This document shows, piece after piece, positions 1 through 64,000 of a stretch of DNA of 64,000 nt (positions are counted from its first letter, which is position 1; each line of letters opens with the position of its first letter). Made by a program: the position numbers and the translations under genes. The notes under the pieces were generated by a model, which saw nothing but the letters and a program-made list of their open reading frames with translations, was not told the origin of the DNA and did no database searches. Source of the DNA: Bdellovibrio sp. BCCA (GTDB lineage: Bacteria; Bdellovibrionota; Bdellovibrionia; Bdellovibrionales; Bdellovibrionaceae); assembly GCF_037996825.1 (NCBI RefSeq), contig NZ_JBBNAC010000001.1, forward strand, positions 1,054,001-1,118,000, in the 5' to 3' direction.

Positions 1-399
1 GTAGCGAAAAAATCAAACTCGGATTCAGGCCTTCAAAAGGTGAGTGCTGTGATGAGCGAAGATGGACGTTACTACATCGTTCAGTCTGGTGACTCTTTGT
101 TCACAATCGCGCGCAAGTATTCAACAAGTGTTTCTGAGCTTCAACGTTTGAACAGCATCAAGCGTGGCCGCACATTGAAAGTCGGAATGAAATTGCGTGT
201 GCCAACTCCTGACAGTTCTTCTGTTCGTGAAGTGGCGAAAGCAAAAGTTCACGTTGTTAAAAGAGGCGAAAATCTTTCTGTGATCGCCGCGAAATACAAT
301 GTATCGATGTCAGACATTAAGCAAAAAAACAAAATCCGCAATCCAGCTTCGTTAGTTGTCGGATCACGCATCGTAATTCCTTCTGAATCTGCACAATAA
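1..399 (+). CDS. LysM repeat protein, C-terminal part
   Basis: The reading frame is open from the window edge, so this is the 3' end of a longer gene. Two LysM modules are visible, starting at YIVQSGDSLFTIARKYS and at VHVVKRGENLSVIAAKYN; each carries the usual GDSL/GENL turn and ends in a LRVP/IVIP strand. LysM binds N-acetylglucosamine in peptidoglycan, so the whole protein should act at the cell wall. A common partner of C-terminal tandem LysM is an MltD-type lytic transglycosylase, but the catalytic part lies outside the window, so this is a guess. An intrinsic terminator follows the stop directly. Confidence 0.85.
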   Translation, partial: VAKKSNSDSGLQKVSAVMSEDGRYYIVQSGDSLFTIARKYSTSVSELQRLNSIKRGRTLKVGMKLRVPTPDSSSVREVAKAKVHVVKRGENLSVIAAKYNVSMSDIKQKNKIRNPASLVVGSRIVIPSESAQ

Positions 400-416
400 A
401 TAAAAAGTGCCAGAAT

Positions 417-447
417 AAAAAAGGGACTCAACAGAGTCCCTTTTTTT
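417..447. terminator. intrinsic terminator, bidirectional
   Basis: An AAAAAAGGGACTC / GAGTCCCTTTTTTT stem closes a 4-base loop. A-runs and T-runs flank it on both sides, so it can end both the LysM gene (+) and the converging VWA lipoprotein gene (-). Confidence 0.85.
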
Positions 448-468
448 GTCTTTATAGGCCTATCGAAA

Positions 469-2094
469 TTAGAAAATCACCACTTTAATACTGTCTGAAG
501 CCGACAGTTTAATGTTCTTAAAGTTGATTTTGCCATCGTGAACTTCGTAAACATTCGATTTCAATTTCACGATAGTTCCGTCCGCATGAGAAAGAATCAC
601 GTCACGGATTTGTTGATCCTCCGGAATCGTCAAATCAAACTCTTGAGACACATACGTCGAAGCCGCTGCAATTTCCTCAAAGGCGTCTGTGAAAGTGTCA
701 TCGCCCGGGCAGATCGAGTAGGTTTTAATATTAAACGGTGAAAGTTCAGAAAGTCTTACCAATGAGTCCCCATAAGACTGACCTTGGTTAAGAGCGCAAG
801 ACTGACCTTTGATATTTGTGACAATGGACATGAAGAAGTTACTTCCCATTTTCGAAGCGGATAAATCTTTTAGGAAGGATTCCGCCACTGTCGCGCCACT
901 GTTTAAATAGTATTGTGCACGGTTCACGGCACCAACGAAATACTGAGTGTTCGAGCGGCAAGCTTGAGTGCCCGCAACGCCCGTATAAACCAGTGCCAGA
1001 TATTGCATCATGTTCGCACTGCCGCGGTAAGGATTCACACAGTAGTCGACAGCATTTTCGCTAGCTGTAGAAGTGGAGAAACCATAACCGTAGTTTTTGT
1101 ATTTGCAGCTCGCCACGTGCGCCGAATTAAAGAAAACTTTGGTATTCACAATTAGCGATGTGGTGCCAACACGGGCGGCAACGGACTTGCTGATAGCATT
1201 GGCATCTTCCGTCGCACAATTTTGGCCTTCCATACTTTCGACGCCACGGATGACCGAACCAACACGGTCTGTGAAGGTGAGGGCTTGCACCGCCGATTTC
1301 ACGCCGTCTCTTTCTGTGTAACCTTCGCCGGCAATTTCGTATTCAACCATTGTGCGACTGTAAGTATAAGAGCGGAACGTTGTTAACGTGTTAACGGTTT
1401 CTTTCTTACAGTGGTTAGCAACAGCGTAGTTGTCTTCGTCTGTTAAAAGAAACACCACGGTTTTTTCGTTTTCACTTAATTTCGCCGGAGTTTGTGAAAG
1501 GAACTGAATCACGCTGCACAGGCCGGATTCCTGATCAATGCCGCCGATGCCTACGCCTTTGATGGCTGATCTAATTTTGTTAAGAACAGTTTGTCTGGCT
1601 GTTTCAGAGTCCGTGGGATTTAAGACAAAATTAGTTGGGTTCAACGTGCCGAAGTTCAACTTCGCGACTTGATTTTCTGGTGCTCCTGTCAACTCAGCCG
1701 TTGTTTTGACGTAGGTCTCAACACCGTTGTTGACCATGCCGTAACCCGCAATGGTATTGGAGATATAGCTTGAAGTCGTCAAAAGATGAACAGTGACTTT
1801 TTTGCTGGAAAGACTTGTCAAAAGTTTCTCAGCTTTTTCCGCCAAAGCTTCTTGCGATTGTTTCATTGTCGCCGAGTTGTCGATCACAAGGACCAATTGA
1901 GTTGAAGGATATTCTTTAGATTCTTCAGGTTTTAAACTCACGACCTGAGCGTTCGGAGGCAAATCACCGTAAATGTTGTAAGCGGAATTTGCGTCGATAG
2001 AAAATTGCAGACCATTATTGGGCGCACAGTTTTGAAAGAACGTAACGTTTAAAACAGAAAGAGCCACAAGCAAAGCGGCATTTGATTTCTTCAT
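469..2094 (-). CDS. VWA-domain lipoprotein
   Basis: Predicted lipoprotein of 541 residues. The ATG at 2094 is chosen because a GGGGG ribosome site lies six bases upstream and it gives a clean signal sequence ending in FFQNC (lipid Cys about residue 23). An in-frame upstream ATG at 2139 lacks these. A von Willebrand A domain begins near residue 66; LVLVIDNSATM carries a MIDAS-type D-x-S-x-T, and FLLTDEDN supplies the second acidic loop. Several Cys pairs in the C-terminal half suggest disulfides outside the cytoplasm. VWA domains mostly bind proteins or surfaces through a metal; the ligand is unknown. A second VWA lipoprotein (32690-33706) sits in the gliding-type operon. Confidence 0.8.
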   Translation of the reverse strand: MKKSNAALLVALSVLNVTFFQNCAPNNGLQFSIDANSAYNIYGDLPPNAQVVSLKPEESKEYPSTQLVLVIDNSATMKQSQEALAEKAEKLLTSLSSKKVTVHLLTTSSYISNTIAGYGMVNNGVETYVKTTAELTGAPENQVAKLNFGTLNPTNFVLNPTDSETARQTVLNKIRSAIKGVGIGGIDQESGLCSVIQFLSQTPAKLSENEKTVVFLLTDEDNYAVANHCKKETVNTLTTFRSYTYSRTMVEYEIAGEGYTERDGVKSAVQALTFTDRVGSVIRGVESMEGQNCATEDANAISKSVAARVGTTSLIVNTKVFFNSAHVASCKYKNYGYGFSTSTASENAVDYCVNPYRGSANMMQYLALVYTGVAGTQACRSNTQYFVGAVNRAQYYLNSGATVAESFLKDLSASKMGSNFFMSIVTNIKGQSCALNQGQSYGDSLVRLSELSPFNIKTYSICPGDDTFTDAFEEIAAASTYVSQEFDLTIPEDQQIRDVILSHADGTIVKLKSNVYEVHDGKINFKNIKLSASDSIKVVIF

Positions 2095-2301
2095 GTCATT
2101 CCCCCGAACACAAGAAGCTATGTTTTTAAAGAATACCATTGTTCGCTCGAGAAACTCAGTTTTTCTGTCGGCGGCTGATCAAAATAAGATGTCTATCAGT
2201 TCGACGCCGTCTTAGCCCAGTGATTCTACGTAGCTGTCAATAATTCATCGGATAGACGGCGGTAAAGAAGAGATGTTCCCTGTCAAACTTGCGAACGCTT
2301 T

Positions 2302-3387
2302 CTATACTTCCTCAATATGAAGATGACGAATGGCCTCTTTAATCTTTTGGATGAGGATGTTTTTTTCCGGCGTGGCGGTTGCCTTCTTAATCTCGTTACG
2401 ACGGCCATTGTAGAGGTAATACAAATAGTCTTGCAGGGTTTCTTCCGTAATCTCTTTATGAGACGAAGCCATATTGCGCAGTTCTTTTAATTGTTCCGCG
2501 GCGAAAGCCAAAGTCGTGATGGCGGCGTTTTCGGGTTTGCGCAATTCGTTTTTTTCAATGTGATAGTGCTCAGTGATCACGTCAGGAATGTTTTTGATCT
2601 GTGTCGGACCGCGACTGTTCGCGCTGGTATCAAAGCCATTTCCTTTAAGAACCGACACCACGACAGGAGCAGTTTGTTTTAAACGGTACTTCCAGCTTGT
2701 GCCATAGTCTGTTTCCGGTGAAAGTACACCGAAAGCAAATTCCGCCAGCATATTGTATTCGTCATTTTCAATTTGCAGAAGTTCCATCAACTTCTTTTTT
2801 TCTTCCTGCAATGCTTGAACATATTTTCTTGTAAAACGGTCGGTGAAATCCACCGACATCTCACTATCTTTGGCGGAAACGTTTAAAGGCGAGTAGTTGA
2901 AGGCCGGACGATTTCTTAATACTTGAGCCGCACCGAAGGTCAGTGTTTGATTGCGAATGCGGAAGCGGTGATCTGTGGATTCCGGCAAAACATAAATCGG
3001 GGTGCCTACGTGCAGACTAAAGTTTCCTAAAAAGAGAGCATGAACGGAATCATCTTTTTCAGCTTTGCCATAGTGGAACGTTTGTTTTACTCCGGAATAA
3101 ATATAAATTCCGGCGCCACCTTTTTCCAATTCATCACCAGGATAAACACGGATGGAAGATTTGCTTAGAACTTGGTTTTGTTCGCCAAACAATATCGCGG
3201 TTTTTTCTTTTTTATTTATCACCACATATTGTGACGTCGCCCACTTGCTGTGAAAATATTTAATCGCGGCAAGGTCGCCTTGCTGATTGATTTTGTTTTT
3301 TTCTTCAAAGTAAGTGCGGAAGTCACCCGAGGCCCAAGCCCAGGAAGAAGTTAGAATTAAAACGGCGGACAAAATAAATTTCATCAT
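2302..3387 (-). CDS. secreted lytic-transglycosylase-like protein
   Basis: 361 residues with a signal peptide (MMKFILSAVLILTSSWAWA). The C-terminal half resembles the lysozyme/SLT fold: a candidate catalytic Glu225 in SPETDYG, then SRGPTQIKNIP at 258-268 in place of the usual GLMQI turn, PENAAITTLAFAAEQL at 285-300 and YLYNGRR at 324-330. The N-terminal part (about 45-150) is beta-rich and vaguely L,D-transpeptidase-like, but the protein has no Cys, so it cannot be an active enzyme of that type. The start is the ATG one base after the stop of the upstream PLD gene, so the two are translationally coupled. Likely role: peptidoglycan cleavage in the periplasm or in prey. The assignment rests on motif pattern only. 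Confidence 0.6.
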   Translation of the reverse strand: MMKFILSAVLILTSSWAWASGDFRTYFEEKNKINQQGDLAAIKYFHSKWATSQYVVINKKEKTAILFGEQNQVLSKSSIRVYPGDELEKGGAGIYIYSGVKQTFHYGKAEKDDSVHALFLGNFSLHVGTPIYVLPESTDHRFRIRNQTLTFGAAQVLRNRPAFNYSPLNVSAKDSEMSVDFTDRFTRKYVQALQEEKKKLMELLQIENDEYNMLAEFAFGVLSPETDYGTSWKYRLKQTAPVVVSVLKGNGFDTSANSRGPTQIKNIPDVITEHYHIEKNELRKPENAAITTLAFAAEQLKELRNMASSHKEITEETLQDYLYYLYNGRRNEIKKATATPEKNILIQKIKEAIRHLHIEEV

Positions 3388-3388
3388 T

Positions 3389-5143
3389 TTATTGGCCTCG
3401 CTCTGAAAGTGTATCGGCGTCATCGCCGGAAGTGTCGGGCAATGCTCTCATGTTTCTGCGGTTGGCTTCTTGAGTGACGGACTTTGCAGACTGTTGGTAT
3501 AAATAAAGGAAGAAGCCGCGGGCTTGAGTCACGATGTTTTTATCTTTAACGATCACGATCTGCTCGTTATTGCTTTCTGCATTTTCACTTGGATTAAAAG
3601 AAGTTCCTAAAACCGCCAAAGAGTCTTCAGGGAAAATAAAAACTTTATGATGAATTTTCGAAGTCGTTTTCACACTGGTGCCATCTTCCAGCTTTAAATG
3701 TCTCTCGCCGTAAATTTCAGGCGCAGTGCGAATGGTTTGCTGAAGATTCGTGACACCCAAAGCGCCCAGAGCACTCAGGATCGGAGCTTCCTGGTCCACT
3801 AAATATTTTCCAGATGCGAGGTCTTTTTTGAGTCCTGATAAAGAAAGAAACACACTCCACTCGCGCATCGCAAACGGCGTGTCTCCGACAGAGCGGAACT
3901 CAAACGTTCCACGCTCTTCCATATCGCGTTTCGCTCTTTGGAAAAGAGCGTCCTGAATTTGTTTTGAAGAAAACGCAAAGTGCACGGCTTCAATAGGGCC
4001 ATGTGTATTTAGGATTAACGGAACGTAAATGCTTTTATTGACGTCACCATCTCCGCCTTTTGGTGAGAAGGAAAGAACAATGTAAGGCGCCTCTTGAGCG
4101 TCTTTTTTATCACCAAAGATTTTAAAGCTTCCACCAATCGGATACTGGCTTTGCCCGCGGATTTTAAATTCCAAAGTTTTGCGAAGCTCAGCTTGCGTGA
4201 CTTGCGCAGGCAAAGTTCCCAAAATAATCAAAGCGTGGTTGGCGTTAGGAATTGAATAGATCGGTCTTTTTTCTTTCGGAATGTCAACAAGGTCCCCTTC
4301 GGGGCCAATGCAGCTTTGGGTAAAATTGCCGGACAAGAAAAGAACCGCCGCGCGAGGACCGAACGGATCGCGCACGATAATTTTTTGGTGATTCAGACCG
4401 ACAGAATTGACCGCCACGGTTTTAAAGTTTTCGCTTTCAATTTCTGAAAGGAAATCAAAAATCTTTTTGACTTCAGGTCGAGTGGAAATAGTTCCGGCAT
4501 CAATACCACCGTGAACCTTCACGCCTTTTTTAAGGTGGCGGTTTTTAAGGGCGTCCGCGATCACTTGAAGATCAAAGTCAAAAACGTTGTACCATATTTC
4601 TTGTTCTGCTCCGTTGATAAAATCGACGACGACTTTGCGAAGATTATCACCAGGCACAACGCTTTTGGGGTCATTCAAATTGCGCAGGTGCGGATGGTTA
4701 ACAAACAAACGCATGCCTTTATATCCAGGGGCGTCGCCTGGTAAAGAAAGCACGGCAGGATTGCTCGGACTTGCGTAGGCCTCGATTTGCTTTTGGAACT
4801 CGGGAGACTGCACCAGATTTTTGAGCTGAGCCTTCACGGTTTTCAAATACTCGGCGTAAGCCTCCGGTGACTCAGATTGAGACACGGCCATGCGGGTCGT
4901 CACTTGCTCTATTAATGGCATGTACTCCGGTTTGTTTTGCAGAACGAAGACAATCTGACTTTGCGTGAGAGGTTGAGACTGCTGCACTAAAGCCTCATTC
5001 AGCGCTTTATAAAGATCTTTATTCGACATGACCTTGTACGTGAGATCAAAGATCTTCGCGTAGTCGTAGCTTTGAGTCGCCAAGCCCGAAAGACTTAGTA
5101 GCAGAATAAATAAAAATGAAACAAAGCGGGATGTTCTCATCAT
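3389..5143 (-). CDS. secreted phospholipase D-family protein
   Basis: 584 residues with a signal peptide ending near ATQS. Two PLD half-domains are visible: NHQKIIVRD (H252, K254, D259, a full HxKx4D) followed by SGNFTQ, and HHKVFIF (H498, K500) followed by GTSFNPSEN and NNEQIV. The second half lacks the Asp at the canonical spacing. PLD enzymes use the two His residues for phosphodiester transfer on phospholipids or nucleic acids. Export points to action in the periplasm, envelope or prey cell. First gene of a pair with the transglycosylase-like gene. Confidence 0.85.
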   Translation of the reverse strand: MMRTSRFVSFLFILLLSLSGLATQSYDYAKIFDLTYKVMSNKDLYKALNEALVQQSQPLTQSQIVFVLQNKPEYMPLIEQVTTRMAVSQSESPEAYAEYLKTVKAQLKNLVQSPEFQKQIEAYASPSNPAVLSLPGDAPGYKGMRLFVNHPHLRNLNDPKSVVPGDNLRKVVVDFINGAEQEIWYNVFDFDLQVIADALKNRHLKKGVKVHGGIDAGTISTRPEVKKIFDFLSEIESENFKTVAVNSVGLNHQKIIVRDPFGPRAAVLFLSGNFTQSCIGPEGDLVDIPKEKRPIYSIPNANHALIILGTLPAQVTQAELRKTLEFKIRGQSQYPIGGSFKIFGDKKDAQEAPYIVLSFSPKGGDGDVNKSIYVPLILNTHGPIEAVHFAFSSKQIQDALFQRAKRDMEERGTFEFRSVGDTPFAMREWSVFLSLSGLKKDLASGKYLVDQEAPILSALGALGVTNLQQTIRTAPEIYGERHLKLEDGTSVKTTSKIHHKVFIFPEDSLAVLGTSFNPSENAESNNEQIVIVKDKNIVTQARGFFLYLYQQSAKSVTQEANRRNMRALPDTSGDDADTLSERGQ

Positions 5144-5312
5144 TCAGCTAAACAGAGCAAAATTCCGGCCTCTTCAGAGGGCGTATAAAGGTTTTTACGT
5201 CAGGAAATCGACAAAGAAGGTTCGGAGGTAACAAATATAGTCACTCTGAGCGAACAGAAAGAAGGGCCAGGTGCCTTTACTCGAAATCTTGAATTGCATA
5301 GTCTTATTGCAC

Positions 5313-5840
5313 ATGCACGTTTTTAAAAACAGCGGCGGGCTGACCATTCTTGAGAGCCTTGTTGCCATCCTTGTAGTCTCCATTGCTACGATGGCGGCGG
5401 CCGTTGTATTTAACAACTACTGGGCCATCTCCTCGGATCTCTCGCGGGAAGGAAAATCCAACGATCTTTCCGTCACGATTTTTACAGATGTCTTTAAGTC
5501 ACCTCGTTATAAAATCGCACGACTTTGCAGTGACAAGAATGCCTGGGAGCGACGGACGAGCAGTCCTTGTGAAGCCATCAGCCTAGAGACAGAAAAAGTG
5601 GGAGTTCCCATCAACGCGGAAAACATCAACGACATTCCCGCGATGGGTGAGCTTCTAGGAAAGAACTTGGCGTTTTTTATCGGGCCTCACTATGCGTCTC
5701 CAAGCTGTATTGATTTAATGTATTGCAAGTACATCGTCGCCAATCAGCTCTTGGAACTGTCATTTAATTATTATTATTTTTCTACGAAATCACAGAAACT
5801 GGAATTTAAGACCGTGAAAATTCGGAGGGGGCCATGGTAA
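5313..5840 (+). CDS. type IV pilin-like minor pseudopilin
   Basis: 175 residues. After a short positive leader the sequence GG|LTILESLVAILVVSIA is a class III (type IV prepilin) signal with Glu at +5 and a hydrophobic N-terminal helix, the pattern of PilV/GspI-type minor pilins. I chose the ATG at 5313 because it gives the short leader expected; an upstream in-frame ATG at 5271 would add an unlikely hydrophobic stretch. The rest is a soluble domain with Cys residues. It overlaps the next pilin-like gene by 7 bases and should be processed by a prepilin peptidase encoded elsewhere. Confidence 0.75.
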   Translation: MHVFKNSGGLTILESLVAILVVSIATMAAAVVFNNYWAISSDLSREGKSNDLSVTIFTDVFKSPRYKIARLCSDKNAWERRTSSPCEAISLETEKVGVPINAENINDIPAMGELLGKNLAFFIGPHYASPSCIDLMYCKYIVANQLLELSFNYYYFSTKSQKLEFKTVKIRRGPW

Positions 5841-7033
5841 AAAATCAGAGCGGTTTTTCCTTGATAGAAATTCTCGTGGCTTTAGGTGTAACTCTGATTG
5901 GAATTTTCGCCATTTCCTCCGCATTTTCAGACATCACGAAAGATTTCAATAAAGTTTTTTTGAATCGGTCGATTAAAACGGATGCGAATCTTCTGATGGG
6001 TTTCTTGCAAAGAAATATGCTAAGATCCGACGTTCATTTTTACGCCTTTGCCGCGCAGGTGACAGGTCTTCCTTTAGGGCGCTTGGTTATTCCCTACGAA
6101 GGAAAATGTGCAAGCCTTACGGAAAATTGTGAAAACTCGACGTCATATCTTTGGGTGTACTCCGATGTCAAAAGTCCGTCTCTGCCGATCATCTGTCCTT
6201 TGGATGAAAAGACTCTTCTCATTGATTCTTCAGTAAGTGACTTCGGTAATTTAGGAATTTCTGCGAATGCCGCCCTGGTCAGTTCTAACGGCACACAAAT
6301 GCCGGTAGGGGAAATAGATCTTTCGGTGAATACGGTGATCGCTCTGACGGATGAACCTAATTCGGTGTTATTCGCAATCACCGGAAGCGTGCAAAAATTC
6401 GATCCACAATACAACGCCGTAACGGGGACTTACGGTGAAGTTCGTTATGCCAACAATTCGGATTGTCTTAAGTACACACGAGATAAGTCGCGACTTTATA
6501 CGATTTCTGTCAAACCGTTTTTAGTTCCTGATTCGGGAGCGGATACTCCGGATGCGACGACGATTATCAATGCAATGGGACGCCCTCCAATGAAGCTGTC
6601 TCCGGTGCGTTTGATGAGCACAGGAATGGACCACGTTGAAAAAGAGCTGAACCTGGTGGTGAGTGACTGCGTGTTGCAAAGTGGAGATAAAATTTCTTGC
6701 ACCAAGGTTTTTCTTAGAACGGAGGGTGTTGTCAGTGTGCACGCCCAACAGATTTTCAACAAACCATTTGCAGGTGAAAAAGAAATTCGTTCCGTGGCCT
6801 TTTCAAATATTTATTGTGATACATCGGGATGCCAGGTGTTGAGCCTTCCGTCGCCATTGCCGGTCGCACTTTCAGGGGAGTCCGACGGTCAGATCGTGAA
6901 AAGTGCCTTTTCTTTGGTGAAACAGGAATACATCCACACCATTAGTTTTTATTTGCAAATCAATCGTGATTACAAAACCGGAATGACCAATGCTCCACTC
7001 ATCAACGAGGTTTATCATGTCAGCTCGTTTTGA
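5834..7033 (+). CDS. type IV pilin-like minor pilin (PilW-like)
   Basis: 399 residues. The start MVKNQSG|FSLIEILVALGV is a textbook prepilin cleavage site with Phe +1 and Glu +5, followed by a transmembrane helix. The large extracytoplasmic domain has paired Cys residues (KCASLTENC, SDCVLQSGDKISC, YCDTSGC) suggesting disulfides. Size and position second in a three-gene set fit PilW/GspJ-type minor pilins, which prime pilus or pseudopilus assembly. A GGAGGGGGCC ribosome site lies just before the ATG. Overlaps both neighbours. Confidence 0.75.
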   Translation: MVKNQSGFSLIEILVALGVTLIGIFAISSAFSDITKDFNKVFLNRSIKTDANLLMGFLQRNMLRSDVHFYAFAAQVTGLPLGRLVIPYEGKCASLTENCENSTSYLWVYSDVKSPSLPIICPLDEKTLLIDSSVSDFGNLGISANAALVSSNGTQMPVGEIDLSVNTVIALTDEPNSVLFAITGSVQKFDPQYNAVTGTYGEVRYANNSDCLKYTRDKSRLYTISVKPFLVPDSGADTPDATTIINAMGRPPMKLSPVRLMSTGMDHVEKELNLVVSDCVLQSGDKISCTKVFLRTEGVVSVHAQQIFNKPFAGEKEIRSVAFSNIYCDTSGCQVLSLPSPLPVALSGESDGQIVKSAFSLVKQEYIHTISFYLQINRDYKTGMTNAPLINEVYHVSSF

Positions 7034-8363
7034 TCAGCGGGGAAATATTGTTTTAAGCCTGATTTTGGTAGGAGTGTTAGGAATCATCGTGAGTGCCGTC
7101 GCGGCATTGATCAATGATCAGATCAAGGAAGCCGTACGCCAACGGCAGAGTTCCCAGCATAGGTTGGCATTAAGCTCCGCTATTGAAACTTTTATGGTGG
7201 CAGTTCGCTTCGCTGAAGCAAAGTACATGATTGAAACCCGACACTGTGATGATGCTCGTCTGTTTCTGCGTGCCTTAGCTGAAGGACATCATTGTTCTCA
7301 GCTTGGCGGGAAAAAATTGACGACCTTCACGGTGGACGATCTTTCGGGGCTGACTTTGGAAGAACGCAGTCTTTTTACTTATGGCGAGGATTGGGAGATT
7401 CAGGAAGCTTCCCCTGCCCAAGGTCCGATGACTCGCAAAGTGATGTCCGTGAGCATGGATCGTATGCAGGTCGATTTTTTCTACAATAACACGTTCACCT
7501 CAAAAGACCGCGCGGAGTTTAATGCCGTTCTTTATAACAACGGTGAAAGAATCGCGAACAATCGGTTTTCTTTGTTCACCTCGGACTCTCCGAATCGCAT
7601 GCATCTGGATTCTGGAGATCTTAAGATCGTGCAGCAATATCCCACTGCCAACGATGCTTGTCGCAATCAAATGTGGTCCAAGTATCGACAGTATTCGGGC
7701 ACATCTTGCGATGAGGTTGCGAACTTAGGCGGCGGGACGGGAGTCGCTTTTTACCGAGGGGATTTTTTTGGTCTGCGTGCTAACGACGGTCAGATTGTCA
7801 ACTTTCGCAATCTCAATGGTAGCTCCTACCTTGTCGCGGAAAATGGCAGTTTGAATGGGGTTAAGGTTTTTCCAGAATATAACAAGGAAGCTTTTACCAA
7901 TGTCGACGATATTGAAATCTTAGGCGAAGATGCCGGAGAAGATCAGTTGATTGCCGTTCACGGTGGAGGCGAGGGAACGGTGATAAGTTATCTGAACACG
8001 ACGACAAAATCTCTGATCCCGATTTGTAAACTCGGTCAGATGGGATGGGCCCAGGGATTTTCTGGAATTGCAGGCACCATTGGAAGCCACAGTTTGATTT
8101 TAGACTCTTCAAATCCTTCCGCGAGTGTTTCGACGTTTCTTTTAAAATCGGATTCAGGAAAACTTCTTTATGTCTTGATTAAATCAGTGGCGACGTCAGA
8201 GGACCTCACGGGACTTGAGCCCGAGTTCCTGGTTACGCAGACCAATGGACGAAAATTTATATGCACAGGTTTTCCTGACACCTACGAGCAGGACATTGAA
8301 AACACCCGAACGCTCGGCCTGACCCGCGGAAAGCAAGTCAGCAGACCCTATTATATTTTTTAA
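7017..8363 (+). CDS. PilX-like pilus-associated protein
   Basis: 448 residues from the ATG at 7017, which overlaps the upstream gene by 17 bases and follows an ACGAGG site. The N-terminus RGNIVLSLILVGVLGIIV is one hydrophobic helix after a Gly, like PilX-type minor pilins, but position +5 is Ser rather than Glu. The remainder is a large secreted domain without a motif I recognise. Order PilV/PilW/PilX-like argues for a minor-pilin complex, possibly carrying a tip adhesin. Confidence 0.6.
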   Translation: MSARFDQRGNIVLSLILVGVLGIIVSAVAALINDQIKEAVRQRQSSQHRLALSSAIETFMVAVRFAEAKYMIETRHCDDARLFLRALAEGHHCSQLGGKKLTTFTVDDLSGLTLEERSLFTYGEDWEIQEASPAQGPMTRKVMSVSMDRMQVDFFYNNTFTSKDRAEFNAVLYNNGERIANNRFSLFTSDSPNRMHLDSGDLKIVQQYPTANDACRNQMWSKYRQYSGTSCDEVANLGGGTGVAFYRGDFFGLRANDGQIVNFRNLNGSSYLVAENGSLNGVKVFPEYNKEAFTNVDDIEILGEDAGEDQLIAVHGGGEGTVISYLNTTTKSLIPICKLGQMGWAQGFSGIAGTIGSHSLILDSSNPSASVSTFLLKSDSGKLLYVLIKSVATSEDLTGLEPEFLVTQTNGRKFICTGFPDTYEQDIENTRTLGLTRGKQVSRPYYIF

Positions 8364-8375
8364 AGAGGAGTTTCT

Positions 8376-9056
8376 ATGGGCTTAATGAAAATATTTGTTC
8401 TCATCTCTGTGAGTTTGTTGAGCATGCAAAGTTTTGCCAATCGAGTTTTGATTTCTCCACCGTTGGATTTGGCGTCCTACCATGATTTTAGGAAAGATGT
8501 TTGGGAGGGAGCAACAGGAACGACGGACGGCACCCCGATCATTTCCGGCTTCATCGTCAAAGTAACATTGTCGAATCTTTCGAAACTTCCGCAGACGGGA
8601 AGTGTTTCGTTTAATAACGGTTCTGGAAATTACGGAAACAACATGTGTTGTCCCGCGTATAGTATGAACACCACCGTTGTCATTTGTGGCAACGTGAGTG
8701 GCACAAAAACCAGTGCTAGCAATGGTCCTATTAATAACTATACCGGGGAGGGAAAGTGGTCCTTGGCTCCGAACAGTTCAACGGTGATTTCCATTGTTGG
8801 CATGGGCGAAGGAACTTATGGAAATCCTATTGGCCCAGCGAAAACTTTCGCAACGAGTATTAATCTTTCCGGTACTCTAAAAATCACCGTGAACGAAGAT
8901 CGCGGTGCGATTCAGGGATCAATTTCGACGTATCCTAATTCGTCTTCAGGAGGATCGTATTGCGGGTATTCGTGGAATAACATGATGTACGGCAAATACA
9001 TCAACGTCAGCGGCACGGATCAAGTCATTCAGCTGAATGGCGGCAGACCTTTTTGA
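8376..9056 (+). CDS. secreted protein of unknown function
   Basis: 226 residues, signal peptide MGLMKIFVLISVSLLSMQSFA. The ribosome site is AAAGAGGAG, 13 bases after the stop of the PilX-like gene, so it is very likely in the same operon. The mature protein is rich in Gly, Ser, Asn and Thr and has few charges, which suggests a beta-rich extracellular or outer-membrane-associated domain; it has four Cys (MCC, VVICG, SYCGY). I do not recognise a family. Context suggests a pilus-linked surface protein. Confidence 0.7.
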   Translation: MGLMKIFVLISVSLLSMQSFANRVLISPPLDLASYHDFRKDVWEGATGTTDGTPIISGFIVKVTLSNLSKLPQTGSVSFNNGSGNYGNNMCCPAYSMNTTVVICGNVSGTKTSASNGPINNYTGEGKWSLAPNSSTVISIVGMGEGTYGNPIGPAKTFATSINLSGTLKITVNEDRGAIQGSISTYPNSSSGGSYCGYSWNNMMYGKYINVSGTDQVIQLNGGRPF

Positions 9057-9227
9057 CTTTGTCTCGCCATTCATCAGATCGACCCGAAGTGGTTCGCTCC
9101 CATCTGAATGAGCGAACTTAGGCGACATTTCTTGGCTCGCGTTCAGAGAATGTACCATTTAAAACAATCTGGCTGAAAATGGCCAGGGTCTTCGTTTTGC
9201 ATCGAACTTAAGATGAACGGAGATTTT

Positions 9228-10055
9228 ATGCGATTTAGACACATGTCCATGGCCTTCGCTATTCTTACTGTAAGCCTCTTTGCCCAAGGGGCTGTCTCGC
9301 CCACGGATTCTGTCAGAGAAAATTCCTGGGGCACATTCCGTGTTGGCAGTCGTTACGTTTTGAGTCGCATGACATTGTTGGGAAAAGAAGAGCCCAATCA
9401 AACAGAGTCCCAGAACAACTCATTGACCTTGGATCGCGGCACTGAGTTTGAAGTTATTGAAAATTTCAAAGGTAGTGACGGTCGGGAACTCGTGCGCATC
9501 GGTTTGGATGTGGAAGAAGATTATATGAATGACCTCCCGTCCGATCTTTGGGTTGACGCTCGCGATTTGACACTTGGTCAACCGCAAATGATGAACGCGC
9601 AAGATAGTCTTTATCAGGATGTAAAATCTTATGATGATGAATACGAGGTGGCAGGTCCCGCGCAAAAACGCAGAGGCCGTCGTACGGGCGGCAGTCGTGG
9701 AGGCATGACCTATTGCTATCGTAACGTGAAAAAGCGTTTGATGTCTCAATGTGGTGTCGATGTTTATCTGCCAGGAGCGGCTGCTTATCAAGCAGAGACG
9801 ATTTTACCGCAATATGGATTCAAGAAAATCTCTGCTGATTGGAGCAACTATAAAGATCTTCCGGTCTGCACGGTTTGTGTGTCCTCTGGTGGAAGTAAAA
9901 ACTGTGGCACTAAGGACCGTTTCCAGGCTTGCGGGGATGTGGCGATGAAGGTGAGTAAAGCGGCTCGCGGCGGGTGGCATGGATGGAAGCCTCGCATGGA
10001 CAGTCCGATTCTTGGAAATCACACTTCTTTAGGCTGTTTTTATAAAGAGCCTTAG
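9228..10055 (+). CDS. secreted Cys/His protein, possibly NlpC/CHAP-like
   Basis: 275 residues from the ATG at 9228, chosen over 9213 because CGGAG lies five bases before it and a signal peptide follows (MRFRHMSMAFAILTVSLFAQGA). An SH3-like N-terminal part (about 30-120, with SRYVLSRMTLL and LWVDARDLTL) leads to a basic linker (KRRGRRTGGSRGG) and a C-terminal domain containing TYCYRNVKKRL, GAAAYQAETILPQYGF, GDVAMKV and GGWHGWKPRM. Order Cys, then GDV, then His resembles NlpC/P60-CHAP cysteine peptidases that cut peptidoglycan peptides, but the match is weak. Six further Cys cluster around VCTVCVSSG. Confidence 0.55.
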   Translation: MRFRHMSMAFAILTVSLFAQGAVSPTDSVRENSWGTFRVGSRYVLSRMTLLGKEEPNQTESQNNSLTLDRGTEFEVIENFKGSDGRELVRIGLDVEEDYMNDLPSDLWVDARDLTLGQPQMMNAQDSLYQDVKSYDDEYEVAGPAQKRRGRRTGGSRGGMTYCYRNVKKRLMSQCGVDVYLPGAAAYQAETILPQYGFKKISADWSNYKDLPVCTVCVSSGGSKNCGTKDRFQACGDVAMKVSKAARGGWHGWKPRMDSPILGNHTSLGCFYKEP

Positions 10056-10064
10056 TTGCCGCGA

Positions 10065-10382
10065 TTACTTAGGAAAGTGGGGGACTTCAATAACCGCTCT
10101 AAATCCTTGTCGGGAACAGATAGCAAGGATGATTGTTCGTAGAGCCGTGATGTTTTTTCCTCCGACGCCAAGAACTTTTCCGACACAATTTTTATTGAAA
10201 GATAATTTGTAGACTGTTGTTTGGTCGCCAATCTCGATATCCACAGAAACGGATTCCTGATCGAGCTTATCAACCATATTCTTAATTAAAGACTCCAACA
10301 GAGCTCGGACATTCTCTCGGCAAACCGTTATGTCGTTAGAGGTGCCGAAGGAAGGTTTCTTTGTGACAGGAATGGATCGCAA
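10065..10382 (-). CDS. KH-domain RNA-binding protein
   Basis: 105 residues from a TTG at 10382, supported by AAGGGA eight bases upstream; there is no better in-frame ATG. The C-terminal half is a KH module: VGKVLGVGGKNITALRTI carries the GxxG loop (GVGG) and ends in RAVIEVPHFPK. It is a clear paralogue of the KH protein at 55418-55726, which ends RAIVEVPYIKK. KhpA-type proteins bind RNA and act in post-transcriptional control. It lies just downstream of the c-di-GMP aptamer RNA, but two terminators stand between them. Confidence 0.75.
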   Translation of the reverse strand: MRSIPVTKKPSFGTSNDITVCRENVRALLESLIKNMVDKLDQESVSVDIEIGDQTTVYKLSFNKNCVGKVLGVGGKNITALRTIILAICSRQGFRAVIEVPHFPK

Positions 10383-10492
10383 TCGTAAGTCCCTTCTGTT
10401 TTTGTTAATTTATTGGAGCATGTTGATTTCGTGATCTCAAAGAAAAGTGAATGAGTGGTACTAGGATCTTGTGCGCTTAAAGAGTGCTGTTT

Positions 10493-10523
10493 AAAAAAGA
10501 AAAAATCCCTCGATGGGGATTTT
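10493..10523 (-). terminator. intrinsic terminator T2 after the GEMM RNA
   Basis: On the minus strand AAAATCCC / GGGATTTT closes over a short ATCGA loop and is followed by TTCTTTTTT. It backs up the terminator 20 bases upstream. Confidence 0.75.
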
Positions 10524-10538
10524 AATTCGCAAGGTCCT

Positions 10539-10581
10539 AAAAAAAGTGCTTGCGAGGAATCTTCAGTGATAACTCGCAAGC
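10539..10581 (-). terminator. intrinsic terminator T1 after the GEMM RNA
   Basis: On the minus strand GCTTGCGAG pairs with CTCGCAAGC (nine base pairs, 16-base loop), followed two bases later by seven T. It ends a transcript coming through the c-di-GMP aptamer about 75 bases after the aptamer's closing helix. Confidence 0.75.
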
Positions 10582-10655
10582 TAAGGGGAATGAAACCAAT
10601 CCTTGTATGTAATTGTTCCTTCCATATGCACACCTCTGATTCCTCAGGTGACTCA

Positions 10656-10742
10656 CCTTTGGCAGCTGGCTGGCGTGGTTCGCACCGACACCCCTTTAGC
10701 TTTGCGTCCCGCCGTTTCCGACGGTTTGCCTTGAGGCAAAGG
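10656..10742 (-). ncRNA. cyclic-di-GMP-I (GEMM) riboswitch aptamer
   Basis: On the minus strand the segment AAGGCAAACCGTCGGAAACG, then GGCGGGACGCAAAGC, then GCCAGCCAGCTGCC reproduces the conserved core of the GEMM-I class: the GGCAAACC entry, the P2 stem capped by a GAAA-type tetraloop, the invariant GGGACGCAAAGC junction, and the P3 receptor side. CCTTTG and CAAAGG close P1 at the two ends. GEMM-I RNAs bind cyclic di-GMP. Here no gene start follows within reach: two intrinsic terminators (T1, T2) come first, so the RNA may be a free-standing product of about 220 bases. A massively expressed free GEMM RNA (merRNA) has been reported from attack-phase Bdellovibrio; this may be its counterpart, which I cannot confirm. 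Confidence 0.88.
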
Positions 10743-10761
10743 AAGGATCTAAATCCTAACG

Positions 10762-10767
10762 AGTATA
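10762..10767 (-). promoter_or_regulatory. candidate -10 box for the GEMM RNA
   Basis: TATACT on the minus strand, one change from TATAAT, would start RNA near 10755, about a dozen bases before the aptamer's P1 helix. No convincing -35 is seen 16-18 bases upstream. Confidence 0.35.
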
Positions 10768-10876
10768 ACCCTAGGAACCTCCTTTGAGTTATTCTTGATA
10801 GATCCAACCAGTTCATCGTTTTTTTAGAGAGGCCTGAACCCGAAACCTCTTGGTAGCAATCCTGGTGATTCGCACG

Positions 10877-10921
10877 TCACTTCGGTGGTTCATCATGATG
10901 ATCGTGAATTCGATTTTTCAT
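10877..10921 (-). CDS. 14-codon leader-type ORF (MKNRIHDHHDEPPK)
   Basis: Very short ORF: ATG at 10921, 14 codons, TGA. It is reported because AAGGGAGGA lies exactly five bases before the ATG, one of the best ribosome sites in the window, and because a structured leader precedes it (10934-11005). The peptide MKNRIHDHHDEPPK is rich in His and Asp. It could be a regulatory leader peptide whose translation controls RNA folding, or a true small protein. It is not hydrophobic, so it is unlike type I toxins. Nothing co-directional follows until the GEMM RNA. Confidence 0.45.
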   Translation of the reverse strand: MKNRIHDHHDEPPK

Positions 10922-10933
10922 CCGCGTCCTCCC

Positions 10934-11005
10934 TTAGCTTGGCCCTAAAAGCTTTCACTTACCCGAGGTAAGTCTCCCGAGCCATGTGGTTTCAACTCTT
11001 TTAGG
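10934..11005 (-). ncRNA. structured 5' leader, riboswitch-like
   Basis: On the minus strand CCTAAAAG (11005-10998) pairs with CTTTTAGG (10951-10944), enclosing a CTTAC/GTAAG hairpin (10958-10972) and a conserved-looking AACCACATGGCTCGGGAGA stretch. The 3' side of the long helix can instead pair locally (AGCTT with AAGCT just downstream), so two exclusive folds sit directly before a strong ribosome site. It matches none of the riboswitch consensus sequences I know (TPP, SAM, FMN, purine, cobalamin, c-di-GMP-I/II, fluoride, ZTP). Confidence 0.45.
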
Positions 11006-11115
11006 ATAGCTCGACCAAAGTTTTATTTTCAATAGCACCACTGTCGATTCTCAAAATATGTCGAAAATGCGTTTCGCTCCGAGAATAAGGCGGGGATCTT
11101 GTTTTAAGCTGAAAC

Positions 11116-11144
11116 AAAAAAGGACTCGCTCAGAGTCCTTTTTT
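11116..11144 (-). terminator. intrinsic terminator of the lipoprotein gene
   Basis: AAAAAAGGACTC / GAGTCCTTTTTT with a five-base loop lies 27 bases after the stop at 11171 on the minus strand. It is flanked by A and T runs on both sides and could work both ways. Confidence 0.85.
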
Positions 11145-11170
11145 AAATAATTATTTCGATATGCAGTCGA

Positions 11171-12202
11171 TTATCGACAAGGGGAGCTCGCTGTCACTTC
11201 CTCATAAGTACAACTTACGTCTCCTCTTTTCGCTTCTTCTTTAGCTTGATCCAACGAACACGCTGGCTGAAATCTTTCCCCAGGAGTGAACATAAGTTGC
11301 CCCTTGCTATCATAGCAACGTCTACACAAAATGAAATACTGAGGCCATTGGCCTTCCGGGCAGGGACTTGTCACTTCAGTTTGAAGTTCAGTGCTCGCGG
11401 AAAACTTCGCTTTTTTTATCTCTGTTTTTTGATACGCATCTAGACTTGCAACAATCTTATATTCAATGGAGCCGCTGCCTAAATGAACCCCGGATCTTTG
11501 ATCAATAATATTTCCAACGTATTCGGCGTTTTTAAATTCTTTCCCGCCAACGCCTTGGTTGCGTATCATTTTACTTCCACGATAGACCTTTACATTGTTC
11601 GCTCCACTCACTCTCCATGAAACAGGAACGTCAATCTTTGTCGTATCTTCAGGATGCCTATTCACTCTTTCCGGCACAGTCAGAAAGACTTGCGGTTTGC
11701 CAGCTCTAACCATCAAATGAGAAATACTTTTTCTTTTACTGTTTGGTTCGTTGTCGTATTGAGGATTGATAGACTCTTCCGTGAAGGAAAGGTCGATAAC
11801 AATAGCTGATGGAGTATGCGGAGACGCCATCTTGTATGGGTTGTGAATGGAAATAACACGATCCCAGGTTTTTGTTTTTGTGTCGGACCCCACATCGGCT
11901 GTCGTATAGAACATTCGTTTTTGGTCTACGAGTTCAGTTGATCTTTTGGGAATATCAGTGACATGTTCAAGTTCAATTCCACTTACTCGTACTGTGAGTT
12001 TATTGAAAAGGCCTTGTCTGATAATGAACTCGAATGAAGAAGGGTCCCCAAAGACAATCCCTTGCTTGTCAGGGGCTTCGAGAATTTGGATCATGGCCGG
12101 AGGGGCATTGTTTTTAATTTGATCTACGCTTTTGGTAAGCGATTGGCAGCCGATATTGGCTAAGACGAAAAATAAAATCGTAAACTTGGGATTAATTTTC
12201 AT
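11171..12202 (-). CDS. lipoprotein of unknown function
   Basis: 343 residues from the ATG at 12202, preceded by AAAGGAAGTGCTC; a longer in-frame start at 12232 lacks a site. The signal MKINPKFTILFFVLANIGC ends in a lipobox with Cys19. The mature part looks like two beta-sandwich domains (about 50-165 and 175-285), ending in a Cys-rich tail (CPEGQWPQYFILCRRCY and VSCTYEEVTASSPCR) that probably forms disulfides. Monocistronic, with its own terminator. I do not recognise the family. Confidence 0.7.
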   Translation of the reverse strand: MKINPKFTILFFVLANIGCQSLTKSVDQIKNNAPPAMIQILEAPDKQGIVFGDPSSFEFIIRQGLFNKLTVRVSGIELEHVTDIPKRSTELVDQKRMFYTTADVGSDTKTKTWDRVISIHNPYKMASPHTPSAIVIDLSFTEESINPQYDNEPNSKRKSISHLMVRAGKPQVFLTVPERVNRHPEDTTKIDVPVSWRVSGANNVKVYRGSKMIRNQGVGGKEFKNAEYVGNIIDQRSGVHLGSGSIEYKIVASLDAYQKTEIKKAKFSASTELQTEVTSPCPEGQWPQYFILCRRCYDSKGQLMFTPGERFQPACSLDQAKEEAKRGDVSCTYEEVTASSPCR

Positions 12203-12305
12203 GAGCACTTCCTTTAAATAAGAAATGCTCACATATTAAAACCTCAAATCAACATGAAAATTGGTTTACAAGACCTTCATCCAAAAGTCGCACTTTTGCG
12301 AAACT

Positions 12306-13100
12306 CTAGGGAAGAATCTCGCGAATGCGATCCGCAATCTTCATAAACTCTTGAGCTTCAGCGCCATTGCTATTCGCCTCAACAATCGGAATTCCCGCTT
12401 CACATGCAAGACCTACAGAAGGATTAAATGGAACCGCGCCGAGCTTAGCAATGCCTTTGGAGTCAGCGTAAGAATCCATTTCTCCTTTAGGGAAAAGCTG
12501 CATTTTTTCGCCGTTCACAGGATTGATCATGTAAGCCATGTTCTCAATCATACCTAGCATTGGAACATTCACGCGTTGGAACATGTCGACGGCTTTTTTC
12601 ACATCAAGCAACGCCACGTTCTGCGGAGTTGAAACAACAACTGCACCGGCCACAGGAACTTTCTGTGCGAGCGTCAATTGGATATCGCCGGTCCCTGGTG
12701 GAAGATCGACAAGAAGGTAATCCAACTCGCCCCAGTTCACATCGCGAAGGAATTGATCCATGGCTTTAAAAAGCATGGGACCACGCCATACAACGGCGGC
12801 ACCTTCTTCAACCAAAAAACCAATGCTCATAAGTTTGATGCCGTAACGAGTGATTGGCTCAAGTTGATTTGTTTCGGGATTGATTTGTGGTTTTTGCCCT
12901 AGTGTTCCCAACATACGAGGAATGCTCGGACCGTAGATATCCGCATCAAGTAAACCAACCTTGCTTTTTTTGCCTAAAGCCATAGCAAGATTAGTAGCCA
13001 CCGTACTTTTTCCAACGCCACCTTTGCCCGAACTTACGGCAATAATGTGTTTCACTCCGGGAATGGGTGTCTGTTTTTCAAAGGGATTTGGGGCAGCCAT
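12306..13100 (-). CDS. mrp: Mrp/NBP35-family P-loop ATPase (ApbC-like)
   Basis: 264 residues. The deviant Walker A motif SGKGGVGKST lies at 24-33, followed by LLDADIYGPSIPRMLG and LLVDLPPGTGD, both diagnostic of the Mrp/ApbC family that builds and carries Fe-S clusters. Two features are unusual. The CxxC that normally binds the bridging cluster is absent: the segment after MIENMAY reads MINPVNGEK with no Cys. The N-terminal MIP18/DUF59 domain is also missing. It may be a nucleotide-dependent carrier using other ligands, or a regulator. Cytoplasmic; divergent from the J-like gene. Confidence 0.85.
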   Translation of the reverse strand: MAAPNPFEKQTPIPGVKHIIAVSSGKGGVGKSTVATNLAMALGKKSKVGLLDADIYGPSIPRMLGTLGQKPQINPETNQLEPITRYGIKLMSIGFLVEEGAAVVWRGPMLFKAMDQFLRDVNWGELDYLLVDLPPGTGDIQLTLAQKVPVAGAVVVSTPQNVALLDVKKAVDMFQRVNVPMLGMIENMAYMINPVNGEKMQLFPKGEMDSYADSKGIAKLGAVPFNPSVGLACEAGIPIVEANSNGAEAQEFMKIADRIREILP

Positions 13101-13150
13101 GAATGGGACTCCTTGATAATTTTGTGCTCACAACGAATAATAGAAGTTGA

Positions 13151-13549
13151 ATGAATAGCCAAGACTTTTTGACATTGAATTTAGTTGGAGCGGGGGCTTT
13201 CATCTTCTGGTATCTCGTATCGCGCGGAGGATCACGTCGTCCGACGCAGTTAAATATGAAAGCCAAGGATAGCGCACCGCCACTCATGGAAGCGACACCA
13301 GAACCTCCAACCACGGCGGGTGTAGCTTTGCGTCGTCATCCCGACGTTGAAGGCACCGTTACAAAAAGCCTGAATGTGATGTTTAACTACAATGGACACA
13401 GCTGGGACGCCTATGAAGTCTTGGGAGTTCCAGCGGGAGCGTCTTTAAAAATCGTCACCGAGGCTTATCAGGCCGCCATTCGCCGATCAGATAAAGAGTC
13501 TTTGGAGTTTTTAGAGACGGCCTATAAGGCGATTTTGAATAAAAGTTAG
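13151..13549 (+). CDS. membrane-anchored J-like domain protein
   Basis: 132 residues. An N-terminal membrane helix (FLTLNLVGAGAFIFWYLV) is followed by a Pro-rich linker and a C-terminal J-domain-like fold: WDAYEVLGVPAGASLKIVTE then AYQAAIRRSDKESLEFLE and a final AYKAIL. The canonical HPD tripeptide that stimulates Hsp70 ATPase is missing, so this is a degenerate J-like protein more likely used for protein binding. It is transcribed away from mrp with 50 bases between starts. Confidence 0.65.
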   Translation: MNSQDFLTLNLVGAGAFIFWYLVSRGGSRRPTQLNMKAKDSAPPLMEATPEPPTTAGVALRRHPDVEGTVTKSLNVMFNYNGHSWDAYEVLGVPAGASLKIVTEAYQAAIRRSDKESLEFLETAYKAILNKS

Positions 13550-13602
13550 TACTGCTTCAGCCTGCGCGCCACGGGCGCTCTGGCACTGCCGGCGTCCGCC
13601 GA

Positions 13603-14088
13603 TCATCTTGAATACAAACAGCTAAAGCCCTTGCGATTTTGGCTGTGCTCCCACAAGAATTTTCCTGTTTCGTCGATAATCACAGTGTCTTCTTGTTGAA
13701 GTGTAACGGCCGTTTCCTCGTTAGAAAAAAGAGTCGTTTCCATTTTGCGAATCACATTATCTTTGCGACTGACATACGTCAGAATTTTCTTTTTTCCGTG
13801 CTCAACTTTTTCGTGAACAATTTTAGAGCCTTTATTGATATTGCAAAACTTCTGCGTGTCGCCTTCATCCGTCGGACGCAAGGTGAAACCGCCGCATTCG
13901 GCACTCCATTCAATTTCTTTCGGGCAGCCTTCAGTTCCGGTCACGAAATAGTAAACACCGACAGAAGCGGGCGCAGGAGCTACACTTTGTGGCGCGCGGG
14001 CAATCAACTGTTCAGGAGCCGCCGACCACTGATGTGTGGCCGCTTGCAGTCCCAAAATGAGAAAAAAGAAAACTTTTTGCCAGCGCAT
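13603..14088 (-). CDS. small secreted protein of unknown function
   Basis: 161 residues with a signal peptide (MRWQKVFFFLILGLQAATHQWSA). The mature protein begins with an Ala/Pro-rich linker and has five Cys: EGCPK, AECGG, KFCNIN and SCLYSR. Beta-strand-rich by eye. The ribosome site AAGGAG lies six bases before the ATG. No family recognised. The 50 bases after the J-like gene stop are GC-rich with small inverted repeats but no clear terminator. Confidence 0.65.
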   Translation of the reverse strand: MRWQKVFFFLILGLQAATHQWSAAPEQLIARAPQSVAPAPASVGVYYFVTGTEGCPKEIEWSAECGGFTLRPTDEGDTQKFCNINKGSKIVHEKVEHGKKKILTYVSRKDNVIRKMETTLFSNEETAVTLQQEDTVIIDETGKFLWEHSQNRKGFSCLYSR

Positions 14089-14224
14089 GAAAACTCCTTC
14101 GAATAAAGAGATTCAAAGCAAAGGTCATGCAGGCACAGATGCATTTAAACAAAGCGACGTTCCGCCATTCTCAAAGTGAAATGTTAAACTTCACAGAGAG
14201 TGACAAAAACGGCGCTTTTGATTT

Positions 14225-14725
14225 TTACTTTTTAGCTTGCGGAGGAATCACGTCGAAATTCACATACGGTGTCTGCGGGATTTTTCCCGGAGGCAACGAG
14301 GAAGGAATTGACTGCGAATGATTTCCCAAAGAACGGATGAAGCGATAAATGGAGCGCGCATCTTTCTCGGCCATGGCATTCACAGAGTAATAAGGCATCG
14401 GGGGAAGAGATTTAAGATGTTTCAAATAAGTCACCCATTGATCTTCTGTCATGCCAGCGACACGCGCGCGAAGATTTGTAGGATACGAAGTTCCCCATGG
14501 ACCTTTCCAACCGACGTCAGAACCGCTGAGCCAATCTTTTTCAGGCACAGCGCCGTTTTTAGGGGCGTACATGGGAGTATGGCAGTCGTTGCAGCCCGTG
14601 ATTTGAATTAAATAACGTCCATGCTCTGCCGTAGGTTCATTGCTGGCAGACTTTGCTCTGTCTTGACCTAAAGCCAAGTGACCAGAGAGTAAAACCCCGA
14701 GAAGAACCATATTTGCTGTTTTCAT
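14225..14725 (-). CDS. periplasmic monohaem cytochrome c
   Basis: 166 residues from the ATG at 14725, preceded by AAGGAG; it gives a signal peptide MKTANMVLLGVLLSGHLALG. One haem site CNDCH (Cys45, Cys48, His49) is present, with the likely distal Met in LPPMPYYS or NAMAEKD. The spacing GRYLIQITGCNDCHTP and the ending MAEKDARSIYRFIRSLG are typical of diheme-cytochrome-like or sulfite-dehydrogenase-type class I cytochromes. Exported and matured in the periplasm for electron transfer; no redox partner enzyme is adjacent. Confidence 0.8.
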   Translation of the reverse strand: MKTANMVLLGVLLSGHLALGQDRAKSASNEPTAEHGRYLIQITGCNDCHTPMYAPKNGAVPEKDWLSGSDVGWKGPWGTSYPTNLRARVAGMTEDQWVTYLKHLKSLPPMPYYSVNAMAEKDARSIYRFIRSLGNHSQSIPSSLPPGKIPQTPYVNFDVIPPQAKK

Positions 14726-14828
14726 ACTCACTCCTTGATTGAGATAAGCCAATTTAGCATTTTACGGGGCGCGAATTTGCTAGGAATGTCCTAAAAAGAT
14801 CTTAAATTTTTCCTAAACGGCCTGTAGG

Positions 14829-15302
14829 ATGGGCGAGATGAATTCAGCAGAGCTGCGACAATTAATTGAGACAGGTGTTGGAATGGTTATGTCCACACGC
14901 AACGCCGATATGTGGCCCGATCTTTGTGAGGTTGTAGGCCTTCATTTGCGCGAAGACAGCAAAATGATGTCTGTTTTTGTTTCGCAAGCTCACGCTGATC
15001 ATAGTTTGCAGAATATCAAGAGCAATGGTGCTATTGCTGTCTCCCTGTCACGTCCTTGCACCTTTGAAGCGGCACAGATCAAAGGCAAAGTGGTGGGAGT
15101 TCGTCCGATGACCACCGAAGAACACAATCAATCTCAAGCTTGGGCAGAAAGATTTCGTAAAGAGATCCAGTTAATCGGAGTGACCAATGAAGCTGCAATG
15201 GGATTAAAACTGCAAGCCGATACCACTTTGGAAGTCGAAGTTGAAAATATATATCTGCAAACGCCGGGACCGCGCGCAGGAACGAAGCTGGAGCTTGCAT
15301 GA
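14829..15302 (+). CDS. PPOX-type flavin-binding split-barrel protein
   Basis: 157 residues (start at 14829, or at the ATG nine bases later). VGMVMSTRNADMWPDLCEVV, then KMMSVFVS, SNGAIAVSLSRP and AAQIKGKVVGV give the pattern of the pyridoxamine-5'-phosphate-oxidase-like split barrel, which binds FMN, F420 or haem. The true substrate is unknown. Its stop overlaps the start of the next gene by four bases, and that gene begins with another PPOX-like domain, so the pair probably works together. Confidence 0.65.
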   Translation: MGEMNSAELRQLIETGVGMVMSTRNADMWPDLCEVVGLHLREDSKMMSVFVSQAHADHSLQNIKSNGAIAVSLSRPCTFEAAQIKGKVVGVRPMTTEEHNQSQAWAERFRKEIQLIGVTNEAAMGLKLQADTTLEVEVENIYLQTPGPRAGTKLELA

Positions 15303-16633
15303 CATTGAAGTTGTCGGATTTAGCTTGCTGTTTTGAAGGCGTAGTTCCCTCTATGATTGCGACGTGTTCGCAAGATGGAACTCCCAATGTGACTTACATC
15401 AGTCACGTCTATCGCGTCGATGAAAAGCATGTAGCGACGTCGTTTCAGTTCTTTAATAAAACCCGCGCGAATCTTTTAGAGAATCCATTCGCGATGATCA
15501 AAGTTCGTCATCCTGGAAATCTTCAGTCTTATCATCTCAAGGTTAAATATCTGCGCAGCGAAGAGCAGGGACCTAACTTCGATCAGATGTCCTTAAAGCT
15601 CGACGTGATTGCGGCTTATGAAGGCATGGGATCAATTTTTAAAATGAAAGCCGCCGATATTTACGAAGTCCTAGAGGTTAAAGAAATCGCGGATCAAACG
15701 ACGATGCCCGCTCCCGATCTGTGTGGATTCAACGTTAGTTTGGCTGATTTAGAGATGTTGCGTGTGATCTCGGATAAGTTCAGCGGTCTTTCCAGTTTGG
15801 AAGAGCTTTTAGATCACTCCATGGATATTTTAAATCGCTATTTGGGGTGGACTCACATGATTCTTTTGCTGGCGGACTTGCAGCAAAAGGTTTTGGTCAC
15901 GCACTCTAGCTTTGGATATCCTTTTGGCGGTGTCGGAGCGGAAATCCGCTGGGGACAAGGACTTGTTGGACTTTGCGCTGAACATAAGCGTCTTTTGCAG
16001 GTCAGTTCTTTGGGGGAAGGTCTACGTTATGCTCAAGCCGCCAAAGTAGGGCATGCTCAAGAAAATCTATCAGCGAAAATTCCTTTCCCGGGATTGACGA
16101 ATCCGGCTTCGCAAATCGCAGCGCCATTGAAAGTTCAAGGGGACTTTATCGGTGTGCTTGCCGTGGAGTCAGAGAAAAATTTCTACTGGGGATTTAAAGA
16201 ACAGCTTCTGCTTTCAACCGTGAGTAATTTCTTAGCTGTGGGAATTCGTGCTTTGGAGAATCAAGGCACGATCATGAAAGTGACAAAAACAGAACCGGTA
16301 ATGCCAACGCCGATAGACGCAAAATCTTTGCGCTTACGTTGGGTGCCTGAATCAGAACTTATTTTCGTCAACGATCAGTATTTAATTAAAAATATTCCAG
16401 CGAGAATCTTGTGGTATCTTTTGCAAACCTACCAGAAGACGGGCCGAAGTGAGTTTTCAAATATGGAACTTCGCGCGGAAAAGAGTCTGCAACTTCCGGA
16501 AATCAAAGATAATCTGGAAACACGTTTGATTCTTCTGCGTAAACGTCTTGAAGAACAATGCCCTGCCATCCGTTTACAGTCGACCGGCCGTGGCCGCTTC
16601 CGCATTGAAGTCGCTGGAAAGTTGCAGTTTTAA
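15299..16633 (+). CDS. PPOX-GAF-winged-helix fusion protein
   Basis: 444 residues with three recognisable parts. Residues 1-130 form a PPOX-like split barrel (VPSMIATCSQDGTPNVTYIS, then RANLLENPFAMIKV). Residues about 155-325 form a GAF domain (SLEELLDHSMDILNRYL, GQGLVGLCAEHKRLL, ASQIAAPLKVQGDFIGVLAVE). Residues about 345-444 resemble an OmpR-type winged helix: NDQYLIKNIPARILWYLLQ, then LETRLILLRKRLEEQ and the closing STGRGRFRIEV. This suggests a cytoplasmic transcription regulator whose flavin- or small-molecule-binding parts control DNA binding. No receiver domain is present. The winged-helix call is by eye. Confidence 0.65.
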   Translation: MTLKLSDLACCFEGVVPSMIATCSQDGTPNVTYISHVYRVDEKHVATSFQFFNKTRANLLENPFAMIKVRHPGNLQSYHLKVKYLRSEEQGPNFDQMSLKLDVIAAYEGMGSIFKMKAADIYEVLEVKEIADQTTMPAPDLCGFNVSLADLEMLRVISDKFSGLSSLEELLDHSMDILNRYLGWTHMILLLADLQQKVLVTHSSFGYPFGGVGAEIRWGQGLVGLCAEHKRLLQVSSLGEGLRYAQAAKVGHAQENLSAKIPFPGLTNPASQIAAPLKVQGDFIGVLAVESEKNFYWGFKEQLLLSTVSNFLAVGIRALENQGTIMKVTKTEPVMPTPIDAKSLRLRWVPESELIFVNDQYLIKNIPARILWYLLQTYQKTGRSEFSNMELRAEKSLQLPEIKDNLETRLILLRKRLEEQCPAIRLQSTGRGRFRIEVAGKLQF

Positions 16634-17013
16634 TCAACTTTCTGCTGCGAAGGACGAGTCCAAATAAAAATCAAAACACAGGTGCAAATAATGCCTGCAC
16701 TGATCTGCGCATAACGAGGCACGCGCTCATTTATTAACGACAATGAAACCAGCGGCACCATCAACACTGTCGCTAGAATTTTCGCACGCAGACGGATCAC
16801 GCCATGGCGTTGCCAATCCAGAATAAACGGACCTAAATGCGGTTGACTTAAAAGCCACTGGTGCCAGCGCTCTGAACTGCGCGCAAAACAAAAAGCCGTG
16901 AGAAGTAAAAACGGTGTCGTCGGCAAAAGAGGAAGAAAAATTCCAATGACTCCCAAGAGCAGAAAGATCCATCCGAAAATAAAATAAACTGTCTTTACCG
17001 TCGATTTTAACAT
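16630..17013 (-). CDS. DUF454 (YbaN-type) inner-membrane protein
   Basis: 127 residues from the ATG at 17013. The upstream frame runs to 17235 but does not look coding and would overlap the divergent regulator gene. The family signature is clear: GWIFLLLGVIGIFLPLLPTT then FCFARSSERWHQWLL and GPFILDWQRHGVIRLRAK, with a further C-terminal membrane pair. The function of DUF454 is unknown. It converges on the PPOX-GAF gene with a four-base overlap. Confidence 0.8.
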   Translation of the reverse strand: MLKSTVKTVYFIFGWIFLLLGVIGIFLPLLPTTPFLLLTAFCFARSSERWHQWLLSQPHLGPFILDWQRHGVIRLRAKILATVLMVPLVSLSLINERVPRYAQISAGIICTCVLIFIWTRPSQQKVD

Positions 17014-17165
17014 GATGACATTGTAATGATTTAACTGTCTTTTGTTCAAGGAGACAATTGTCAGTCTTCCGTTGGCGATATTCAAAATGTACATGACGCC
17101 ACCGACCACTTCGTCTAAATAGTTAAGAATAGTCAGCGCGAAGCTGGTACTGGGAAAGATTTTTA

Positions 17166-17942
17166 ATGTTAACAAAGTTAGTGTCTGAAAATAACTCGTC
17201 TCTGTCTTTATTTCTTCATGAAATTTTAGATTCACGAAAAAAACGCAATTCTCAGTATTCCTTGCGGGCCTTTGCGCGGGATCTTGAAATATCCCCGGGC
17301 CGGTTGTCTGACTTTTTGTCGGGCCGTCGCATTCCGGGTAAAAGACTGAGTGCCCGTATGATTATGGCGTTAAAAATGACGGAAGATGAAAGCGCAAAGT
17401 TTCAACATCTTATCTCACGCAACAGGGAATATGCTTCAAGGATCGGGGGAGCACATCTTCTGCGTGAAGATGAATTTTCATTGATTGCGGACTGGGAGCA
17501 TTTTGCACTGCTGATGTTGATGGGCACTTCCGGCTTTTCTGACGATGTGGCTTGGATGGCCAAACGCCTGCAAACGTCGGAGCTTAAGATTCAAAACGCA
17601 ATCGAGCGCATGGAACGTCTTGGTTTGGTAAAAAGACACAATGGCCGTCTGAAGCGTTTAAAGTCTCGGGTTTCAACCACGCATGAAATTCCGTCAACAG
17701 TCGTGAAGGAATCCCATCGGCAAATTTTGGAACATGCGCTCTTATCTTTGCAAAAAGATGATATTTCTGTTCGCGATATCACTTCGATTACGATTCCCGC
17801 CGATCCGGCCAAACTGGACGAGGCGAAAAAGCACATTCGAAACTTCCGCCGAAAGATGGCCGAGCTTCTGAACGGGGAAAATAAATCCGAAGTCTACAAT
17901 TTAAATATTCAGTTGGTGCCCGTAACAAAAGTCAAAAAATAG
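17166..17942 (+). CDS. TIGR02147-family HTH protein
   Basis: 258 residues. N-terminal helix-turn-helix of the Cro/XRE kind (YSLRAFARDLEISPGRLSDF, then LSGRRIPGKRLSARMIMAL), followed by the DUF4423-type region (WEHFALLMLM, WMAKRLQTSELKIQNAIERM, LGLVKRHNGRL) and a C-terminal part with EAKKHIRNFRRKMAELL. TIGR02147 proteins are abundant in Bdellovibrio and Fibrobacter and are presumed transcription regulators; their ligands are unknown. It is divergent from the DUF454 gene and converges on the RND gene four bases away. Confidence 0.8.
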   Translation: MLTKLVSENNSSLSLFLHEILDSRKKRNSQYSLRAFARDLEISPGRLSDFLSGRRIPGKRLSARMIMALKMTEDESAKFQHLISRNREYASRIGGAHLLREDEFSLIADWEHFALLMLMGTSGFSDDVAWMAKRLQTSELKIQNAIERMERLGLVKRHNGRLKRLKSRVSTTHEIPSTVVKESHRQILEHALLSLQKDDISVRDITSITIPADPAKLDEAKKHIRNFRRKMAELLNGENKSEVYNLNIQLVPVTKVKK

Positions 17943-17946
17943 CGGC

Positions 17947-20900
17947 TTAAAGTTCCGGTGCTTTCTTTTTGCTCTCAAGTGGTGACAGTATCAGATACAA
18001 AGCGGGCACGACAAACAAAGTTAACAATGTCGAAACAACCGTCCCACCAATGATCGCAAGACCCATCGGAAGACGCGTTTCTGAACCGATGCCTGAGCCC
18101 AAAACCAAAGGCGTTGCAGCGGCAACGGTCGCCACCGACGTCATTAAGATCGGTCGCAGGCGCACAGGGCAGGCCTCAAGCAAGGCTTGTTCGATATTCG
18201 GTTGACCATGACGGCGCACTTGATTTGTAAACTCCACAAGCAAGATCGAATTCTTTTTCGCGATACCCATGAGCACGATCAATCCGATGAAGCTAAATAG
18301 ATTTAAAGAAATATTAAACATCCACAGGGCGACCAAAGCTCCGGTCACGCTAAAGGGCAGTGCTACAAGAACTGAGATCGGATGAATGAAAGAATTAAAC
18401 TGCACAGCTAAAATCAAGAAGGCGACGAGGATACCCACCATCAACGCAGAATAAAGACTCTTGAAAGACTCAGAGAATCCCGCAGAGGCTCCTTCAAGTG
18501 CAAAAGAGTATCCTGTTGGCAGAATTTCTTTAGCAATAGCTCCCGCACGTTCCAGAACAGCGGCCTGAGATTGACCCGGAGCCAAGTTTCCAAAAACAGA
18601 AATCGACCTTTGACGATTCACGCGGCTAATACCCTGAATGGCGTTTCCTTCTTTAATATTCACTAACTGTGATAGTGGAATAAGATTCCCAAAATTATTT
18701 CTGACAAAAAGTCGTTTGAAATCATCAGGCTCACGGATTTGATCTTCTTTGATTTTAAAGCGAATGTCGTAGCGACGACCATCTGCCGTGTAACGACCTT
18801 GGCGAAGTCCGCCAACACCTGCAGAAAGCACGTCGCCTACGTCTTCAACGGACACACCGCGATCGGACATGGCCTTGCGACTCGGAGTTAAAACCAACTC
18901 AGGAATTCCCGTACGGAAATCCGTATCCAAATCCACCGCCAGATTTTCTTTTTCTAGGCGGTCCATCAGCTCATTGGATTTTGCCAGAAGAATATTTAAA
19001 TCCGGGCCGCGTAAGTTGATGGCCAAAGGATTCTGACGGCCTGAAGAAAGATTTCTGGCAGAGATATCCCTCATCGTCACACGCATGCCTTTGATCTTTT
19101 TAAATTCCGCACGCAGATCATTCATGATTTGTGAGTGATTCTTTTCGCGCTCAGCACGCGGTTTTAAATTCACTGGCATAAACACTTGATTAACGTTGGA
19201 GCCTCCGCCACCACCGCCGACGGAAACATAAAGCCCCTGAACGTTAGGATTCGCTCTTAAAATATCTTCCAACTGTTTTGCGGCGTTACTGGTTGTCTCC
19301 AGCGAAGTTCCTGGAGGCGTTTGCGCTGAAACGATGATCAGATCCTGATCTTGCGGCGGCACAAATTCTTGGCGCACTTTTGTAACCAAGAAAAGTGAAA
19401 CCACAAAGAACACCACAGAACCTAAGACGATCAGGTATTTCCAACGAAGAGTCCCATGCAAGATCTTCTGATAAATGTGCGAGAGCTTTTCAAAAACTTC
19501 GTCAAGGTAATGCTCAAGCTTAGAAACTTTAGGTTCACTGCTTAAGAAGGCCGCCGCACGCATCGGTGTGATCGTGACGGCTTCAAGAAGTGAAATCAAA
19601 ACGGCAGCACTCATTGTCACGCCGAATTGGAAGAAGAACTTACCGATAATGCCATCCATGAAAACAACTGGAAGGAATACGGCGACAACGGCCAAGGTCG
19701 CGGCGATCGCCGCAGGCAAAACTTCTTTGGCTCCGTCAGAGGCCGCTTTCGCGGAACCTTTTCCCATGCGATAGTGGCGCACGATGTTTTCTAAAAGCAT
19801 GATCGCATCGTCGACCACAATTGAAATCGACAACGTCAAAGCGAGCAGGGTGAAAAGATTTAAAGTAAATCCGGAAAAATAAAGAATGATAAAGGTTCCG
19901 ACAATGGACGTGGGAATTGAGAAAAGGATATTGATCGCAGCCGGAATGCTTCCCAGGAAAAAGAAACACACTAAAATTGTGATGAGGGCCGCAACCCACA
20001 ACTTTTCAATCGTTAGGTTGACGGTGGCTTCGGTAGAGCGCGTGTAGTCCACATTCACGCGATATTTAAAACCTTTGGGGAAGGTGTCTTTGATCTCATC
20101 CATTTTTTTAAAAATGGTGTTTGCAACTGTGACCTCATTGGTGCCACGTTGTTTACGAATCTGCATAGAAACCGCTTGTTGACCGTCAACGCGCGCCACA
20201 CGGCGAATATCCGAAAGGCCGTCTTCGACTGTCGCGACATCGCGAATAAAAATCTCGCGGTCATAAATTCGTTGTCCACCACGGCGAAGAATTTGAATGT
20301 TTTTAACTTCATCGACATTCGTCGCTTCACCCAGCCAACGCACGCGCAGTTCACGACGTCCTTCGGTGAATTGCCCCGCGGCACTCTCTAAGTGCTGTGT
20401 GCTTAAGGCACTCACGACGTCGCCGACAGTCAGATAAAGATCCGCTAATTTTTTTGTATCAAGCCAGATGCGTAAGTTTCTTTGGCTGAAACCGCCGATA
20501 CTCACTTCACCAACGCCAGGCAGGAAACGAATTTGATCTAAAAGATAATTCTCTGTCCAATTAAGCATCTCTTTCAGAGGGGCTTCTCCATAGACAGAGA
20601 TAATGATGATCGGATCTTCTTCAGGATTTTGTTTGCGAACAACAGCGGGGTCGACTCCTGGAGGCATGCGCATTTGGCTTAACGCCGTTTGCACTTCTTG
20701 CAAAACCACGTCGACGTTGCGATTGATATCAAATTCGAGTGTCACGGAGCCCGACCCTTGGCGAGCAGAAGAACGCATTTCCTTAATGCCTTCAATCGCA
20801 AGCAGTCGTTCTTCGACAGGGTCAATCAGTTCAGCTTCGACGACCTCAGGAGCTGCTCCTTCGTAAGTCACCGAAACACTCACGATCGGGAAATCGACGT

Positions 20901-21015
20901 CGGGAAGTTGGCTGATCCCCATTCGATTCATGCAAATCGCGCCGAAAACAATCAATGCAAACATCAGAACCCAGGCAAAGACGGGGCGGCGAATCGAAAG
21001 GTCAATCAAGTTCAT
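17947..21015 (-). CDS. RND-family efflux pump inner-membrane protein
   Basis: 1022 residues, the normal size for AcrB/MdtB-type HAE1 transporters. The N-terminus MNLIDLSIRRPVFAWVLMFA, GISQLPDVDFP, the TM4 segment ALTLSISIVVDDAIMLLEN with the proton-relay Asp pair, and a symmetrical C-terminal half (IGLIVLMGIAKKNSILLVEF) are all present. It would export drugs or lipophilic compounds by proton antiport. The usual partners (membrane-fusion protein and outer-membrane factor) are not in the window on either side. The upstream cytochrome gene is 68 bases away on the same strand. Confidence 0.92.
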   Translation of the reverse strand: MNLIDLSIRRPVFAWVLMFALIVFGAICMNRMGISQLPDVDFPIVSVSVTYEGAAPEVVEAELIDPVEERLLAIEGIKEMRSSARQGSGSVTLEFDINRNVDVVLQEVQTALSQMRMPPGVDPAVVRKQNPEEDPIIIISVYGEAPLKEMLNWTENYLLDQIRFLPGVGEVSIGGFSQRNLRIWLDTKKLADLYLTVGDVVSALSTQHLESAAGQFTEGRRELRVRWLGEATNVDEVKNIQILRRGGQRIYDREIFIRDVATVEDGLSDIRRVARVDGQQAVSMQIRKQRGTNEVTVANTIFKKMDEIKDTFPKGFKYRVNVDYTRSTEATVNLTIEKLWVAALITILVCFFFLGSIPAAINILFSIPTSIVGTFIILYFSGFTLNLFTLLALTLSISIVVDDAIMLLENIVRHYRMGKGSAKAASDGAKEVLPAAIAATLAVVAVFLPVVFMDGIIGKFFFQFGVTMSAAVLISLLEAVTITPMRAAAFLSSEPKVSKLEHYLDEVFEKLSHIYQKILHGTLRWKYLIVLGSVVFFVVSLFLVTKVRQEFVPPQDQDLIIVSAQTPPGTSLETTSNAAKQLEDILRANPNVQGLYVSVGGGGGGSNVNQVFMPVNLKPRAEREKNHSQIMNDLRAEFKKIKGMRVTMRDISARNLSSGRQNPLAINLRGPDLNILLAKSNELMDRLEKENLAVDLDTDFRTGIPELVLTPSRKAMSDRGVSVEDVGDVLSAGVGGLRQGRYTADGRRYDIRFKIKEDQIREPDDFKRLFVRNNFGNLIPLSQLVNIKEGNAIQGISRVNRQRSISVFGNLAPGQSQAAVLERAGAIAKEILPTGYSFALEGASAGFSESFKSLYSALMVGILVAFLILAVQFNSFIHPISVLVALPFSVTGALVALWMFNISLNLFSFIGLIVLMGIAKKNSILLVEFTNQVRRHGQPNIEQALLEACPVRLRPILMTSVATVAAATPLVLGSGIGSETRLPMGLAIIGGTVVSTLLTLFVVPALYLILSPLESKKKAPEL

Positions 21016-21083
21016 GGTGGTTCCTCCGGCATTTAGACGGATGAGGGAGGCTTTAGGTTCACTTAAAACTCGAGCCGAGGCTC

Positions 21084-21440
21084 TTAGTGAGCTTTTGCAG
21101 AAACCGGCTCTTTATAGTCCGGCTTTAATTTCCCACGATGACACATATAGCACGTGGACATGGGGCCTTTTTTTCCATCAAAACCGTTTTCTTTTAACAT
21201 CTGAGTGATCTTCATATGCTCTTTACTGACCTTGAAGGTCTTCTTCGAATCATCACGGAAGTTTTGCACATTATGGCACTCGGTGCAGGTCACACCGAGT
21301 TCGCGAGAAATTGTGATCATCTCTTCGCGGATTTTTTCTTCTTTCGTTACAAACTTGGTAACAGACTCGGAATGAGCCTGAGGAATCAAAAGAAGAAAGA
21401 AGAGAAGAGGTACGCCGTACCTTTTTGAAGCGCGCTGCAT
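21084..21440 (-). CDS. small diheme cytochrome c
   Basis: 118 residues from the ATG at 21440. A signal peptide (about 1-24) precedes two haem sites, CTECH (52-56) and CYMCH (97-101). The layout TCTECHNVQNF ... MLKENGF ... STCYMCHRG resembles small cytochromes c related to the reaction-centre cytochrome subunit family. Periplasmic electron carrier. Bases 21406-21426, which code for residues around KRYGVP next to the signal peptide core, are an exact copy of a palindromic repeat found between genes at 46824; the start could therefore lie elsewhere. Confidence 0.75.
   Translation of the reverse strand: MQRASKRYGVPLLFFLLLIPQAHSESVTKFVTKEEKIREEMITISRELGVTCTECHNVQNFRDDSKKTFKVSKEHMKITQMLKENGFDGKKGPMSTCYMCHRGKLKPDYKEPVSAKAH
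21406..21426 (-). repeat. 21-base palindromic repeat, copy 1
   Basis: Read on the minus strand this is AAAAA-GGTAC-GGC-GTACC-TCT, identical over 21 bases to the plus-strand copy at 46824-46844. It forms an AGGTAC/GTACCT hairpin with a GGC loop. This copy lies within the cytochrome coding region. Confidence 0.7.
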
Positions 21441-21557
21441 AAATATAGCTTCCCTAAGACCCCGCCCGAGATCAAGTAAGACCCCGATTTCTTGACTGTA
21501 TCTAGACCCAAGTGTAACCATAAATGTCAGCTTTTTTCTTACACTTGGAGCCAACAC

Positions 21558-22898
21558 ATGAAAATTAAGCACCTTGAGGATTTAAACACTCTTGTTTCCC
21601 TCAGCAAGCGTCGCGGTTTTGTATTTCAATCAAGCGAAATTTACGGCGGTCTGGGGAGTTGCTGGGATTACGGTCCTTTGGGTTCTTTGATGAAGCTCAA
21701 TGTGAAGCGCGCCTGGTGGAATGCAATGACTCGCAGATCTGACATCGTAGGTCTTGATGCCGCGATCTTGATGCACCCGATGGTGTGGAAAGCTTCCGGG
21801 CACGTCGATGGGTTCTCTGATCCGTTGGTGGACTGTAAGGATTGTAAAACGCGTTTCCGTGCGGATAACACAGAATCTTATATTAAAGATAAAAAGTGCC
21901 CGAACTGCGGCAGCAAAAATCTTTCTGAAGAAAGAAATTTCAACTTGATGTTCAAAACTCACATGGGTCCTTTGGAGGATTCTGCGAGTGTGGTGTACTT
22001 GCGTCCTGAAACAGCGCAAGGTCACTTCGTGAATTTCTTAAACTGCCAACAGTCGTCTCGTTATAAAATTCCATTCGGAATTGCCGCGATCGGTAAGTCT
22101 TTCCGTAATGAAATCACTCCGGGAAATTTCATTTTCAGAACGCGTGAGTTCGAACAAATGGAAATGCAATATTTCGTAAAACCAGGCACGGACGAAAAAT
22201 TCTTTGAAGAGTGGAAAGAGCGCCGCTGGAAGTTCTATTTGAAATACGGAATCAAAGAAGAGAATTTGAAAATCCATGTTCACGAAAAACTCGCGCACTA
22301 CGCGCGTGCCGCTGTAGACGTGGAATACAAATTCCCAATGGGCTTCTCAGAACTTGAAGGTATTCACAACCGTTCTGACTTCGACTTGACTCAACATCAG
22401 AAGTTTTCTGGTAAGTCCCTTGAGTACTTCGATGAAGCGAACAAAGAAAAATACATCCCTTATGTTATTGAAACAGCCGTGGGTTGTGATCGTTTGTTCT
22501 TGGCTTTCATGTGTGATGCCTACCGTGAAGAAGTCACAACAGATGAGTCAGGCAAGGAAGACGTGCGCGTGGTGATGGGGCTTCACCCGGAAATCGCTCC
22601 TTATAAAGTGGCGGTCTTGCCATTGTCTAAAAAAGAAGAACTGACTTCGATTGCGGAAAAACTTCGCGATCAATTGGCAGATGATTTTGATGTGACTTAC
22701 GATGAAACAGCTTCGATTGGTAAACGCTACCGTCGTCAAGACGAAGTGGGCACACCGTTCTGCGTGACTGTCGACTTTGATACGATCAACGATCAAGCTG
22801 TGACTGTTCGTCACCGTGATAAGATGACTCAAGAGCGCGTTCCAATGTCGCAATTGAATTCTTATGTCGCTGCGAAACTAAAAACATTTAATCAGTAA
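21558..22898 (+). CDS. glyQS: glycyl-tRNA synthetase (single-chain type)
   Basis: 446 residues from the ATG at 21558; the in-frame start at 21492 would add an unrelated 22-residue leader. Class II synthetase of the alpha-2 (eukaryote/archaeal-like) type: [50 protein letters not shown] and the motif 3 region with [12 protein letters not shown] Zn-ribbon is visible (CKDC and CPNC). The C-terminal anticodon-binding domain starts near [14 protein letters not shown]. It charges tRNA-Gly in the cytoplasm. The upstream minus-strand cytochrome gene is divergent. Confidence 0.95.
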
Positions 22899-22910
22899 TC
22901 CTTAACTTCC

Positions 22911-22956
22911 GCGTCCACGCAGGTTCTTAAGCTGTGTGGGCGCAAGTTTCTCTTGT
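22911..22956 (+). terminator. probable terminator of glyQS
   Basis: GCGTCCACGCAG pairs with CTGTGTGGGCGC (12 pairs including two G-U) over a nine-base loop. Only a broken T tract (AAGTTTCTCTTGTT) follows, so strength is uncertain. Confidence 0.5.
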
Positions 22957-23046
22957 TCCAGAACCCTCCGCGAACCTTTTTTAGTGATTTAACAGTAACA
23001 AGTTAAGATTTTGTCGATTTCGTTCCGTGTCATTGCGCATTTCTCT

Positions 23047-23075
23047 TTGCATGTGTCTGGACCATGGTCTGTAAT
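23047..23075 (+). promoter_or_regulatory. candidate promoter of the gliding-type operon
   Basis: TTGCAT and TGTAAT are separated by exactly 17 bases, placing the RNA start near 23082. A GGAGGGG ribosome site then precedes the ATG at 23100. The -35 is weak (three of six). Confidence 0.35.
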
Positions 23076-23099
23076 CTTTGGCGATTGGAGGGGAAATAC

Positions 23100-23804
23100 A
23101 TGGAATTTCTTACTAAAGTAGCACAGGCATTTGAACACGGTGGTTTCTGGATGTGGCCGATTTTGCTCATTCAGGTGAGCTCTATTGCGATCATTATCGA
23201 AAGAGCGTACGCGCTTTTTGTTCGCAGAAAACTAAACCAAACAGCATTCGCTCTTGGATATGAAGAGTCTATTCGTCGTGGCGAAATGGACAACATCATC
23301 TCTAAAGCTCAAGCGGCTTCAGCTCAAAACCCAGTAGCTCGCGCTATCGCGGCGGGTGCGTTGGCAGCTCGTAACTTGGGTGGCAAAGAAGAGATCCAAG
23401 GTAAAATGGACGAAGTTCTTCTTGAAGAGAACGCTCACCTTGATCACCGCACAGCTTTCTTGTCTATGCTAGGTAACGTAGCAACATTGACAGGTCTTCT
23501 TGGTACGATCACAGGTATGATCAAATCTTTCGCGGCGGTTGCGTTTGCGAATCCTGCTGAAAAAGCATCTTTGCTTTCTGCGGGTATCTCTGAGGCGATG
23601 AATGCCACAGCTTACGGTTTGATTGCAGCGATCCCAGCACTAGTTGCTTATGCAATCTTGCAAAACCGTGCAAATCGTTTGGCTGAAGACTTGAATCAAG
23701 GTGGACTAAAAGTCTACAACTGGTTGAGCTATGCTTACGAACCTATCACTTCTTACCAAATCAAGACTTCTAAATCAGAGCGCAACACTGAAGTGAACGC
23801 GTAA
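23100..23804 (+). CDS. TolQ/ExbB/MotA-family channel protein (AglR-like)
   Basis: 234 residues from the ATG at 23100, eight bases after GGAGGGG. One membrane helix near the N-terminus (FWMWPILLIQVSSIAIIIER) is followed by a cytoplasmic segment (AQNPVARAIAAGALAARN) and two helices around MLGNVATLTGLLGTITGMIK and MNATAYGLIAAIPALVAYAI, the MotA/TolQ/ExbB signature. Together with the next two ExbD-like proteins it should form a proton channel in the inner membrane. In Myxococcus the AglRQS trio of the same make-up drives gliding; the ten-gene context here is similar. Confidence 0.85.
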   Translation: MEFLTKVAQAFEHGGFWMWPILLIQVSSIAIIIERAYALFVRRKLNQTAFALGYEESIRRGEMDNIISKAQAASAQNPVARAIAAGALAARNLGGKEEIQGKMDEVLLEENAHLDHRTAFLSMLGNVATLTGLLGTITGMIKSFAAVAFANPAEKASLLSAGISEAMNATAYGLIAAIPALVAYAILQNRANRLAEDLNQGGLKVYNWLSYAYEPITSYQIKTSKSERNTEVNA

Positions 23805-23820
23805 GCTTTAAGAGGTTTTA

Positions 23821-24276
23821 ATGAAACACTCTAAAAAGCATTTGGATTTTGAAGTTAACTTGATTCCGTTCATTGACTTGTTGTCAGTGTCGATCTGCTT
23901 TCTTTTGATCACAGCAGTGTGGTTGAACGTCGGATCGATGAACGTGAAACAAGCTGTCGGCGGCCAAGCGCAAGAGGACACTAAAAAGAGCCCTCTTGTG
24001 TGGATTCGCATGACAGCGCAAGGAGATTTGGATCTAGAGGTTCAACAAAGCTCTCTAGTTCCTGGCGCTCTTCGCAAGTTCCGCGTCGCTCAACAAGACA
24101 AAAAGGTGAATTACGAAGGTCTTGAGAAAGCTCTTACAAACCTGAAACAGGTTGAGCCTTCTTTGAACACTGGGTTGATTCAACCGACAGCTTCGACATC
24201 TTACGAAGAGATCATCGACGTGATGGACAAGCTTAAAAAGAGCGGAATGACTGATTTGGGCGTTTCTCCACTGTAA
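23821..24276 (+). CDS. ExbD/TolR-like protein (AglQ/S-like) 1
   Basis: 151 residues. A single N-terminal helix, NLIPFIDLLSVSICFLLITA, carries the conserved ion-binding Asp (Asp19) of ExbD/TolR. A periplasmic domain follows, ending in YEEIIDVMDKLKKSGMTDLG, the typical ExbD C-terminal helix and strand. The AGAGG ribosome site is seven bases before the ATG. Partner of the TolQ-like protein 16 bases upstream. Confidence 0.85.
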   Translation: MKHSKKHLDFEVNLIPFIDLLSVSICFLLITAVWLNVGSMNVKQAVGGQAQEDTKKSPLVWIRMTAQGDLDLEVQQSSLVPGALRKFRVAQQDKKVNYEGLEKALTNLKQVEPSLNTGLIQPTASTSYEEIIDVMDKLKKSGMTDLGVSPL

Positions 24277-24288
24277 GAGGGGGATTTT

Positions 24289-24786
24289 GTGATTTCTGAT
24301 GGCATTTTAAAAGCATCGGTACTGACGGGGACTTTAGAGGGGCACTCTATTATCACTCCGCGCGGTGCTAAGTTTAAAAGACAAATCGCCGCTGATCTTC
24401 TTTTGACAGCGTTGATTGATGCTTTCTCTATTCTTGTGATCTTCCTTTTGATGAACTTCTCGAGCACGGGCGAAATCCTGATGATCGGTAAAAACCAAGA
24501 GCTTCCGAAAGCACACTTGGCAGATGTTCTTGAAAGAAATCCTGTGATCAAAATCGACGACAACAAATTGTATGTTGAAGATAAATTGGTCGATGCAAAT
24601 TCTATCACGGCCGAGCTTCTGGATCTTCGTAAGAAGTACCAGGAACTTCATCCGAAAGAAGAGTTCCCTGGAATCGCGACGATTCAGGCGGACCGCCGAG
24701 TGAAGTACGAGTTCTTAAACCAGGTGATACTGGCGATGAACCAGGCGGGATACAGCGATATTAAATTTGCAGTAGTTGTTAAGTAG
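24289..24786 (+). CDS. ExbD/TolR-like protein (AglQ/S-like) 2
   Basis: 165 residues from a GTG start preceded by AGAGGGGG. The membrane helix LLLTALIDAFSILVIFLLMN has the conserved Asp (Asp44); the periplasmic part ends FLNQVILAMNQAGYSDIKFAVV. Two different ExbD proteins with one TolQ-like protein is the AglR-AglQ-AglS arrangement known from Myxococcus gliding. Confidence 0.85.
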   Translation: MISDGILKASVLTGTLEGHSIITPRGAKFKRQIAADLLLTALIDAFSILVIFLLMNFSSTGEILMIGKNQELPKAHLADVLERNPVIKIDDNKLYVEDKLVDANSITAELLDLRKKYQELHPKEEFPGIATIQADRRVKYEFLNQVILAMNQAGYSDIKFAVVVK

Positions 24787-24810
24787 TAAGTAGGGACAGA
24801 GGGGGTCTCG

Positions 24811-27800
24811 ATGATGAAAAAAGGACTTTTAATTATCTCTTTGTCGGTGGCAGCAGCGGCGCACGCTCAATCACCGGCAGCAAACGGGTCAACTCAAGAC
24901 CTCCTAATTCAAAAACTTACACAAGTACAATTGGGCTTGGCTCCGGCAGATCCTGCCAGAGCCGGCGTCCTTTTGCGCTTGGCGGACTTGCATGCAGAAC
25001 GTGCCCGTCAACTTTCCATGAAGGAAATCGCTGACGGTTGCACCGTTTGTAAAGCAGGCGAAAAAGACCGCGAAAAGGCACTGACATATTATACAGAAGC
25101 ATTGACGAAAGTTTCTGCCAACTCAGTAGCAAAAGTCCATTTACAAATGGGTCATCTCTATGAACTTCAAGGTCGCAATGAATTGGCTGAAAAAAGCTAT
25201 CAAGCGATGTTGAGTTCTTCATCTTCTCCGATTGAGATGGCGGAAGCCAATCTGTCATTGGCGGAAATGGCATTTAGAAAATCGGATTTCCAAAAAGCTC
25301 AAGGCCTTTACGAAAAAGTATTGGCAACAGAAGGCGCAAGTTCTCAAGGCTTGGCAGCATACCGCAAAGCTTGGTGCGCTTTCCGTATGGGAAATCTGGA
25401 TGCATCCATCGTTCAACTTCAAGAGATCTTGAAAAATCCAAAACTTCAGTCACGCATGTCTTCAGCGCGTGGTGTGGCGGATGTTCAGTTCCTTGAAGAG
25501 GTTTCTCGCGATATGGCGACTTTCATGGCCGCGCGTGGAATCAAAGACAATGATGCTGAAGTTCTTTACTCACTTTCTCCTGAGCAATTTAAACTTCAAC
25601 AAGTGACTATGCTCGCTCGTGAAGGTTTGCGTTTAGGTCAAAAAGAACCTTCTTTGAAAGTGTGGGACTTTGTTTATCAAAAACAAAGTGATCCAAAAAT
25701 GCGTCTTGAAGCGCAAGTGCGCATGGCGCAACTTAATTTCGATCTTAAAAACGTTCCTGCGGCAGCGAAGTCTTATCAAATGGCTTTGAACCTTTGGGGA
25801 GCGACTGATTGCAATGCGACGACTTGCGAAGAATCTGCAAAAGGTCTTCGTCAGTTTGTTGTTGGTTGGAATCGTATTGAAAATTCAAAACCAAGTGCCG
25901 AGCTTTTGGCCGCTTACGACGAATACTTCAAAGTCTTCTCTGAAGATGAAGATATGTACGTATGGGGTTCTCAAGCAGCGGCAACGGCTGGTAACTATGC
26001 TCAAGCAGCGCAATGGACAGCTTTAGCTAATAAAGTGATCTTGGCTAAGTACACTGTTGAAAAAGATTCTGCTCAAAAGAAAGCGCAAGCTGAAAAGCTT
26101 GAGAAGAATTTGCTCTTGGGTATCGAAAATGCTGAGAAGTCTAAAGCGGCGGTAGCCGGCAGAGCGGAAGGCCAGCGGCCTGGAGCTGAAGCAGAGGCTG
26201 ACAAACTTTTGGCGGCAGCTCAAGACGACTATTTGACGAAGTCTGTATTGAAACAAAAAACTTTCGACGTTCAATACCAAAAAGCTTATGCGATTTACCA
26301 AAAGGGTGATTACGCAGCGGCGGCAGACCAGTTGAAAGACTTGGCTGTGAACGGCAAAGGTTCACAACAAATCAAAGTTCAATCTGCGGAATTGGCTTTG
26401 GATGCCTTGGCTCTTCTTAAAGACGATGCTCGCATTCAACAATGGTCTGGAGAATTTGCTTCTAAGTTTGCAGATAAAAAATCTGAATTTTTGCAAATCC
26501 ACCAAAAATCGATCCTGACTCAATCTGCGAAATTAGCAGAAGCACAACCGGATCAAGCTTTGGCGGCGATGGCGGGCTTTAATATGGCCGCGGCTACGTC
26601 TGAAGACAGAAAAACTTATTTGAAAAATAAAATCTTGCTTAGCGAAAAATTGAACAAGATCACAGAAGCTCGCGTAGCAACTGAGGACCTTCTTCGTGAA
26701 CCATCTTTGACAGCTGATGAGCGTGAGTTCGCATTGGGACGCAAAGTTTGGTTTGCGGAACTTGAACTTGATTTCGCAACAGCTTTGAAAGCGGCAGAGC
26801 AAATGAAGTTCAGCACATTGTCTCAAGACGAAAAAGTTTTGAAACTGGCGATGTACTCAGAGCTTGCGGATAAAAGTCCTGCGACTTACTACTCTCAATA
26901 TCTAAAGCAGTCCAAAGATGACGAAAAGAAAGCCTTGATTGCTTCTCAATTGATCCGCTTGTCTAAAACTCCGGCGAAAGATCTTGAGACTTACAAACCT
27001 TACTTCAAAAACAACGCGGGTCTTTATGCTCGTGCGGCTTTGGAAGTTTACGGTGTTACAAACGACAAAAAAGTTTTGGAAAAAGCTTTGAAAGAAAAAG
27101 GCTCTTCAAAACAAGACGCGTTTGTGATGATCGAAAAAATCCTGACTTTGGATGAAGTAAAAGCTTTGAGTGCGCAACTTGCGGCTCACAAGATCGATAC
27201 GAAAAATCAAAACACAATTGCAACGGGCCTTAAAGCGCGCGTGAAGATGCTTGAAAAAGCGGACGCTCTTGCCAACCGTGCGATTGCAGCGGGTGACTGG
27301 TCATCTCAATTGCTTGCTTTGGATCTTGTGGCTAAAGAAAATGCTCGTTTCTATAACGAAGCTTTGGCTCTTCCAATGCCTGCGGGTTTGACTCCAGAGC
27401 AAGAGAACGAATACTTGACGATTCTTTCTCAACAAGTGGCTCCGAACCAAAACACAGCAACGATGGCTGAAACTAAAGTGAAAGAATTCTGGGCGCAAAA
27501 ATCAGCTTTGGATTCTTACAAAACTTTCGCTGCTAACAACTACAACTGGTCTAAGTACATTGCTTCTGAAGTGGAAGCAGTGACGGCGATTGCTCCGGAA
27601 GACCAAAAGCCCGCTTGGACAGCAGCTGTTGTTGAGATCAAAGCCGCAGAGGGTTCTTTGCAGAAACCTTCTTTGGCGGAACTTGAAAAAGCTCGTACGA
27701 ACTTGAAACAAAATCCGTTTGCAGCAAGTGCGATTCAAGAAGCGATTGCTCTTGAAAAAAAAGCCCAACGTAAGAGCATGGTGGAATACCTTGAAGGACG

Positions 27801-27852
27801 TTTGGCGACATTGGCTAAGAAGGACAGTGAAGTGAAGGAGAAACAACAATGA
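24811..27852 (+). CDS. large secreted TPR-repeat protein (AgmU/GltD-like)
   Basis: 1013 residues, signal peptide MMKKGLLIISLSVAAAAHAQ. Helical repeats throughout; TPR-like units are clear around EKALTYYTEALTKV, VHLQMGHLYELQGRNELAEK, AEANLSLAEMAFRKSDFQKA and QKAYAIYQKGDYAAAADQL. Lys/Ala/Gln-rich with few Cys. TPR arrays are protein-docking scaffolds. In the Myxococcus Glt machine a long periplasmic TPR protein (AgmU/GltD) bridges inner and outer membranes; size, export and position fit, but orthology is not proven. It overlaps the next ATG by four bases. Confidence 0.75.
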   Translation: MMKKGLLIISLSVAAAAHAQSPAANGSTQDLLIQKLTQVQLGLAPADPARAGVLLRLADLHAERARQLSMKEIADGCTVCKAGEKDREKALTYYTEALTKVSANSVAKVHLQMGHLYELQGRNELAEKSYQAMLSSSSSPIEMAEANLSLAEMAFRKSDFQKAQGLYEKVLATEGASSQGLAAYRKAWCAFRMGNLDASIVQLQEILKNPKLQSRMSSARGVADVQFLEEVSRDMATFMAARGIKDNDAEVLYSLSPEQFKLQQVTMLAREGLRLGQKEPSLKVWDFVYQKQSDPKMRLEAQVRMAQLNFDLKNVPAAAKSYQMALNLWGATDCNATTCEESAKGLRQFVVGWNRIENSKPSAELLAAYDEYFKVFSEDEDMYVWGSQAAATAGNYAQAAQWTALANKVILAKYTVEKDSAQKKAQAEKLEKNLLLGIENAEKSKAAVAGRAEGQRPGAEAEADKLLAAAQDDYLTKSVLKQKTFDVQYQKAYAIYQKGDYAAAADQLKDLAVNGKGSQQIKVQSAELALDALALLKDDARIQQWSGEFASKFADKKSEFLQIHQKSILTQSAKLAEAQPDQALAAMAGFNMAAATSEDRKTYLKNKILLSEKLNKITEARVATEDLLREPSLTADEREFALGRKVWFAELELDFATALKAAEQMKFSTLSQDEKVLKLAMYSELADKSPATYYSQYLKQSKDDEKKALIASQLIRLSKTPAKDLETYKPYFKNNAGLYARAALEVYGVTNDKKVLEKALKEKGSSKQDAFVMIEKILTLDEVKALSAQLAAHKIDTKNQNTIATGLKARVKMLEKADALANRAIAAGDWSSQLLALDLVAKENARFYNEALALPMPAGLTPEQENEYLTILSQQVAPNQNTATMAETKVKEFWAQKSALDSYKTFAANNYNWSKYIASEVEAVTAIAPEDQKPAWTAAVVEIKAAEGSLQKPSLAELEKARTNLKQNPFAASAIQEAIALEKKAQRKSMVEYLEGRLATLAKKDSEVKEKQQ

Positions 27853-28109
27853 TGAAATATGCGTTGATGACGGTATTGGTGATGGCTGGAATGGCCCACG
27901 CTGCTCCCGAAGCTGGAAAACCAGCGACGAAGAAGGCGCAAGATATGAATTTCGAAGACCTTCTTGTCAGCGGTCAATATCACTTCTCTGACGAAGCTGT
28001 GACAACAGTGGAAGAAGATAAAGTTTTGAACAGTTTGATCGGTGTAAGAACAGACTTCAAAGATCGCATGAAACAATCAGCGACTTTGGGTGAGGTGAAG
28101 AGCAAATGA
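27849..28109 (+). CDS. small secreted protein in the gliding-type operon
   Basis: 86 residues with a signal peptide (MMKYALMTVLVMAGMAHA). The mature part is a short acidic/basic sequence (MNFEDLLVSGQYHFSDEAVT) with no Cys. It overlaps both neighbours by four bases (ATGA), so it is translated as part of the operon. The function is unknown; size suggests a periplasmic connector. Confidence 0.75.
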   Translation: MMKYALMTVLVMAGMAHAAPEAGKPATKKAQDMNFEDLLVSGQYHFSDEAVTTVEEDKVLNSLIGVRTDFKDRMKQSATLGEVKSK

Positions 28110-29236
28110 GTCTAAGATTAGTCATTGAAGACAATTTAGGAAATATCACTCGCCAAATCCCGGTGACGGAGAAAAAAGCGCAAGTGATCCAACGTATGGA
28201 CACGAAACGCCTTGAAGTCGTAACCGACACGGCGGCGTTGGTGAAAAACAAAATCCAATTCTCTAAAATCGCGGATCTTGATTTTGATGAGATGAAAAAC
28301 GAAAAGCTTCCTCTTGGCAGCTTTGGTTCTCTTCGCCTTGTTAAAGAAGTGGCAGCGGTTCCGGTTGATGGTTCCGTAAAACAAGACGGTAAAAAAGATC
28401 TTAAGGCGTCTGTCCTTTTGGCTTTTGCGATCTTCTTGATGCTTCTTTCGATCGTTCGTTTTGCTCCAAAAGAGAATGCGAAAGTGACTGAAGAATTGAA
28501 ACAACAAGTTGTTAAGATTGTTCAGACAAAAGAAATGAAAAAGAAAACGGTGGCTCCGACAACAAATATGATGGCGGATCAAACGGCGACGAAGATGCCG
28601 ACAAAAAGAGCTGAACTTGTAAAACGCTCGGGCGCTTTGGCAGCGTTGGGTAGCCTTCGTTCTGGCAAACAACGTGGCGGCTTGAACTTGGGTGCTGTGA
28701 ATACAACAGCAGGTATCGGTTTGGGCGGCACGGGCGGAAGCGGTGGCGTGCAAACTTCTTTGTACGGAAAAGGAATCACATCGGCTCCTCTGGGTTCGGG
28801 CGCTAACATCAATGGTGGCGGCGGTTACGGAACAAAAGGAAAAGGCGGCGGCCAAGCTGGTTACGGCAGCCTTTCACTTGTAGGTTCCGCAGGTGGTGCA
28901 CCGGTTCCATTGGGAGCTGAAGCGGAAGTTGCTCAAGGTTTGGACCGTTCTGCGATTGACGAAGTGATTCGTCGTAATTTGGGTCAGGTTCGTTTCTGTT
29001 ACGAGCAAGCTTTGCAAGGCGCGCCTCAATTGAGTGGCCGTGTTGCGATGGGTTTCACCATCGGTGGAAACGGTCTTGTGAAAACAGCTCAAGTTGAAAG
29101 TTCTTCGATGGCCAATAAAGGCGTTGAAGATTGCATTACGATGCGTTTGAAAACGTGGAAGTTCCCAGTGCCTCAAGGAGGCGTGGACGTGAAAGTAACT
29201 TATCCATTTGTATTACGTAGACAAGGTCAGGGGTAA
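28106..29236 (+). CDS. AgmX/PglI C-terminal domain protein, TonB-like (GltG/GltJ-like)
   Basis: 376 residues. A cytoplasmic N-terminal domain (1-90) precedes one membrane helix (ASVLLAFAIFLMLLSIVRFA, about 96-115), then a Lys-rich and a Gly-rich periplasmic linker (GLGGTGGSGG, INGGGGYGTKGKGGGQ) and a TonB-like C-terminal domain from about residue 280. There IDEVIRRNLGQVRFCYEQAL, SGRVAMGFTIGGNGLVKTAQ and FVLRR match the AgmX/PglI domain. TonB-like reach across the periplasm is how GltG and GltJ are thought to transmit force in Myxococcus. Here the N-terminal part does not show an FHA motif. Confidence 0.8.
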   Translation: MSLRLVIEDNLGNITRQIPVTEKKAQVIQRMDTKRLEVVTDTAALVKNKIQFSKIADLDFDEMKNEKLPLGSFGSLRLVKEVAAVPVDGSVKQDGKKDLKASVLLAFAIFLMLLSIVRFAPKENAKVTEELKQQVVKIVQTKEMKKKTVAPTTNMMADQTATKMPTKRAELVKRSGALAALGSLRSGKQRGGLNLGAVNTTAGIGLGGTGGSGGVQTSLYGKGITSAPLGSGANINGGGGYGTKGKGGGQAGYGSLSLVGSAGGAPVPLGAEAEVAQGLDRSAIDEVIRRNLGQVRFCYEQALQGAPQLSGRVAMGFTIGGNGLVKTAQVESSSMANKGVEDCITMRLKTWKFPVPQGGVDVKVTYPFVLRRQGQG

Positions 29237-29239
29237 AAA

Positions 29240-30397
29240 ATGAAGGTATTGTTGGCTTTATTGACAAGCTTAATGTTTTTGACTGCTTGCGAACTGCAAC
29301 AGGATCCGATCAAAGGAGCTTCTGATCAGGTTCGTCAAGGTGTTCCTCCAACATCGAACAAGCCAGTAGCGGCTAAGCCTCTTCCTAAAGAAGCTTTGCA
29401 AATCGACGCTCCAACATTGGTGAATGGCCGTGTAGGTGCTCCGGTTGAATTCAAAATCTTGGGTCGTGTGATGACTCCGGATGTAGGATTTAAAATCTCT
29501 ATCGACAACTTGGCTGATTTCCCTGGCGCGACGTTTGACGACACAACAGGCGATTTCAAATGGGTTCCTTCAAAAAAAGAAGTGGGCAGCTTCCCAAGTA
29601 TGGAGCTTCCACTTCGCGTGACTTTGGCAACAGAAGTATCAGCGGCAAGCCCGACAATTTCTGTTGAGAAAAAAGTGATCTCTTTGGTGATCCAAAACGC
29701 GTACTCTAAGCCGATCGTGAACACCGTGACAGGTCCAACAAGCGTCACAGTAGGTTCAACTTACGACTTTGATTTCACAATGGAAGACGTTGATGCATTG
29801 AATGAGACGGATGCCTCTATTCAGGTAAGAGACTGCACAACAAGCTACTACAGCGATTCTATTGCTCACTTGGTTGAAGTAAGAAACGTGGCGGCGAACA
29901 CAACGACTCCGAATAAATACCAAGGAAAAGTAAGACTTGATTTGACGAAAGCAGGCCTTCTTTCTTCTGGAACATACTGCTTCGGTTTGCAGGCAGTTTC
30001 TAAGCACGGCGTGGTTTCCGATCTTTATAAAAGAGAAATCAACATCGAAGCTAAGATGAAAAACACAAGAATGACGATGGAGACTGCGCCTGAAGTTCGC
30101 GTGGGCGAAAAGATCCAAATCGGATTCGCAATCTATGATCCGACTGGAAACGGACAATTGACAATGAAGTCTCAAGACGACATTGCGGCAATCCTTCCGG
30201 GCTCTTCTTTGACTTGCAATCGTTCGTTCTCAACAAAGTACCAACTTGATTGCAAAGGTTTGATCGATGCGACTTCAGCGACAGTGAAAGTTTACGAAGT
30301 GAACTTTGTTGTTGAAAACGCAGGTTCTAACTCTGCTCAAAAAGTGACAACTAACCACACTCTACGCATTAACGTTAAGGCGGCGGTGACTCCATGA
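29240..30397 (+). CDS. lipoprotein of the gliding-type operon
   Basis: 385 residues; MKVLLALLTSLMFLTAC gives a clean lipobox with Cys17. The mature protein appears to hold tandem beta-sandwich (Ig/cadherin-like) domains: IDAPTLVNGRVGAPVEFKIL, then DDTTGDFKWVPSKKEVGSF, a putative-Ig-like signature, and a further unit around VTGPTSVTVGSTYDFDFTME. Three bases separate it from the upstream stop and it overlaps the next gene by four. Likely attached to the outer membrane as part of the machine or as a surface-exposed component. Confidence 0.75.
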   Translation: MKVLLALLTSLMFLTACELQQDPIKGASDQVRQGVPPTSNKPVAAKPLPKEALQIDAPTLVNGRVGAPVEFKILGRVMTPDVGFKISIDNLADFPGATFDDTTGDFKWVPSKKEVGSFPSMELPLRVTLATEVSAASPTISVEKKVISLVIQNAYSKPIVNTVTGPTSVTVGSTYDFDFTMEDVDALNETDASIQVRDCTTSYYSDSIAHLVEVRNVAANTTTPNKYQGKVRLDLTKAGLLSSGTYCFGLQAVSKHGVVSDLYKREINIEAKMKNTRMTMETAPEVRVGEKIQIGFAIYDPTGNGQLTMKSQDDIAAILPGSSLTCNRSFSTKYQLDCKGLIDATSATVKVYEVNFVVENAGSNSAQKVTTNHTLRINVKAAVTP

Positions 30398-31101
30398 TGA
30401 AATCTCTTTTAATCCTAGCTCTTTTTGCATCTTCAACAGCTTTCGCTCAAGTTGAGCAAGAGTTGGACTCTTTCGGTGGTAACGAAGCGCTTTACATGAA
30501 AGCGAAAGCCTTGAATCCGGAAGTTGAAAGCGATGTTGTTCAAAACCGTTTCTCGCAAAGAACAAACCGTTTTGAATTGGCTCCTGAGTTTTCAGGTGTT
30601 TTCGGCGGTGATGCTTACAACCGCACAACAAACGCAGGTATCAACGTTCACTACCACATCAATCCAAGCTGGAGCGTGGGTGTGAAGTACAACTACGCGT
30701 TCAACAATTTGACTCCGGAAGGTCAGTCCATGGTGGACAAGGCTTCTAAAGCGGCCTCTGAAAATCCAAAAGATCCAAATTACCTTTTCCCCCAAGTGAT
30801 CTATCCAAAGTCTGAAACTTTGGCTCTTGTGAACTGGTATCCAGTTGTTGGTAAGTTGAGCTTTGGTAAATTGGGTGTGGCTCACTTCGACACTTACTTG
30901 CTTGCGGGTTATGGAAACATCGAGCTTTCTAATAACACGACTTCAGAGGCGACTTTGGGCGTGGGCATGGGATTCTGGATCAACAAGAATCTAACAACTC
31001 GTCTTGAGTACCGTGCACAACAATACAAAGCGGAATACTACGATAAAACACAAGACATGCTTACAGGCGTAGGCTCTGTACAAATGGGTTGGATGTTATG
31101 A
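30394..31101 (+). CDS. outer-membrane beta-barrel protein
   Basis: 235 residues; signal peptide MMKSLLILALFASSTAFA. Alternating strands (GINVHYHINPSWSVGVKYNY, THFDTYLLAGYGNIELS-type hairpins, TTRLEYRAQQYKAEYY) end in VQMGWML, consistent with a small outer-membrane barrel of the OMP_myx_plus type (TIGR04565) common in myxobacteria and relatives. Myxococcus GltA/B/H are also barrels. It overlaps both neighbours (ATGA junctions), so it belongs to the operon. Confidence 0.75.
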   Translation: MMKSLLILALFASSTAFAQVEQELDSFGGNEALYMKAKALNPEVESDVVQNRFSQRTNRFELAPEFSGVFGGDAYNRTTNAGINVHYHINPSWSVGVKYNYAFNNLTPEGQSMVDKASKAASENPKDPNYLFPQVIYPKSETLALVNWYPVVGKLSFGKLGVAHFDTYLLAGYGNIELSNNTTSEATLGVGMGFWINKNLTTRLEYRAQQYKAEYYDKTQDMLTGVGSVQMGWML

Positions 31102-32687
31102 TGTTAGTTAAATCATTAACAGTAGCTTCTTTGCTTTTAGGAACTCACGGGGTGGCTTTTGCGGAAGACGACCTCATGAGCATTCTTGAAGGTAAAACAA
31201 GCCAAGCAGCAGCACAATTCGTTGAAAGCGAAGAAGTGGCAAAGCTTAAAAAAGCGGTGAACCCTTCTTCGGCTGAACAAAATATTTTCTTCCAATTCTT
31301 GGTCGAGAAAAACTATGAAAAGGCAATGTTCCAATGGAGCACGGCTTTCAATGGTTCAGCTTTCCAAGCAACGGAAACGGGCAAAGCTCTTGAAGCTTTC
31401 TTGAATTTCAAAAATGGTTTGAAACTCACAGGTGTTGAAAGTCTTTTGGCGATTCAAAATCCACAAAAGATTGATGCAACAGTGATCAGCCTTTGGAAAG
31501 AAAACTTGAACGACAAAGACCCTGTTTGGGGTATGGCGCAAGTCACTTGGAATCCCTACTGGACAACAGTGTTCGGAACGGGTGCTGAGATGGCCGTGGT
31601 TCTGCAAAAGAGCTATGTGACTGAAGACATCGCTGCTTTGACGGAACTTATCAAGAAAACTCCGGTTGATTCTGTAGAACGCAATATCTTGCAATGGCAA
31701 TTGGTTTTGAACCTTGGTATCCGTGGTGATGCTGGTAAAGCCGCGCAAGTTCTTGCGCACTTGATGAAAGCCAAAAACAATCCGATCGACAAAGACCTTA
31801 TGACAATCACAGCGGGTCGTTTGTTGTACCAAAACGGATTCTTAGATGCTTCCTTGAAGTACTACGAAAAGATCTCTAAGAAATCAGACTACTGGTTCCA
31901 GGCACAAGAAGAAATGGCTTGGGCTTACATGAGAAAAGGTGAGCCGCAAAACGCGATGGCAATCACAAAGACTCTGACTTACCCGCACTTTAAAGGTTGG
32001 GTGGGCATTGAATCTTATCTTTTGGGTTCATTCAGCAGCTTGAAAGTTTGTGACTATCCAGGTGTTTTGACGACGATGAAATCAATCAAAATTCAATTCG
32101 GTGAGCATTTAGTGGCTCTTGAAAAATTGAGCGCAGATCCTCATCAACCTGCTGTTGCGAACTTGATGAAGGCATTGTCTGAAGGTCCTGTGAGCACTGC
32201 CAAGTTGGGTAAAGACGCTCATCAGTTGCCAACAGTGGCTTCTAAAGATGAAGTTTTGTCTTTGCTAGTAAAAAGACACCAATACTTGACGAAAGAGTCT
32301 GAGATTGCGGAACAGCTTTACACTCGCTCTTTGACGTTTGGAAACTTGCAAGGTCAGTACGAAACTTTGAAAAACCAGGTGCAAACTCGCGCTCAGATGA
32401 CTCAAGGTGCGGGTTACCAACGTGTTCAAGAATTGGCGAAAGCGGAACTTGAAGACTCCAAACAAGTTATGCAACGTCTAAGAATCGTTGAAGTGGAGAT
32501 GATCCAACAAGTGGATTCAGCTTCTAAATTCTTGAAGCACGCCAATGCTTCTGAAGCAAAAATGGGTTCGACAGGCTCGGGCGCTAAATTTGCGATGAAT
32601 TTCTCTAACGACAAAGAGATCTGGTTCGATGAACTTTCAAATTTCAAAGTCGATGTTAAAAAAGGTTGCTCGAAAGGGAAGGAGTAA
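31098..32687 (+). CDS. secreted helical repeat protein (GltC/E-like)
   Basis: 529 residues from the ATG at 31098, which overlaps the upstream stop. Signal peptide MMLVKSLTVASLLLGTHGVAFA. The mature protein is helical, with TPR-like pairs (GRLLYQNGFLDASLKYYEKI, AWAYMRKGEPQNAMAITKTL) and a coiled-coil tail (QGAGYQRVQELAKAELEDSK). Probably a periplasmic scaffold that docks on the barrel or lipoprotein encoded beside it. Only one Cys pair is seen (LKVCDYP, KKGCSKG). Confidence 0.7.
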   Translation: MMLVKSLTVASLLLGTHGVAFAEDDLMSILEGKTSQAAAQFVESEEVAKLKKAVNPSSAEQNIFFQFLVEKNYEKAMFQWSTAFNGSAFQATETGKALEAFLNFKNGLKLTGVESLLAIQNPQKIDATVISLWKENLNDKDPVWGMAQVTWNPYWTTVFGTGAEMAVVLQKSYVTEDIAALTELIKKTPVDSVERNILQWQLVLNLGIRGDAGKAAQVLAHLMKAKNNPIDKDLMTITAGRLLYQNGFLDASLKYYEKISKKSDYWFQAQEEMAWAYMRKGEPQNAMAITKTLTYPHFKGWVGIESYLLGSFSSLKVCDYPGVLTTMKSIKIQFGEHLVALEKLSADPHQPAVANLMKALSEGPVSTAKLGKDAHQLPTVASKDEVLSLLVKRHQYLTKESEIAEQLYTRSLTFGNLQGQYETLKNQVQTRAQMTQGAGYQRVQELAKAELEDSKQVMQRLRIVEVEMIQQVDSASKFLKHANASEAKMGSTGSGAKFAMNFSNDKEIWFDELSNFKVDVKKGCSKGKE

Positions 32688-32689
32688 GA

Positions 32690-33706
32690 ATGAAGAACTT
32701 TACTAAAGCTCTTTCACTTGTTCTTGCTTTGTCAGTTGTGGGTTGCGGAATTGAATCCAGCAAAAACTTGTTGGTTCCAAAATCTGTGATCCCGAAAGAA
32801 GAGTTCTCCGAAAAACCAAAGGACTTTGAAGCCTTCAATCCAAAAGTAGATATTCTTTTTGTGATCGACAGCTCTGGAAGTATGGATTCGGCTCAACAAA
32901 ACTTAAGCCGCAATGCCTTCCAATTTGCAGATGCGATTTCAAAAGTGTCTTTGCTTGATTATCACATCGGTGTTTTGACAACGGATATGAATGATTGCCG
33001 TGACAATTGCGGTAAGCTTCAGGGTTTCCCGGCATTCTTGCAGAAATCCACTCCGGATTTCGTGGGGCTTTTGTCTCGCAGAATGCAAGTGGGAACTGAC
33101 GGCAGTGCTTCAGAAGAAATGTTCGGTCCGGTGGTAGCAGCTTTAAGCTCTCCACTAGACACAACAACGAATGCGGGCTTCTACCGTCAAGATGCTTTCT
33201 TGGCTGTGATCTTCATCACGGATGCGAAAGATCAGTCAAGATACTCTCCGCAAGAACTTCTTCAGTTCTTGAGAAGCAAAAAAGTCGATCCAAACCGTGT
33301 CTTGGCTTACGGTGTGATCCGTACCTTGGCTGAAGAAAAATCATGCGAATCTTCAGAAGATCTGGACAGCAAGCTTGAAGACTTCTTGGCGTCTGTTGCA
33401 AACGGCGACAGAACTCAGAAAAACATCTTAAGCCTTTGTGCTCCGGACTACGGTATGAAGTTGGCAGAATTCGCGAAAGACATCGTGAAAAGAACTGCGG
33501 GCTCGGTGAAGTTGACTCGTGTTCCGAATGCAAAAACCATCAAGGTGTCTTACGGCACTCAAGTGATTCCAAATGATCCGGTAAAAGGATGGGTTTACCA
33601 ACCATCAACAAATTCAATCCTTCTTTCTGAAGGCATTGAGTGGGTGGATCAAGGACCGAATGTCGGTTTGAGCATCGACTTCGAAGTGATCGATGTAAAA
33701 GACTAA
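32690..33706 (+). CDS. VWA-domain lipoprotein, CglB-like adhesin
   Basis: 338 residues from the ATG at 32690, with GGAAGGAG six bases before it. MKNFTKALSLVLALSVVGC gives a lipobox with Cys19. A von Willebrand A domain follows: VDILFVIDSSGSMDS has the full MIDAS DxSxS (Asp60, Ser62, Ser64), and LAVIFITDAKDQS the second metal loop. Several Cys (DCRDNC, KSCESSED, SLCAPDYG) suggest disulfides. In Myxococcus the gliding adhesin CglB is also an outer-membrane VWA lipoprotein, so this last gene of the operon is the likely contact between the motor and the surface or prey. Confidence 0.8.
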   Translation: MKNFTKALSLVLALSVVGCGIESSKNLLVPKSVIPKEEFSEKPKDFEAFNPKVDILFVIDSSGSMDSAQQNLSRNAFQFADAISKVSLLDYHIGVLTTDMNDCRDNCGKLQGFPAFLQKSTPDFVGLLSRRMQVGTDGSASEEMFGPVVAALSSPLDTTTNAGFYRQDAFLAVIFITDAKDQSRYSPQELLQFLRSKKVDPNRVLAYGVIRTLAEEKSCESSEDLDSKLEDFLASVANGDRTQKNILSLCAPDYGMKLAEFAKDIVKRTAGSVKLTRVPNAKTIKVSYGTQVIPNDPVKGWVYQPSTNSILLSEGIEWVDQGPNVGLSIDFEVIDVKD

Positions 33707-33727
33707 AAGTTTTTAAAACAAAAAAAT

Positions 33728-33760
33728 AAAAAGGCTTCAAGGAAACTTGCAGCCTTTTTT
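33728..33760 (+). terminator. intrinsic terminator of the gliding-type operon
   Basis: AAAAAGGCT / AGCCTTTTT over a loop that itself can pair (CAAGG..CTTG), followed by T. The adjacent A-run upstream lets it also serve the converging minus-strand gene. Confidence 0.8.
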
Positions 33761-33778
33761 ATTTCTAAATTTGCAAAA

Positions 33779-34093
33779 TTAGTAAAGGTAGATGCTTTCA
33801 GGCCCGTCGTTCACACTGCGGTAAACGATACCAGAAACAGTGTCGCCCACTTTCACACCACAAGAGGTGATCACGCCAAAAGAGCTCACCTCATCGATAT
33901 CCAAAGGACATGCGTAAGAAGGGTTCAGCATCCAGTTGCCAGTCCACGCAAGTTTCACGCGGCATTGGCCGTTTTCCAAAGCTTCAACGGAGCTTGCTTG
34001 TGCGATCATTTGCGCCTCTAGATTATTGCAAGCTTGATAAGCAAATGCTGAATTTGTAGCCAAAAAAGCCAAAACGAATGCGATCTTTTTCAT
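33779..34093 (-). CDS. small secreted protein of unknown function
   Basis: 104 residues; signal peptide MKKIAFVLAFLATNSAFA. Four Cys (YQACNN, GQCRVK, YACPLD, TSCGVK) likely form two disulfides in a beta-rich domain. Preceded by an AGGAGATAAATCC-type ribosome site. It converges on the gliding-type operon and shares its terminator region. The 260 bases between its start and ppdK hold no gene; they include the divergent promoters, of which I can pin none. Confidence 0.7.
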   Translation of the reverse strand: MKKIAFVLAFLATNSAFAYQACNNLEAQMIAQASSVEALENGQCRVKLAWTGNWMLNPSYACPLDIDEVSSFGVITSCGVKVGDTVSGIVYRSVNDGPESIYLY

Positions 34094-34353
34094 GGATTTA
34101 TCTCCTGTTTATTCTCGATGCGCTCCTTGTAGCACAGGATTTGCGCGAAGTTTTTTAAGAATTGGTCAGTATTGCGAGGGCATGAAAATTCTCTAAGTAC
34201 GCAGAAAATAAAGTGTTTTTCATCTCTTTAAAAACGGAAATTATTTCGAGCAGAGGCTCTAATAACTCGTCGCAAAGGCACTTAAAATAGTCATTGATAT
34301 TAAGCACTTAGCAGTGTTTTATGGGGAGGAATACTTTTCTGGGAGGGAGACTT

Positions 34354-37068
<2,715 letters not shown>

Positions 37069-37091
37069 GTCGAAAATACCAAGACAATTTG

Positions 37092-37126
37092 AAAAAGCCA
37101 CATCGCTAAACAGATGTGGCTTTTTT
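37092..37126 (+). terminator. intrinsic terminator of ppdK
   Basis: AAAAAGCCACATC / GATGTGGCTTTTTT stem with an eight-base loop, 24 bases after the stop. Confidence 0.9.
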
Positions 37127-37236
37127 ATTATTAAATATCGAGTTTGGTTGGATCAAAGGAGGGAATGTTCTCTATGAGAGAGCGCTCTTTGTTGAGGCAT
37201 TAAAGGTAACCTAAACAAACTTTTTAAAACAGCCGA

Positions 37237-37242
37237 TATAAT
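37237..37242 (+). promoter_or_regulatory. perfect -10 box just before a start codon
   Basis: TATAAT ends six bases before the ATG at 37249, so RNA would begin at or next to the ATG. No ribosome site is present in the six-base gap (ACTCAA). The -35 is poor. Confidence 0.45.
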
Positions 37243-37248
37243 ACTCAA

Positions 37249-39873
37249 ATGAAAATCACTTACTTCGGTACTTTCTTGCTTAGTGTTTTATTGGTTTGTC
37301 CGGGCTGTTTTGTTGACGTTCACTTAGAGAATCAGCTGGCCGGGGAACAAGGTAAATTCGTAATTATATCTCATTCTGAGACGACATCTGTTGCAAACAA
37401 AATTCCATACGTTGAATTCGAAGTAAATTTTTCTGAGGACATAAAGAGAAACACTCTCGACGTCGGCGATTTTGAGAATATCAACGCGGGCTCTCCCGTG
37501 GTCTGGGACCTTGAGGAGACTGCGGAATCAAAAAAATTCATACTCAAAGGATATGTCCATGGGGAAGTGGGAGAGTTGAACCCTCGATTGCGGGAGAACT
37601 CCTTTGAGTGGAATGACGGAGTTGTCAACGAAATTGCTTACTCGGGAGATGTGGCGCAAGTTTCAGTAACTTATGATTCCAACAAAGTGGCTTTGGGGTA
37701 CGTTCATGGCTGTCGAGTGGATTCGCTTGGCGACGTCTATTGTTGGGGGGAAAACTACAGTGGCGCAGCAGGACCGATACCTGCCGGTTTTAATGTGTTT
37801 CGCCCACAAAGAATAACCACAAGTTCTATTACTGGAAGTAAAAAATTTTTGGACATATCGGCAACGGAAGAAAGTATTACTATCGGAAGAACTGCTGATA
37901 GAAAAATCTATCAATGGGGTTCTGATTTTTCCAGCGCAGGTTTTCCAGCAAGCCAGGCGGATGTTCCAGTGGAGTTAGATCTTTCAGCCCTTGATGTTGG
38001 AGAATTTCCGATCAGTCACGACGTAGGTTCGTGGAACACAAATCTATGTATTACCACCAATCAAGGAAGGGTTCTTTGTTCGGGGAGAAATTTCTACGGT
38101 GAAATCGGCGATGGAACGAATACGGATGCAGCTTCTCCTACACCCATTAAGGTGGACCATATTTCACCGTCTCCTTATTTTGTACAAGCGAATATCGGTG
38201 ATGGTGTTGCCTGTGCTTTGACTCGAGAAGGTAAGGCTTATTGTTGGGGGAGGTTTGGAAATGTTACTGACGACGTGACGGCCACGCCATCTAACATCCC
38301 TATTGCTGTTAATACTTCGAACTTATTGCCTGAAGAGCGTTTTACGAGTCTGCATGTGGGAGCGGGAAAGACAGTTTGTGGCTTGACGACAAAGGAACGT
38401 ATTTTGTGTTGGGGAGAAAACGGCGGCGGAGAAATGGGAAATGGAACCATGGACGTCAGTTATAATCCTACGCCCATGAACCTGTCGGGATTGCTCTCAG
38501 ATGAACATCCTGTACTTGTGCATAGTTATTATAACCGAGCGTGTTTCACGACGAATAAATACAATCTTTATTGTGTGGGGAGCAACTGGGATGGTTCGTT
38601 GGGGATTGGAAGTGAGATCGACAGCTTGACTCCGATGAAAGTCGATTTTTCTGAATACGGTGCACAGCAGATTGTAGCGATGAACGGGCACGAGGAAACC
38701 ATGTGCGCCATCACAGCCAATGATGAGACATTTTGCTGGGGAGGATCGTATTACGGGCTCATTGGAACCTTCGACAATGGAGCGCTGAATGAAATCAATA
38801 CCAGTGATCTTGCATTCGGAGTTTACTTTACCCAAGTCTCCGAAAGTTACGACCATGCATGCGCCATCGACAACTTTAAGAAATTGTATTGCTGGGGCGG
38901 GAATGCCAAAGGAGCCTTAGGCACGGGTGATAAGATACACCGAGAAAAACCTGTTCTCGTGAATACAACAACTATCGCGGGTTCGACGAATTTTATATCG
39001 GTTGTTGTTGGAGGAGGTTTGACTTGCGCGGTAGCAGAAGACAATGAAGCCTATTGTTGGGGGAGCGGTTTTCTAGGAAATGGGCCTGCCAGTCAAAGTG
39101 ATCTTCCCGTGCAAGTTAGTAAAACTAATCTTCCTGGAGGCGTCGGTTTTAAAAAAATCGCCGTATCTTCGGAGTGGCTGGGAACATTCATGGCGCTGGG
39201 AACTGACGACAAACTGTACTGTTGGGGAAGTCAATTTTCCTATTTTTGTAACAGCGGAAGCGATGAGGAGATTCCGATTTTAAAAAGTTCTTCAGCTTTC
39301 TTAGATATTGATGCAATAGGAAAGCAAATTGTGGCTATTCAAAACGATTTTAGTATTAAATATTCCGGGGTGTTTCCCGAGCCGGGTAATGGCTATGTTA
39401 ATTCGAGTTTGCAAACAGCCAGTTCTTCATTTACGCATTCTGGTACGTTGACATCTATTCAGGCAGGCGGGTGTGTTTTAGACTCTGCCGGGGCGCTTGG
39501 ATGTTGGGGGACGGGAGGCGTGGCATCATCTACGGTTTCCAACTTTTCTTTGAGTTCTCTTTCAGGATCACAGGTCGTATTACAACATCGAGCGGATTAT
39601 AGCAGTTGGGACTTGGGATGCGCGATCATGGCTGATTCTAAAGTGGCTTGTTGGGGTAATGCAAAGAAGGGATTCAATGGGGTCAGTGGCGGTGTGATTG
39701 GGCCGACATATGTTGATACATCCTCCGTGATCGGGGGCTTTATGCCGACGACCCTTGAGGTGCGAGGTAATGTGTTAATAGCAACTCAGCAAGGAAAACT
39801 TTATTGTATGGGAAGTTGCAATTTTGGCGTTCCTCAATATAAACCTAAAAAAATTCTGTCTCCGGCTCAGTGA
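37249..39873 (+). CDS. RCC1-repeat lipoprotein
   Basis: 874 residues. MKITYFGTFLLSVLLVCPGC gives a lipobox with Cys20. After an Ig-like N-terminal region (about 35-140) at least nine RCC1-type blades follow, each with the C-WG-N signature: VYCWGENYSG, ILCWGENGGGEMGNGT, LYCVGSNWDGSLGIGS, LYCWGGNAKGALGTGD, AYCWGSGFLG, LYCWGSQFS, LGCWGTGG, VACWGNAKKG. RCC1 propellers mediate protein contacts; paired Cys in each blade suggest a disulfide-stapled surface propeller. Codon choice is less biased than in ppdK or the gliding operon. The start has no ribosome site and may be leaderless. Confidence 0.8.
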   Translation: MKITYFGTFLLSVLLVCPGCFVDVHLENQLAGEQGKFVIISHSETTSVANKIPYVEFEVNFSEDIKRNTLDVGDFENINAGSPVVWDLEETAESKKFILKGYVHGEVGELNPRLRENSFEWNDGVVNEIAYSGDVAQVSVTYDSNKVALGYVHGCRVDSLGDVYCWGENYSGAAGPIPAGFNVFRPQRITTSSITGSKKFLDISATEESITIGRTADRKIYQWGSDFSSAGFPASQADVPVELDLSALDVGEFPISHDVGSWNTNLCITTNQGRVLCSGRNFYGEIGDGTNTDAASPTPIKVDHISPSPYFVQANIGDGVACALTREGKAYCWGRFGNVTDDVTATPSNIPIAVNTSNLLPEERFTSLHVGAGKTVCGLTTKERILCWGENGGGEMGNGTMDVSYNPTPMNLSGLLSDEHPVLVHSYYNRACFTTNKYNLYCVGSNWDGSLGIGSEIDSLTPMKVDFSEYGAQQIVAMNGHEETMCAITANDETFCWGGSYYGLIGTFDNGALNEINTSDLAFGVYFTQVSESYDHACAIDNFKKLYCWGGNAKGALGTGDKIHREKPVLVNTTTIAGSTNFISVVVGGGLTCAVAEDNEAYCWGSGFLGNGPASQSDLPVQVSKTNLPGGVGFKKIAVSSEWLGTFMALGTDDKLYCWGSQFSYFCNSGSDEEIPILKSSSAFLDIDAIGKQIVAIQNDFSIKYSGVFPEPGNGYVNSSLQTASSSFTHSGTLTSIQAGGCVLDSAGALGCWGTGGVASSTVSNFSLSSLSGSQVVLQHRADYSSWDLGCAIMADSKVACWGNAKKGFNGVSGGVIGPTYVDTSSVIGGFMPTTLEVRGNVLIATQQGKLYCMGSCNFGVPQYKPKKILSPAQ

Positions 39874-40050
39874 ATCGCGGCAGTGGCCGCAAGTTGATTG
39901 TGGGTTCGACACAGAAAAACCTGGGACTTCTTTTTCTATTTCAGTTTTTTTGTATTGCATAAGACATCTCCTTGCCCTCAAACATAAGTCTTTCGCCTCA
40001 ACACAGTGTAAATTGACGACAACTTCAAATAAAAAAGTTATAAAGAATTT

Positions 40051-40680
40051 ATGAGTTCTTATTTTCTCCAGGGCTTCTTACTTCAGGGCAGTTTGATCTT
40101 CGCGCTTGGTGCGCAGAATATTTTTGTTCTGGAGTCGGGCTTGCGCAAAAACAATCCGGCCCTGGTTGCCTTGGTGTGCACGCTCTGCGATTTGTTTTTG
40201 ATTCTCTTGGGCGTTGTCGGAGCAGCAAGTATTTTTATTCACTTTCCCATTATCAAAGTGATCTTCGGTGTGCTCGGTGTTTTGTTTCTTCTTTACTACG
40301 GAGTTCAAAAAATCCGCGAAGGCGTGGTGACGTTGCCTTTAGCGACTCATGCTCACAGGAGAGCCGCCAACAAAATTGTCATGCTTCAAGCTCTGGCGTT
40401 CAGTCTTTTAAATCCCCATGTTTATTTAGATACGGTTGTTCTTATTGGCGGAGTTTCTGCGAAATTCCCTGAACTCTCGGCGCGACTTGTTTTCGCAGCG
40501 GGAGCTTCGACATTTTCAGCGATCTGGTTCTTCGGACTGGGACTGGGCGCGACGAAGATGCGGCCTCTTTTGCAGTCGGCCCAACGTCTTCGTCGAGTCA
40601 TGATCGTCGCGGGAGTCATTTTAATTCTGATTGGCCTGCAACTCGCGCGGGAAGTGTGGACCTGGGTGCTTGCCCTTTAA
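40051..40680 (+). CDS. LysE/ArgO-family amino-acid exporter
   Basis: 209 residues, about six membrane helices. The family signature is near the N-terminus: GFLLQGSLIFALGAQNIFVL, followed by CTLCDLFLILLGVVG and HAHRRAANKIVMLQALAFSL, and LLNPHVYLDTVVLIG. LysE/ArgO proteins export basic amino acids, useful for a predator with excess prey-derived amino acids. It stands alone. The 177 bases before it hold no gene. Confidence 0.85.
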   Translation: MSSYFLQGFLLQGSLIFALGAQNIFVLESGLRKNNPALVALVCTLCDLFLILLGVVGAASIFIHFPIIKVIFGVLGVLFLLYYGVQKIREGVVTLPLATHAHRRAANKIVMLQALAFSLLNPHVYLDTVVLIGGVSAKFPELSARLVFAAGASTFSAIWFFGLGLGATKMRPLLQSAQRLRRVMIVAGVILILIGLQLAREVWTWVLAL

Positions 40681-40762
40681 CACATTACTTAAAAGCGAAT
40701 ATAAATAAATCCATTCCTTTCTTATTCTAAAGCCAAGTACCAAAGCAGAAAAAGAGGAAGTT

Positions 40763-41230
40763 ATGGACGAGCTACAACACGGCGTTTTCGAAAACGCGCG
40801 CACAGGCAATTACGAAGAGCTTCGCAAATACATTGAAAACAAGGGCGATGTGGAAGCGCGCAACCAACGTGGCTATTCTCTTTTGATGCTGGCAGCATAC
40901 AACCAACAATTCAGGGCTACGCAGCTTTTATTAGAACATGGAGCCGCGGTGAACTCTCAAGATCACGGAGGTAATACCGTGTTGATGGGAGCCGCATTTA
41001 AAGGACTCAAAGAGATCGTGAGTCTTTTGCTCTCCAAAGGAGCCGACGTACGAATTCAAAATGCGCAAGGTATGACGGCGATGGATTTCGCAAAGATCTT
41101 CGCCCGCCGAGATGTGCTGGCTCTCTTGTCGCAAGATGATTCGTCATCGTGGTACGAATCGTTTGATCCTCCTCCTTATATAGGAGGAAATCTGGGAGAA
41201 ACGAACCCTCAAGAAATCGTCTCACCATGA
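40763..41230 (+). CDS. ankyrin-repeat protein
   Basis: 155 residues, ribosome site AGAGGAAG before the ATG. Four ankyrin units are visible: GNYEELRKYIENKGDVEARN, GYSLLMLAAYNQQFRATQLL, GNTVLMGAAFKGLKEIVSLL and GMTAMDFAKIFARRDVLALL. Ankyrin repeats bind proteins. There is no signal peptide, so it is probably cytoplasmic. No partner gene is adjacent. Confidence 0.85.
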   Translation: MDELQHGVFENARTGNYEELRKYIENKGDVEARNQRGYSLLMLAAYNQQFRATQLLLEHGAAVNSQDHGGNTVLMGAAFKGLKEIVSLLLSKGADVRIQNAQGMTAMDFAKIFARRDVLALLSQDDSSSWYESFDPPPYIGGNLGETNPQEIVSP

Positions 41231-41419
41231 AACATTTTCTTTTCAAGTGACGTTAATGGGCCTGCCAAATCACGGCATTGTCCATGGAACAGACAGGAAC
41301 AAGGCCCTCAATACTCTTTCCTTAGTTAGCTAATTGATAGAAATGACTGTGCAATTTAAAAGTTGGCACGGGTTGGCCGACCTCTTGCTCTAGGTAAAGG
41401 CATTAAGGAAACAAATTTT

Positions 41420-41941
41420 ATGAAAACATTAAATATCGTATCTAAAATTTTTAAAGCGTTGTCTCTTGTAGCAATGACTCTTCTTCTTGCGAATTGTAGC
41501 AAAGACAATAAAAGTTCAACGACAGTAGGAACCTATCAATTAGTAGGTAACATCTGTTATCAAAACGTAAACGGTCAGTTGATTCAACAATCGAATACAA
41601 GCCTTTGCTATAACAACGGCGGCAGTTACGTCATGCAAAATGGTATCTGTTATCAAAACGTAAATGGACAGTTGATCCAGCAAGCAAATACATCTCTTTG
41701 CACAAGCTCAACGGGTTCATACCAATACATCAACGGTATCTGCTACCAAAACGTGAACGGACAATTGATCCAACAAGCAAACACATCACTTTGCTCAACT
41801 TACAACAACGGTGGTTACCAAACGATGGTGTGCAGCGGTTACTACTACGACAGCATCCGCTGGTGGAACTGCGGTGTTGAAGCGAACTGCTCTGGTTACA
41901 CTTTGATGAACCAACAAGGTCAAATCGTTCGCTGCCAATAA
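41420..41941 (+). CDS. lipoprotein with 31-residue tandem repeats
   Basis: 173 residues from the ATG at 41420 (AAGGA nine bases before); the longer frame from 41363 would hide the signal sequence. Signal ends LLLANC (Cys29). The mature part is three near-identical 31-residue units, each containing NGICYQNVNGQLIQQANTSL, followed by a Tyr/Trp/Cys tail (YYYDSIRWWNCG). Each unit has two Cys. Probably a surface or outer-membrane protein; the copy number may vary between strains. No known family. Confidence 0.75.
   Translation: MKTLNIVSKIFKALSLVAMTLLLANCSKDNKSSTTVGTYQLVGNICYQNVNGQLIQQSNTSLCYNNGGSYVMQNGICYQNVNGQLIQQANTSLCTSSTGSYQYINGICYQNVNGQLIQQANTSLCSTYNNGGYQTMVCSGYYYDSIRWWNCGVEANCSGYTLMNQQGQIVRCQ
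41546..41824 (+). repeat. three 93-base in-frame tandem repeats
   Basis: Units start at 41546, 41639 and 41732 (period exactly 93 bases, 31 codons) inside the lipoprotein gene. The core CYQNVNGQLIQQ is identical in all three at protein level, while several codons differ, so the repeat is old or under protein-level selection. Confidence 0.9.
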
Positions 41942-41969
41942 TTCCTCCCAAGATACGAATTTAAACATG

Positions 41970-42002
41970 CGGCGCGCCAAACAAGGTGCGCCGTTTGTAT
42001 TT
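41970..42002 (+). terminator. intrinsic terminator of the repeat lipoprotein gene
   Basis: CGGCGCGCC / GGTGCGCCG (nine pairs, loop AAACAA) followed by TTTGTATTT. Confidence 0.75.
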
Positions 42003-42126
42003 GCGAACTCTTCCGCTTTGCATAAGAGCTAAGCACAATGAGCGTTGCAAAGAAACGCGATGCGAAATATAACCCATAAACTCTGCCTAAGTTTTCAGCG
42101 ACACGTCCTCTTTTAAGAGCCTCTTG

Positions 42127-42185
42127 TTGACATACTTCCCAACACTCGCGAGATTGAAATGGTCCTTAGTCTAGCTAGACCAAGG
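42127..42185 (+). promoter_or_regulatory. smc promoter region with operator-like dyad
   Basis: A perfect TTGACA (42127-42132) is followed after 17 bases by GAGATT, a weak -10, placing the RNA start near 42162. Immediately after lies a 22-base palindrome at 42164-42185 (CCTTAGTCTAG / CTAGACCAAGG, one mismatch). It sits where a repressor would block initiation, or could fold in the 5' UTR 21 bases before the GTG start. Confidence 0.45.
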
Positions 42186-42206
42186 GCGGTATTGAGGGGA
42201 AGTTTC

Positions 42207-45200
42207 GTGAGAATTAAAAAAATTGAACTGATTGGTTTTAAGTCTTTTAAAGATCGCACCGTCATCCACTTCGACGCCGGCATTACCGGTATCGTAGGTC
42301 CGAATGGTTGCGGTAAATCCAATATCGTTGATGCCCTCATGTGGGTTATGGGTGACCAGTCCGCGAAGGATCTTCGTGCATCACAAATGACAGACGTTAT
42401 CTTCGGGGGAGCAGAGGGCTACGCACCACTAGGTATGTGTGAAGTGTCTTTGACTCTTGAAAATGACGGTGGCGCATTCCCGCTTAAATATATCAAACAC
42501 ACTGAGATCATGGTGACTCGTCGTCTGCACAGAAGCGGCGAGGGTGAGTACTACATCAATAAAGAACCTGCGCGTTTGAAAGACGTGCAAGAGATCTTCA
42601 TGGATACAGGTGCGGGCTCGAAAGGTTTCTCTATCATCGCTCAAGGTATGATCGGTAAGATCATCACTTCGAAACCTGAAGACCGTCGTATGTTGATCGA
42701 AGAAGCTGCGGGTATTACGAAGTTCAAAGCTCGTAAAAAAGAATCTCAACGTAAATTGGTTTCCACAGATCAGAACTTGGTGCGTTTGCAAGACATTATC
42801 GGCGAGTTGAAGCGCCAAATCGATTCTTTGCAAAGACAAGCGCAACGTGCAGAACGTTACCGCAATATCAAAAACCAAATCGAAGATTTGGATTTGTGGT
42901 TGTCGACAGCTCAATATGTTGAGTTGAAGCGCGCCGCTGATGAAGCGCAAGCGATCTTCAATGAAGCACAAAGCATGGAAGTGGAAGGCGACGCCAACCT
43001 TTCGACTCTTCAAGGCCAATTGGAAGTTTTGAAACTTCAAATTCTTGAAAAAGAAAAAATGGCGGAAGAGCACCAAAATCTTCACTTCGAAAAACAAAGC
43101 ACTGTTCAGAAAAAAGAAATGGAGATCCAAGAGCTTCGTTTCGAAATTGAGCAGGCTCGCCGTAACGAGCAAATGACGGGTACGATCTTGCAAGAACAGC
43201 AAGCGCGCCAAGAATTGCTTGCCCGTGACAAAGCGGCTTTAGAAGCGCAAGTCACAGAGTTGAAAGAAGAAGCTGAAACATTGACAGCGACTTTCACAGA
43301 GAAAAACGACATCTTCCAAAACTTCAACTCTCGTATCGGCACTGTTGATGAAGATTTGACGACAAAACGTCGCGAGTTGTTCGCGGTCGGTCAGTCGGAG
43401 TCTTCTTTGGATGCCCGTGTGAATTCATTGTCAGCACAGATCGCTGATTTGACGGACCGTCAGGACAATGAACAACAGGTATTGAATGAACTTCGCGAAA
43501 AACAAGTTGAATTCGAATCACGTCGCAAAAAAGTGACGAATGAACTCGATAAAGAACGCCAAATGCAATTGGACTTGGCAAGCGATGTGGATTCTTTCGA
43601 AGCCAACAAAAAAATCCTTACGGAGTCTTTGGCAGAGAAAAAATCAGAAGTGGAATCATTCAAAGATTCTTTGAATGAAGTGGCTTCTCGTTTGTACGGT
43701 CTAGAGAACTTGCAAAACAACTTCGAGGGTTTCCAAGAAGGCGTGAAGCAAGTGATGTTGTGGCAAAAAACTCGCACTCAAGAGTTGATGGCAGATGGTT
43801 CTGTAGTCACTCACTTCCAACCGGTTTCTGAGGTTGTTGAAGTTCCGGCAGAGTACGAAGTCGCTATGGAAGCAGCATTGGGCTCTCGCCTGCAAATGCT
43901 TTTGTCTTCCGATGCGAACGTAGCCATTGATGCGGTTTCTCATTTGAAAGAACAAAAATCCGGTCGTTCCAGCTTCATGTCTGCGAATGATCAAACTTTG
44001 ACTTACAACCGTTCTGAAGCTCCGATCGGACAAGAAGGCGTTCAAGCCATCCTGAAAGACGTGGTGAAAGCGGCTGATAAATTCCAAAATGCCGTCACTT
44101 ACATGTTGGACGGTGTTGCGATCGTTGATTCCATCCGCACGGCTTTGAATCTTCGCGCGAAATACACAGGCTGGACATTCGTGACTCTTGACGGTGACAC
44201 GTTGACGGCTGACGGTGTTTTGACGGGCGGCTCTTCTGAATCTGCAGATTCTGGAATGCTTAAGCGTCGTCGTGAGATCAAAGAATTGTCAGAGAAAAAA
44301 GACGAATACGCTGGAAAGCTTCAATTGGCTCAATTGGCTTTGAAAAAAGTTGAAGAGCAATTGAACAACGTTGTGAACGATTTCGAAGGCGCTCAAAAAC
44401 GCAAAATGGATCAAGAGATCAAAGTTGCGGAATTGAGAAAAGACTTTGAACGCGCTGAAAATGAAGTTCAAAACGCTCAACAAGCTGTGGAACGCCAAGA
44501 ACGTGAAGTCAAAAAATTGACTGAGCAATTGGAAGTTCAAGAACAAAAAATGGAAGAGTTGAACCAAGCTTTGATCGAAGCTCGCGAGAAGAAAGTTCTT
44601 CTTGAGGGTGAAGTTGAGACTTTGAATAACGAATTGAACTCTGTTCGTTTGGGTTTCGACGGTCTTCAGGCGGAAGTAACAGATCTTCAAGTGAAGTCCG
44701 CTTCTAAAACTCAAGAATACCAAGGTGTTCTAAGACAGCTTGAGATGGTTTCTAAGTCATTGGGTGACCTTGAAGCGCAACTCGCTCGTATGAGCGAAGA
44801 AGCTGAAGGCTACAACTCTCAGATGACTGAGAGCCAAATGCTTTTAGAAGAAAAGAAAATTGAATTTGAACGTCTTTTGGATGAAGTGGAGCAATTGAAA
44901 CTTCAAGCGGCTCGCACGAAAGACGAATACGAAGTGATGGCTGAATCTATCCGCGCGATCGAAGAAGAAGCAAGTGCTTCTCAACGTGCTCGTAACGAAA
45001 GACAGCACAAAATGAACGACTCTCAATTGAAGCTTGAACAAGCTAAGATGAAAGAGCAGTACTTGATCGATCAAATCCGCGAGCGTTACATGTTGAACCT
45101 TCCGGACGTTATCGAGAAGTACGTGAACCGTGAAGGCGACTTCATGGCGGCAGACGCTGAACTTAAAGAGCTTCGCGAGAAGCTGTCTAAGATCGGTGAA

Positions 45201-45794
45201 GTGAATCTTTCTGCAATCGAAGAGTACGAAGAAACAGCTCAACGTTATGAGTTCTTGACGAAACAACATGCAGATTTGACAGAGGCGAAAGAACAGCTTC
45301 GTAAAGTGATCGATCGTATCAACAGAATCTGCTCAAAACGTTTCAAAGAGACATTTGATTTGGTTAACGACAGATTCACTCGCGTCTTCCCAGTGCTCTT
45401 CGGTGGTGGTGAAGCGTGGTTGGAGCTTGTTGAAGAAACAGAGAAAAACGAAGCAGGTATCGAAATCATCGCACGCCCTCCAGGCAAAAAGACGCAAAAC
45501 GTGTCTTTGATGTCGGGTGGTGAGAAGGCGTTGACGGCGGTGGCGCTGGTCTTCTCGATCTTCCTAGTGAAGCCGTCTCCATACTGCTTGCTGGATGAGG
45601 TTGACGCTCCACTTGATGACGCCAACGTCTTCCGTTTCAACGACCTTGTTCGTGAAATGGCGAAGCGTTCACAAATCATCGTTGTTACACACAACAAACA
45701 CACGATGGAAGTGGCTGGAAAACTTTACGGCGTGACTATGCAAGAGCGCGGTGTTTCCACAATGGTTTCTGTTTCTCTTCAAGATATTAAGTAA
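42207..45794 (+). CDS. smc: chromosome segregation protein SMC
   Basis: 1195 residues from a GTG at 42207, preceded by GAGGGGAAG; starts further upstream would prepend an unrelated stretch. N-terminal Walker A GPNGCGKSNIVDALMWVMG, two long coiled coils, a hinge around VVEVPAEYEVAMEAALGSRL to GWTFVTLDGDTLTADGVLTG, and C-terminal VSLMSGGEKALTAVALVFSI with Walker B YCLLDEVDAPLDDANV. It compacts and segregates chromosomes with ScpAB, encoded elsewhere. In a predator dividing by multiple filament septation this gene is expected to peak in growth phase. Confidence 0.97.
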   Translation: MRIKKIELIGFKSFKDRTVIHFDAGITGIVGPNGCGKSNIVDALMWVMGDQSAKDLRASQMTDVIFGGAEGYAPLGMCEVSLTLENDGGAFPLKYIKHTEIMVTRRLHRSGEGEYYINKEPARLKDVQEIFMDTGAGSKGFSIIAQGMIGKIITSKPEDRRMLIEEAAGITKFKARKKESQRKLVSTDQNLVRLQDIIGELKRQIDSLQRQAQRAERYRNIKNQIEDLDLWLSTAQYVELKRAADEAQAIFNEAQSMEVEGDANLSTLQGQLEVLKLQILEKEKMAEEHQNLHFEKQSTVQKKEMEIQELRFEIEQARRNEQMTGTILQEQQARQELLARDKAALEAQVTELKEEAETLTATFTEKNDIFQNFNSRIGTVDEDLTTKRRELFAVGQSESSLDARVNSLSAQIADLTDRQDNEQQVLNELREKQVEFESRRKKVTNELDKERQMQLDLASDVDSFEANKKILTESLAEKKSEVESFKDSLNEVASRLYGLENLQNNFEGFQEGVKQVMLWQKTRTQELMADGSVVTHFQPVSEVVEVPAEYEVAMEAALGSRLQMLLSSDANVAIDAVSHLKEQKSGRSSFMSANDQTLTYNRSEAPIGQEGVQAILKDVVKAADKFQNAVTYMLDGVAIVDSIRTALNLRAKYTGWTFVTLDGDTLTADGVLTGGSSESADSGMLKRRREIKELSEKKDEYAGKLQLAQLALKKVEEQLNNVVNDFEGAQKRKMDQEIKVAELRKDFERAENEVQNAQQAVERQEREVKKLTEQLEVQEQKMEELNQALIEAREKKVLLEGEVETLNNELNSVRLGFDGLQAEVTDLQVKSASKTQEYQGVLRQLEMVSKSLGDLEAQLARMSEEAEGYNSQMTESQMLLEEKKIEFERLLDEVEQLKLQAARTKDEYEVMAESIRAIEEEASASQRARNERQHKMNDSQLKLEQAKMKEQYLIDQIRERYMLNLPDVIEKYVNREGDFMAADAELKELREKLSKIGEVNLSAIEEYEETAQRYEFLTKQHADLTEAKEQLRKVIDRINRICSKRFKETFDLVNDRFTRVFPVLFGGGEAWLELVEETEKNEAGIEIIARPPGKKTQNVSLMSGGEKALTAVALVFSIFLVKPSPYCLLDEVDAPLDDANVFRFNDLVREMAKRSQIIVVTHNKHTMEVAGKLYGVTMQERGVSTMVSVSLQDIK

Positions 45795-45822
45795 GAATCA
45801 GAAATCGAAGACTGAAAATTCT

Positions 45823-45857
45823 AAAACCCGTAGAGAAATCTACGGGTTTTCTTTTTT
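45823..45857 (+). terminator. intrinsic terminator of smc
   Basis: AAAACCCGTAGA / TCTACGGGTTTT stem with a GAAA loop, then CTTTTTT. Confidence 0.9.
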
Positions 45858-45977
45858 AAACCCCGTGGATGGAGATTTCTCATCACATTCTCAATTAGCT
45901 TTTTGCACAAGAGAGTCATTGTCAGGTAGTCGGTGAGAGCTTAAGTTTCGAGTCCTAAATACATTCGTGGAGAATTT

Positions 45978-46811
45978 ATGAAATCCGTTAAATTGATGGC
46001 ACTAGGTGCTTTGTTTTTTGCTACGTCTGCTCACGCAAGCGAAGCGTTTTTTGGTTACTCTTACGTGGCAGACACTCATGCCAAAGGAACTTGGGAGTAT
46101 GAACAGCACAACACTTTGAGATCTGGAAAAGGCGAAGGCGAGTACAACGCTTTGGACGTTAAGTTCGAACTTGAAACGGGTATCACTGATAAGTTGCAAA
46201 TGGCTCTTTACCTAAACACGTCTTACAACAACGTGAGCGGCAATCCTGAAGTCGCTGACATCAACGAATTTGATGTGAACGGTTTGTCGGTTGAGTTCCT
46301 TTACAATGTGTTGAGCCCTTACAAAGATTCTTTCGGTTTGAGCTTCTACGTGGAACCAGAGGTTGAAGTGCGTAAAAGTTCTTCTGGCCAACCTGTGAAT
46401 AAAAAAGCCATAGATGCAAAAGTGATTTTGCAAAAGAACTTCCTAGAAAACTCATTGGTCACAGTTTTGAACTTGAAGTTGGAGCCGGAGTGGAAACGCG
46501 ACGGAGCTGAGCGTGAATCTTCACTAGAAGCGGGAATCACGGCCGGTGTTACTTACCGTGTTCAACCAAAAACTTACGTAGGTTTGGAGATCGTGAACGA
46601 TTTCGAATATGAAGATATGAACTTTGCAAAACAAGAGTTCTACGCTTGGTCAGCAGGACCGACTGTGCACTATGCAGCTGATAATTTCTGGTGGACTTTG
46701 ACAGCGCTTCCGCAGATTTCAGCATGGCCAAAAACTGATGCTGATTTAAATTTGGATGAAAAAGAAAAATTCCAAGTTCGTTTCAAATTCGGCATCCCTT
46801 TAGCTGAATAA
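45978..46811 (+). CDS. predicted outer-membrane beta-barrel protein
   Basis: 277 residues; signal peptide MKSVKLMALGALFFATSAHA. Repeated amphipathic strands (LDVKFELETGITDKLQMALY, SFGLSFYVEPEVEV, KTYVGLEIVNDFEYE, WWTLTALPQISAW) and a terminal KFQVRFKFGIPL point to a barrel of about twelve strands in the outer membrane, similar to uncharacterised transporter-type proteins. No Cys. Own promoter region; terminator not obvious, but the palindromic repeat at 46824 follows its stop. Confidence 0.65.
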   Translation: MKSVKLMALGALFFATSAHASEAFFGYSYVADTHAKGTWEYEQHNTLRSGKGEGEYNALDVKFELETGITDKLQMALYLNTSYNNVSGNPEVADINEFDVNGLSVEFLYNVLSPYKDSFGLSFYVEPEVEVRKSSSGQPVNKKAIDAKVILQKNFLENSLVTVLNLKLEPEWKRDGAERESSLEAGITAGVTYRVQPKTYVGLEIVNDFEYEDMNFAKQEFYAWSAGPTVHYAADNFWWTLTALPQISAWPKTDADLNLDEKEKFQVRFKFGIPLAE

Positions 46812-46823
46812 ACATTGCATTAC

Positions 46824-46844
46824 AAAAAGGTACGGCGTACCTCT
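46824..46844 (+). repeat. 21-base palindromic repeat, copy 2
   Basis: AAAAA-GGTAC-GGC-GTACC-TCT, exact over 21 bases to the minus-strand sequence at 21406-21426. It lies between an outer-membrane protein gene and an FMN reductase gene and could fold as a small hairpin in RNA. Confidence 0.7.
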
Positions 46845-46861
46845 AAACCAAGGGGTGCGTT

Positions 46862-47410
46862 GTGCGTATTTTAGCTATTTCCGGAAGTCTTCGTGCTCAG
46901 TCAACAAACACCTTTCTTTTGAAAGCCACGACTGAGTTGGTTCCGCTAGACGTAGAAATCGTTTTCTATGAAGGCCTCGCCTCACTTCCGCATTTCAATC
47001 CTGATTTAGATTCAGAAACTCCTCCTGATACAGTTCAAAATTTCAGAAATGAACTAAAAAAATCCCACGCACTTTTAGTGTGCAGCCCCGAATATGCTCA
47101 CGGAATTCCTGGAACTTTAAAAAATGCTCTCGATTGGATTGTCAGCAGCGGGGATCTTGACGGTGTGCCCGTGGGCTTGATCAACGCTTCACCGTCTCCG
47201 ACGGGACCGACTTATGCGCAAGAAGCTTTGAAAGAAGTTTTAAATGTGCTTTCTGGAAAGCATGTCATTGAAGACGCCATCGTCAGCGTTTCTGCGGTAA
47301 GAACAAAGTTGGATGAAAAAGGAAAGATAACGGATGCCTCTTTAAGAGAGGCCCTAAAGTCTGGGGTGAACGCGTTGGTTAAGGCCACCGCTGAAAAAGG
47401 CATCCGTTAG
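46862..47410 (+). CDS. NAD(P)H-dependent FMN reductase-like flavoprotein
   Basis: 182 residues from a GTG start after AAGGGG. The flavodoxin-like fold is marked by ISGSLRAQSTNTFLLKAT (phosphate loop), LLVCSPEYAHGIPGTLKNAL and DWIVSSGDLDGVPVGLINAS, the signature of the FMN_red family (ChrR/YieF/azoreductase-like). It reduces quinones, azo compounds or FMN using NAD(P)H. The neighbouring minus-strand nitroreductase makes a small redox-defence island. Confidence 0.85.
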   Translation: MRILAISGSLRAQSTNTFLLKATTELVPLDVEIVFYEGLASLPHFNPDLDSETPPDTVQNFRNELKKSHALLVCSPEYAHGIPGTLKNALDWIVSSGDLDGVPVGLINASPSPTGPTYAQEALKEVLNVLSGKHVIEDAIVSVSAVRTKLDEKGKITDASLREALKSGVNALVKATAEKGIR

Positions 47411-47424
47411 GTAAAAGGCGGGAT

Positions 47425-48066
47425 CTACTTCACGTACTGAATAATTGCGTCTTCAGCGAAGCGGACTTTTTTGAGATTTTGGAAAGAATCTTCAGGATGT
47501 CGATATCCCAAAGCGACTGTAGCAACGGTTTTGTAACCCGAACCCTCAAGATCCAGAATTTTGTCGTACGCCGAAGGATCTAAACCTTCCATCGGAGTCG
47601 CATCGATTTTCAACAATGCAGCGGTTTGCAACAGGAACCCCATAGCAATATAAGCTTGGCGTTGCGACCACACGCGGATTTTCTCCTCAGGAGCTTTCGC
47701 CAGATTTTCAATCATCATGTTCTTATAGCCGTCCAAAGACTCGGCCGGAACATTACGAACTTCGACGATGCGATCGACATACTTTTGAATGAATGGTGGA
47801 TCAATCTCAGGTTTGTACAAGAAAACTACATAGTGGCTTGCGTCCGTCACTTGGGTTTGATTCCAAGATGCGGCTTTTAATTTTTCGCGGATCTCAGGAT
47901 TTTCAATCACGAGAAACTTCCAAGGTTGCACGCCGTACGAGGAGGGGGAAAGCTGCAACGATTGTTTTAGAAGGTTCCAGTCATTGTCTGAGATCTTTTT
48001 TGTCGCGTCATAGCGTTTTGTGGCGTATCGCCATTCTAGGGCTTCTTTAATGTTCGCATGATTCAT
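47425..48066 (-). CDS. NfsB-type nitroreductase family protein
   Basis: 213 residues from the ATG at 48066, eight bases after GGAG; the frame extends upstream without a site. EWRYATKRYDATKKIS, LQLSPSSYGVQPWKFLVIEN and AYIAMGFLLQTAALLKIDAT, then ATVALGYRHPEDSF are classic FMN-binding nitroreductase motifs. Uses NAD(P)H to reduce nitroaromatics or quinones. Divergent from an Rrf2 regulator gene, which probably controls it. Confidence 0.88.
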   Translation of the reverse strand: MNHANIKEALEWRYATKRYDATKKISDNDWNLLKQSLQLSPSSYGVQPWKFLVIENPEIREKLKAASWNQTQVTDASHYVVFLYKPEIDPPFIQKYVDRIVEVRNVPAESLDGYKNMMIENLAKAPEEKIRVWSQRQAYIAMGFLLQTAALLKIDATPMEGLDPSAYDKILDLEGSGYKTVATVALGYRHPEDSFQNLKKVRFAEDAIIQYVK

Positions 48067-48175
48067 ATTCATCACTCCAGTGCATTTGAGTCTTAATGTA
48101 ACAGACACAAGCACAATATAGGCGGCTTTAAATCTAAATGCAACAGTAAAACGCACATTTAAAGTGAGGCCTCCT

Positions 48176-48204
48176 TATAATCGCTAATAAAGAGACCTTA
48201 GGTC
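48176..48204 (+). promoter_or_regulatory. promoter and dyad before the Rrf2-type gene
   Basis: A perfect TATAAT (48176-48181) would start RNA near 48188. GACCT-T-AGGTC, a perfect 11-base dyad at 48194-48204, lies right at the start site in the divergent region and is a candidate Rrf2 operator. Confidence 0.4.
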
Positions 48205-48246
48205 CTTAAGATTGTTTATTTTTGAGGCTTAGGGTATGCTCAAAGC

Positions 48247-48657
48247 ATGGTTGATCAAAGATTCTCTGTCTCAGTTCATATCATGACGGCGCTGGCTTTT
48301 CACAAGGGCGAGCTGATGACGTCAGAACAGCTTGCGGATAGCATTCGCACGAATCCAACAGTGATTCGCCGTTTGGTTGCAAAGTTGGTTGAGGCGGGAC
48401 TTCTTGAGTCCTTCAAAGGAAAAGCCGGTGGAGTGCGCCTTTCAAAAGCCGCTAAAGAAATTTCTCTTAAAGATATTTACACCGCGGTCTGTGATAAGAA
48501 GTTGATTGCGACTCCGGATAAAGAACCTGCGAAGCAGTGTTTAGTGAGTTGCAATATGGGAAAACTTCTTGATGAAGTCGTCAATGGTATTGAAATCAAC
48601 TCTATGAATTATCTTTCTAACATTCGTCTTTCCGAACTCACTTCCAAGATTAAATAA
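48247..48657 (+). CDS. Rrf2-family transcription regulator
   Basis: 136 residues. The winged helix-turn-helix is typical of Rrf2: FSVSVHIMTALAFHKGELMT, SIRTNPTVIRRLVAKLVEAG and LLESFKGKAGGVRLSKAAKE. Three Cys remain (YTAVCDKK, KQCLVSCNMG), but not in the three-Cys spacing of IscR/NsrR, so cluster binding is doubtful; this is closer to YwnA-type redox or reactive-electrophile sensors. Divergent from the nitroreductase, its likely target. Confidence 0.85.
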   Translation: MVDQRFSVSVHIMTALAFHKGELMTSEQLADSIRTNPTVIRRLVAKLVEAGLLESFKGKAGGVRLSKAAKEISLKDIYTAVCDKKLIATPDKEPAKQCLVSCNMGKLLDEVVNGIEINSMNYLSNIRLSELTSKIK

Positions 48658-48677
48658 AGACTGTCAGCGAGGCCCGT

Positions 48678-49229
48678 GTGATTCCTCAATTTCTTCCTGA
48701 ACTGATTACTTCCGAAAGAATCACGTTAAGGAAGCACAGTCTTGATTTAGCCGAAATCATGTTTCGTTATGTTGATGAGGATCGCGAGCGTCTTGGTAAA
48801 TTTTTGCCATGGGTTGCTTGGACTAAAGGCATTCATGATGAACGCGACTATATTGAGATGACCCATCGTCAATGGAAAGACTATAAAATGTTCGACTATG
48901 GAGTTTTCCTTAACGATGGAAATACTTACGTTGGCAATGTCGGCGTTCACACAATTGCCTGGGATCACAACCGTTGTGAAATTGGTTACTGGATCTTAGG
49001 AAAATTCGAAGGCAAAGGTCTTATTAGCGAAGCGGTTCAAGCTTTGGAGAAAACACTTTTTAATGTCGGCTTTTATCGCATCGAAATTCGCTGCTCAGGA
49101 ATGAACGCAAAGTCAGGAGCCGTAGCGGAAAGATGCGGCTACACTTTGGAGGGCCGTCTTCGTAAACACAGTATTGAAAACGGTCAGCGCCGCGATACTT
49201 TAATCTACGCGAAACTCCGCAATGGATAA
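48678..49229 (+). CDS. GNAT acetyltransferase, RimJ/RimL type
   Basis: 183 residues from a GTG start. LITSERITLRKHSLDLAEIM, YVGNVGVHTIAWDHNRCEIG, YWILGKFEGKGLISEAVQAL and FYRIEIRCSGMNAKSGAVAE are the acetyl-CoA and acceptor motifs of RimJ/RimL-like N-acetyltransferases, which modify ribosomal proteins or small molecules. It starts 20 bases after the Rrf2 gene and overlaps the next small gene by eight bases, so it is likely co-transcribed. Confidence 0.85.
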   Translation: MIPQFLPELITSERITLRKHSLDLAEIMFRYVDEDRERLGKFLPWVAWTKGIHDERDYIEMTHRQWKDYKMFDYGVFLNDGNTYVGNVGVHTIAWDHNRCEIGYWILGKFEGKGLISEAVQALEKTLFNVGFYRIEIRCSGMNAKSGAVAERCGYTLEGRLRKHSIENGQRRDTLIYAKLRNG

Positions 49230-49416
49230 ACGCATTTCAGAACTTCACGAAAAAGCCTGTGAAAGAGGAGAGGATACGTACATTGATCCCGACACAGGCT
49301 ATATGGTGTTCACGGAATTATTTCATAAGCGCCGAGGTCATTGTTGTCAGTCGGGCTGCCGTCATTGTCCTTACGGCATCAATAAAAAATCCAACGACGA
49401 AGATTCTCAAAACTAA
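49222..49416 (+). CDS. DUF5522 small Cys-rich protein
   Basis: 64 residues. DPDTGYMVFTELFHKRRGHC followed by CQSGCRHCPYG is the DUF5522 pattern, with four Cys likely binding a metal. Function unknown; often found near oxidoreductase genes. Overlaps the acetyltransferase gene end. Confidence 0.8.
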   Translation: MDKRISELHEKACERGEDTYIDPDTGYMVFTELFHKRRGHCCQSGCRHCPYGINKKSNDEDSQN

Positions 49417-49503
49417 AAAGTGTTTCAACTAGAAACGTTGCTTGGGATTGCTTCTTGCATTCATAAATCTCATACACCCGAAATCAAAACAGGGAGATCT
49501 TGA

Positions 49504-50418
49504 GTGAAAAACAAGTTAGCACTTGCAGACTGCAAAGACGTTCTTTTAAAACTGTCTCTAATTGCAACTATGTTTCTGTCGCCAGAAATCTCTCTAGCTC
49601 GCAAGGCGAACGCAGTCGGCGGCTTTTACACTGTCTATCGCTATGATGTGGCAGCAAAGGGCTCGTGCGTTCCGGATCACGATTCAACTCCGAAAGAAAT
49701 TCTTCGCCGCAACGGAATTAAATATTCCGGCAATCCTTCAGAGCAGGAAGTGGCCGCTCTCGCAAAAGGCATTGCTCAAGTAGAAAATCTTTTAGGTGAT
49801 CCATTGCCGATTCCGTGGCGCCAAAATTATAATTTTATTACGGCGACTGGAAAATGGAATCAAGGCGCGACATCTATCAATGTCCGTCGTCCTAAAGGCT
49901 CACCCAAGGGCACCAATGTCGGACGTATGATGCACGAGTTGGGACATAAAGTTGGAAACTCAGGCGTGTATCAAAAATATCAAAGCTTCACGGGGCGCAC
50001 GCGCTGCCGCATCACCGGTTATGCTGCTTCAAAATTCAACGAAGAGTTCGCGGAAGTTTTTGAGGCTTACGTCGTCTATCCGGATCTTTTAGAACAAAAA
50101 TGTCCTAAAGCTTTTGAGTTCATGTCTAAAAAATTATTTCCAAATACGAACCATAAAATCTCAAGTTGCGACAGAAATTCGGATGATCAGAACCCCGAAA
50201 CGCCTTCGGTTGTTCCGCTCCCAATCCCTCGTCCATCGGATTTAGGAAGTGTGGCTGAAGTAGAGACAGATGAAGATGCCGTTATCACACCTGATAATGG
50301 AGACGATGAAGACGACGATGACGACGTTGTTGAAGCGGCTCCGTCGCCTGAAGAAAAATCTTCGCATGTAGCACAAGTACCAATCCCAACGCCACGCCCG
50401 TCTCGGGGAGCGAAATAG
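49504..50418 (+). CDS. secreted zincin metalloprotease-like protein
   Basis: 304 residues from a GTG start with GGGAG seven bases upstream. N-terminal hydrophobic segment (LLKLSLIATMFLSPEISLA) acts as a signal. The zinc motif HELGH (His144, Glu145, His148) is clear, and NEEFAEVFEAY about 30 residues later may give a third ligand. The catalytic part ends near residue 225; the tail is acidic and Pro-rich (DEDDDDDVVEAAP flanked by VVPLPIPRPS and AQVPIPTPRPS). Function inferred: extracellular peptidase, perhaps acting on prey. The tail may be a low-complexity tether. Confidence 0.75.
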   Translation: MKNKLALADCKDVLLKLSLIATMFLSPEISLARKANAVGGFYTVYRYDVAAKGSCVPDHDSTPKEILRRNGIKYSGNPSEQEVAALAKGIAQVENLLGDPLPIPWRQNYNFITATGKWNQGATSINVRRPKGSPKGTNVGRMMHELGHKVGNSGVYQKYQSFTGRTRCRITGYAASKFNEEFAEVFEAYVVYPDLLEQKCPKAFEFMSKKLFPNTNHKISSCDRNSDDQNPETPSVVPLPIPRPSDLGSVAEVETDEDAVITPDNGDDEDDDDDVVEAAPSPEEKSSHVAQVPIPTPRPSRGAK

Positions 50419-50616
50419 AAATTTTTGAGATACTTTGACCATTTCTTAATTTAGTGAAAAAAGTGTTGTCAGATTTCTTTGAAATAGACCGCGCAACAGA
50501 GGTGCCTGTCCAGGACTTTGGCACTTTTCTTTAAAGAAAAACACAAGATTCTGTTTTTGAGGCACCATGCTTCCCGCAAGCCCTGCTATCCTTGTTGCAG
50601 GTGGGGTGCGACTGTT

Positions 50617-52296
50617 ATGTCTTTTAATTATAACAAGAATAAGGAACATCATTCGCAAGATAGTTTTTGGACGTCCTATTCGGATTTGTTTTTAGGCTTG
50701 AGTACGATTTTTCTTTTATTGTATGTGACAGCCAGTCTTCGAACAGGAACAGAAGGATTGCGAAATCAAATTGAGAACCAAAAGCTTTCCATGAAAGTGG
50801 AAGAGTTGGAGCATCAATTGAAAATGTATGAATCAGTCAAGAATGACTATATCGAAAACCAAGCCACGAAGGACGAGGCCCAAGAGTATCAGGAGCTTAT
50901 GGATAAGCTCACTCTCTTGCAAGAAGATGCGAAGAGCGAAAAAGACCGTTTAGTGCAAGAAGCACTTGAAAACGAAAAAAAAGTCAAAGCTCTTAATAAA
51001 TACCAACAAATGGTTCGCAACGTTTTAAATTCTAATAAAATGGCGAAGGCGAAAATCATCAACCGTGATGATTTGATCAAAGAACAAGATGTCGAGATCG
51101 AAGGCCAGGAACAAACTATCACTGAGTTGAACCAGGATATTCAATCGAAAAAACAACTCATCGCTCAGGGCGAAAACAAAATCAAGGAAACGCAGGCAGC
51201 ATTGCAAAAGCGTGTGAACGAACTTCGTTACGCTTATAAAATGAATAAACTTTCAAAAAACCTGTTTGAGCAGAAGATGGCTCAAGCTCGTGCTGAGAAC
51301 CATCAAAAGGTTCAGCAGCTTGCAAATGTGAATGCGCAATATCAAGCACAATTACAGCAAGCCAGTGCGCAGTTGGGACAAGTTCAGGGAGAGCTTTCAA
51401 AAACTCAAGGCATGCTGACAGAAAAAGAGCAGGAAGCAAAATATCTCGCGGGAACTCTTTCAAAAACGAAAGCCGAGTCGCAAGCTAAGATGGCTGCGAT
51501 GTCACAGGGATTCGCCGCAGAGAAAGCAGGGATGCAGGCAGGCTTTGCTGCGGAAAAAGCGGGTTTGCAACAAGGTTTAGCCGCCGAAAAAGCAGCGGCG
51601 GCCCAGAAGCTGGCAGCAGCTCATGCGGGCCTGATGGCGGAGCGCCAAGCGGGCGCACAAAAAGTGGCAGCCTTACAAGGGCAGTTGAGCGATACACAAG
51701 GACAGCTTGCCAAAGCGAAAGCTGAAATCGAAGCGCGAAAAATGGTGGCCGGAGAAATCCAACGCGGTTTTGCTAAGGCCGGTGTCAAAGCTGATATCGA
51801 TTTACAAACAGGTGACGTGGTTTTGGATTTCGGCCAGGCTTACTTTGACAGCGACTCCGATCGTTTAAAAAAGGAAATGAAAGGCGTGCTTGAAAAAGCG
51901 ATGCCGATTTATTCCAAATCGCTGTTTGGAAACCCTAGAGTGTCTGACAAAATTTCTGCGGTGGAGATCATTGGTTTTGCTTCTCCAACATACCAAGGTC
52001 GTTTTATCGATCCACAAAGTTCTAAGGCCGAAGATAAAGTGGCCCTCAAGTACAATATGGATCTGAGCTACCGTCGCGCGAACTCTATTTTCACTTATAT
52101 GCTGGATCAACAAAACGTTCAGTTTGATCACCAAAAAGAGCTTCTTTCTTTGATGAAAGTCTCAGGCCGAAGTTTCTTGGAAGTGATGAAAGTACAGAAC
52201 CGCAATATCGCTTCTGCGGCGGAGTTCTGTAAGCAAAATGATTGTAAGAAAGCTCAAAGAGTTATCATTCGTTTCAGCATGGATACTAAAAAGTAA
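50617..52296 (+). CDS. MotB/OmpA-like protein with long coiled coil
   Basis: 559 residues from the ATG at 50617. Near the N-terminus SYSDLFLGLSTIFLLLYVTA is a MotB-type membrane helix whose Asp23 matches the proton-binding Asp of MotB (YADFMTAM in E. coli). A very long coiled coil follows (about 50-385: repeated EKAG, QLAKAKAE, Ala/Gln/Lys heptads). Near the C-terminus an OmpA-like peptidoglycan-binding domain is present: VVLDFGQAYFDSDSDRLKKE, VEIIGFASPTYQG and MDLSYRRANSIFTYML. MotB normally has a short linker; here about 340 residues of coiled coil separate channel and anchor. First gene of a three-gene operon. Confidence 0.8.
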   Translation: MSFNYNKNKEHHSQDSFWTSYSDLFLGLSTIFLLLYVTASLRTGTEGLRNQIENQKLSMKVEELEHQLKMYESVKNDYIENQATKDEAQEYQELMDKLTLLQEDAKSEKDRLVQEALENEKKVKALNKYQQMVRNVLNSNKMAKAKIINRDDLIKEQDVEIEGQEQTITELNQDIQSKKQLIAQGENKIKETQAALQKRVNELRYAYKMNKLSKNLFEQKMAQARAENHQKVQQLANVNAQYQAQLQQASAQLGQVQGELSKTQGMLTEKEQEAKYLAGTLSKTKAESQAKMAAMSQGFAAEKAGMQAGFAAEKAGLQQGLAAEKAAAAQKLAAAHAGLMAERQAGAQKVAALQGQLSDTQGQLAKAKAEIEARKMVAGEIQRGFAKAGVKADIDLQTGDVVLDFGQAYFDSDSDRLKKEMKGVLEKAMPIYSKSLFGNPRVSDKISAVEIIGFASPTYQGRFIDPQSSKAEDKVALKYNMDLSYRRANSIFTYMLDQQNVQFDHQKELLSLMKVSGRSFLEVMKVQNRNIASAAEFCKQNDCKKAQRVIIRFSMDTKK

Positions 52297-52308
52297 TAGG
52301 GGTGGGTT

Positions 52309-53211
52309 GTGACTACAAAGGCATTGGCAGAATATTTTATAATAATGCTCCCATACTGCATGGCGGGCGTGTTTTTAGTGGGGCTGTTCTTCAGAAGCAT
52401 TATTTATTACACCGTTCGTCGCCACGAATGGTTTGCACGGGAATTTGAAAAACGTGTAAATCAGTATATGGAGGGCGAGGTTCCCGGAAAATCGGAGAAC
52501 GTGTCTTTCTATGTCTTATCAAAAAAAATCCTGGAAAGAACTTATTACGAGGTTTTTGAAATCCGCGACCGTATGAAACGCAGAAAGCCGGATTCAATAA
52601 TGTCCACTAGTGACCGCGTCTTCTTGGTGCGCCAGGGGTGTGCGTGGTTGGTGAAAGACATTTTAAAACAGTTGAAATTTTTAAAATGGAACGAAGGAAA
52701 TCCAAAACTTCTCAACATCACAAAAGCAACTTTGCAACATAATCCTTGTTTCAACCGTGTGTTTGGCGTTTTGCCGATGGTGGGAATCAATGATTTGATT
52801 TCAATCTTGCCAGGTCTTTTCGTCGTGGCTGGTATCTTGGGAACTTTCATCGGGATCGCCGGTGGTTTGCAGGAACTAGGAACAATGAATCTGCAAGATC
52901 TTGAGAATACCAAAAACATCATGGACCGTTTCCTTCATGAAATCTCTTTTGCGATGAAGACATCTATCGTCGGTATTATCTTCTCGTTGCTTTCGCACGT
53001 GACGAATACGATCTTATCTCCTGAAAGATCTTATGTGTCGATGGTCGATCGTTTTGAAAGTGCATTAGACCTTCTTTGGTATCGCAGCGATAACAATAAT
53101 TTCCCTGCCCATGAAAGACCTTTTGATGAACATCGTGATGCCGTAGAAGCGTTGGCAGAGGATGCTCTGAATAAAGAAATTGGGAAGGCGCCCGTGGCCC
53201 GAGGAGCTTAG
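52309..53211 (+). CDS. MotA/TolQ-like membrane channel protein
   Basis: 300 residues from a GTG start (GGGGTGG site). One membrane helix at the N-terminus (FIIMLPYCMAGVFLVGLFFR), a cytoplasmic helical region (RHEWFAREFEKRVNQYMEG to KWNEGNPKLLN), then a pair of helices containing LPGLFVVAGILGTFIGIAGG and FAMKTSIVGIIFSLLSHVTN, which follow the TolQ/MotA TM3-TM4 pattern. With the MotB-like protein it should form an ion-conducting stator-like unit. It lacks the long cytoplasmic tail of ZorA proteins. Two bases separate it from the FHA gene. Confidence 0.8.
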   Translation: MTTKALAEYFIIMLPYCMAGVFLVGLFFRSIIYYTVRRHEWFAREFEKRVNQYMEGEVPGKSENVSFYVLSKKILERTYYEVFEIRDRMKRRKPDSIMSTSDRVFLVRQGCAWLVKDILKQLKFLKWNEGNPKLLNITKATLQHNPCFNRVFGVLPMVGINDLISILPGLFVVAGILGTFIGIAGGLQELGTMNLQDLENTKNIMDRFLHEISFAMKTSIVGIIFSLLSHVTNTILSPERSYVSMVDRFESALDLLWYRSDNNNFPAHERPFDEHRDAVEALAEDALNKEIGKAPVARGA

Positions 53212-53213
53212 TT

Positions 53214-55403
53214 TTGAATACGTTCACAGTCACTATCCACAGGAAGGATCAGGTGCTCAGCCGTGAGGTGAATAAAGATTCATTCACCGTCGGCCGATCT
53301 ATCGACTGTGACATTTCGTTAAATGACAACCATGTCAGCCGCGTTCACCTTGTTGTAAGCCGCCGTTGGAACCAAATTTGGATTGAAGATAAAAATTCTT
53401 CCAACGGCACCTTTGTTAACGGCACCAAAATCGTACAGGGAACTCCGGTCAACGTTGTTTCCACTGATAAAATTCAATTGGGCCGCTCCGAATACATTAT
53501 TGTGATTGATCTTAAAACAGAAGAAGTCGCAGAGCCCGTTCCGGAACCGGAAGCGGCATCTGCTGAGGAGCCCGTTTTAGAAGACACGGTGGCAATGCCT
53601 CCGCCAAGCAATGCGCCTTTTCAGGCCGAAAAAGCTTTGCATGACGCAAAAAGAAAAGCCGCGCAAATTATTTTAGAGGGGGAGACCCAAGCCGAAAAAC
53701 GCGTGCAGGCGATTTATCAAAAAGCCCGCGAAGCTCAGGCGCAAGCTGAATATTTTTATCAAACTCGCATGACGGAAGCTCATAAAGAGGCCGATGCGAT
53801 TTTAGCGGATTACCAACAACAAGGCCGCAATCTTTTGCAAGATGCGCGCAACATGGCCCAAGAACTGCGTGAAGAAGTCGACATGTATGTTCAAGGCCTG
53901 AAAGAAAAAGCCAAACGCGACACCGAAGATATTATTTCTGAGGCGACCTTAGCGGCAGAAAAGATGAAAACGGAAGCTTTGGAACAGGGTCGTCAAGCCG
54001 CACAAAATGAAACCGATGGAATGTTGCGTGGAGCTCGTGAAGAGGCCTCGCGCATCCTGGAATTTGCACAGTTACAAACCCAAGAAACTCAAGAAAAATT
54101 AAAATCCGAAAAAGAAGCTCTTGAAAAAGTGAGCGGTGAACTTGCAACAACTCGCGAGATGTTGGCGACTTCAATCAATTCATTGGAAGAAACAAAGGCC
54201 ATTGAGTTAGAGTTGCAGTTAAAAATTCAGTACGAAGAAACACGAATCAAGACTCTTTTAGAGGATGAGGCCACTCGTTTAAAAGCGCTCTATGAAAAAG
54301 AAGATACCCGTATTAAAGAACGCCTTACTGAAGAAGAAACCCGTGTCAAAGAGCACCGTGGTCAGTTGCAAACTTTAACTCAGCAAAATAAAACCCTTGA
54401 GGACGCAGTTCGTTCTTTACAAGAAAAACAAGCCGCTCTCAGCATGGATGTTCGCGACATTGAGGCCAAAAAAACGCATCTCTTTAAAGAATACGAAGCC
54501 CAGAAGATTTTTCTGAATGAAAAGTTAGAAAAAGAAAAATCCGCCATGGTAAAAACCGAAGAAGAGCGTTTGGAAGAAATGCGTCTGGAAATGTCCAAGC
54601 GTTTACAAAAAATGGAGCGGGATCTTTTAGATGACGTCATTCGTAAAAAAGAAAACCTAATTAAGGAAATCCACGCCGCCGTTGAAAAAGAGATCGTGCT
54701 TTTGATGGAGCCAACTCAATGGCGCAATATTTCCGCGTCCGTCGAGGAACATATTAAGGAAGCTGTCGAGGGCCGGGTTGCCTCATTGTCGCAGTCTTCA
54801 GTGACATCTGCAAAACCTGTCGACTTCATGAAAAAGCGCAAGAGCGAAAAACTGCGTTGGGCTTCCATGGGCCTTGCTATGGGAGCACTGGCATATTTCG
54901 TCAGCCAAGTGGTTGTTGAGAAAGTGTCCGGCGATCAGGCTCCGATGCAAACTCTAGTGCAGAACGAAGCCAAGAAGCGACAAGAAGAACTCGAGAAACG
55001 CCGTTTTAATCCCGCTCAAGCCGAAGAGCTTAAAGACAGCTATACGGATGCGGTCATTTACACGAGAAACTTCCCGGATATCTACACGGATCAACAGTTC
55101 CAGCAGAAACTTTATAAGTCCGCATCCCAATATCTGTTGAAGACCTGGAGAGTGGATGAGGACAAATCGATCCAAGTACTTTCTACTGCGACAGCTCTGG
55201 TGAAAGAGCTGACCGAAAAAAAAGGAAAGATTCATCCTGATTTTATTAAAGAAGGCATTGAAAAAATGCGCGGCCTTGAAACAGAAACGCTCGCCCGAAT
55301 GAAGGATATTTTAGGTTCCGAAGTTCGTGTAGAGTCGTTCCGCCGATTCGAACGTAATTTCTATAGAGAAGAAGTGCAGCGCAGAAGAATGGCGCAGCAC
55401 TAA
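53214..55403 (+). CDS. FHA-coiled-coil transmembrane protein
   Basis: 729 residues from a TTG start after GAGGAGC. N-terminal FHA domain (1-100): FTVGRSIDCDISLNDNHVSR with the phosphothreonine-binding Arg28, Ser42 region and NSSNGTFVNGTKI. Then a long Glu/Lys/Gln coiled coil (about 130-530). One membrane helix near 547-566 (LRWASMGLAMGALAYFVSQV), then about 160 residues outside the membrane rich in helices (QAEELKDSYTDAVIYTRNFP). FHA would read phosphorylated partners in the cytoplasm and pass that through the membrane to the motor. No close known architecture comes to mind. Confidence 0.8.
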   Translation: MNTFTVTIHRKDQVLSREVNKDSFTVGRSIDCDISLNDNHVSRVHLVVSRRWNQIWIEDKNSSNGTFVNGTKIVQGTPVNVVSTDKIQLGRSEYIIVIDLKTEEVAEPVPEPEAASAEEPVLEDTVAMPPPSNAPFQAEKALHDAKRKAAQIILEGETQAEKRVQAIYQKAREAQAQAEYFYQTRMTEAHKEADAILADYQQQGRNLLQDARNMAQELREEVDMYVQGLKEKAKRDTEDIISEATLAAEKMKTEALEQGRQAAQNETDGMLRGAREEASRILEFAQLQTQETQEKLKSEKEALEKVSGELATTREMLATSINSLEETKAIELELQLKIQYEETRIKTLLEDEATRLKALYEKEDTRIKERLTEEETRVKEHRGQLQTLTQQNKTLEDAVRSLQEKQAALSMDVRDIEAKKTHLFKEYEAQKIFLNEKLEKEKSAMVKTEEERLEEMRLEMSKRLQKMERDLLDDVIRKKENLIKEIHAAVEKEIVLLMEPTQWRNISASVEEHIKEAVEGRVASLSQSSVTSAKPVDFMKKRKSEKLRWASMGLAMGALAYFVSQVVVEKVSGDQAPMQTLVQNEAKKRQEELEKRRFNPAQAEELKDSYTDAVIYTRNFPDIYTDQQFQQKLYKSASQYLLKTWRVDEDKSIQVLSTATALVKELTEKKGKIHPDFIKEGIEKMRGLETETLARMKDILGSEVRVESFRRFERNFYREEVQRRRMAQH

Positions 55404-55417
55404 AATTTGTAAAGCAA

Positions 55418-55726
55418 TCACGATTCCAGATTTTTCTTAATATAAGGTACTTCCACAATGGCGCGGCAACCATACTTAGCCATCATAGCAACTGTAATGC
55501 GGCGAATGCCTTCAATGTTTCGTCCTTGTTTCCCTAAGAGCTGCCCGTAATCTTCGGGATGACAATCCACTTTGAAAACGGTGGTCTTTGTCCCCACTTC
55601 ATAAGTCACAGTCACTTTTTCTGAATGATTGAGCATTGTTGTCAGCACGTTCTGTATGATCTCTTTCACTTCATCACGGAATGCTTTTCTTAATCCATCT
55701 ACTTTAAGCACGTGTGTTGAATTCAT
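55418..55726 (-). CDS. KH-domain RNA-binding protein (KhpA-like)
   Basis: 102 residues from the ATG at 55726 (AAAGGA upstream); an in-frame TTG lies 33 bases earlier. The KH module YGQLLGKQGRNIEGIRRITV has the GxxG loop GKQG, and the protein ends RAIVEVPYIKK. A paralogue at 10065-10382 shares the VTV/VSV strands, the GxxG loop and the EVP ending. KhpA partners KhpB/Jag in RNA binding in other bacteria. It converges on the FHA operon. Confidence 0.8.
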   Translation of the reverse strand: MNSTHVLKVDGLRKAFRDEVKEIIQNVLTTMLNHSEKVTVTYEVGTKTTVFKVDCHPEDYGQLLGKQGRNIEGIRRITVAMMAKYGCRAIVEVPYIKKNLES

Positions 55727-55881
55727 TTTTGATTTATCCTTTATCCTAATTGTCAGCAAATTTGAGTTTTACTTTTTTTGTGCCTGTTGATTCGGGAGAA
55801 TCTGGAAAAAACAAAGTCTAGTTTTGTTTTCTTGTTTACTCACTACGCATCCGTGTTTTCTAACAAAATGTCCCCGACTTA

Positions 55882-55903
55882 TTTACGGTAAAAGAACACC
55901 ACT
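55882..55903 (+). repeat. operator-like 22-base repeat, copy 1
   Basis: TTTACGGTAAAAGAACACCA plus CT is repeated with two changes at 56243-56264. Here it also faces TACCGTA at 55914-55920, so TACGGTA/TACCGTA half-sites are inverted around it. It lies 34 bases before the XRE gene start. Confidence 0.6.
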
Positions 55904-55937
55904 GGTAGAATTATACCGTACATATAAACTTATTTAG

Positions 55938-56162
55938 GTGGCATCAATCGAAACAAAATATGACAAGCTGATGAAACGAATCGCGGAGAATATTAAAAAA
56001 ATCCGCAAATCCAAGGGTTTGTCTCAGCGAAATATGGAAGACTACGGCTTTGATTTGCGAAATTATCAAAGACTCGAGGCGGGAAGCCATTCCCCCAGCC
56101 TTTACACTCTTCATAAATTATCTATCGCCTTTCGTGTAGAGATCTCCGAGTTTCTCAAATAG
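55938..56162 (+). CDS. small XRE-family HTH protein
   Basis: 74 residues from a GTG start (TTTAGGTG). A complete Cro/XRE helix-turn-helix: RIAENIKKIRKSKGLSQRNM, then DYGFDLRNYQRLEAGSHSPS and LYTLHKLSIAFRVEISEFLK. No effector domain. It lies between two copies of a 22-base operator-like repeat, one of them at the start of the adjacent chemoreceptor gene, so it probably represses itself and that gene. Confidence 0.85.
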   Translation: MASIETKYDKLMKRIAENIKKIRKSKGLSQRNMEDYGFDLRNYQRLEAGSHSPSLYTLHKLSIAFRVEISEFLK

Positions 56163-56205
56163 TTTTCTTTTTCGAAAAAATTCGAATAATATTATTCCTC
56201 ACCTA

Positions 56206-56232
56206 TTAAGATTTTCAAATCCCTGCCGATAA
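56206..56232 (+). promoter_or_regulatory. FliA (sigma-28) promoter of the chemoreceptor gene
   Basis: TTAAGATT (six of eight to TAAAGTTT), an 11-base spacer and a perfect GCCGATAA give a canonical flagellar sigma-28 promoter. RNA would start near 56240, next to the operator-like repeat. Confidence 0.75.
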
Positions 56233-56242
56233 CATTTTCGTG

Positions 56243-56264
56243 TTTACGGTATAAGTACACCACT
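56243..56264 (+). repeat. operator-like 22-base repeat, copy 2
   Basis: TTTACGGTATAAGTACACCA plus CT, two mismatches from copy 1. It covers the expected RNA start of the FliA promoter of the chemoreceptor gene. Confidence 0.6.
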
Positions 56265-56319
56265 ACGGTTATTTCCACCGTCTTCCAAATAAAAACAAAA
56301 AAATACAGGGGATTTAGGG

Positions 56320-57921
56320 ATGTTTTCAAAGCTCAGTCTGAAGGCTAAGATGTTGTCGGCGTTTGTTGGGATTTCGATGTTACTACTGGTTGTAGGCGGT
56401 ATCGGGTGGTGGTCCAACAAAACCGTTTCATCTATTTATTCAAGTATCACGGCGCAGAATTTACCGAATATTCAAAACATTGGTCGTCTTCGCTATCGCG
56501 CGCAGGAGGTGAACCGCACAATGCTTCGGGCTTTTATGGCGAAAGATCCCAATGAGATTGCTTATTACACAAAAGAGTTTAACGAATCGCTTAAGATCTA
56601 TGAAGACTTCACAAAAAAATACTTGGAAGTCGAATTCTTTCCAGGTGAAGAAGCGCTTTTCAAAAAGGCCGATGATTCATGGAAAAAATACGTGGCTTCT
56701 GCTCAAGAAGTTTTAAAGCTTGCGGGAAGACCGGACCAAGAAGCTCATGGACAAAAGCTTTTGGATGAAGAAGTTCGTCAAATCCGTCGAGACCATGTTG
56801 ATGGTCTGGATGCTCTTCTTGCTTTCCATGATGAAAAAGTGAAAGCAGCAAGAGCTTCGGCTGAAAGCACAACTCATCAAGGCGAAATTTTTGTGACTTT
56901 CACAATTGTTATTGGTTTCTTGCTCGCGTGTGTGACGGGCTTCCTGTTCGCAAACTCATTGGCAAACACGTTAAGCCGTATCAGTGGTGAGATTTCAAAC
57001 TCTGCTGATCAAACTTCAGCCTCCGGAACTCAGTTGTCCGCTGCGAGCCAACAGCTTTCTTCGGGTTCTTCTGAAGCGGCGGCTTCTCTTGAGGAAACTG
57101 TGGCGTCCTTGGAAGAGCTTTCAAGCATGGTTAAACTCAATGCCGATCACGCCAAAGAAGCTAATGCGTTGTCGCAAAAATCAAAAGACTCTGCAGAGCA
57201 AGGTGAAAGTGAAATCACAAAGCTTATTGGTGCCATGGAAGATATCGCCAGCGGTTCAAAAAAGATCGAAGAGATTATCACAGTTATTGATGATATCGCC
57301 TTCCAAACAAATCTTCTGGCTTTGAACGCGGCGGTGGAAGCAGCCCGTGCCGGCGAACAAGGGAAGGGTTTCGCCGTTGTTGCTGAAGCTGTCAGAAACT
57401 TGGCACAAAGAAGTGCGGCGGCAGCGAAAGACATCACGTCTTTGATTCAAGATAACGTTTCAAAAAGTGAAAACGGAGCGCGCGTTGCAAGTCAAAGCGG
57501 CGCGGTTCTTAAAGACATCGTGACATCTGTCAAAAAAGTGGCGGATTTGAACAGTGAAATTTCCGTAGCCAGCCAAGAGCAGGCCAGTGGACTTGAGCAG
57601 ATTTCAAAAGCGATGAACCAATTGGATCAAGCGACACAAGGAAATGCGGCGTCTTCTGAAGAAGTGGCGGCGTCCTCTGAAGAAATGTCAGCACAAGCTG
57701 TCTTACTTGCGGAGTTGGTAATGGATCTTCGCGGTCTTGTTCAGGGCAATGGTGCAGAAGTGGCACAAGATGCAGTTCGTCCCAAAAGAAAAGCAGCTCC
57801 AATGGCTACTGTAAAGAATACGGCGAAACCTACTTTAGTGAAACATAGAAAAGAAGCCGAAGAAATTCTGCCTCTTGAAGATGCCAGCGAGCGCAAAGTC
57901 GGAAACGTTTCTGGTTTCTAA
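56320..57921 (+). CDS. methyl-accepting chemotaxis protein
   Basis: 533 residues, ribosome site CAGGGGATTTAGGG. Membrane helix 1 ([20 protein letters not shown]), a helical periplasmic domain of the 4HB type (about 30-185), helix 2 ([20 protein letters not shown]), then the signalling domain whose tip [20 protein letters not shown] is perfectly conserved. The stretch after helix 2 is too short and unlike a normal HAMP. No CheR/CheB-binding pentapeptide ends the protein. It senses a periplasmic ligand and controls CheA with the CheW encoded next. FliA promoter, so likely co-expressed with flagella. Confidence 0.9.
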
Positions 57922-57931
57922 AGAGGATAAT

Positions 57932-58387
57932 ATGATTGACCAATATTTAACTTTCACGGTCGATAAACAGAACTACGGTGTTCAAATCAGTGCCATTCGA
58001 GAAATCAATCGCATCAGTGAAATCACCAAAGTTCCCGAAGCTCCTGCCTACGTGGCGGGAGTGATGAACTTGCGCGGAAAAGTCATTCCGGTGGTGACAT
58101 TGCGCCTGCGTATGAAGTTGGCAGAGGCAGACGTCACAAAAGAGACTTGCACGATTGTTGTTGAAACAAAAGCGGGGCAGGTCGGTGTGATCGTAGACTC
58201 CGTCAGTTCTGTGATTAATCTTGATAAAAAAGACGTTGATGAAACTCCGGTCCAACAAGGCGACGAGAATTATATCATCGGCGTCGGCAAGCTCGAAAAC
58301 GGAATGGTCTTGCTTGTTGATATCGAAAAATGCCTGGGCTCAGAGTTGATCTTTGGCGGCGAAGCAATCGCCGCCGAAGCCGCGTAA
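57932..58387 (+). CDS. cheW: chemotaxis coupling protein CheW
   Basis: 151 residues from the ATG at 57932 (AAGAGG six bases before), ten bases after the chemoreceptor stop. The two SH3-like lobes are marked by YLTFTVDKQNYGVQISAIRE, ITKVPEAPAYVAGVMNLRGK and GQVGVIVDSVSSVINL, with the conserved NLRGKVIPV contact. It couples chemoreceptors to CheA at the membrane. Co-transcribed with the receptor under FliA. Confidence 0.92.
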   Translation: MIDQYLTFTVDKQNYGVQISAIREINRISEITKVPEAPAYVAGVMNLRGKVIPVVTLRLRMKLAEADVTKETCTIVVETKAGQVGVIVDSVSSVINLDKKDVDETPVQQGDENYIIGVGKLENGMVLLVDIEKCLGSELIFGGEAIAAEAA

Positions 58388-58496
58388 CCGCATCTCGTTG
58401 TTGCGTAAGATCATTTTTCATCTGGTTTCTAAACGGAAAATAAGATAGATAGAGGTGACTTACGCAGATAATGTGACGCGGTTCGTTGGAGGACTT

Positions 58497-59708
58497 ATGA
58501 TGTCGCCGGGGCATGAGCAACAAATTGAAATTCTATTCGCCGTAGCGGGCCTTCTTCTTACGATTATTTTCGCTGTGATTTTCATCGGTGTGTGGAGAAA
58601 TGCACGTCGCGAAGATAAAAAGACTTTAGAGTATCAAGCGAAACGCGAAATGCCGACAACGGCGGAAAAAGAAAAGACAGAAGTAGAGGAAGCTTTAGCG
58701 CACACTGACTCCACAGGCGAGATGGTCTCTGACATCGAGATTCCAGATCTTGCCAAAGAAGCTCGCCACGTTGTTGAAGAAACAGCGGTTGATCTCAAAG
58801 AAGCCCTTAAGAAAACCGAAGAAAATCTTTTTGGTCGCATTCGCAATTTGTTTAAAGGTGATACAAACAATAAACATCTCGAAGAAATCGAAGAGATTTT
58901 ATATACCAGCGACTTGGGGCCAATGACGGTGCAACGTTTGATGGCGGCTCTTGAAGATAAATTGTCCAAGAAAGAGCGCGCTGATTACGACACGGTTCGC
59001 ACGGCTCTAAAAGAAGAAATTAAAAATATTTTTGCTGGCTCTCACTCCGCAGCTCCGGATCAGGGTATCCTATCTAAAATCCAGTTCGCAGCAGAAGGTC
59101 CGACAGTTTTGATGATTGTAGGGGTGAATGGTGCGGGTAAAACTACGTCCATCGGAAAAATCTCTGCACAATTGGCCGGCCAAGGTAAAAAAGTTTTGGT
59201 GGCTGCAGGCGACACTTTCCGTGCGGCGGCGGGAGGACAACTCAAAGTTTGGACGGATCGCGCTCAAGTCGAAATTTTTTCTCCGGAAGGTGTAACAGAT
59301 CCAAGTGCCGTGGCATTTGATGCTGTCGCCAAAGGCAAAGCGCAAGGTTATGATGTTGTGATCGTCGATACGGCGGGACGCCTGCACACCCAAGCGAACT
59401 TGATGGAAGAAATTAAAAAAATGAAGCGCGTGATGACGAAAGTCATTCCTGAGGCTCCTCATGAAACTTTGATCGTGCTTGATGCGAACTCAGGACAAAA
59501 CGCTTTGATGCAAGCAAAAGAATTCCACAACGCTTTGGCTTTAACAGGGGCGATTCTAACAAAAATGGATGGCACCGCGAAAGGTGGCGTGGCGGTGGGA
59601 CTTGCCCAAGAGTTGCAAATCCCTATCAAGCTTATCGGTGTCGGCGAAAGAATCCAAGATCTTCGCACGTTCTCGTCTCAAGAGTTTGTAGACTCTCTTT
59701 TTCAATAG
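58497..59708 (+). CDS. ftsY: signal recognition particle receptor FtsY
   Basis: 403 residues from the ATG at 58497, with GGAGG six bases before; an in-frame GTG at 58455 is less likely. An N-terminal hydrophobic helix (EILFAVAGLLLTIIFAVIFI) replaces the usual acidic amphipathic A domain and probably anchors it in the inner membrane. The NG GTPase follows: GVNGAGKTTSIGKISAQLAG, AGDTFRAAAGGQLKVW, DVVIVDTAGRLHTQAN and TKMDGTAKGGVAVGL. It docks SRP-ribosome complexes to SecYEG. Confidence 0.95.
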   Translation: MMSPGHEQQIEILFAVAGLLLTIIFAVIFIGVWRNARREDKKTLEYQAKREMPTTAEKEKTEVEEALAHTDSTGEMVSDIEIPDLAKEARHVVEETAVDLKEALKKTEENLFGRIRNLFKGDTNNKHLEEIEEILYTSDLGPMTVQRLMAALEDKLSKKERADYDTVRTALKEEIKNIFAGSHSAAPDQGILSKIQFAAEGPTVLMIVGVNGAGKTTSIGKISAQLAGQGKKVLVAAGDTFRAAAGGQLKVWTDRAQVEIFSPEGVTDPSAVAFDAVAKGKAQGYDVVIVDTAGRLHTQANLMEEIKKMKRVMTKVIPEAPHETLIVLDANSGQNALMQAKEFHNALALTGAILTKMDGTAKGGVAVGLAQELQIPIKLIGVGERIQDLRTFSSQEFVDSLFQ

Positions 59709-59724
59709 AGAGTCTAACGGATCA

Positions 59725-60396
59725 TCACTTTTGGTCGGCGATATGCTGAATCTGATCGGATTGGTAAATATGAAATCCCGGTTGGAAATTCAAGGCGGCA
59801 ATCGCCATCGCTTTCGCAATATCAGTTGCTTTGATCGCGCGGTATTTTCTTAACGGTCCCACAAGAAGGGGATTGATATAAGAACTCAGTTTTTGAGCAA
59901 CACCTTCGCCAGAGCGCTGTTCTTTGCGCTCTCCCAATATCAAGGAGGGTCTAAAGATTTCAATTTGCGGAATTTTTAATTCCCGCAGCGATTTTTCCAT
60001 TTCGCCTTTGACGCGATTATAGAAAACACTCGAATTCGCATCAGCACCCATGGCTGAAATCACGATAAACTTTTGCGCTTTGACTTGTTCAGCAAGTTTT
60101 GCAAACTCCAAAACATACTTGTAGTCGACTTTACGAAAAGCTTCCTGACTGCCGGCTTTTTTAATCGTCGTTCCTAAACAACAAATAAAAATCTGCGCCT
60201 TTAAAGCGTCAGGATGGTCTTTGAGTTTGTCGAAATTCAGAATGATGTTTTCCGTGTGCGGAGGAATTTTTCCCATCGGGGAGCGACTGATCGCTTTGAC
60301 TTTTGTGACTTGTTCAAGATGCGCTAAAATGAGAAGGAGCTCGTGTCCCACGAGCCCCGTCGCACCTACCATACATACATCAGTTGGATAGATCAT
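59725..60396 (-). CDS. TIP30-like NAD(P)-binding oxidoreductase
   Basis: 223 residues. The Rossmann N-terminus VCMVGATGLVGHELLLILAH (GxxGxxG), then CLGTTIKKAGSQEAFRKVDY and VISAMGADANSSVFYNRVKG (Ser/Tyr/Lys arrangement of atypical SDRs), and IEIFRPSLILGERKE match HTATIP2/TIP30-type proteins. Cytoplasmic; substrate unknown. It is eight bases from the L,D-transpeptidase gene on the same strand, so it may be the second gene of that transcript. Confidence 0.85.
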   Translation of the reverse strand: MIYPTDVCMVGATGLVGHELLLILAHLEQVTKVKAISRSPMGKIPPHTENIILNFDKLKDHPDALKAQIFICCLGTTIKKAGSQEAFRKVDYKYVLEFAKLAEQVKAQKFIVISAMGADANSSVFYNRVKGEMEKSLRELKIPQIEIFRPSLILGERKEQRSGEGVAQKLSSYINPLLVGPLRKYRAIKATDIAKAMAIAALNFQPGFHIYQSDQIQHIADQK

Positions 60397-60403
60397 TTAA
60401 TTA

Positions 60404-61963
60404 TTAGTTGCCGTTTCTGGTATTGTTGTTGTCATTTTCAGCTTGGTACTTGATCTCTGGTGGGTTGTGCGCACCAGAAGTTTTCAAGAACTCAGGAACA
60501 GAGTCTCTGAAATCCGCAAGACCGCTGACCTTGATCACACCTTTTGTAAGACGTGCATCTGGATGAGCGTAATCAACAAAACGACCTTCGTCCACCAAGA
60601 AGTAACCGCGGAAGTTTGTTTTCATGGCGTCCGCTTGTTTTCCAGAATCGATTCTGTAACGGTCGCCTGATTTTCCAGAAGATGCTTGGTTGCCATAATT
60701 CAATTGAACCGCATTTGGATATTGGTCGATGTCATACGTTCCTTGCTCGATCAGGTTTTGACCCGCGATTACAGGAATGGCTTTGTCGATGATTGTTTTT
60801 GCGTCCGCTGTCAAACCACCACTTTGTTGCGCGCCATTTGTCAAAAGGATGAAATCCCAATGTCCTGGTTTTTCAAACTTATCCGCATAGCGAGGAAGTG
60901 GAGTTGTTTTCTTTTTGAAGATACCTGTCGTCACTTCTTTTTCGCGAGTCGATTCACGAGCGTAAACACGGTAGATGTCTGTGCCTACTGGCAACAAACT
61001 GCGCAAGTACGCAACCGCTTTGTTTTCCAAGCGTGTGCAACCTGAAGAACCTGGATTTGAGAAAAGATTCATTAAGAAACCGCGAGTCAGTTCAATAGAA
61101 GCCGCGCCATCTTTACCCCAACCAATCGTTCCGTGCATCCATTGGTAGTTCATACCATTGATTTCGTCTGCCGGAGTCACTTTTGCTGCAAACCAACCGA
61201 AAGCACCATAGATTGTTGTTTTACCGTGAGCGTCTTCAACCATCCATTTACGTGAAGAAGCGATTTTAGAAATGCCGTCAGTGATAGGACCTGGGATTGA
61301 TTTTAAATCTTGTCCAGCTTTATACCAATGCGGATAGTGGCCTTGACCGTCTTGATAGAACTTCACCCATTCAGAAATTCTCGCATGGCCTAGCCAGGTC
61401 TTAAACGCATTTGGATCTTCTTTCGTACCTTCTTCGGGACGACCGACAACCATTTCTGTTTCCATCACAAGTTTGTGAGGGCAACCCGGAGTCTCCGTGC
61501 AACGTTCATAAACGCGAGTTTTTTCCGTCGCCACGTTTTGAATCACGAAGTATTTAGAAGCTGCCGTCACAAGTTCTTTTTCAGAAAGATAATCTTTTGA
61601 AACAAAAAGTTCAGCCGCAGCATCTGCTTTTAAAGAAGACGACTTGATGATCTTGATTTGCACAAGGGGAGTGGCTTCATTTAATAGATCATAAATTTCC
61701 ACTTCATCATTCATGGACAGTTTGCCGACAATATTATTTGCCGTTGTGGAGTTGCTGCTACGAACATTCAAGCTGTCAGCTGAAATGAAATAACGTTGTC
61801 CTACTTTAAGCTGGGATTTGTTAAGAGCCACTGCGGCTGCATTAACACTCACAGAGCTTGTGGCATCGGCAGTAAGTTCTTGTGCAAGACCCACAAGAGG
61901 TGAGCTGGCAATCAGCAGACCTAATAGTGCAGAACACAGTCGACGTGTTTTAAGCTTTGTCAT
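60404..61963 (-). CDS. L,D-transpeptidase with SH3-like domain
   Basis: 519 residues; signal peptide about 1-28 (SALLGLLIASSPLVGLAQ). An SH3b-like domain (55-107, SADSLNVRSSNSTTANNIVG) precedes the YkuD catalytic domain, with MHGTIGWG (His277) and SSGCTRLEN (catalytic Cys309, Arg311), the full HG..SxGCxR motif. It makes 3-3 cross-links or attaches proteins to peptidoglycan in the periplasm; in Bdellovibrio such enzymes also remodel prey wall. Divergent from the NlpC-like gene at 62127. Confidence 0.9.
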   Translation of the reverse strand: MTKLKTRRLCSALLGLLIASSPLVGLAQELTADATSSVSVNAAAVALNKSQLKVGQRYFISADSLNVRSSNSTTANNIVGKLSMNDEVEIYDLLNEATPLVQIKIIKSSSLKADAAAELFVSKDYLSEKELVTAASKYFVIQNVATEKTRVYERCTETPGCPHKLVMETEMVVGRPEEGTKEDPNAFKTWLGHARISEWVKFYQDGQGHYPHWYKAGQDLKSIPGPITDGISKIASSRKWMVEDAHGKTTIYGAFGWFAAKVTPADEINGMNYQWMHGTIGWGKDGAASIELTRGFLMNLFSNPGSSGCTRLENKAVAYLRSLLPVGTDIYRVYARESTREKEVTTGIFKKKTTPLPRYADKFEKPGHWDFILLTNGAQQSGGLTADAKTIIDKAIPVIAGQNLIEQGTYDIDQYPNAVQLNYGNQASSGKSGDRYRIDSGKQADAMKTNFRGYFLVDEGRFVDYAHPDARLTKGVIKVSGLADFRDSVPEFLKTSGAHNPPEIKYQAENDNNNTRNGN

Positions 61964-62126
61964 AGTACGTCCTCCAGACAGTCGTCTTATTAAACCTTTG
62001 TCATTGACTCAAATCCCCTTAGCAAGAAGCGTGACAGAGGTCTTTGGTACGGTATTTTTTTATTTGGCCAATTTTCCCGTCAAATTCTTATTCAATGACG
62101 CCCAAAAGGGGCAACAAGGAGGTTTC

Positions 62127-63752
62127 ATGAAGAAATTATTGGCGGCTCTACTGATATTTCTCCCGTGTCTGTCATATGCGCAGGGAAGCACGCGCTGGCG
62201 GATCACAAAACCACAATGGACCGATCAAGATGAAAATAAATTTGGTGAGTTTATCTCAAAAATCGGTGCAGCGGTGGAACGCAGAGAATGTCTTCAAGTC
62301 GACACGTGCTTAAAAAGCACGGCGAATCCCTACGCAGGAACAGATCCTTCCAGTCTGCGCTTGTTTGCCGACTGTGCGGATCTTCCGTATTTCTTACGAG
62401 CTTACTTTGCGTGGAAAAATGGACTTCCGCTCTCTGTACAGAGCGATGTAAGTCCACGCCAATCCGGAGACAATCCTGATGTGCGCTACACAAAATACGG
62501 AAACTACGTTACAGGTCGCTACAGTGTTATTCCGACCCGATTCAGCAGTCCCAACGCCATTGAAATTCTCAATAAAACAGTGGTCGATATGGTGTGGTCC
62601 GCTTCGTTCCGTTTAATCGGAGAAGAAGACACGGGATACTTCACGGATTTTTATCCTGTAAAACTATCTCGTGAGGGCATTCGTCCAGGCACTGTGATCT
62701 ATGATCCTAACGGTCACGTCGCTATCATCTACAAAGTCACAGATGACGGACGTATTTTTTATATCGATTCACATCCTGACAATACTTTAACGTCAGGAAT
62801 GTACACTCCTAAATTCACACGTAGTTTCCCTCAGCAAGGTGCGGGTTTTAAAAATTTCCGTCCGTTGGCTTTGGTGGGGGCAAATCGAAACGTAGCTGGT
62901 GAATACATCGGCGGCAGAATCGTCGGTGCTCGCAACTCTGCACTTCCTAACTACAGTCTTGAACAGTTCTATGGAAATCGCCCTGATCCAAGTGGTGATT
63001 GGCAAAAAGGTCAATTCATCTATCGTGGAGCCGCTTTCCCATACTACGAATATCTTCGTATCATGATGGCCAGTGGTGATTTGAAAATCGATCCTCTTCG
63101 CGACATGCAACAAAACTTAGCCGATATCTGCACAAGCTTAAAAGACCGCGTGGTCGCAGTGAGCCTAGGCAACAAAGCCGGCATTGATAAAAAACCCCAT
63201 CCGGAACGTTTGCCGCAAAATATTTACGGAACTGACGGAGAATGGGAAGCCTATGCGTCGCCGGCACGGGATGCGCGTTTGAAAGTGTCCTACATGGATT
63301 TGCTTTCTCAAGCTCGCATTTTGATTCAACGTCACCGCACGGGAGATCCGAGCATTGTGTACAGTGGAGCAAATCTCGCTGCAGATATGCTCGCGGTTTA
63401 CGATCGCGAAACTCGTGGTTGTCAGTTCACTTACACGAACTCCAGTGGAGGTGCTGTCACTCTGAATTCAGAAGATGCTCGTCAGCGTTTGTTTGACTTA
63501 AGCTTTGACCCTTATCACTGTGTCGAACTTCGCTGGGGAGCGAAATCTCCACAGGAGCTCGCTTCTTGTATGGACGATGCGAATAAGCGTGAGTGGTACA
63601 GTCGTGAAAGATGGTTGCGTAATCAATGGGAACGCCGCTATGACGCCCGCATGGATTTCTCTTTGGATGAACTCACAGGTCCTAAACCGGGCGCTGGAAT
63701 CGCACAACCGCCGGATGTGGATATCATTCGCTATTTGAATTCACAGAAGTAA
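62127..63752 (+). CDS. secreted NlpC/P60-like cysteine peptidase-type protein
   Basis: 541 residues from the ATG at 62127, six bases after AAGGAGG; earlier in-frame starts overlap the divergent gene. Signal peptide MKKLLAALLIFLPCLSYA. A papain-like/NlpC arrangement is visible: FADCADLPYFLRAYFAWKNG (candidate Cys83), PGTVIYDPNGHVAIIYKV (His197) and FYIDSHPDN (Asp214/His216). The remaining C-terminal half is helical with a few Cys (DICTSLK, GCQFTY, CVELRWG) and no known family. Probable peptidoglycan or peptide hydrolase in the periplasm or prey; catalysis is inferred. Confidence 0.7.
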   Translation: MKKLLAALLIFLPCLSYAQGSTRWRITKPQWTDQDENKFGEFISKIGAAVERRECLQVDTCLKSTANPYAGTDPSSLRLFADCADLPYFLRAYFAWKNGLPLSVQSDVSPRQSGDNPDVRYTKYGNYVTGRYSVIPTRFSSPNAIEILNKTVVDMVWSASFRLIGEEDTGYFTDFYPVKLSREGIRPGTVIYDPNGHVAIIYKVTDDGRIFYIDSHPDNTLTSGMYTPKFTRSFPQQGAGFKNFRPLALVGANRNVAGEYIGGRIVGARNSALPNYSLEQFYGNRPDPSGDWQKGQFIYRGAAFPYYEYLRIMMASGDLKIDPLRDMQQNLADICTSLKDRVVAVSLGNKAGIDKKPHPERLPQNIYGTDGEWEAYASPARDARLKVSYMDLLSQARILIQRHRTGDPSIVYSGANLAADMLAVYDRETRGCQFTYTNSSGGAVTLNSEDARQRLFDLSFDPYHCVELRWGAKSPQELASCMDDANKREWYSRERWLRNQWERRYDARMDFSLDELTGPKPGAGIAQPPDVDIIRYLNSQK

Positions 63753-63775
63753 AAAAAAGGTACCAGTTACCTTTT
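63753..63775 (+). terminator. weak hairpin after the NlpC-like gene
   Basis: AAAAGGTA / TACCTTTT over CCAGT directly follows the stop. Short stem, no long T tract; it resembles the palindromic repeat at 46824 in its GGTAC arm. Confidence 0.4.
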
Positions 63776-63788
63776 CCTGAAACCTCTG

Positions 63789-63824
63789 AAAAGGCTGTCT
63801 CATTTTGAGACGGCCTTTGTTTTT
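63789..63824 (+). terminator. intrinsic terminator
   Basis: AAAAGGCTGTCTC / GAGACGGCCTTT (one bulge) over ATTTT, then GTTTTT. Ends the NlpC-like transcript. Confidence 0.8.
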
Positions 63825-63911
63825 GAAAAATATGTGAGCCAAATCAAGACGACAATTTTCGGCGCTTGTATAAGAAATTTTTCACGAAAGCCAAGGCAGG
63901 TCCAATAGGGC

Positions 63912-63926
63912 TGGCACTTTACTTGA
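63912..63926 (+). promoter_or_regulatory. possible sigma-54 promoter
   Basis: TGGCAC-N5-TTGA matches the -24 element fully and the -12 element with one change from TTGC. It is 27 bases before the ATG of the last gene. One site only; weak claim. Confidence 0.3.
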
Positions 63927-63952
63927 TAGTAACACCGTTGGAAGAGGGTGTT

Positions 63953-64000
63953 ATGAAGATGAAGAGTTTAGTACAAAAGTCGTTTATCGTGGGTATGAGT
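63953..64000 (+). CDS. gene start, cut by window edge
   Basis: ATG at 63953 with AAGAGGG five bases before it. The visible start MKMKSLVQKSFIVGMS looks like the basic n-region and hydrophobic beginning of a signal peptide. No product can be named. It is preceded by the sigma-54-like element. Confidence 0.55.
   Translation, partial: MKMKSLVQKSFIVGMS

Follow-up and report, generated by a model that had tools for sequence, protein, structure and literature searches.

A single-copy c-di-GMP-I RNA of Bdellovibrio sp. BCCA, orthologous to merRNA, with one well-supported and one probable micro-ORF

Typical members of the c-di-GMP-I (GEMM-I) riboswitch class lie within the 5' UTR of an ordinary gene. 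In Bdellovibrio bacteriovorus HD100, a 445-nt RNA termed merRNA was mapped at 1,073,741-1,074,185 (-) by 5'-end and RNA sequencing; its reads in attack phase were about equal to the total of all protein-coding genes, and its growth-phase level was 5006-fold below that of attack phase (Karunker et al. 2013, PMC3627812). The authors described it as an ncRNA, reported that no conserved ORF followed the riboswitch, saw no conservation outside the Bdellovibrio lineage, and proposed that it serves as a c-di-GMP reservoir (Karunker et al. 2013, PMC3627812). Few RNAs of this free-swimming bacterial predator are as abundant as merRNA. Here, we analyzed a 64,000-nt stretch of the genome of Bdellovibrio sp. 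BCCA (contig NZ_JBBNAC010000001.1, positions 1,054,001 to 1,118,000; hereafter the window). What appears to be new in this published ncRNA is a pair of micro-ORFs, the first well supported and the second probable, together with a covarying helix where the second one starts. Our literature search, for which subscription journals were largely out of reach, found no prior report of micro-ORFs in merRNA.

The aptamer and its merRNA context

A cmscan of the whole window gave a single match, to RF01051 at 10740-10658 (-), covering all 87 model positions (1-87) with an E value of 1.3e-9. The score of 61.5 bits, compared with a gathering score of 35, indicates that the sequence and secondary structure of a c-di-GMP-I riboswitch are both present, as a sequence-only reading of this DNA had proposed. 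Other RNA families gave only sub-threshold chance matches in the region, and no DNA similarity was found in phage records. The aptamer was the sole copy in the 4.01-Mb genome. Within the bacterial family, 59 of 66 genomes carried RF01051, and within the order 88 of 140 did, always as exactly one copy per genome; none of 14 control genomes had it.

Genome G006, which we take to be B. bacteriovorus HD100, carried its aptamer at 1,073,868-1,073,951 (-). In the genus alignment, the window sequence matched the HD100 merRNA from end to end, and mrp was located upstream on the same strand in both genomes. The aptamer and the homology to merRNA are established, and by this alignment the window RNA is the orthologue of Bdellovibrio merRNA, a known RNA with a textbook aptamer. 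The sequence-only reading had pointed to a massively expressed RNA of attack-phase Bdellovibrio, a link that the alignment confirms. The mapped 5' end aligned with about position 10986, which places it 246 nt before the aptamer (compared with 234 nt in HD100) and gives an RNA of about 450 nt (about 10986-10539) rather than the ~220 nt first suggested (Table 1). With the 5' end ~246 nt upstream of the aptamer, the TATACT box (10767-10762) previously read as a promoter is internal to the mapped RNA; it was also not kept in other genera, and we rejected it. TTGAAA-N18-TATCCT formed a conserved block amid variable flanks in the genus alignment and may be the better promoter candidate, with the published 5' end 17 nt past its -10 element, farther than usual. 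The arms of the 5' stem-loop were variable yet still complementary in the genus alignment, as judged by eye. The 5' domain alone folded no better than shuffles (z 0.43), which is in keeping with a partly coding sequence.

At the other end, terminator 1 was kept throughout the genus alignment, and its stem begins on the final base of the ORF2 stop codon. All 85 loci with enough sequence had a U-run 30-220 nt behind the aptamer. The tandem terminators described earlier both exist, but only the first is general; the second was not found in HD100 or in most relatives. Directly behind the aptamer no ordinary-sized gene started, and the HD100 sequence past the terminator holds an apparently convergent gene (by eye). 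Of the 88 loci, 57 had mrp/ApbC (Pfam ParA/NUBPL-type NTPase) upstream in the same orientation, also in other families of the order, which indicates that the loci are for the most part orthologous. A probable lipoprotein gene (11171-12232, -; 353 aa, no Pfam match) is located between mrp and merRNA in this genome. A 132-aa protein with a J-domain-like end (13151-13549, +) adjoins mrp and is its neighbour in 49 of the 88 loci.

Table 1 Features of the merRNA orthologue, in window coordinates (asterisk, stop codon)
Feature	Position	Strand	Basis
Whole merRNA orthologue, about 448 nt	10539..10986	-	aligned with HD100 transcript 1,074,185-1,073,741
Candidate promoter TTGAAA-N18-TATCCT	11003..11032 (-35 11032-11027, -10 11008-11003)	-	consensus scan
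5' stem-loop GGCUCGGGAGACUUACC-UCG-GGUAAGU...GGGCC	10941..10983	-	predicted fold
Micro-ORF1, MKNRIHDHHDEPPK*	10877..10921	-	translation; coding score; Shine-Dalgarno AAGGGAGG at 10935-10928
CAAAGGAGG, possible anti-P1 switching strand (helix A)	10778..10786	-	9-bp complement of 10745-10737
P0 5' strand UCCUUCC	10741..10747	-	pairs with 10623-10617; compensatory changes in relatives
c-di-GMP-I (GEMM-I) aptamer	10658..10740	-	RF01051, 61.5 bits
Platform hairpin CACCUGA-GGAA-UCAGAGGUG, holding the ORF2 Shine-Dalgarno GAGGUG	10631..10650	-	sequence
P0 3' strand GGAAGGA, overlapping ORF2 start AUGGAAGGA	10617..10623	-	covariation
Micro-ORF2 (probable), MEGTITYKDWFHSP*	10581..10625	-	translation; frame conservation
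Intrinsic terminator 1	10539..10581 (stem 10581-10573 with 10556-10548, U-run 10545-10539)	-	sequence
Second terminator-like hairpin, not general	about 10499..10523	-	sequence

Short open reading frames in front of and behind the aptamer

Micro-ORF1 opens upstream of the aptamer in the context AAGGGAGGACGCGG-ATG and spans 12-15 codons across loci. Its HD100 form, MRTHEHHDDELK*, is in frame, 6 bases shorter, and located at 1,074,121-1,074,083 inside the mapped transcript. In one further genus (g3) the same layout ended in HNDK[STAV]PK*, and two other families of the order (f4 and f10) carried forms such as MAKRPKDWRLDPPPK*, MYKLPKDWRLDSPPK*, MSKLPKEWLLDPPPK*, and MKVNPMEWRRDPPPE*. ORF1 was spread across the order, with forms extending up to ...PKDWRLDPPPK*, and the prolines of DPPPK in other families used all four codons (CCA, CCC, CCG, CCT).

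The coding test made for this analysis compared observed BLOSUM62 scores with the expectation for equal base changes, with column shuffles as the null. ORF1 scored 2182 in the genus, against a shuffle mean of -210 (sd 640), and 874 in the f4/f10 set, against -131 (sd 201), with 0 of 1000 shuffles in both cases; in g3 the count was 1 of 1000. Both other forward frames scored far lower, and a fairly high score (706) was reached by one reverse frame in the f4/f10 set. A strict pattern requiring a Shine-Dalgarno sequence, a start, 8-20 codons, and a stop motif was found in 45 of 85 loci and in none of the controls, which were the reverse strand (0/85), the region 670-1000 bases upstream, and the downstream region; the pattern was tuned on the same loci, so its weight rests on these controls and not on the raw count. 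No ORF1 was found at the mrp locus of order members lacking a GEMM-I match; in this search for the peptide without the aptamer, a pattern match in G053 was rejected as it was not a short ORF. The published description of merRNA as non-coding does not agree with these shuffle values and locus counts. ORF1 combines a Shine-Dalgarno sequence with coding-type conservation, as expected of a peptide-coding RNA, and its coding signature is clear; by these sequence comparisons it is a well-supported conserved peptide ORF, whose translation in cells we infer.

Behind the aptamer follow a hairpin with GAGGUG in its 3' arm, an AUG, and then ORF2, which in HD100 is located at 1,073,832-1,073,788, inside the mapped transcript. 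By eye, relatives showed the hairpin variants UACCUAAG/CUUAGAGGU and CCGA/UCGAGG. Within the family, ORF2 started with MEG or MEV and ended with DWFHSP*, FHSP*, or FYSP*, joined by a linker of varying length. The distance from ATGGRA to TTTCATTCCCC was divisible by three in 45 of 49 genomes, and 18 of 21 genus-by-length classes kept the frame (binomial p 1.1e-6 at 1/3); G004, G032, and G071 had a broken frame. Conservation of the ORF2 frame is established, and it is by frame only that ORF2 resembles a coding sequence: the substitution test was not significant (51, 64, and 40 of 500 shuffles), owing to a 3' half with very little nucleotide variation. For this reason we call ORF2 a probable, not a proven, second peptide ORF. 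Judging from the invariance, a constraint at the RNA level must also act on its 3' half.

Neither peptide is universal, since one genus (g6) was without ORF1, families f4 and f10 were without ORF2, and family f6 had neither ORF in this form. Our literature search found no ribosome profiling of Bdellovibrio and no peptide mass spectrometry for ORF1 or ORF2. The segment UUUCAUUCCCCUUAG (10581-10597, -) was almost invariant across genera, without synonymous change; further possible pairing partners for it are the aptamer's GCUAnAGGGG (with one bulge) and, in part, AAGGAGG. Some unrelated genomes (Bacteroidota, Paenibacillus, and others) also contained the exact 17-mer from the end of ORF2, matches that we attribute to chance.

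Pairing around the aptamer and possible roles of the RNA

The helix P0 joins the segment next to the aptamer to the start of ORF2. Both of its sides had changed together to UACUUCC/GGAAGUA in g3, AAUCCUUCC/GGGAGGAUU in f10, UUCUUCC/GGAAGAA in G112, and CCUCUCU/AGAGAGG in G052. The per-genome comparison of P0 covered most genomes, and its single-genome shuffle values were mostly not significant alone. In the alignment of 34 family members, P0 and P1 (the aptamer's closing stem) together had 95.7% paired cells compared with 92.6 in shuffles, 8 double-change cells compared with 2.1, and a covariation of 0.134 compared with 0.079 (0/500 shuffles each), and their scores clearly exceeded those of slid versions. 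Covariation of P0 is established, and it represents few events because most double-change cells came from one clade. As to a platform controlling an adjacent gene, what we found is a covarying P0 overlapping the ORF2 start and no conserved large gene.

A further strand, CAAAGGAGG, can pair with CUUCCUUUG (10745-10737), which would exclude P1. AGGAGG was present at this position in 71 of 85 loci, compared with 2 expected. This helix A showed no covariation beyond shuffles within the family; the changed pair AAAGGAAGU/ACUUCCUUU in G050 is suggestive of it. CAAAGGAGG also matches the Shine-Dalgarno sequence perfectly, and no start codon follows it. The aptamer start can form a UUUGCC-UCAA-GGCAAA hairpin, which dominated the free state of most genomes in folding models. 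Forcing P1 cost 2.7-8.2 kcal/mol in these models, a predicted cost that is within reach of a ligand with a Kd near 1 nM (value cited in PMC3627812). P1 and P0 have two C residues in common, and the models gave no consistent change in start-codon exposure between the two modelled states.

With moderate confidence, we favour the explanation that merRNA is a separately transcribed, single-copy, ~450-nt, peptide-coding c-di-GMP-I RNA with its own terminator, which may also buffer c-di-GMP. The 5' strand of the closing stem, UCCUUCCUUUG, would have rival partners in P1 (the 3' side of the aptamer), P0 (the ORF2 start), and perhaps CAAAGGAGG. Binding of c-di-GMP would shift the balance between these partners, and the shift would set the translation of ORF2, or the stability of the RNA, in attack phase; the high RNA level would meanwhile buffer c-di-GMP. 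Control by the ligand, the direction of the switch, and any function of the peptides are what we infer from this arrangement. If true, the layout would be unusual for a riboswitch, with a stand-alone RNA in which micro-ORFs flank the aptamer on both sides, and if the peptides are coded under c-di-GMP control, the reservoir model would need revision. A bolder version, which we regard as unlikely, is that merRNA is a c-di-GMP-gated micropeptide mRNA that, instead of just storing the messenger, might keep ribosomes parked while the predator is not growing and release them once contact with prey alters c-di-GMP; ribosome parking comes to mind because several micropeptides finish at the stop on Pro-rich codons that are slow to complete (DPPPK*, DPPPE*, FHSP*).

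The published alternative is a non-coding reservoir, in which merRNA only binds and releases c-di-GMP and the ORFs are incidental or leftover. It agrees with attack-phase reads close to those of all protein-coding genes and ~5000-fold above growth phase (PMC3627812), with the lack of a conserved large gene downstream, and with lone free-standing GEMM-I RNAs without evident micro-ORFs in other classes of the phylum. However, the ORF1 coding signature is clear over several families and the ORF2 frame survives indels, and a pure sponge needs neither ORF, so we consider this alternative doubtful, though it deserves more weight than the others. The sequence-only reading had likewise proposed a free-standing sponge: its sponge matches the published reservoir proposal (PMC3627812) and the absence of a conserved large gene supports free-standing, but the RNA carries a conserved ORF1 and a probable ORF2 and is not purely non-coding. 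A trans-acting sRNA, whose invariant UUUCAUUCCCCUU before the terminator would pair with Shine-Dalgarno regions of target mRNAs while c-di-GMP gates the seed, seems quite improbable to us. The near invariance of UUUCAUUCCCCUUAG without synonymous change across many genera would suit such a seed, as would the C-rich stretches at or in the terminators of other families, but a trans-acting sRNA would account neither for the frame constraint on the linker of ORF2 nor for the coding signal of ORF1, and the C-rich stretch might instead find its partner within the RNA, either in the GGGG of the aptamer or in AAGGAGG.

It is very improbable that the RNA is a cis-riboswitch with a conditional terminator controlling the downstream KH-domain (KhpA-type) gene. 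A gene with a KhpA/KhpB-type KH domain does lie behind the terminators on the same strand (10382-10065, -). However, a KH homologue was downstream of the RNA in only 1 of 88 loci, that of this genome, a strong terminator precedes the gene, and in HD100 the RNA does not extend past the first terminator. Read-through into the KH gene, which the sequence-only reading had offered as an alternative, was rejected on the locus count; being behind merRNA only here, the gene has probably moved in recently. A CsrA sponge, considered on account of several GGA motifs, was set aside since genus g3 is without the GGA loop of the platform hairpin.

Wider distribution and comparison with known systems

In other classes of the phylum, GEMM-I RNAs were found in 100 of 240 sampled genomes, once in each. 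Many of them (L190-L208) shared a second flanking design, UGAAGAGG...[aptamer]...CCUCUUCA followed by a terminator, in which we found no evident micro-ORFs and no mrp in the fetched flank. The same design has GGGGGGUCCCC...GGACCCCC behind the aptamer. The lone free-standing GEMM-I RNA may be old in the phylum, and the micro-ORFs may be a feature of the window's order.

The closest known system is the HD100 merRNA (PMC3627812), which has the same aptamer, 5' domain, and terminator, and with which our genome aligns over the whole transcript. It was published as an ncRNA, whereas we find one well-supported and one probable micro-ORF, and it was published without conservation outside the Bdellovibrio lineage, whereas single GEMM-I RNAs occur by mrp in other families of the order. 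Compared with the RF01051 riboswitches, the aptamer fits the family in sequence and fold. Unlike in typical GEMM-I members, it is located within a short RNA, preceded by one micro-ORF and followed by another and a terminator. Dual-function small RNAs with a peptide ORF, such as VcdRP of Vibrio cholerae (PMC8672173; survey in PMC5521070), are likewise abundant, were first seen as regulatory, and carry a short conserved ORF. In contrast to these, merRNA holds a second-messenger aptamer between two ORFs.

Follow-up and report, generated by a model that had tools for sequence, protein, structure and literature searches.

What kind of machine is encoded by a short operon in which genes for a MotB-like and a MotA-like protein are followed by a gene for an FHA-containing membrane protein, and what does this machine do? 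The operon lies on the forward strand, as do all the features described below, of the 64,000-nt stretch of the Bdellovibrio sp. BCCA genome that we analyzed (the window, to which all positions refer). Its first gene (50617..52296, ATG start) encodes a 559-aa MotB/ZorB-like B subunit, the second (52309..53211, GTG start) a 300-aa MotA/TolQ/ZorA-like A subunit, and the third (53214..55403, TTG start) a 729-aa protein that combines an FHA domain, a coiled coil, and a transmembrane (TM) helix. The open reading frames and their spacing, 12 nt between the MotB-like and MotA-like genes and 2 nt between the MotA-like and FHA genes, confirm the arrangement of three adjoining genes with these domains that an earlier note had described. 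In a promoter and terminator scan of the operon, sites were no more numerous than in shuffled sequences. We found no paper that names the operon, apart from Bd1167/Bd1168 in PMC2797640.

The three genes are inherited as a unit

This trio is far from a chance association because the same order and strand, with similarly short gaps, recur across the Bdellovibrionota, in several classes of the phylum. Of 144 genomes of the class, 80 have both the MotA-like protein and the third protein's outer domain, 7 (5 + 2) have one without the other, and 57 have neither, so that the possibility that the genes are rarely found together elsewhere, which would have spoken against a functional unit, does not hold. 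In the genus g25 (G047, G052, G092-G094) the motor pair is present and the third outer domain is undetected, while G122/G123 have the outer domain and no motor pair. In three congeners, none of the three genes is present at a locus that is preserved in other respects, in the relative G007 the operon has been split by a rearrangement with all genes kept, and four Bacteriovoracaceae carry a trio that has apparently been transferred. The three genes are thus kept, moved, and lost together. The next commonest neighbor is found in only 4 of 45 lineages whose neighborhoods were compared. In most genomes of the class the trio occurs once; its distribution largely mirrors relatedness, and 65 of 106 good genomes have the A subunit. 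The dN/dS of motA is ~0.04-0.05, a measure that is saturated for most pairs and usable for this gene only.

The motor core is closest to ZorA and ZorB

The MotA-like protein exhibits three hydrophobic segments (residues ~10-28, 158-188, and 212-230), which is the layout of ExbB/TolQ/ZorA rather than that of the four-TM MotA. Two polar residues, Thr179 and Ser219, sit in the two channel helices and are almost invariant, with the TM3 Thr found in at least 87 of 88 distinct proteins and the TM4 Ser in all 88. Together with membership of the MotA/TolQ/ExbB/ZorA superfamily, for which relatives give PF01618 matches of up to 1.1e-5, these channel-helix residues identify the protein as an A subunit of the 5:2 ion-motor kind. 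The channel helices finish near residue 230 and are followed by a short tail, without a long C-terminal rod.

The MotB-like protein starts with a short cytoplasmic N terminus and a single TM helix (residues 23-41, 50683..50739; alignment and hydropathy) led by a W..YSD motif, in which the ion-binding Asp23 falls within FWTSYSD. This Asp is kept in 82 of 82 distinct proteins, and a single N-terminal TM helix bearing it is what is expected of the B subunit of a 5:2 ion motor. Next comes a helical neck of ~350 residues (50740..51789; alignment and predicted structure), the first 110 of which are conserved. A structure model built on 27 sequences places a hairpin turn near residues 209-213, and structural alignment returns antiparallel coiled coils, so the prediction for the neck, which the earlier note rightly described as long, is a helical hairpin that doubles back instead of one long rod. 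From residue ~392 onward, Pfam, sequence alignment, and structural alignment concur on an OmpA-like peptidoglycan-binding domain (51790..52293) with an N..LS..RA motif and a Cys pair. Its binding to the cell wall is only likely since GFASP in place of GHTD replaces the usual diaminopimelate (DAP)-binding Asp of OmpA domains.

Single-sequence Pfam matches of both motor subunits fall under the curated cut-offs, and our assignment is based on Zorya models, a profile search of the PDB, and fold comparison. When a profile of 26 MotA-like proteins was run against all PDB sequences, the only significant matches were ZorA chains (8vvn, 1.4e-7; 8qyd, 1.5e-5). The sole plasmid match of this profile is annotated zorA, and the two align over TM3-TM4 with GTF and TS in common. 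For the MotB-like model, the single significant Foldseek match is the ZorB of 8vvn (3.8e-6), and structural alignment ranks ZorB first (Z of 16.6, 15.4, and 14.3), ahead of MotS/MotB (Z of 12-13). Among solved structures, the motor core is thus most closely related to ZorA and ZorB rather than to flagellar MotAB, TolQR, or ExbBD. This refines the earlier reading of an ion-motor-like pair, in that the core is specifically ZorAB-like by profile and fold. As far as tested, the match of the single-chain B model to ZorB also goes against the possibility that a MotA/MotB-like TM pairing is lacking.

The core nevertheless falls short of the curated NCBIfam thresholds for Zorya, scoring 42 bits with ZorA_2 (cut-off 100) and 24 with ZorB2 (cut-off 400). 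Across 369 genomes the ZorA_1 model gave no match above its cut-off and two weak ones, in a search that coiled-coil decoys may crowd. Like the ZorAB motors of types I and II Zorya (8vvn, 8vvi, 8qyd), it has a Thr/Ser ring, a TM Asp, and an OmpA-like anchor. Unlike them, it has an A subunit whose own chain does not include the long cytoplasmic rod of ZorA (300 aa here, 708 aa for a ZorA control), a B subunit with a ~350-residue neck, and a partner in trans.

The third protein is a probable FHA partner

The partner, 729 aa here and 707-1440 aa among relatives, opens with an FHA domain (residues 25-90, 53286..53483; Pfam E 3e-17) that scores 63.3 bits against a family cut-off of 20.7. The residues of the phosphothreonine site are kept (Gly-Arg, Ser-Arg-x-His, Ser-x-Asn-Gly), and the motif occurs in 69 of 77 relatives. 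Phospho-reading by the third protein is, however, not universal, to judge from sequence, because the FHA domain is undetectable in a few such proteins (L140, L145, L146, and L143). A long cytoplasmic coiled coil (53601..54833), whose length varies among relatives, leads to a single TM helix (residues 550-568, 54861..54917) identified by hydropathy, with basic residues on the FHA side (KKRKSEKLR precedes it). The protein ends in a conserved, all-helical outer domain (55011..55400), predicted to be periplasmic and defined by profile searches and predicted structure (pLDDT 87). The outer-domain profile matched nothing in the PDB and Pfam, and Foldseek found no match to its model below E 1. Its VIA Z is at most 6.5, a chance level for helical bundles that excludes no family.

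In so far as it denies known motors an FHA partner, the earlier note is incorrect: in the AglRQS gliding system, the FHA-TM-TonB protein GltG interacts with AglR in a two-hybrid assay (PMC3169522). What stands is the ion-motor-like pair kept as a unit with an FHA-coiled-coil-TM subunit. In the trio, as in the AglRQS-GltG motor of Myxococcus and Bdellovibrio, a MotA/TolQ-type subunit is genetically linked to an FHA-TM-periplasmic partner, but the trio has one OmpA-anchored B subunit instead of two small TolR-like ones, a partner in which a long coiled coil and a helical outer domain take the place of the TonB domain, and neither Glt genes nor a conserved further neighbor. The NCBIfam GltG model scores 45.5 bits with the partner, against a cut-off of 650, and covers the FHA end only.

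A proposed ZorAB-type motor with a partner in trans

We regard the trio as a variant form of the 5:2 ion motors that has a probably phospho-regulated partner in trans. In our preferred reading, to which we give a probability of roughly 0.6, it is one module in which ion flow drives the ring of a ZorAB-type core, and a kinase switches or positions this motor for envelope work in attack phase. The sequences themselves show the gene order, co-inheritance, joint loss, conserved ion-path residues, and kinship with ZorA and ZorB, and the rest of the reading is built on these. Five MotA-like subunits would probably surround two MotB-like ones in the inner membrane, and the OmpA-like domains that follow the folded neck would tether this core to peptidoglycan. 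Ion flow past Asp23 would then most likely make the ring of MotA-like subunits turn or strain against an axle of MotB-like subunits fixed to the wall. The partner, reaching from its cytoplasmic FHA domain and coiled coil through the membrane to its periplasmic domain, would couple the motor to the periplasm on one side and, on the other, to a cytoplasmic protein marked by phosphothreonine, and a Ser/Thr kinase could thereby act on the motor. We infer contact between core and partner from their co-inheritance. Since the outer domain persists without a detectable FHA in a few relatives, reading by the FHA would be an accessory, regulatory feature. In Bdellovibrio, the motor would probably act on the envelope, and mostly during the free-swimming attack phase.

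More tentatively, and with the odds somewhat against it, the trio might define a class of ZorAB-type motor, so far confined to Bdellovibrionota, whose rod comes in trans from a kinase-controlled FHA coiled-coil membrane protein, whose hairpin neck spans the periplasm, and which serves an attack-phase envelope task that no known motor serves. A ZorAB-like core kept phylum-wide without effectors would mean that motors of this branch are put to other uses as well, and the cytoplasmic rod would be exchangeable for a phospho-reading partner.

Alternative roles

The strongest of the alternatives, although improbable, is a Tol-like motor for envelope maintenance or the cell cycle that would pull on components of the wall and outer membrane, or position them, under the gating of a Ser/Thr kinase. 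It would suit the OmpA anchor, the helical outer domain, and the presence of the trio in several classes of the phylum and in two near-complete genomes without flagellin (G125 and G127), but the module is dispensable in several species and the operon has no TolA/TonB-like or Pal-like partner. TolQR-TolA and ExbBD-TonB likewise combine an A subunit of three TM segments with a third protein that has a single TM helix; they differ in that the B subunit here bears an OmpA-type anchor and the third protein has a cytoplasmic FHA and coiled coil and no TolA/TonB domain.

ZorAB-type motors are known from phage defense. A wall-anchored motor could sense envelope damage at phage entry, and the FHA-coiled-coil protein, replacing the ZorA rod, could alarm an unlinked effector, as the kinship with ZorA and ZorB and the dispensable, apparently transferable nature of the module might suggest. 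We consider this unlikely. No nuclease or helicase adjoins the trio, no ZorC/ZorD/ZorE or other effector gene is linked to it in any lineage, and no defense-island context was found in the neighborhoods, which consist of housekeeping genes, very few of 110 matching PADLOC models. The regular, mostly single-copy distribution is also not that of a typical defense island, and the A subunit has no rod in cis. The earlier judgment that a Zorya-type defense role is unsupported is thus sustained.

An equally unlikely role is that of an AglRQS-GltG-like force transducer that would serve movement on surfaces or entry into prey, the third protein transmitting motor work across the envelope. Besides the layout shared with GltG, this idea draws on Bd1167, which is probably the MotB-like gene of strain HD100, a match that depends on gene counting, as does the link to expression that follows from it. 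Bd1167 appears in the literature as a coiled-coil gene with expression in attack phase that falls once the prey has been entered (PMC2797640). Against this role, the genome carries its own GltG-AglR-like loci elsewhere, separate from the trio, and the all-helical outer domain has no TonB-like match in Pfam. Moreover, the trio is absent from the complete congener G018 and from a complete 2.66-Mb genome that probably belongs to the epibiotic predator P. exovorus, and the main text of a transposon screen (PMC6561027) names none of its members as a prey-entry hit. Of the "predation or defense" originally proposed, predation is retained as a hint, by way of the inferred match to Bd1167.

Finally, an auxiliary flagellar stator, which a MotA/MotB-like pair with a TM Asp and an OmpA-like anchor might bring to mind in mostly flagellated bacteria, is largely refuted by the three rather than four TM segments, the long neck, the lack of any MotA family match in NCBIfam, the closer kinship with ZorAB, and the occurrence of the trio in the two flagellin-less genomes.

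Returning to the preferred reading of a ZorAB-type core with an FHA partner, it would make three genes testable in the model predator HD100, probably Bd1167-Bd1169. It would also offer a candidate outlet for Ser/Thr kinase signaling in a bacterium about whose decisions in attack phase little is understood, and two Ser/Thr kinases are encoded in the genome.

Three Adjacent Genes Encode a ZorAB-Like Motor Core and a Probable Phospho-Reading Partner

The window spans 1054001-1118000 on contig 1 of G000, a Bdellovibrio genome of 4.0 Mb whose closest named relative in the tree is B. bacteriovorus. As read from the ORFs, a MotB-like gene (50617-52296) is followed head to tail, 12 bases later, by a MotA-like gene (52309-53211) and, after 2 further bases, by an FHA-coiled-coil-TM gene (53214-55403). 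In the MotB-like protein (B subunit), a single TM helix with Asp23 is joined to an OmpA-like domain by a helical stretch of ~350 residues; the MotA-like protein (A subunit) shows three hydrophobic segments. In the third protein, an FHA domain (Pfam E 3e-17) is followed by a long coiled coil, which a single TM helix connects to an outer domain of 130 residues. These positions, spacings, and layouts therefore confirm the three-gene arrangement described in the earlier note. Just 5' of the operon, 49504-50418 encodes a secreted protein with a HELGH metalloprotease-like motif; its match to ATLF peptidases is weak and falls below threshold, and the protein is found in some congeners only.

Single-sequence Pfam matches to the motor pair were weak and under cut-off (PF01618, 18.7 bits; OmpA, 18.1 bits). 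Zorya models scored better (NCBIfam ZorA_2, 4.5e-11; PADLOC ZorB1, 5e-30, and ZorA1, 6e-12), with scores far under the curated NCBIfam cut-offs. A MotA-like profile built from 26 relatives gave significant E-values in the PDB for ZorA chains only, and its sole plasmid match carries a zorA annotation, the TM3 GTF and TM4 TS motifs lining up with the profile. For the MotB-like structure, predicted from 27 sequences (pLDDT 73), Foldseek returned one significant match, ZorB of 8vvn, and structural alignment placed ZorB on top (Z 16.6, 15.4, and 14.3, versus 12-13 for MotS and MotB). In ZorAB, a Ser/Thr ring of ZorA packs against the ZorB Asp (PMC11890865). The corresponding Asp is present in every one of the 82 distinct B proteins (72 match a regular motif, and the other 10 were recognized by inspection); of the 88 A proteins, at least 87 have the Thr and all have the Ser. 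The trio is an unnamed, conserved motor module, probably a variant of the 5:2 ion-motor kind in which the core resembles ZorAB and a putative phospho-reading partner is supplied in trans. While the cytoplasmic rod of Zorya belongs to ZorA, the coiled coil here is on a separate membrane protein, where it may play the same part.

A straight 350-residue helix would measure ~52 nm, exceeding the periplasm. The MotB-like model has two long helices that meet at an interruption, residues 209-213, with pLDDT 78-90 on either side; structural alignment matches this region to antiparallel coiled coils, the p85 inter-SH2 segment among them (Z ~11-12, rmsd ~2.3). The hairpin neck predicted from these few sequences, with a first arm of ~25 nm, would fit the periplasm.

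The FHA site residues are conserved in the alignment, with the motif in 69 of 77 relatives, and two Ser/Thr kinases encoded in the genome could write the mark. Since some third proteins with an outer domain have no detectable FHA (L140, L143, L145, and L146), the outer domain is the less variable of the two. Outer-domain copies also occur on ~480- to 550-aa proteins distant from the motor pair (G051, G122, G123, and G124), which suggests that one genus has another protein of the partner type. In two lineages (L058, 9795-10673; L065, 2487-3767), an extra FHA protein is encoded immediately 5' of the MotB-like gene.

The Trio Is Conserved, Lost, and Apparently Transferred as a Unit

Among 109 loci read (29 from a genome set and 80 from an overlapping contig set), the order B, A, third gene on one strand is the rule, with gaps mostly of ~5-25 bases. 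Clustering of flanking genes across 45 lineages recovered B in 45, A in 45, and the third gene in 37, the next family reaching 4. The A subunit is found in 179 of 369 genomes phylum-wide. Within the class (144 genomes), 80 encode both A subunit and outer domain and 57 neither; only 7 have one without the other, namely five with A alone, all of one genus, and two with the outer domain alone (Fisher p 1.5e-31, a statistic ignoring relatedness). The conserved co-occurrence that the earlier note had proposed to look for is therefore found.

Three congeners (G003, G014, and G018) match the window's flanks and lack all three genes together; the complete 2.66-Mb genome G025, probably Pseudobdellovibrio exovorus, lacks them too. 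In G007, a rearrangement parts B-A from the third gene, each retaining its own flank, with no gene lost. A 76-row tree broadly tracks taxonomy, except that it nests four Bacteriovoracaceae within the Bdellovibrionia branch at full support, which looks like a transfer of the trio. Joint loss, split, and apparent transfer thus mark the module as self-contained, dispensable, and linked. Near the apparently transferred trio, three Bacteriovoracaceae loci (L084, L085, and L088) encode a further large FHA protein, 891-962 aa long, on the opposite strand. Contigs classified under Actinomycetota, Thioalkalivibrio, and Streptomyces (L076, L106, and L113) carry near-identical or typical Bdellovibrionota trio genes and are probably mis-binned metagenome contigs.

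Gliding, Defense, or a Likely Attack-Phase Envelope Function

The claim that no known motor has an FHA partner proved wrong, since GltG, an FHA-TM-TonB protein, binds the gliding motor protein AglR in a two-hybrid test (PMC3169522). In contrast to AglR-GltG, the B subunit of the trio is OmpA-anchored and long-necked, and its third protein has a long coiled coil and a helical outer domain; moreover, the genome has GltG-AglR-like loci elsewhere, separate from the trio, which argues against a gliding motor. One of several Agl-like motor clusters of this genome, of TolQ/TolR type, lies in the window (23064-29236), encoding a MotA/ExbB protein (23064-23804), two TolR-like proteins (23821-24276 and 24289-24786), a repeat protein of 1013 aa, and a product resembling the GltG C terminus (28106-29236).

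Despite the ZorAB-like core, a Zorya-type defense role is unsupported, as previously proposed: the 110 flanking proteins sampled at 32 loci look like housekeeping proteins, defense models matched only a handful of them, and the trio's neighbors in the window include no nuclease or helicase effector. A flagellar motor is very unlikely, the A subunit and third protein being present in two near-complete genomes without flagellin (G125 and G127).

In G006, probably strain HD100, a YkuD-type protein is encoded seven genes 3' of the third gene. Bd1176 is named among L,D-transpeptidases (PMC12546842). If the two are the same, counting back, by genes rather than annotation, gives Bd1169 for the third protein, Bd1168 for A, and Bd1167 for B, a numbering with which the position of the trio relative to dnaK (Bd1298) roughly agrees. 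On these counted numbers, the published expression of Bd1167, a coiled-coil gene turned down after prey entry, points to attack-phase use, and the module most likely serves the envelope of attack-phase cells.
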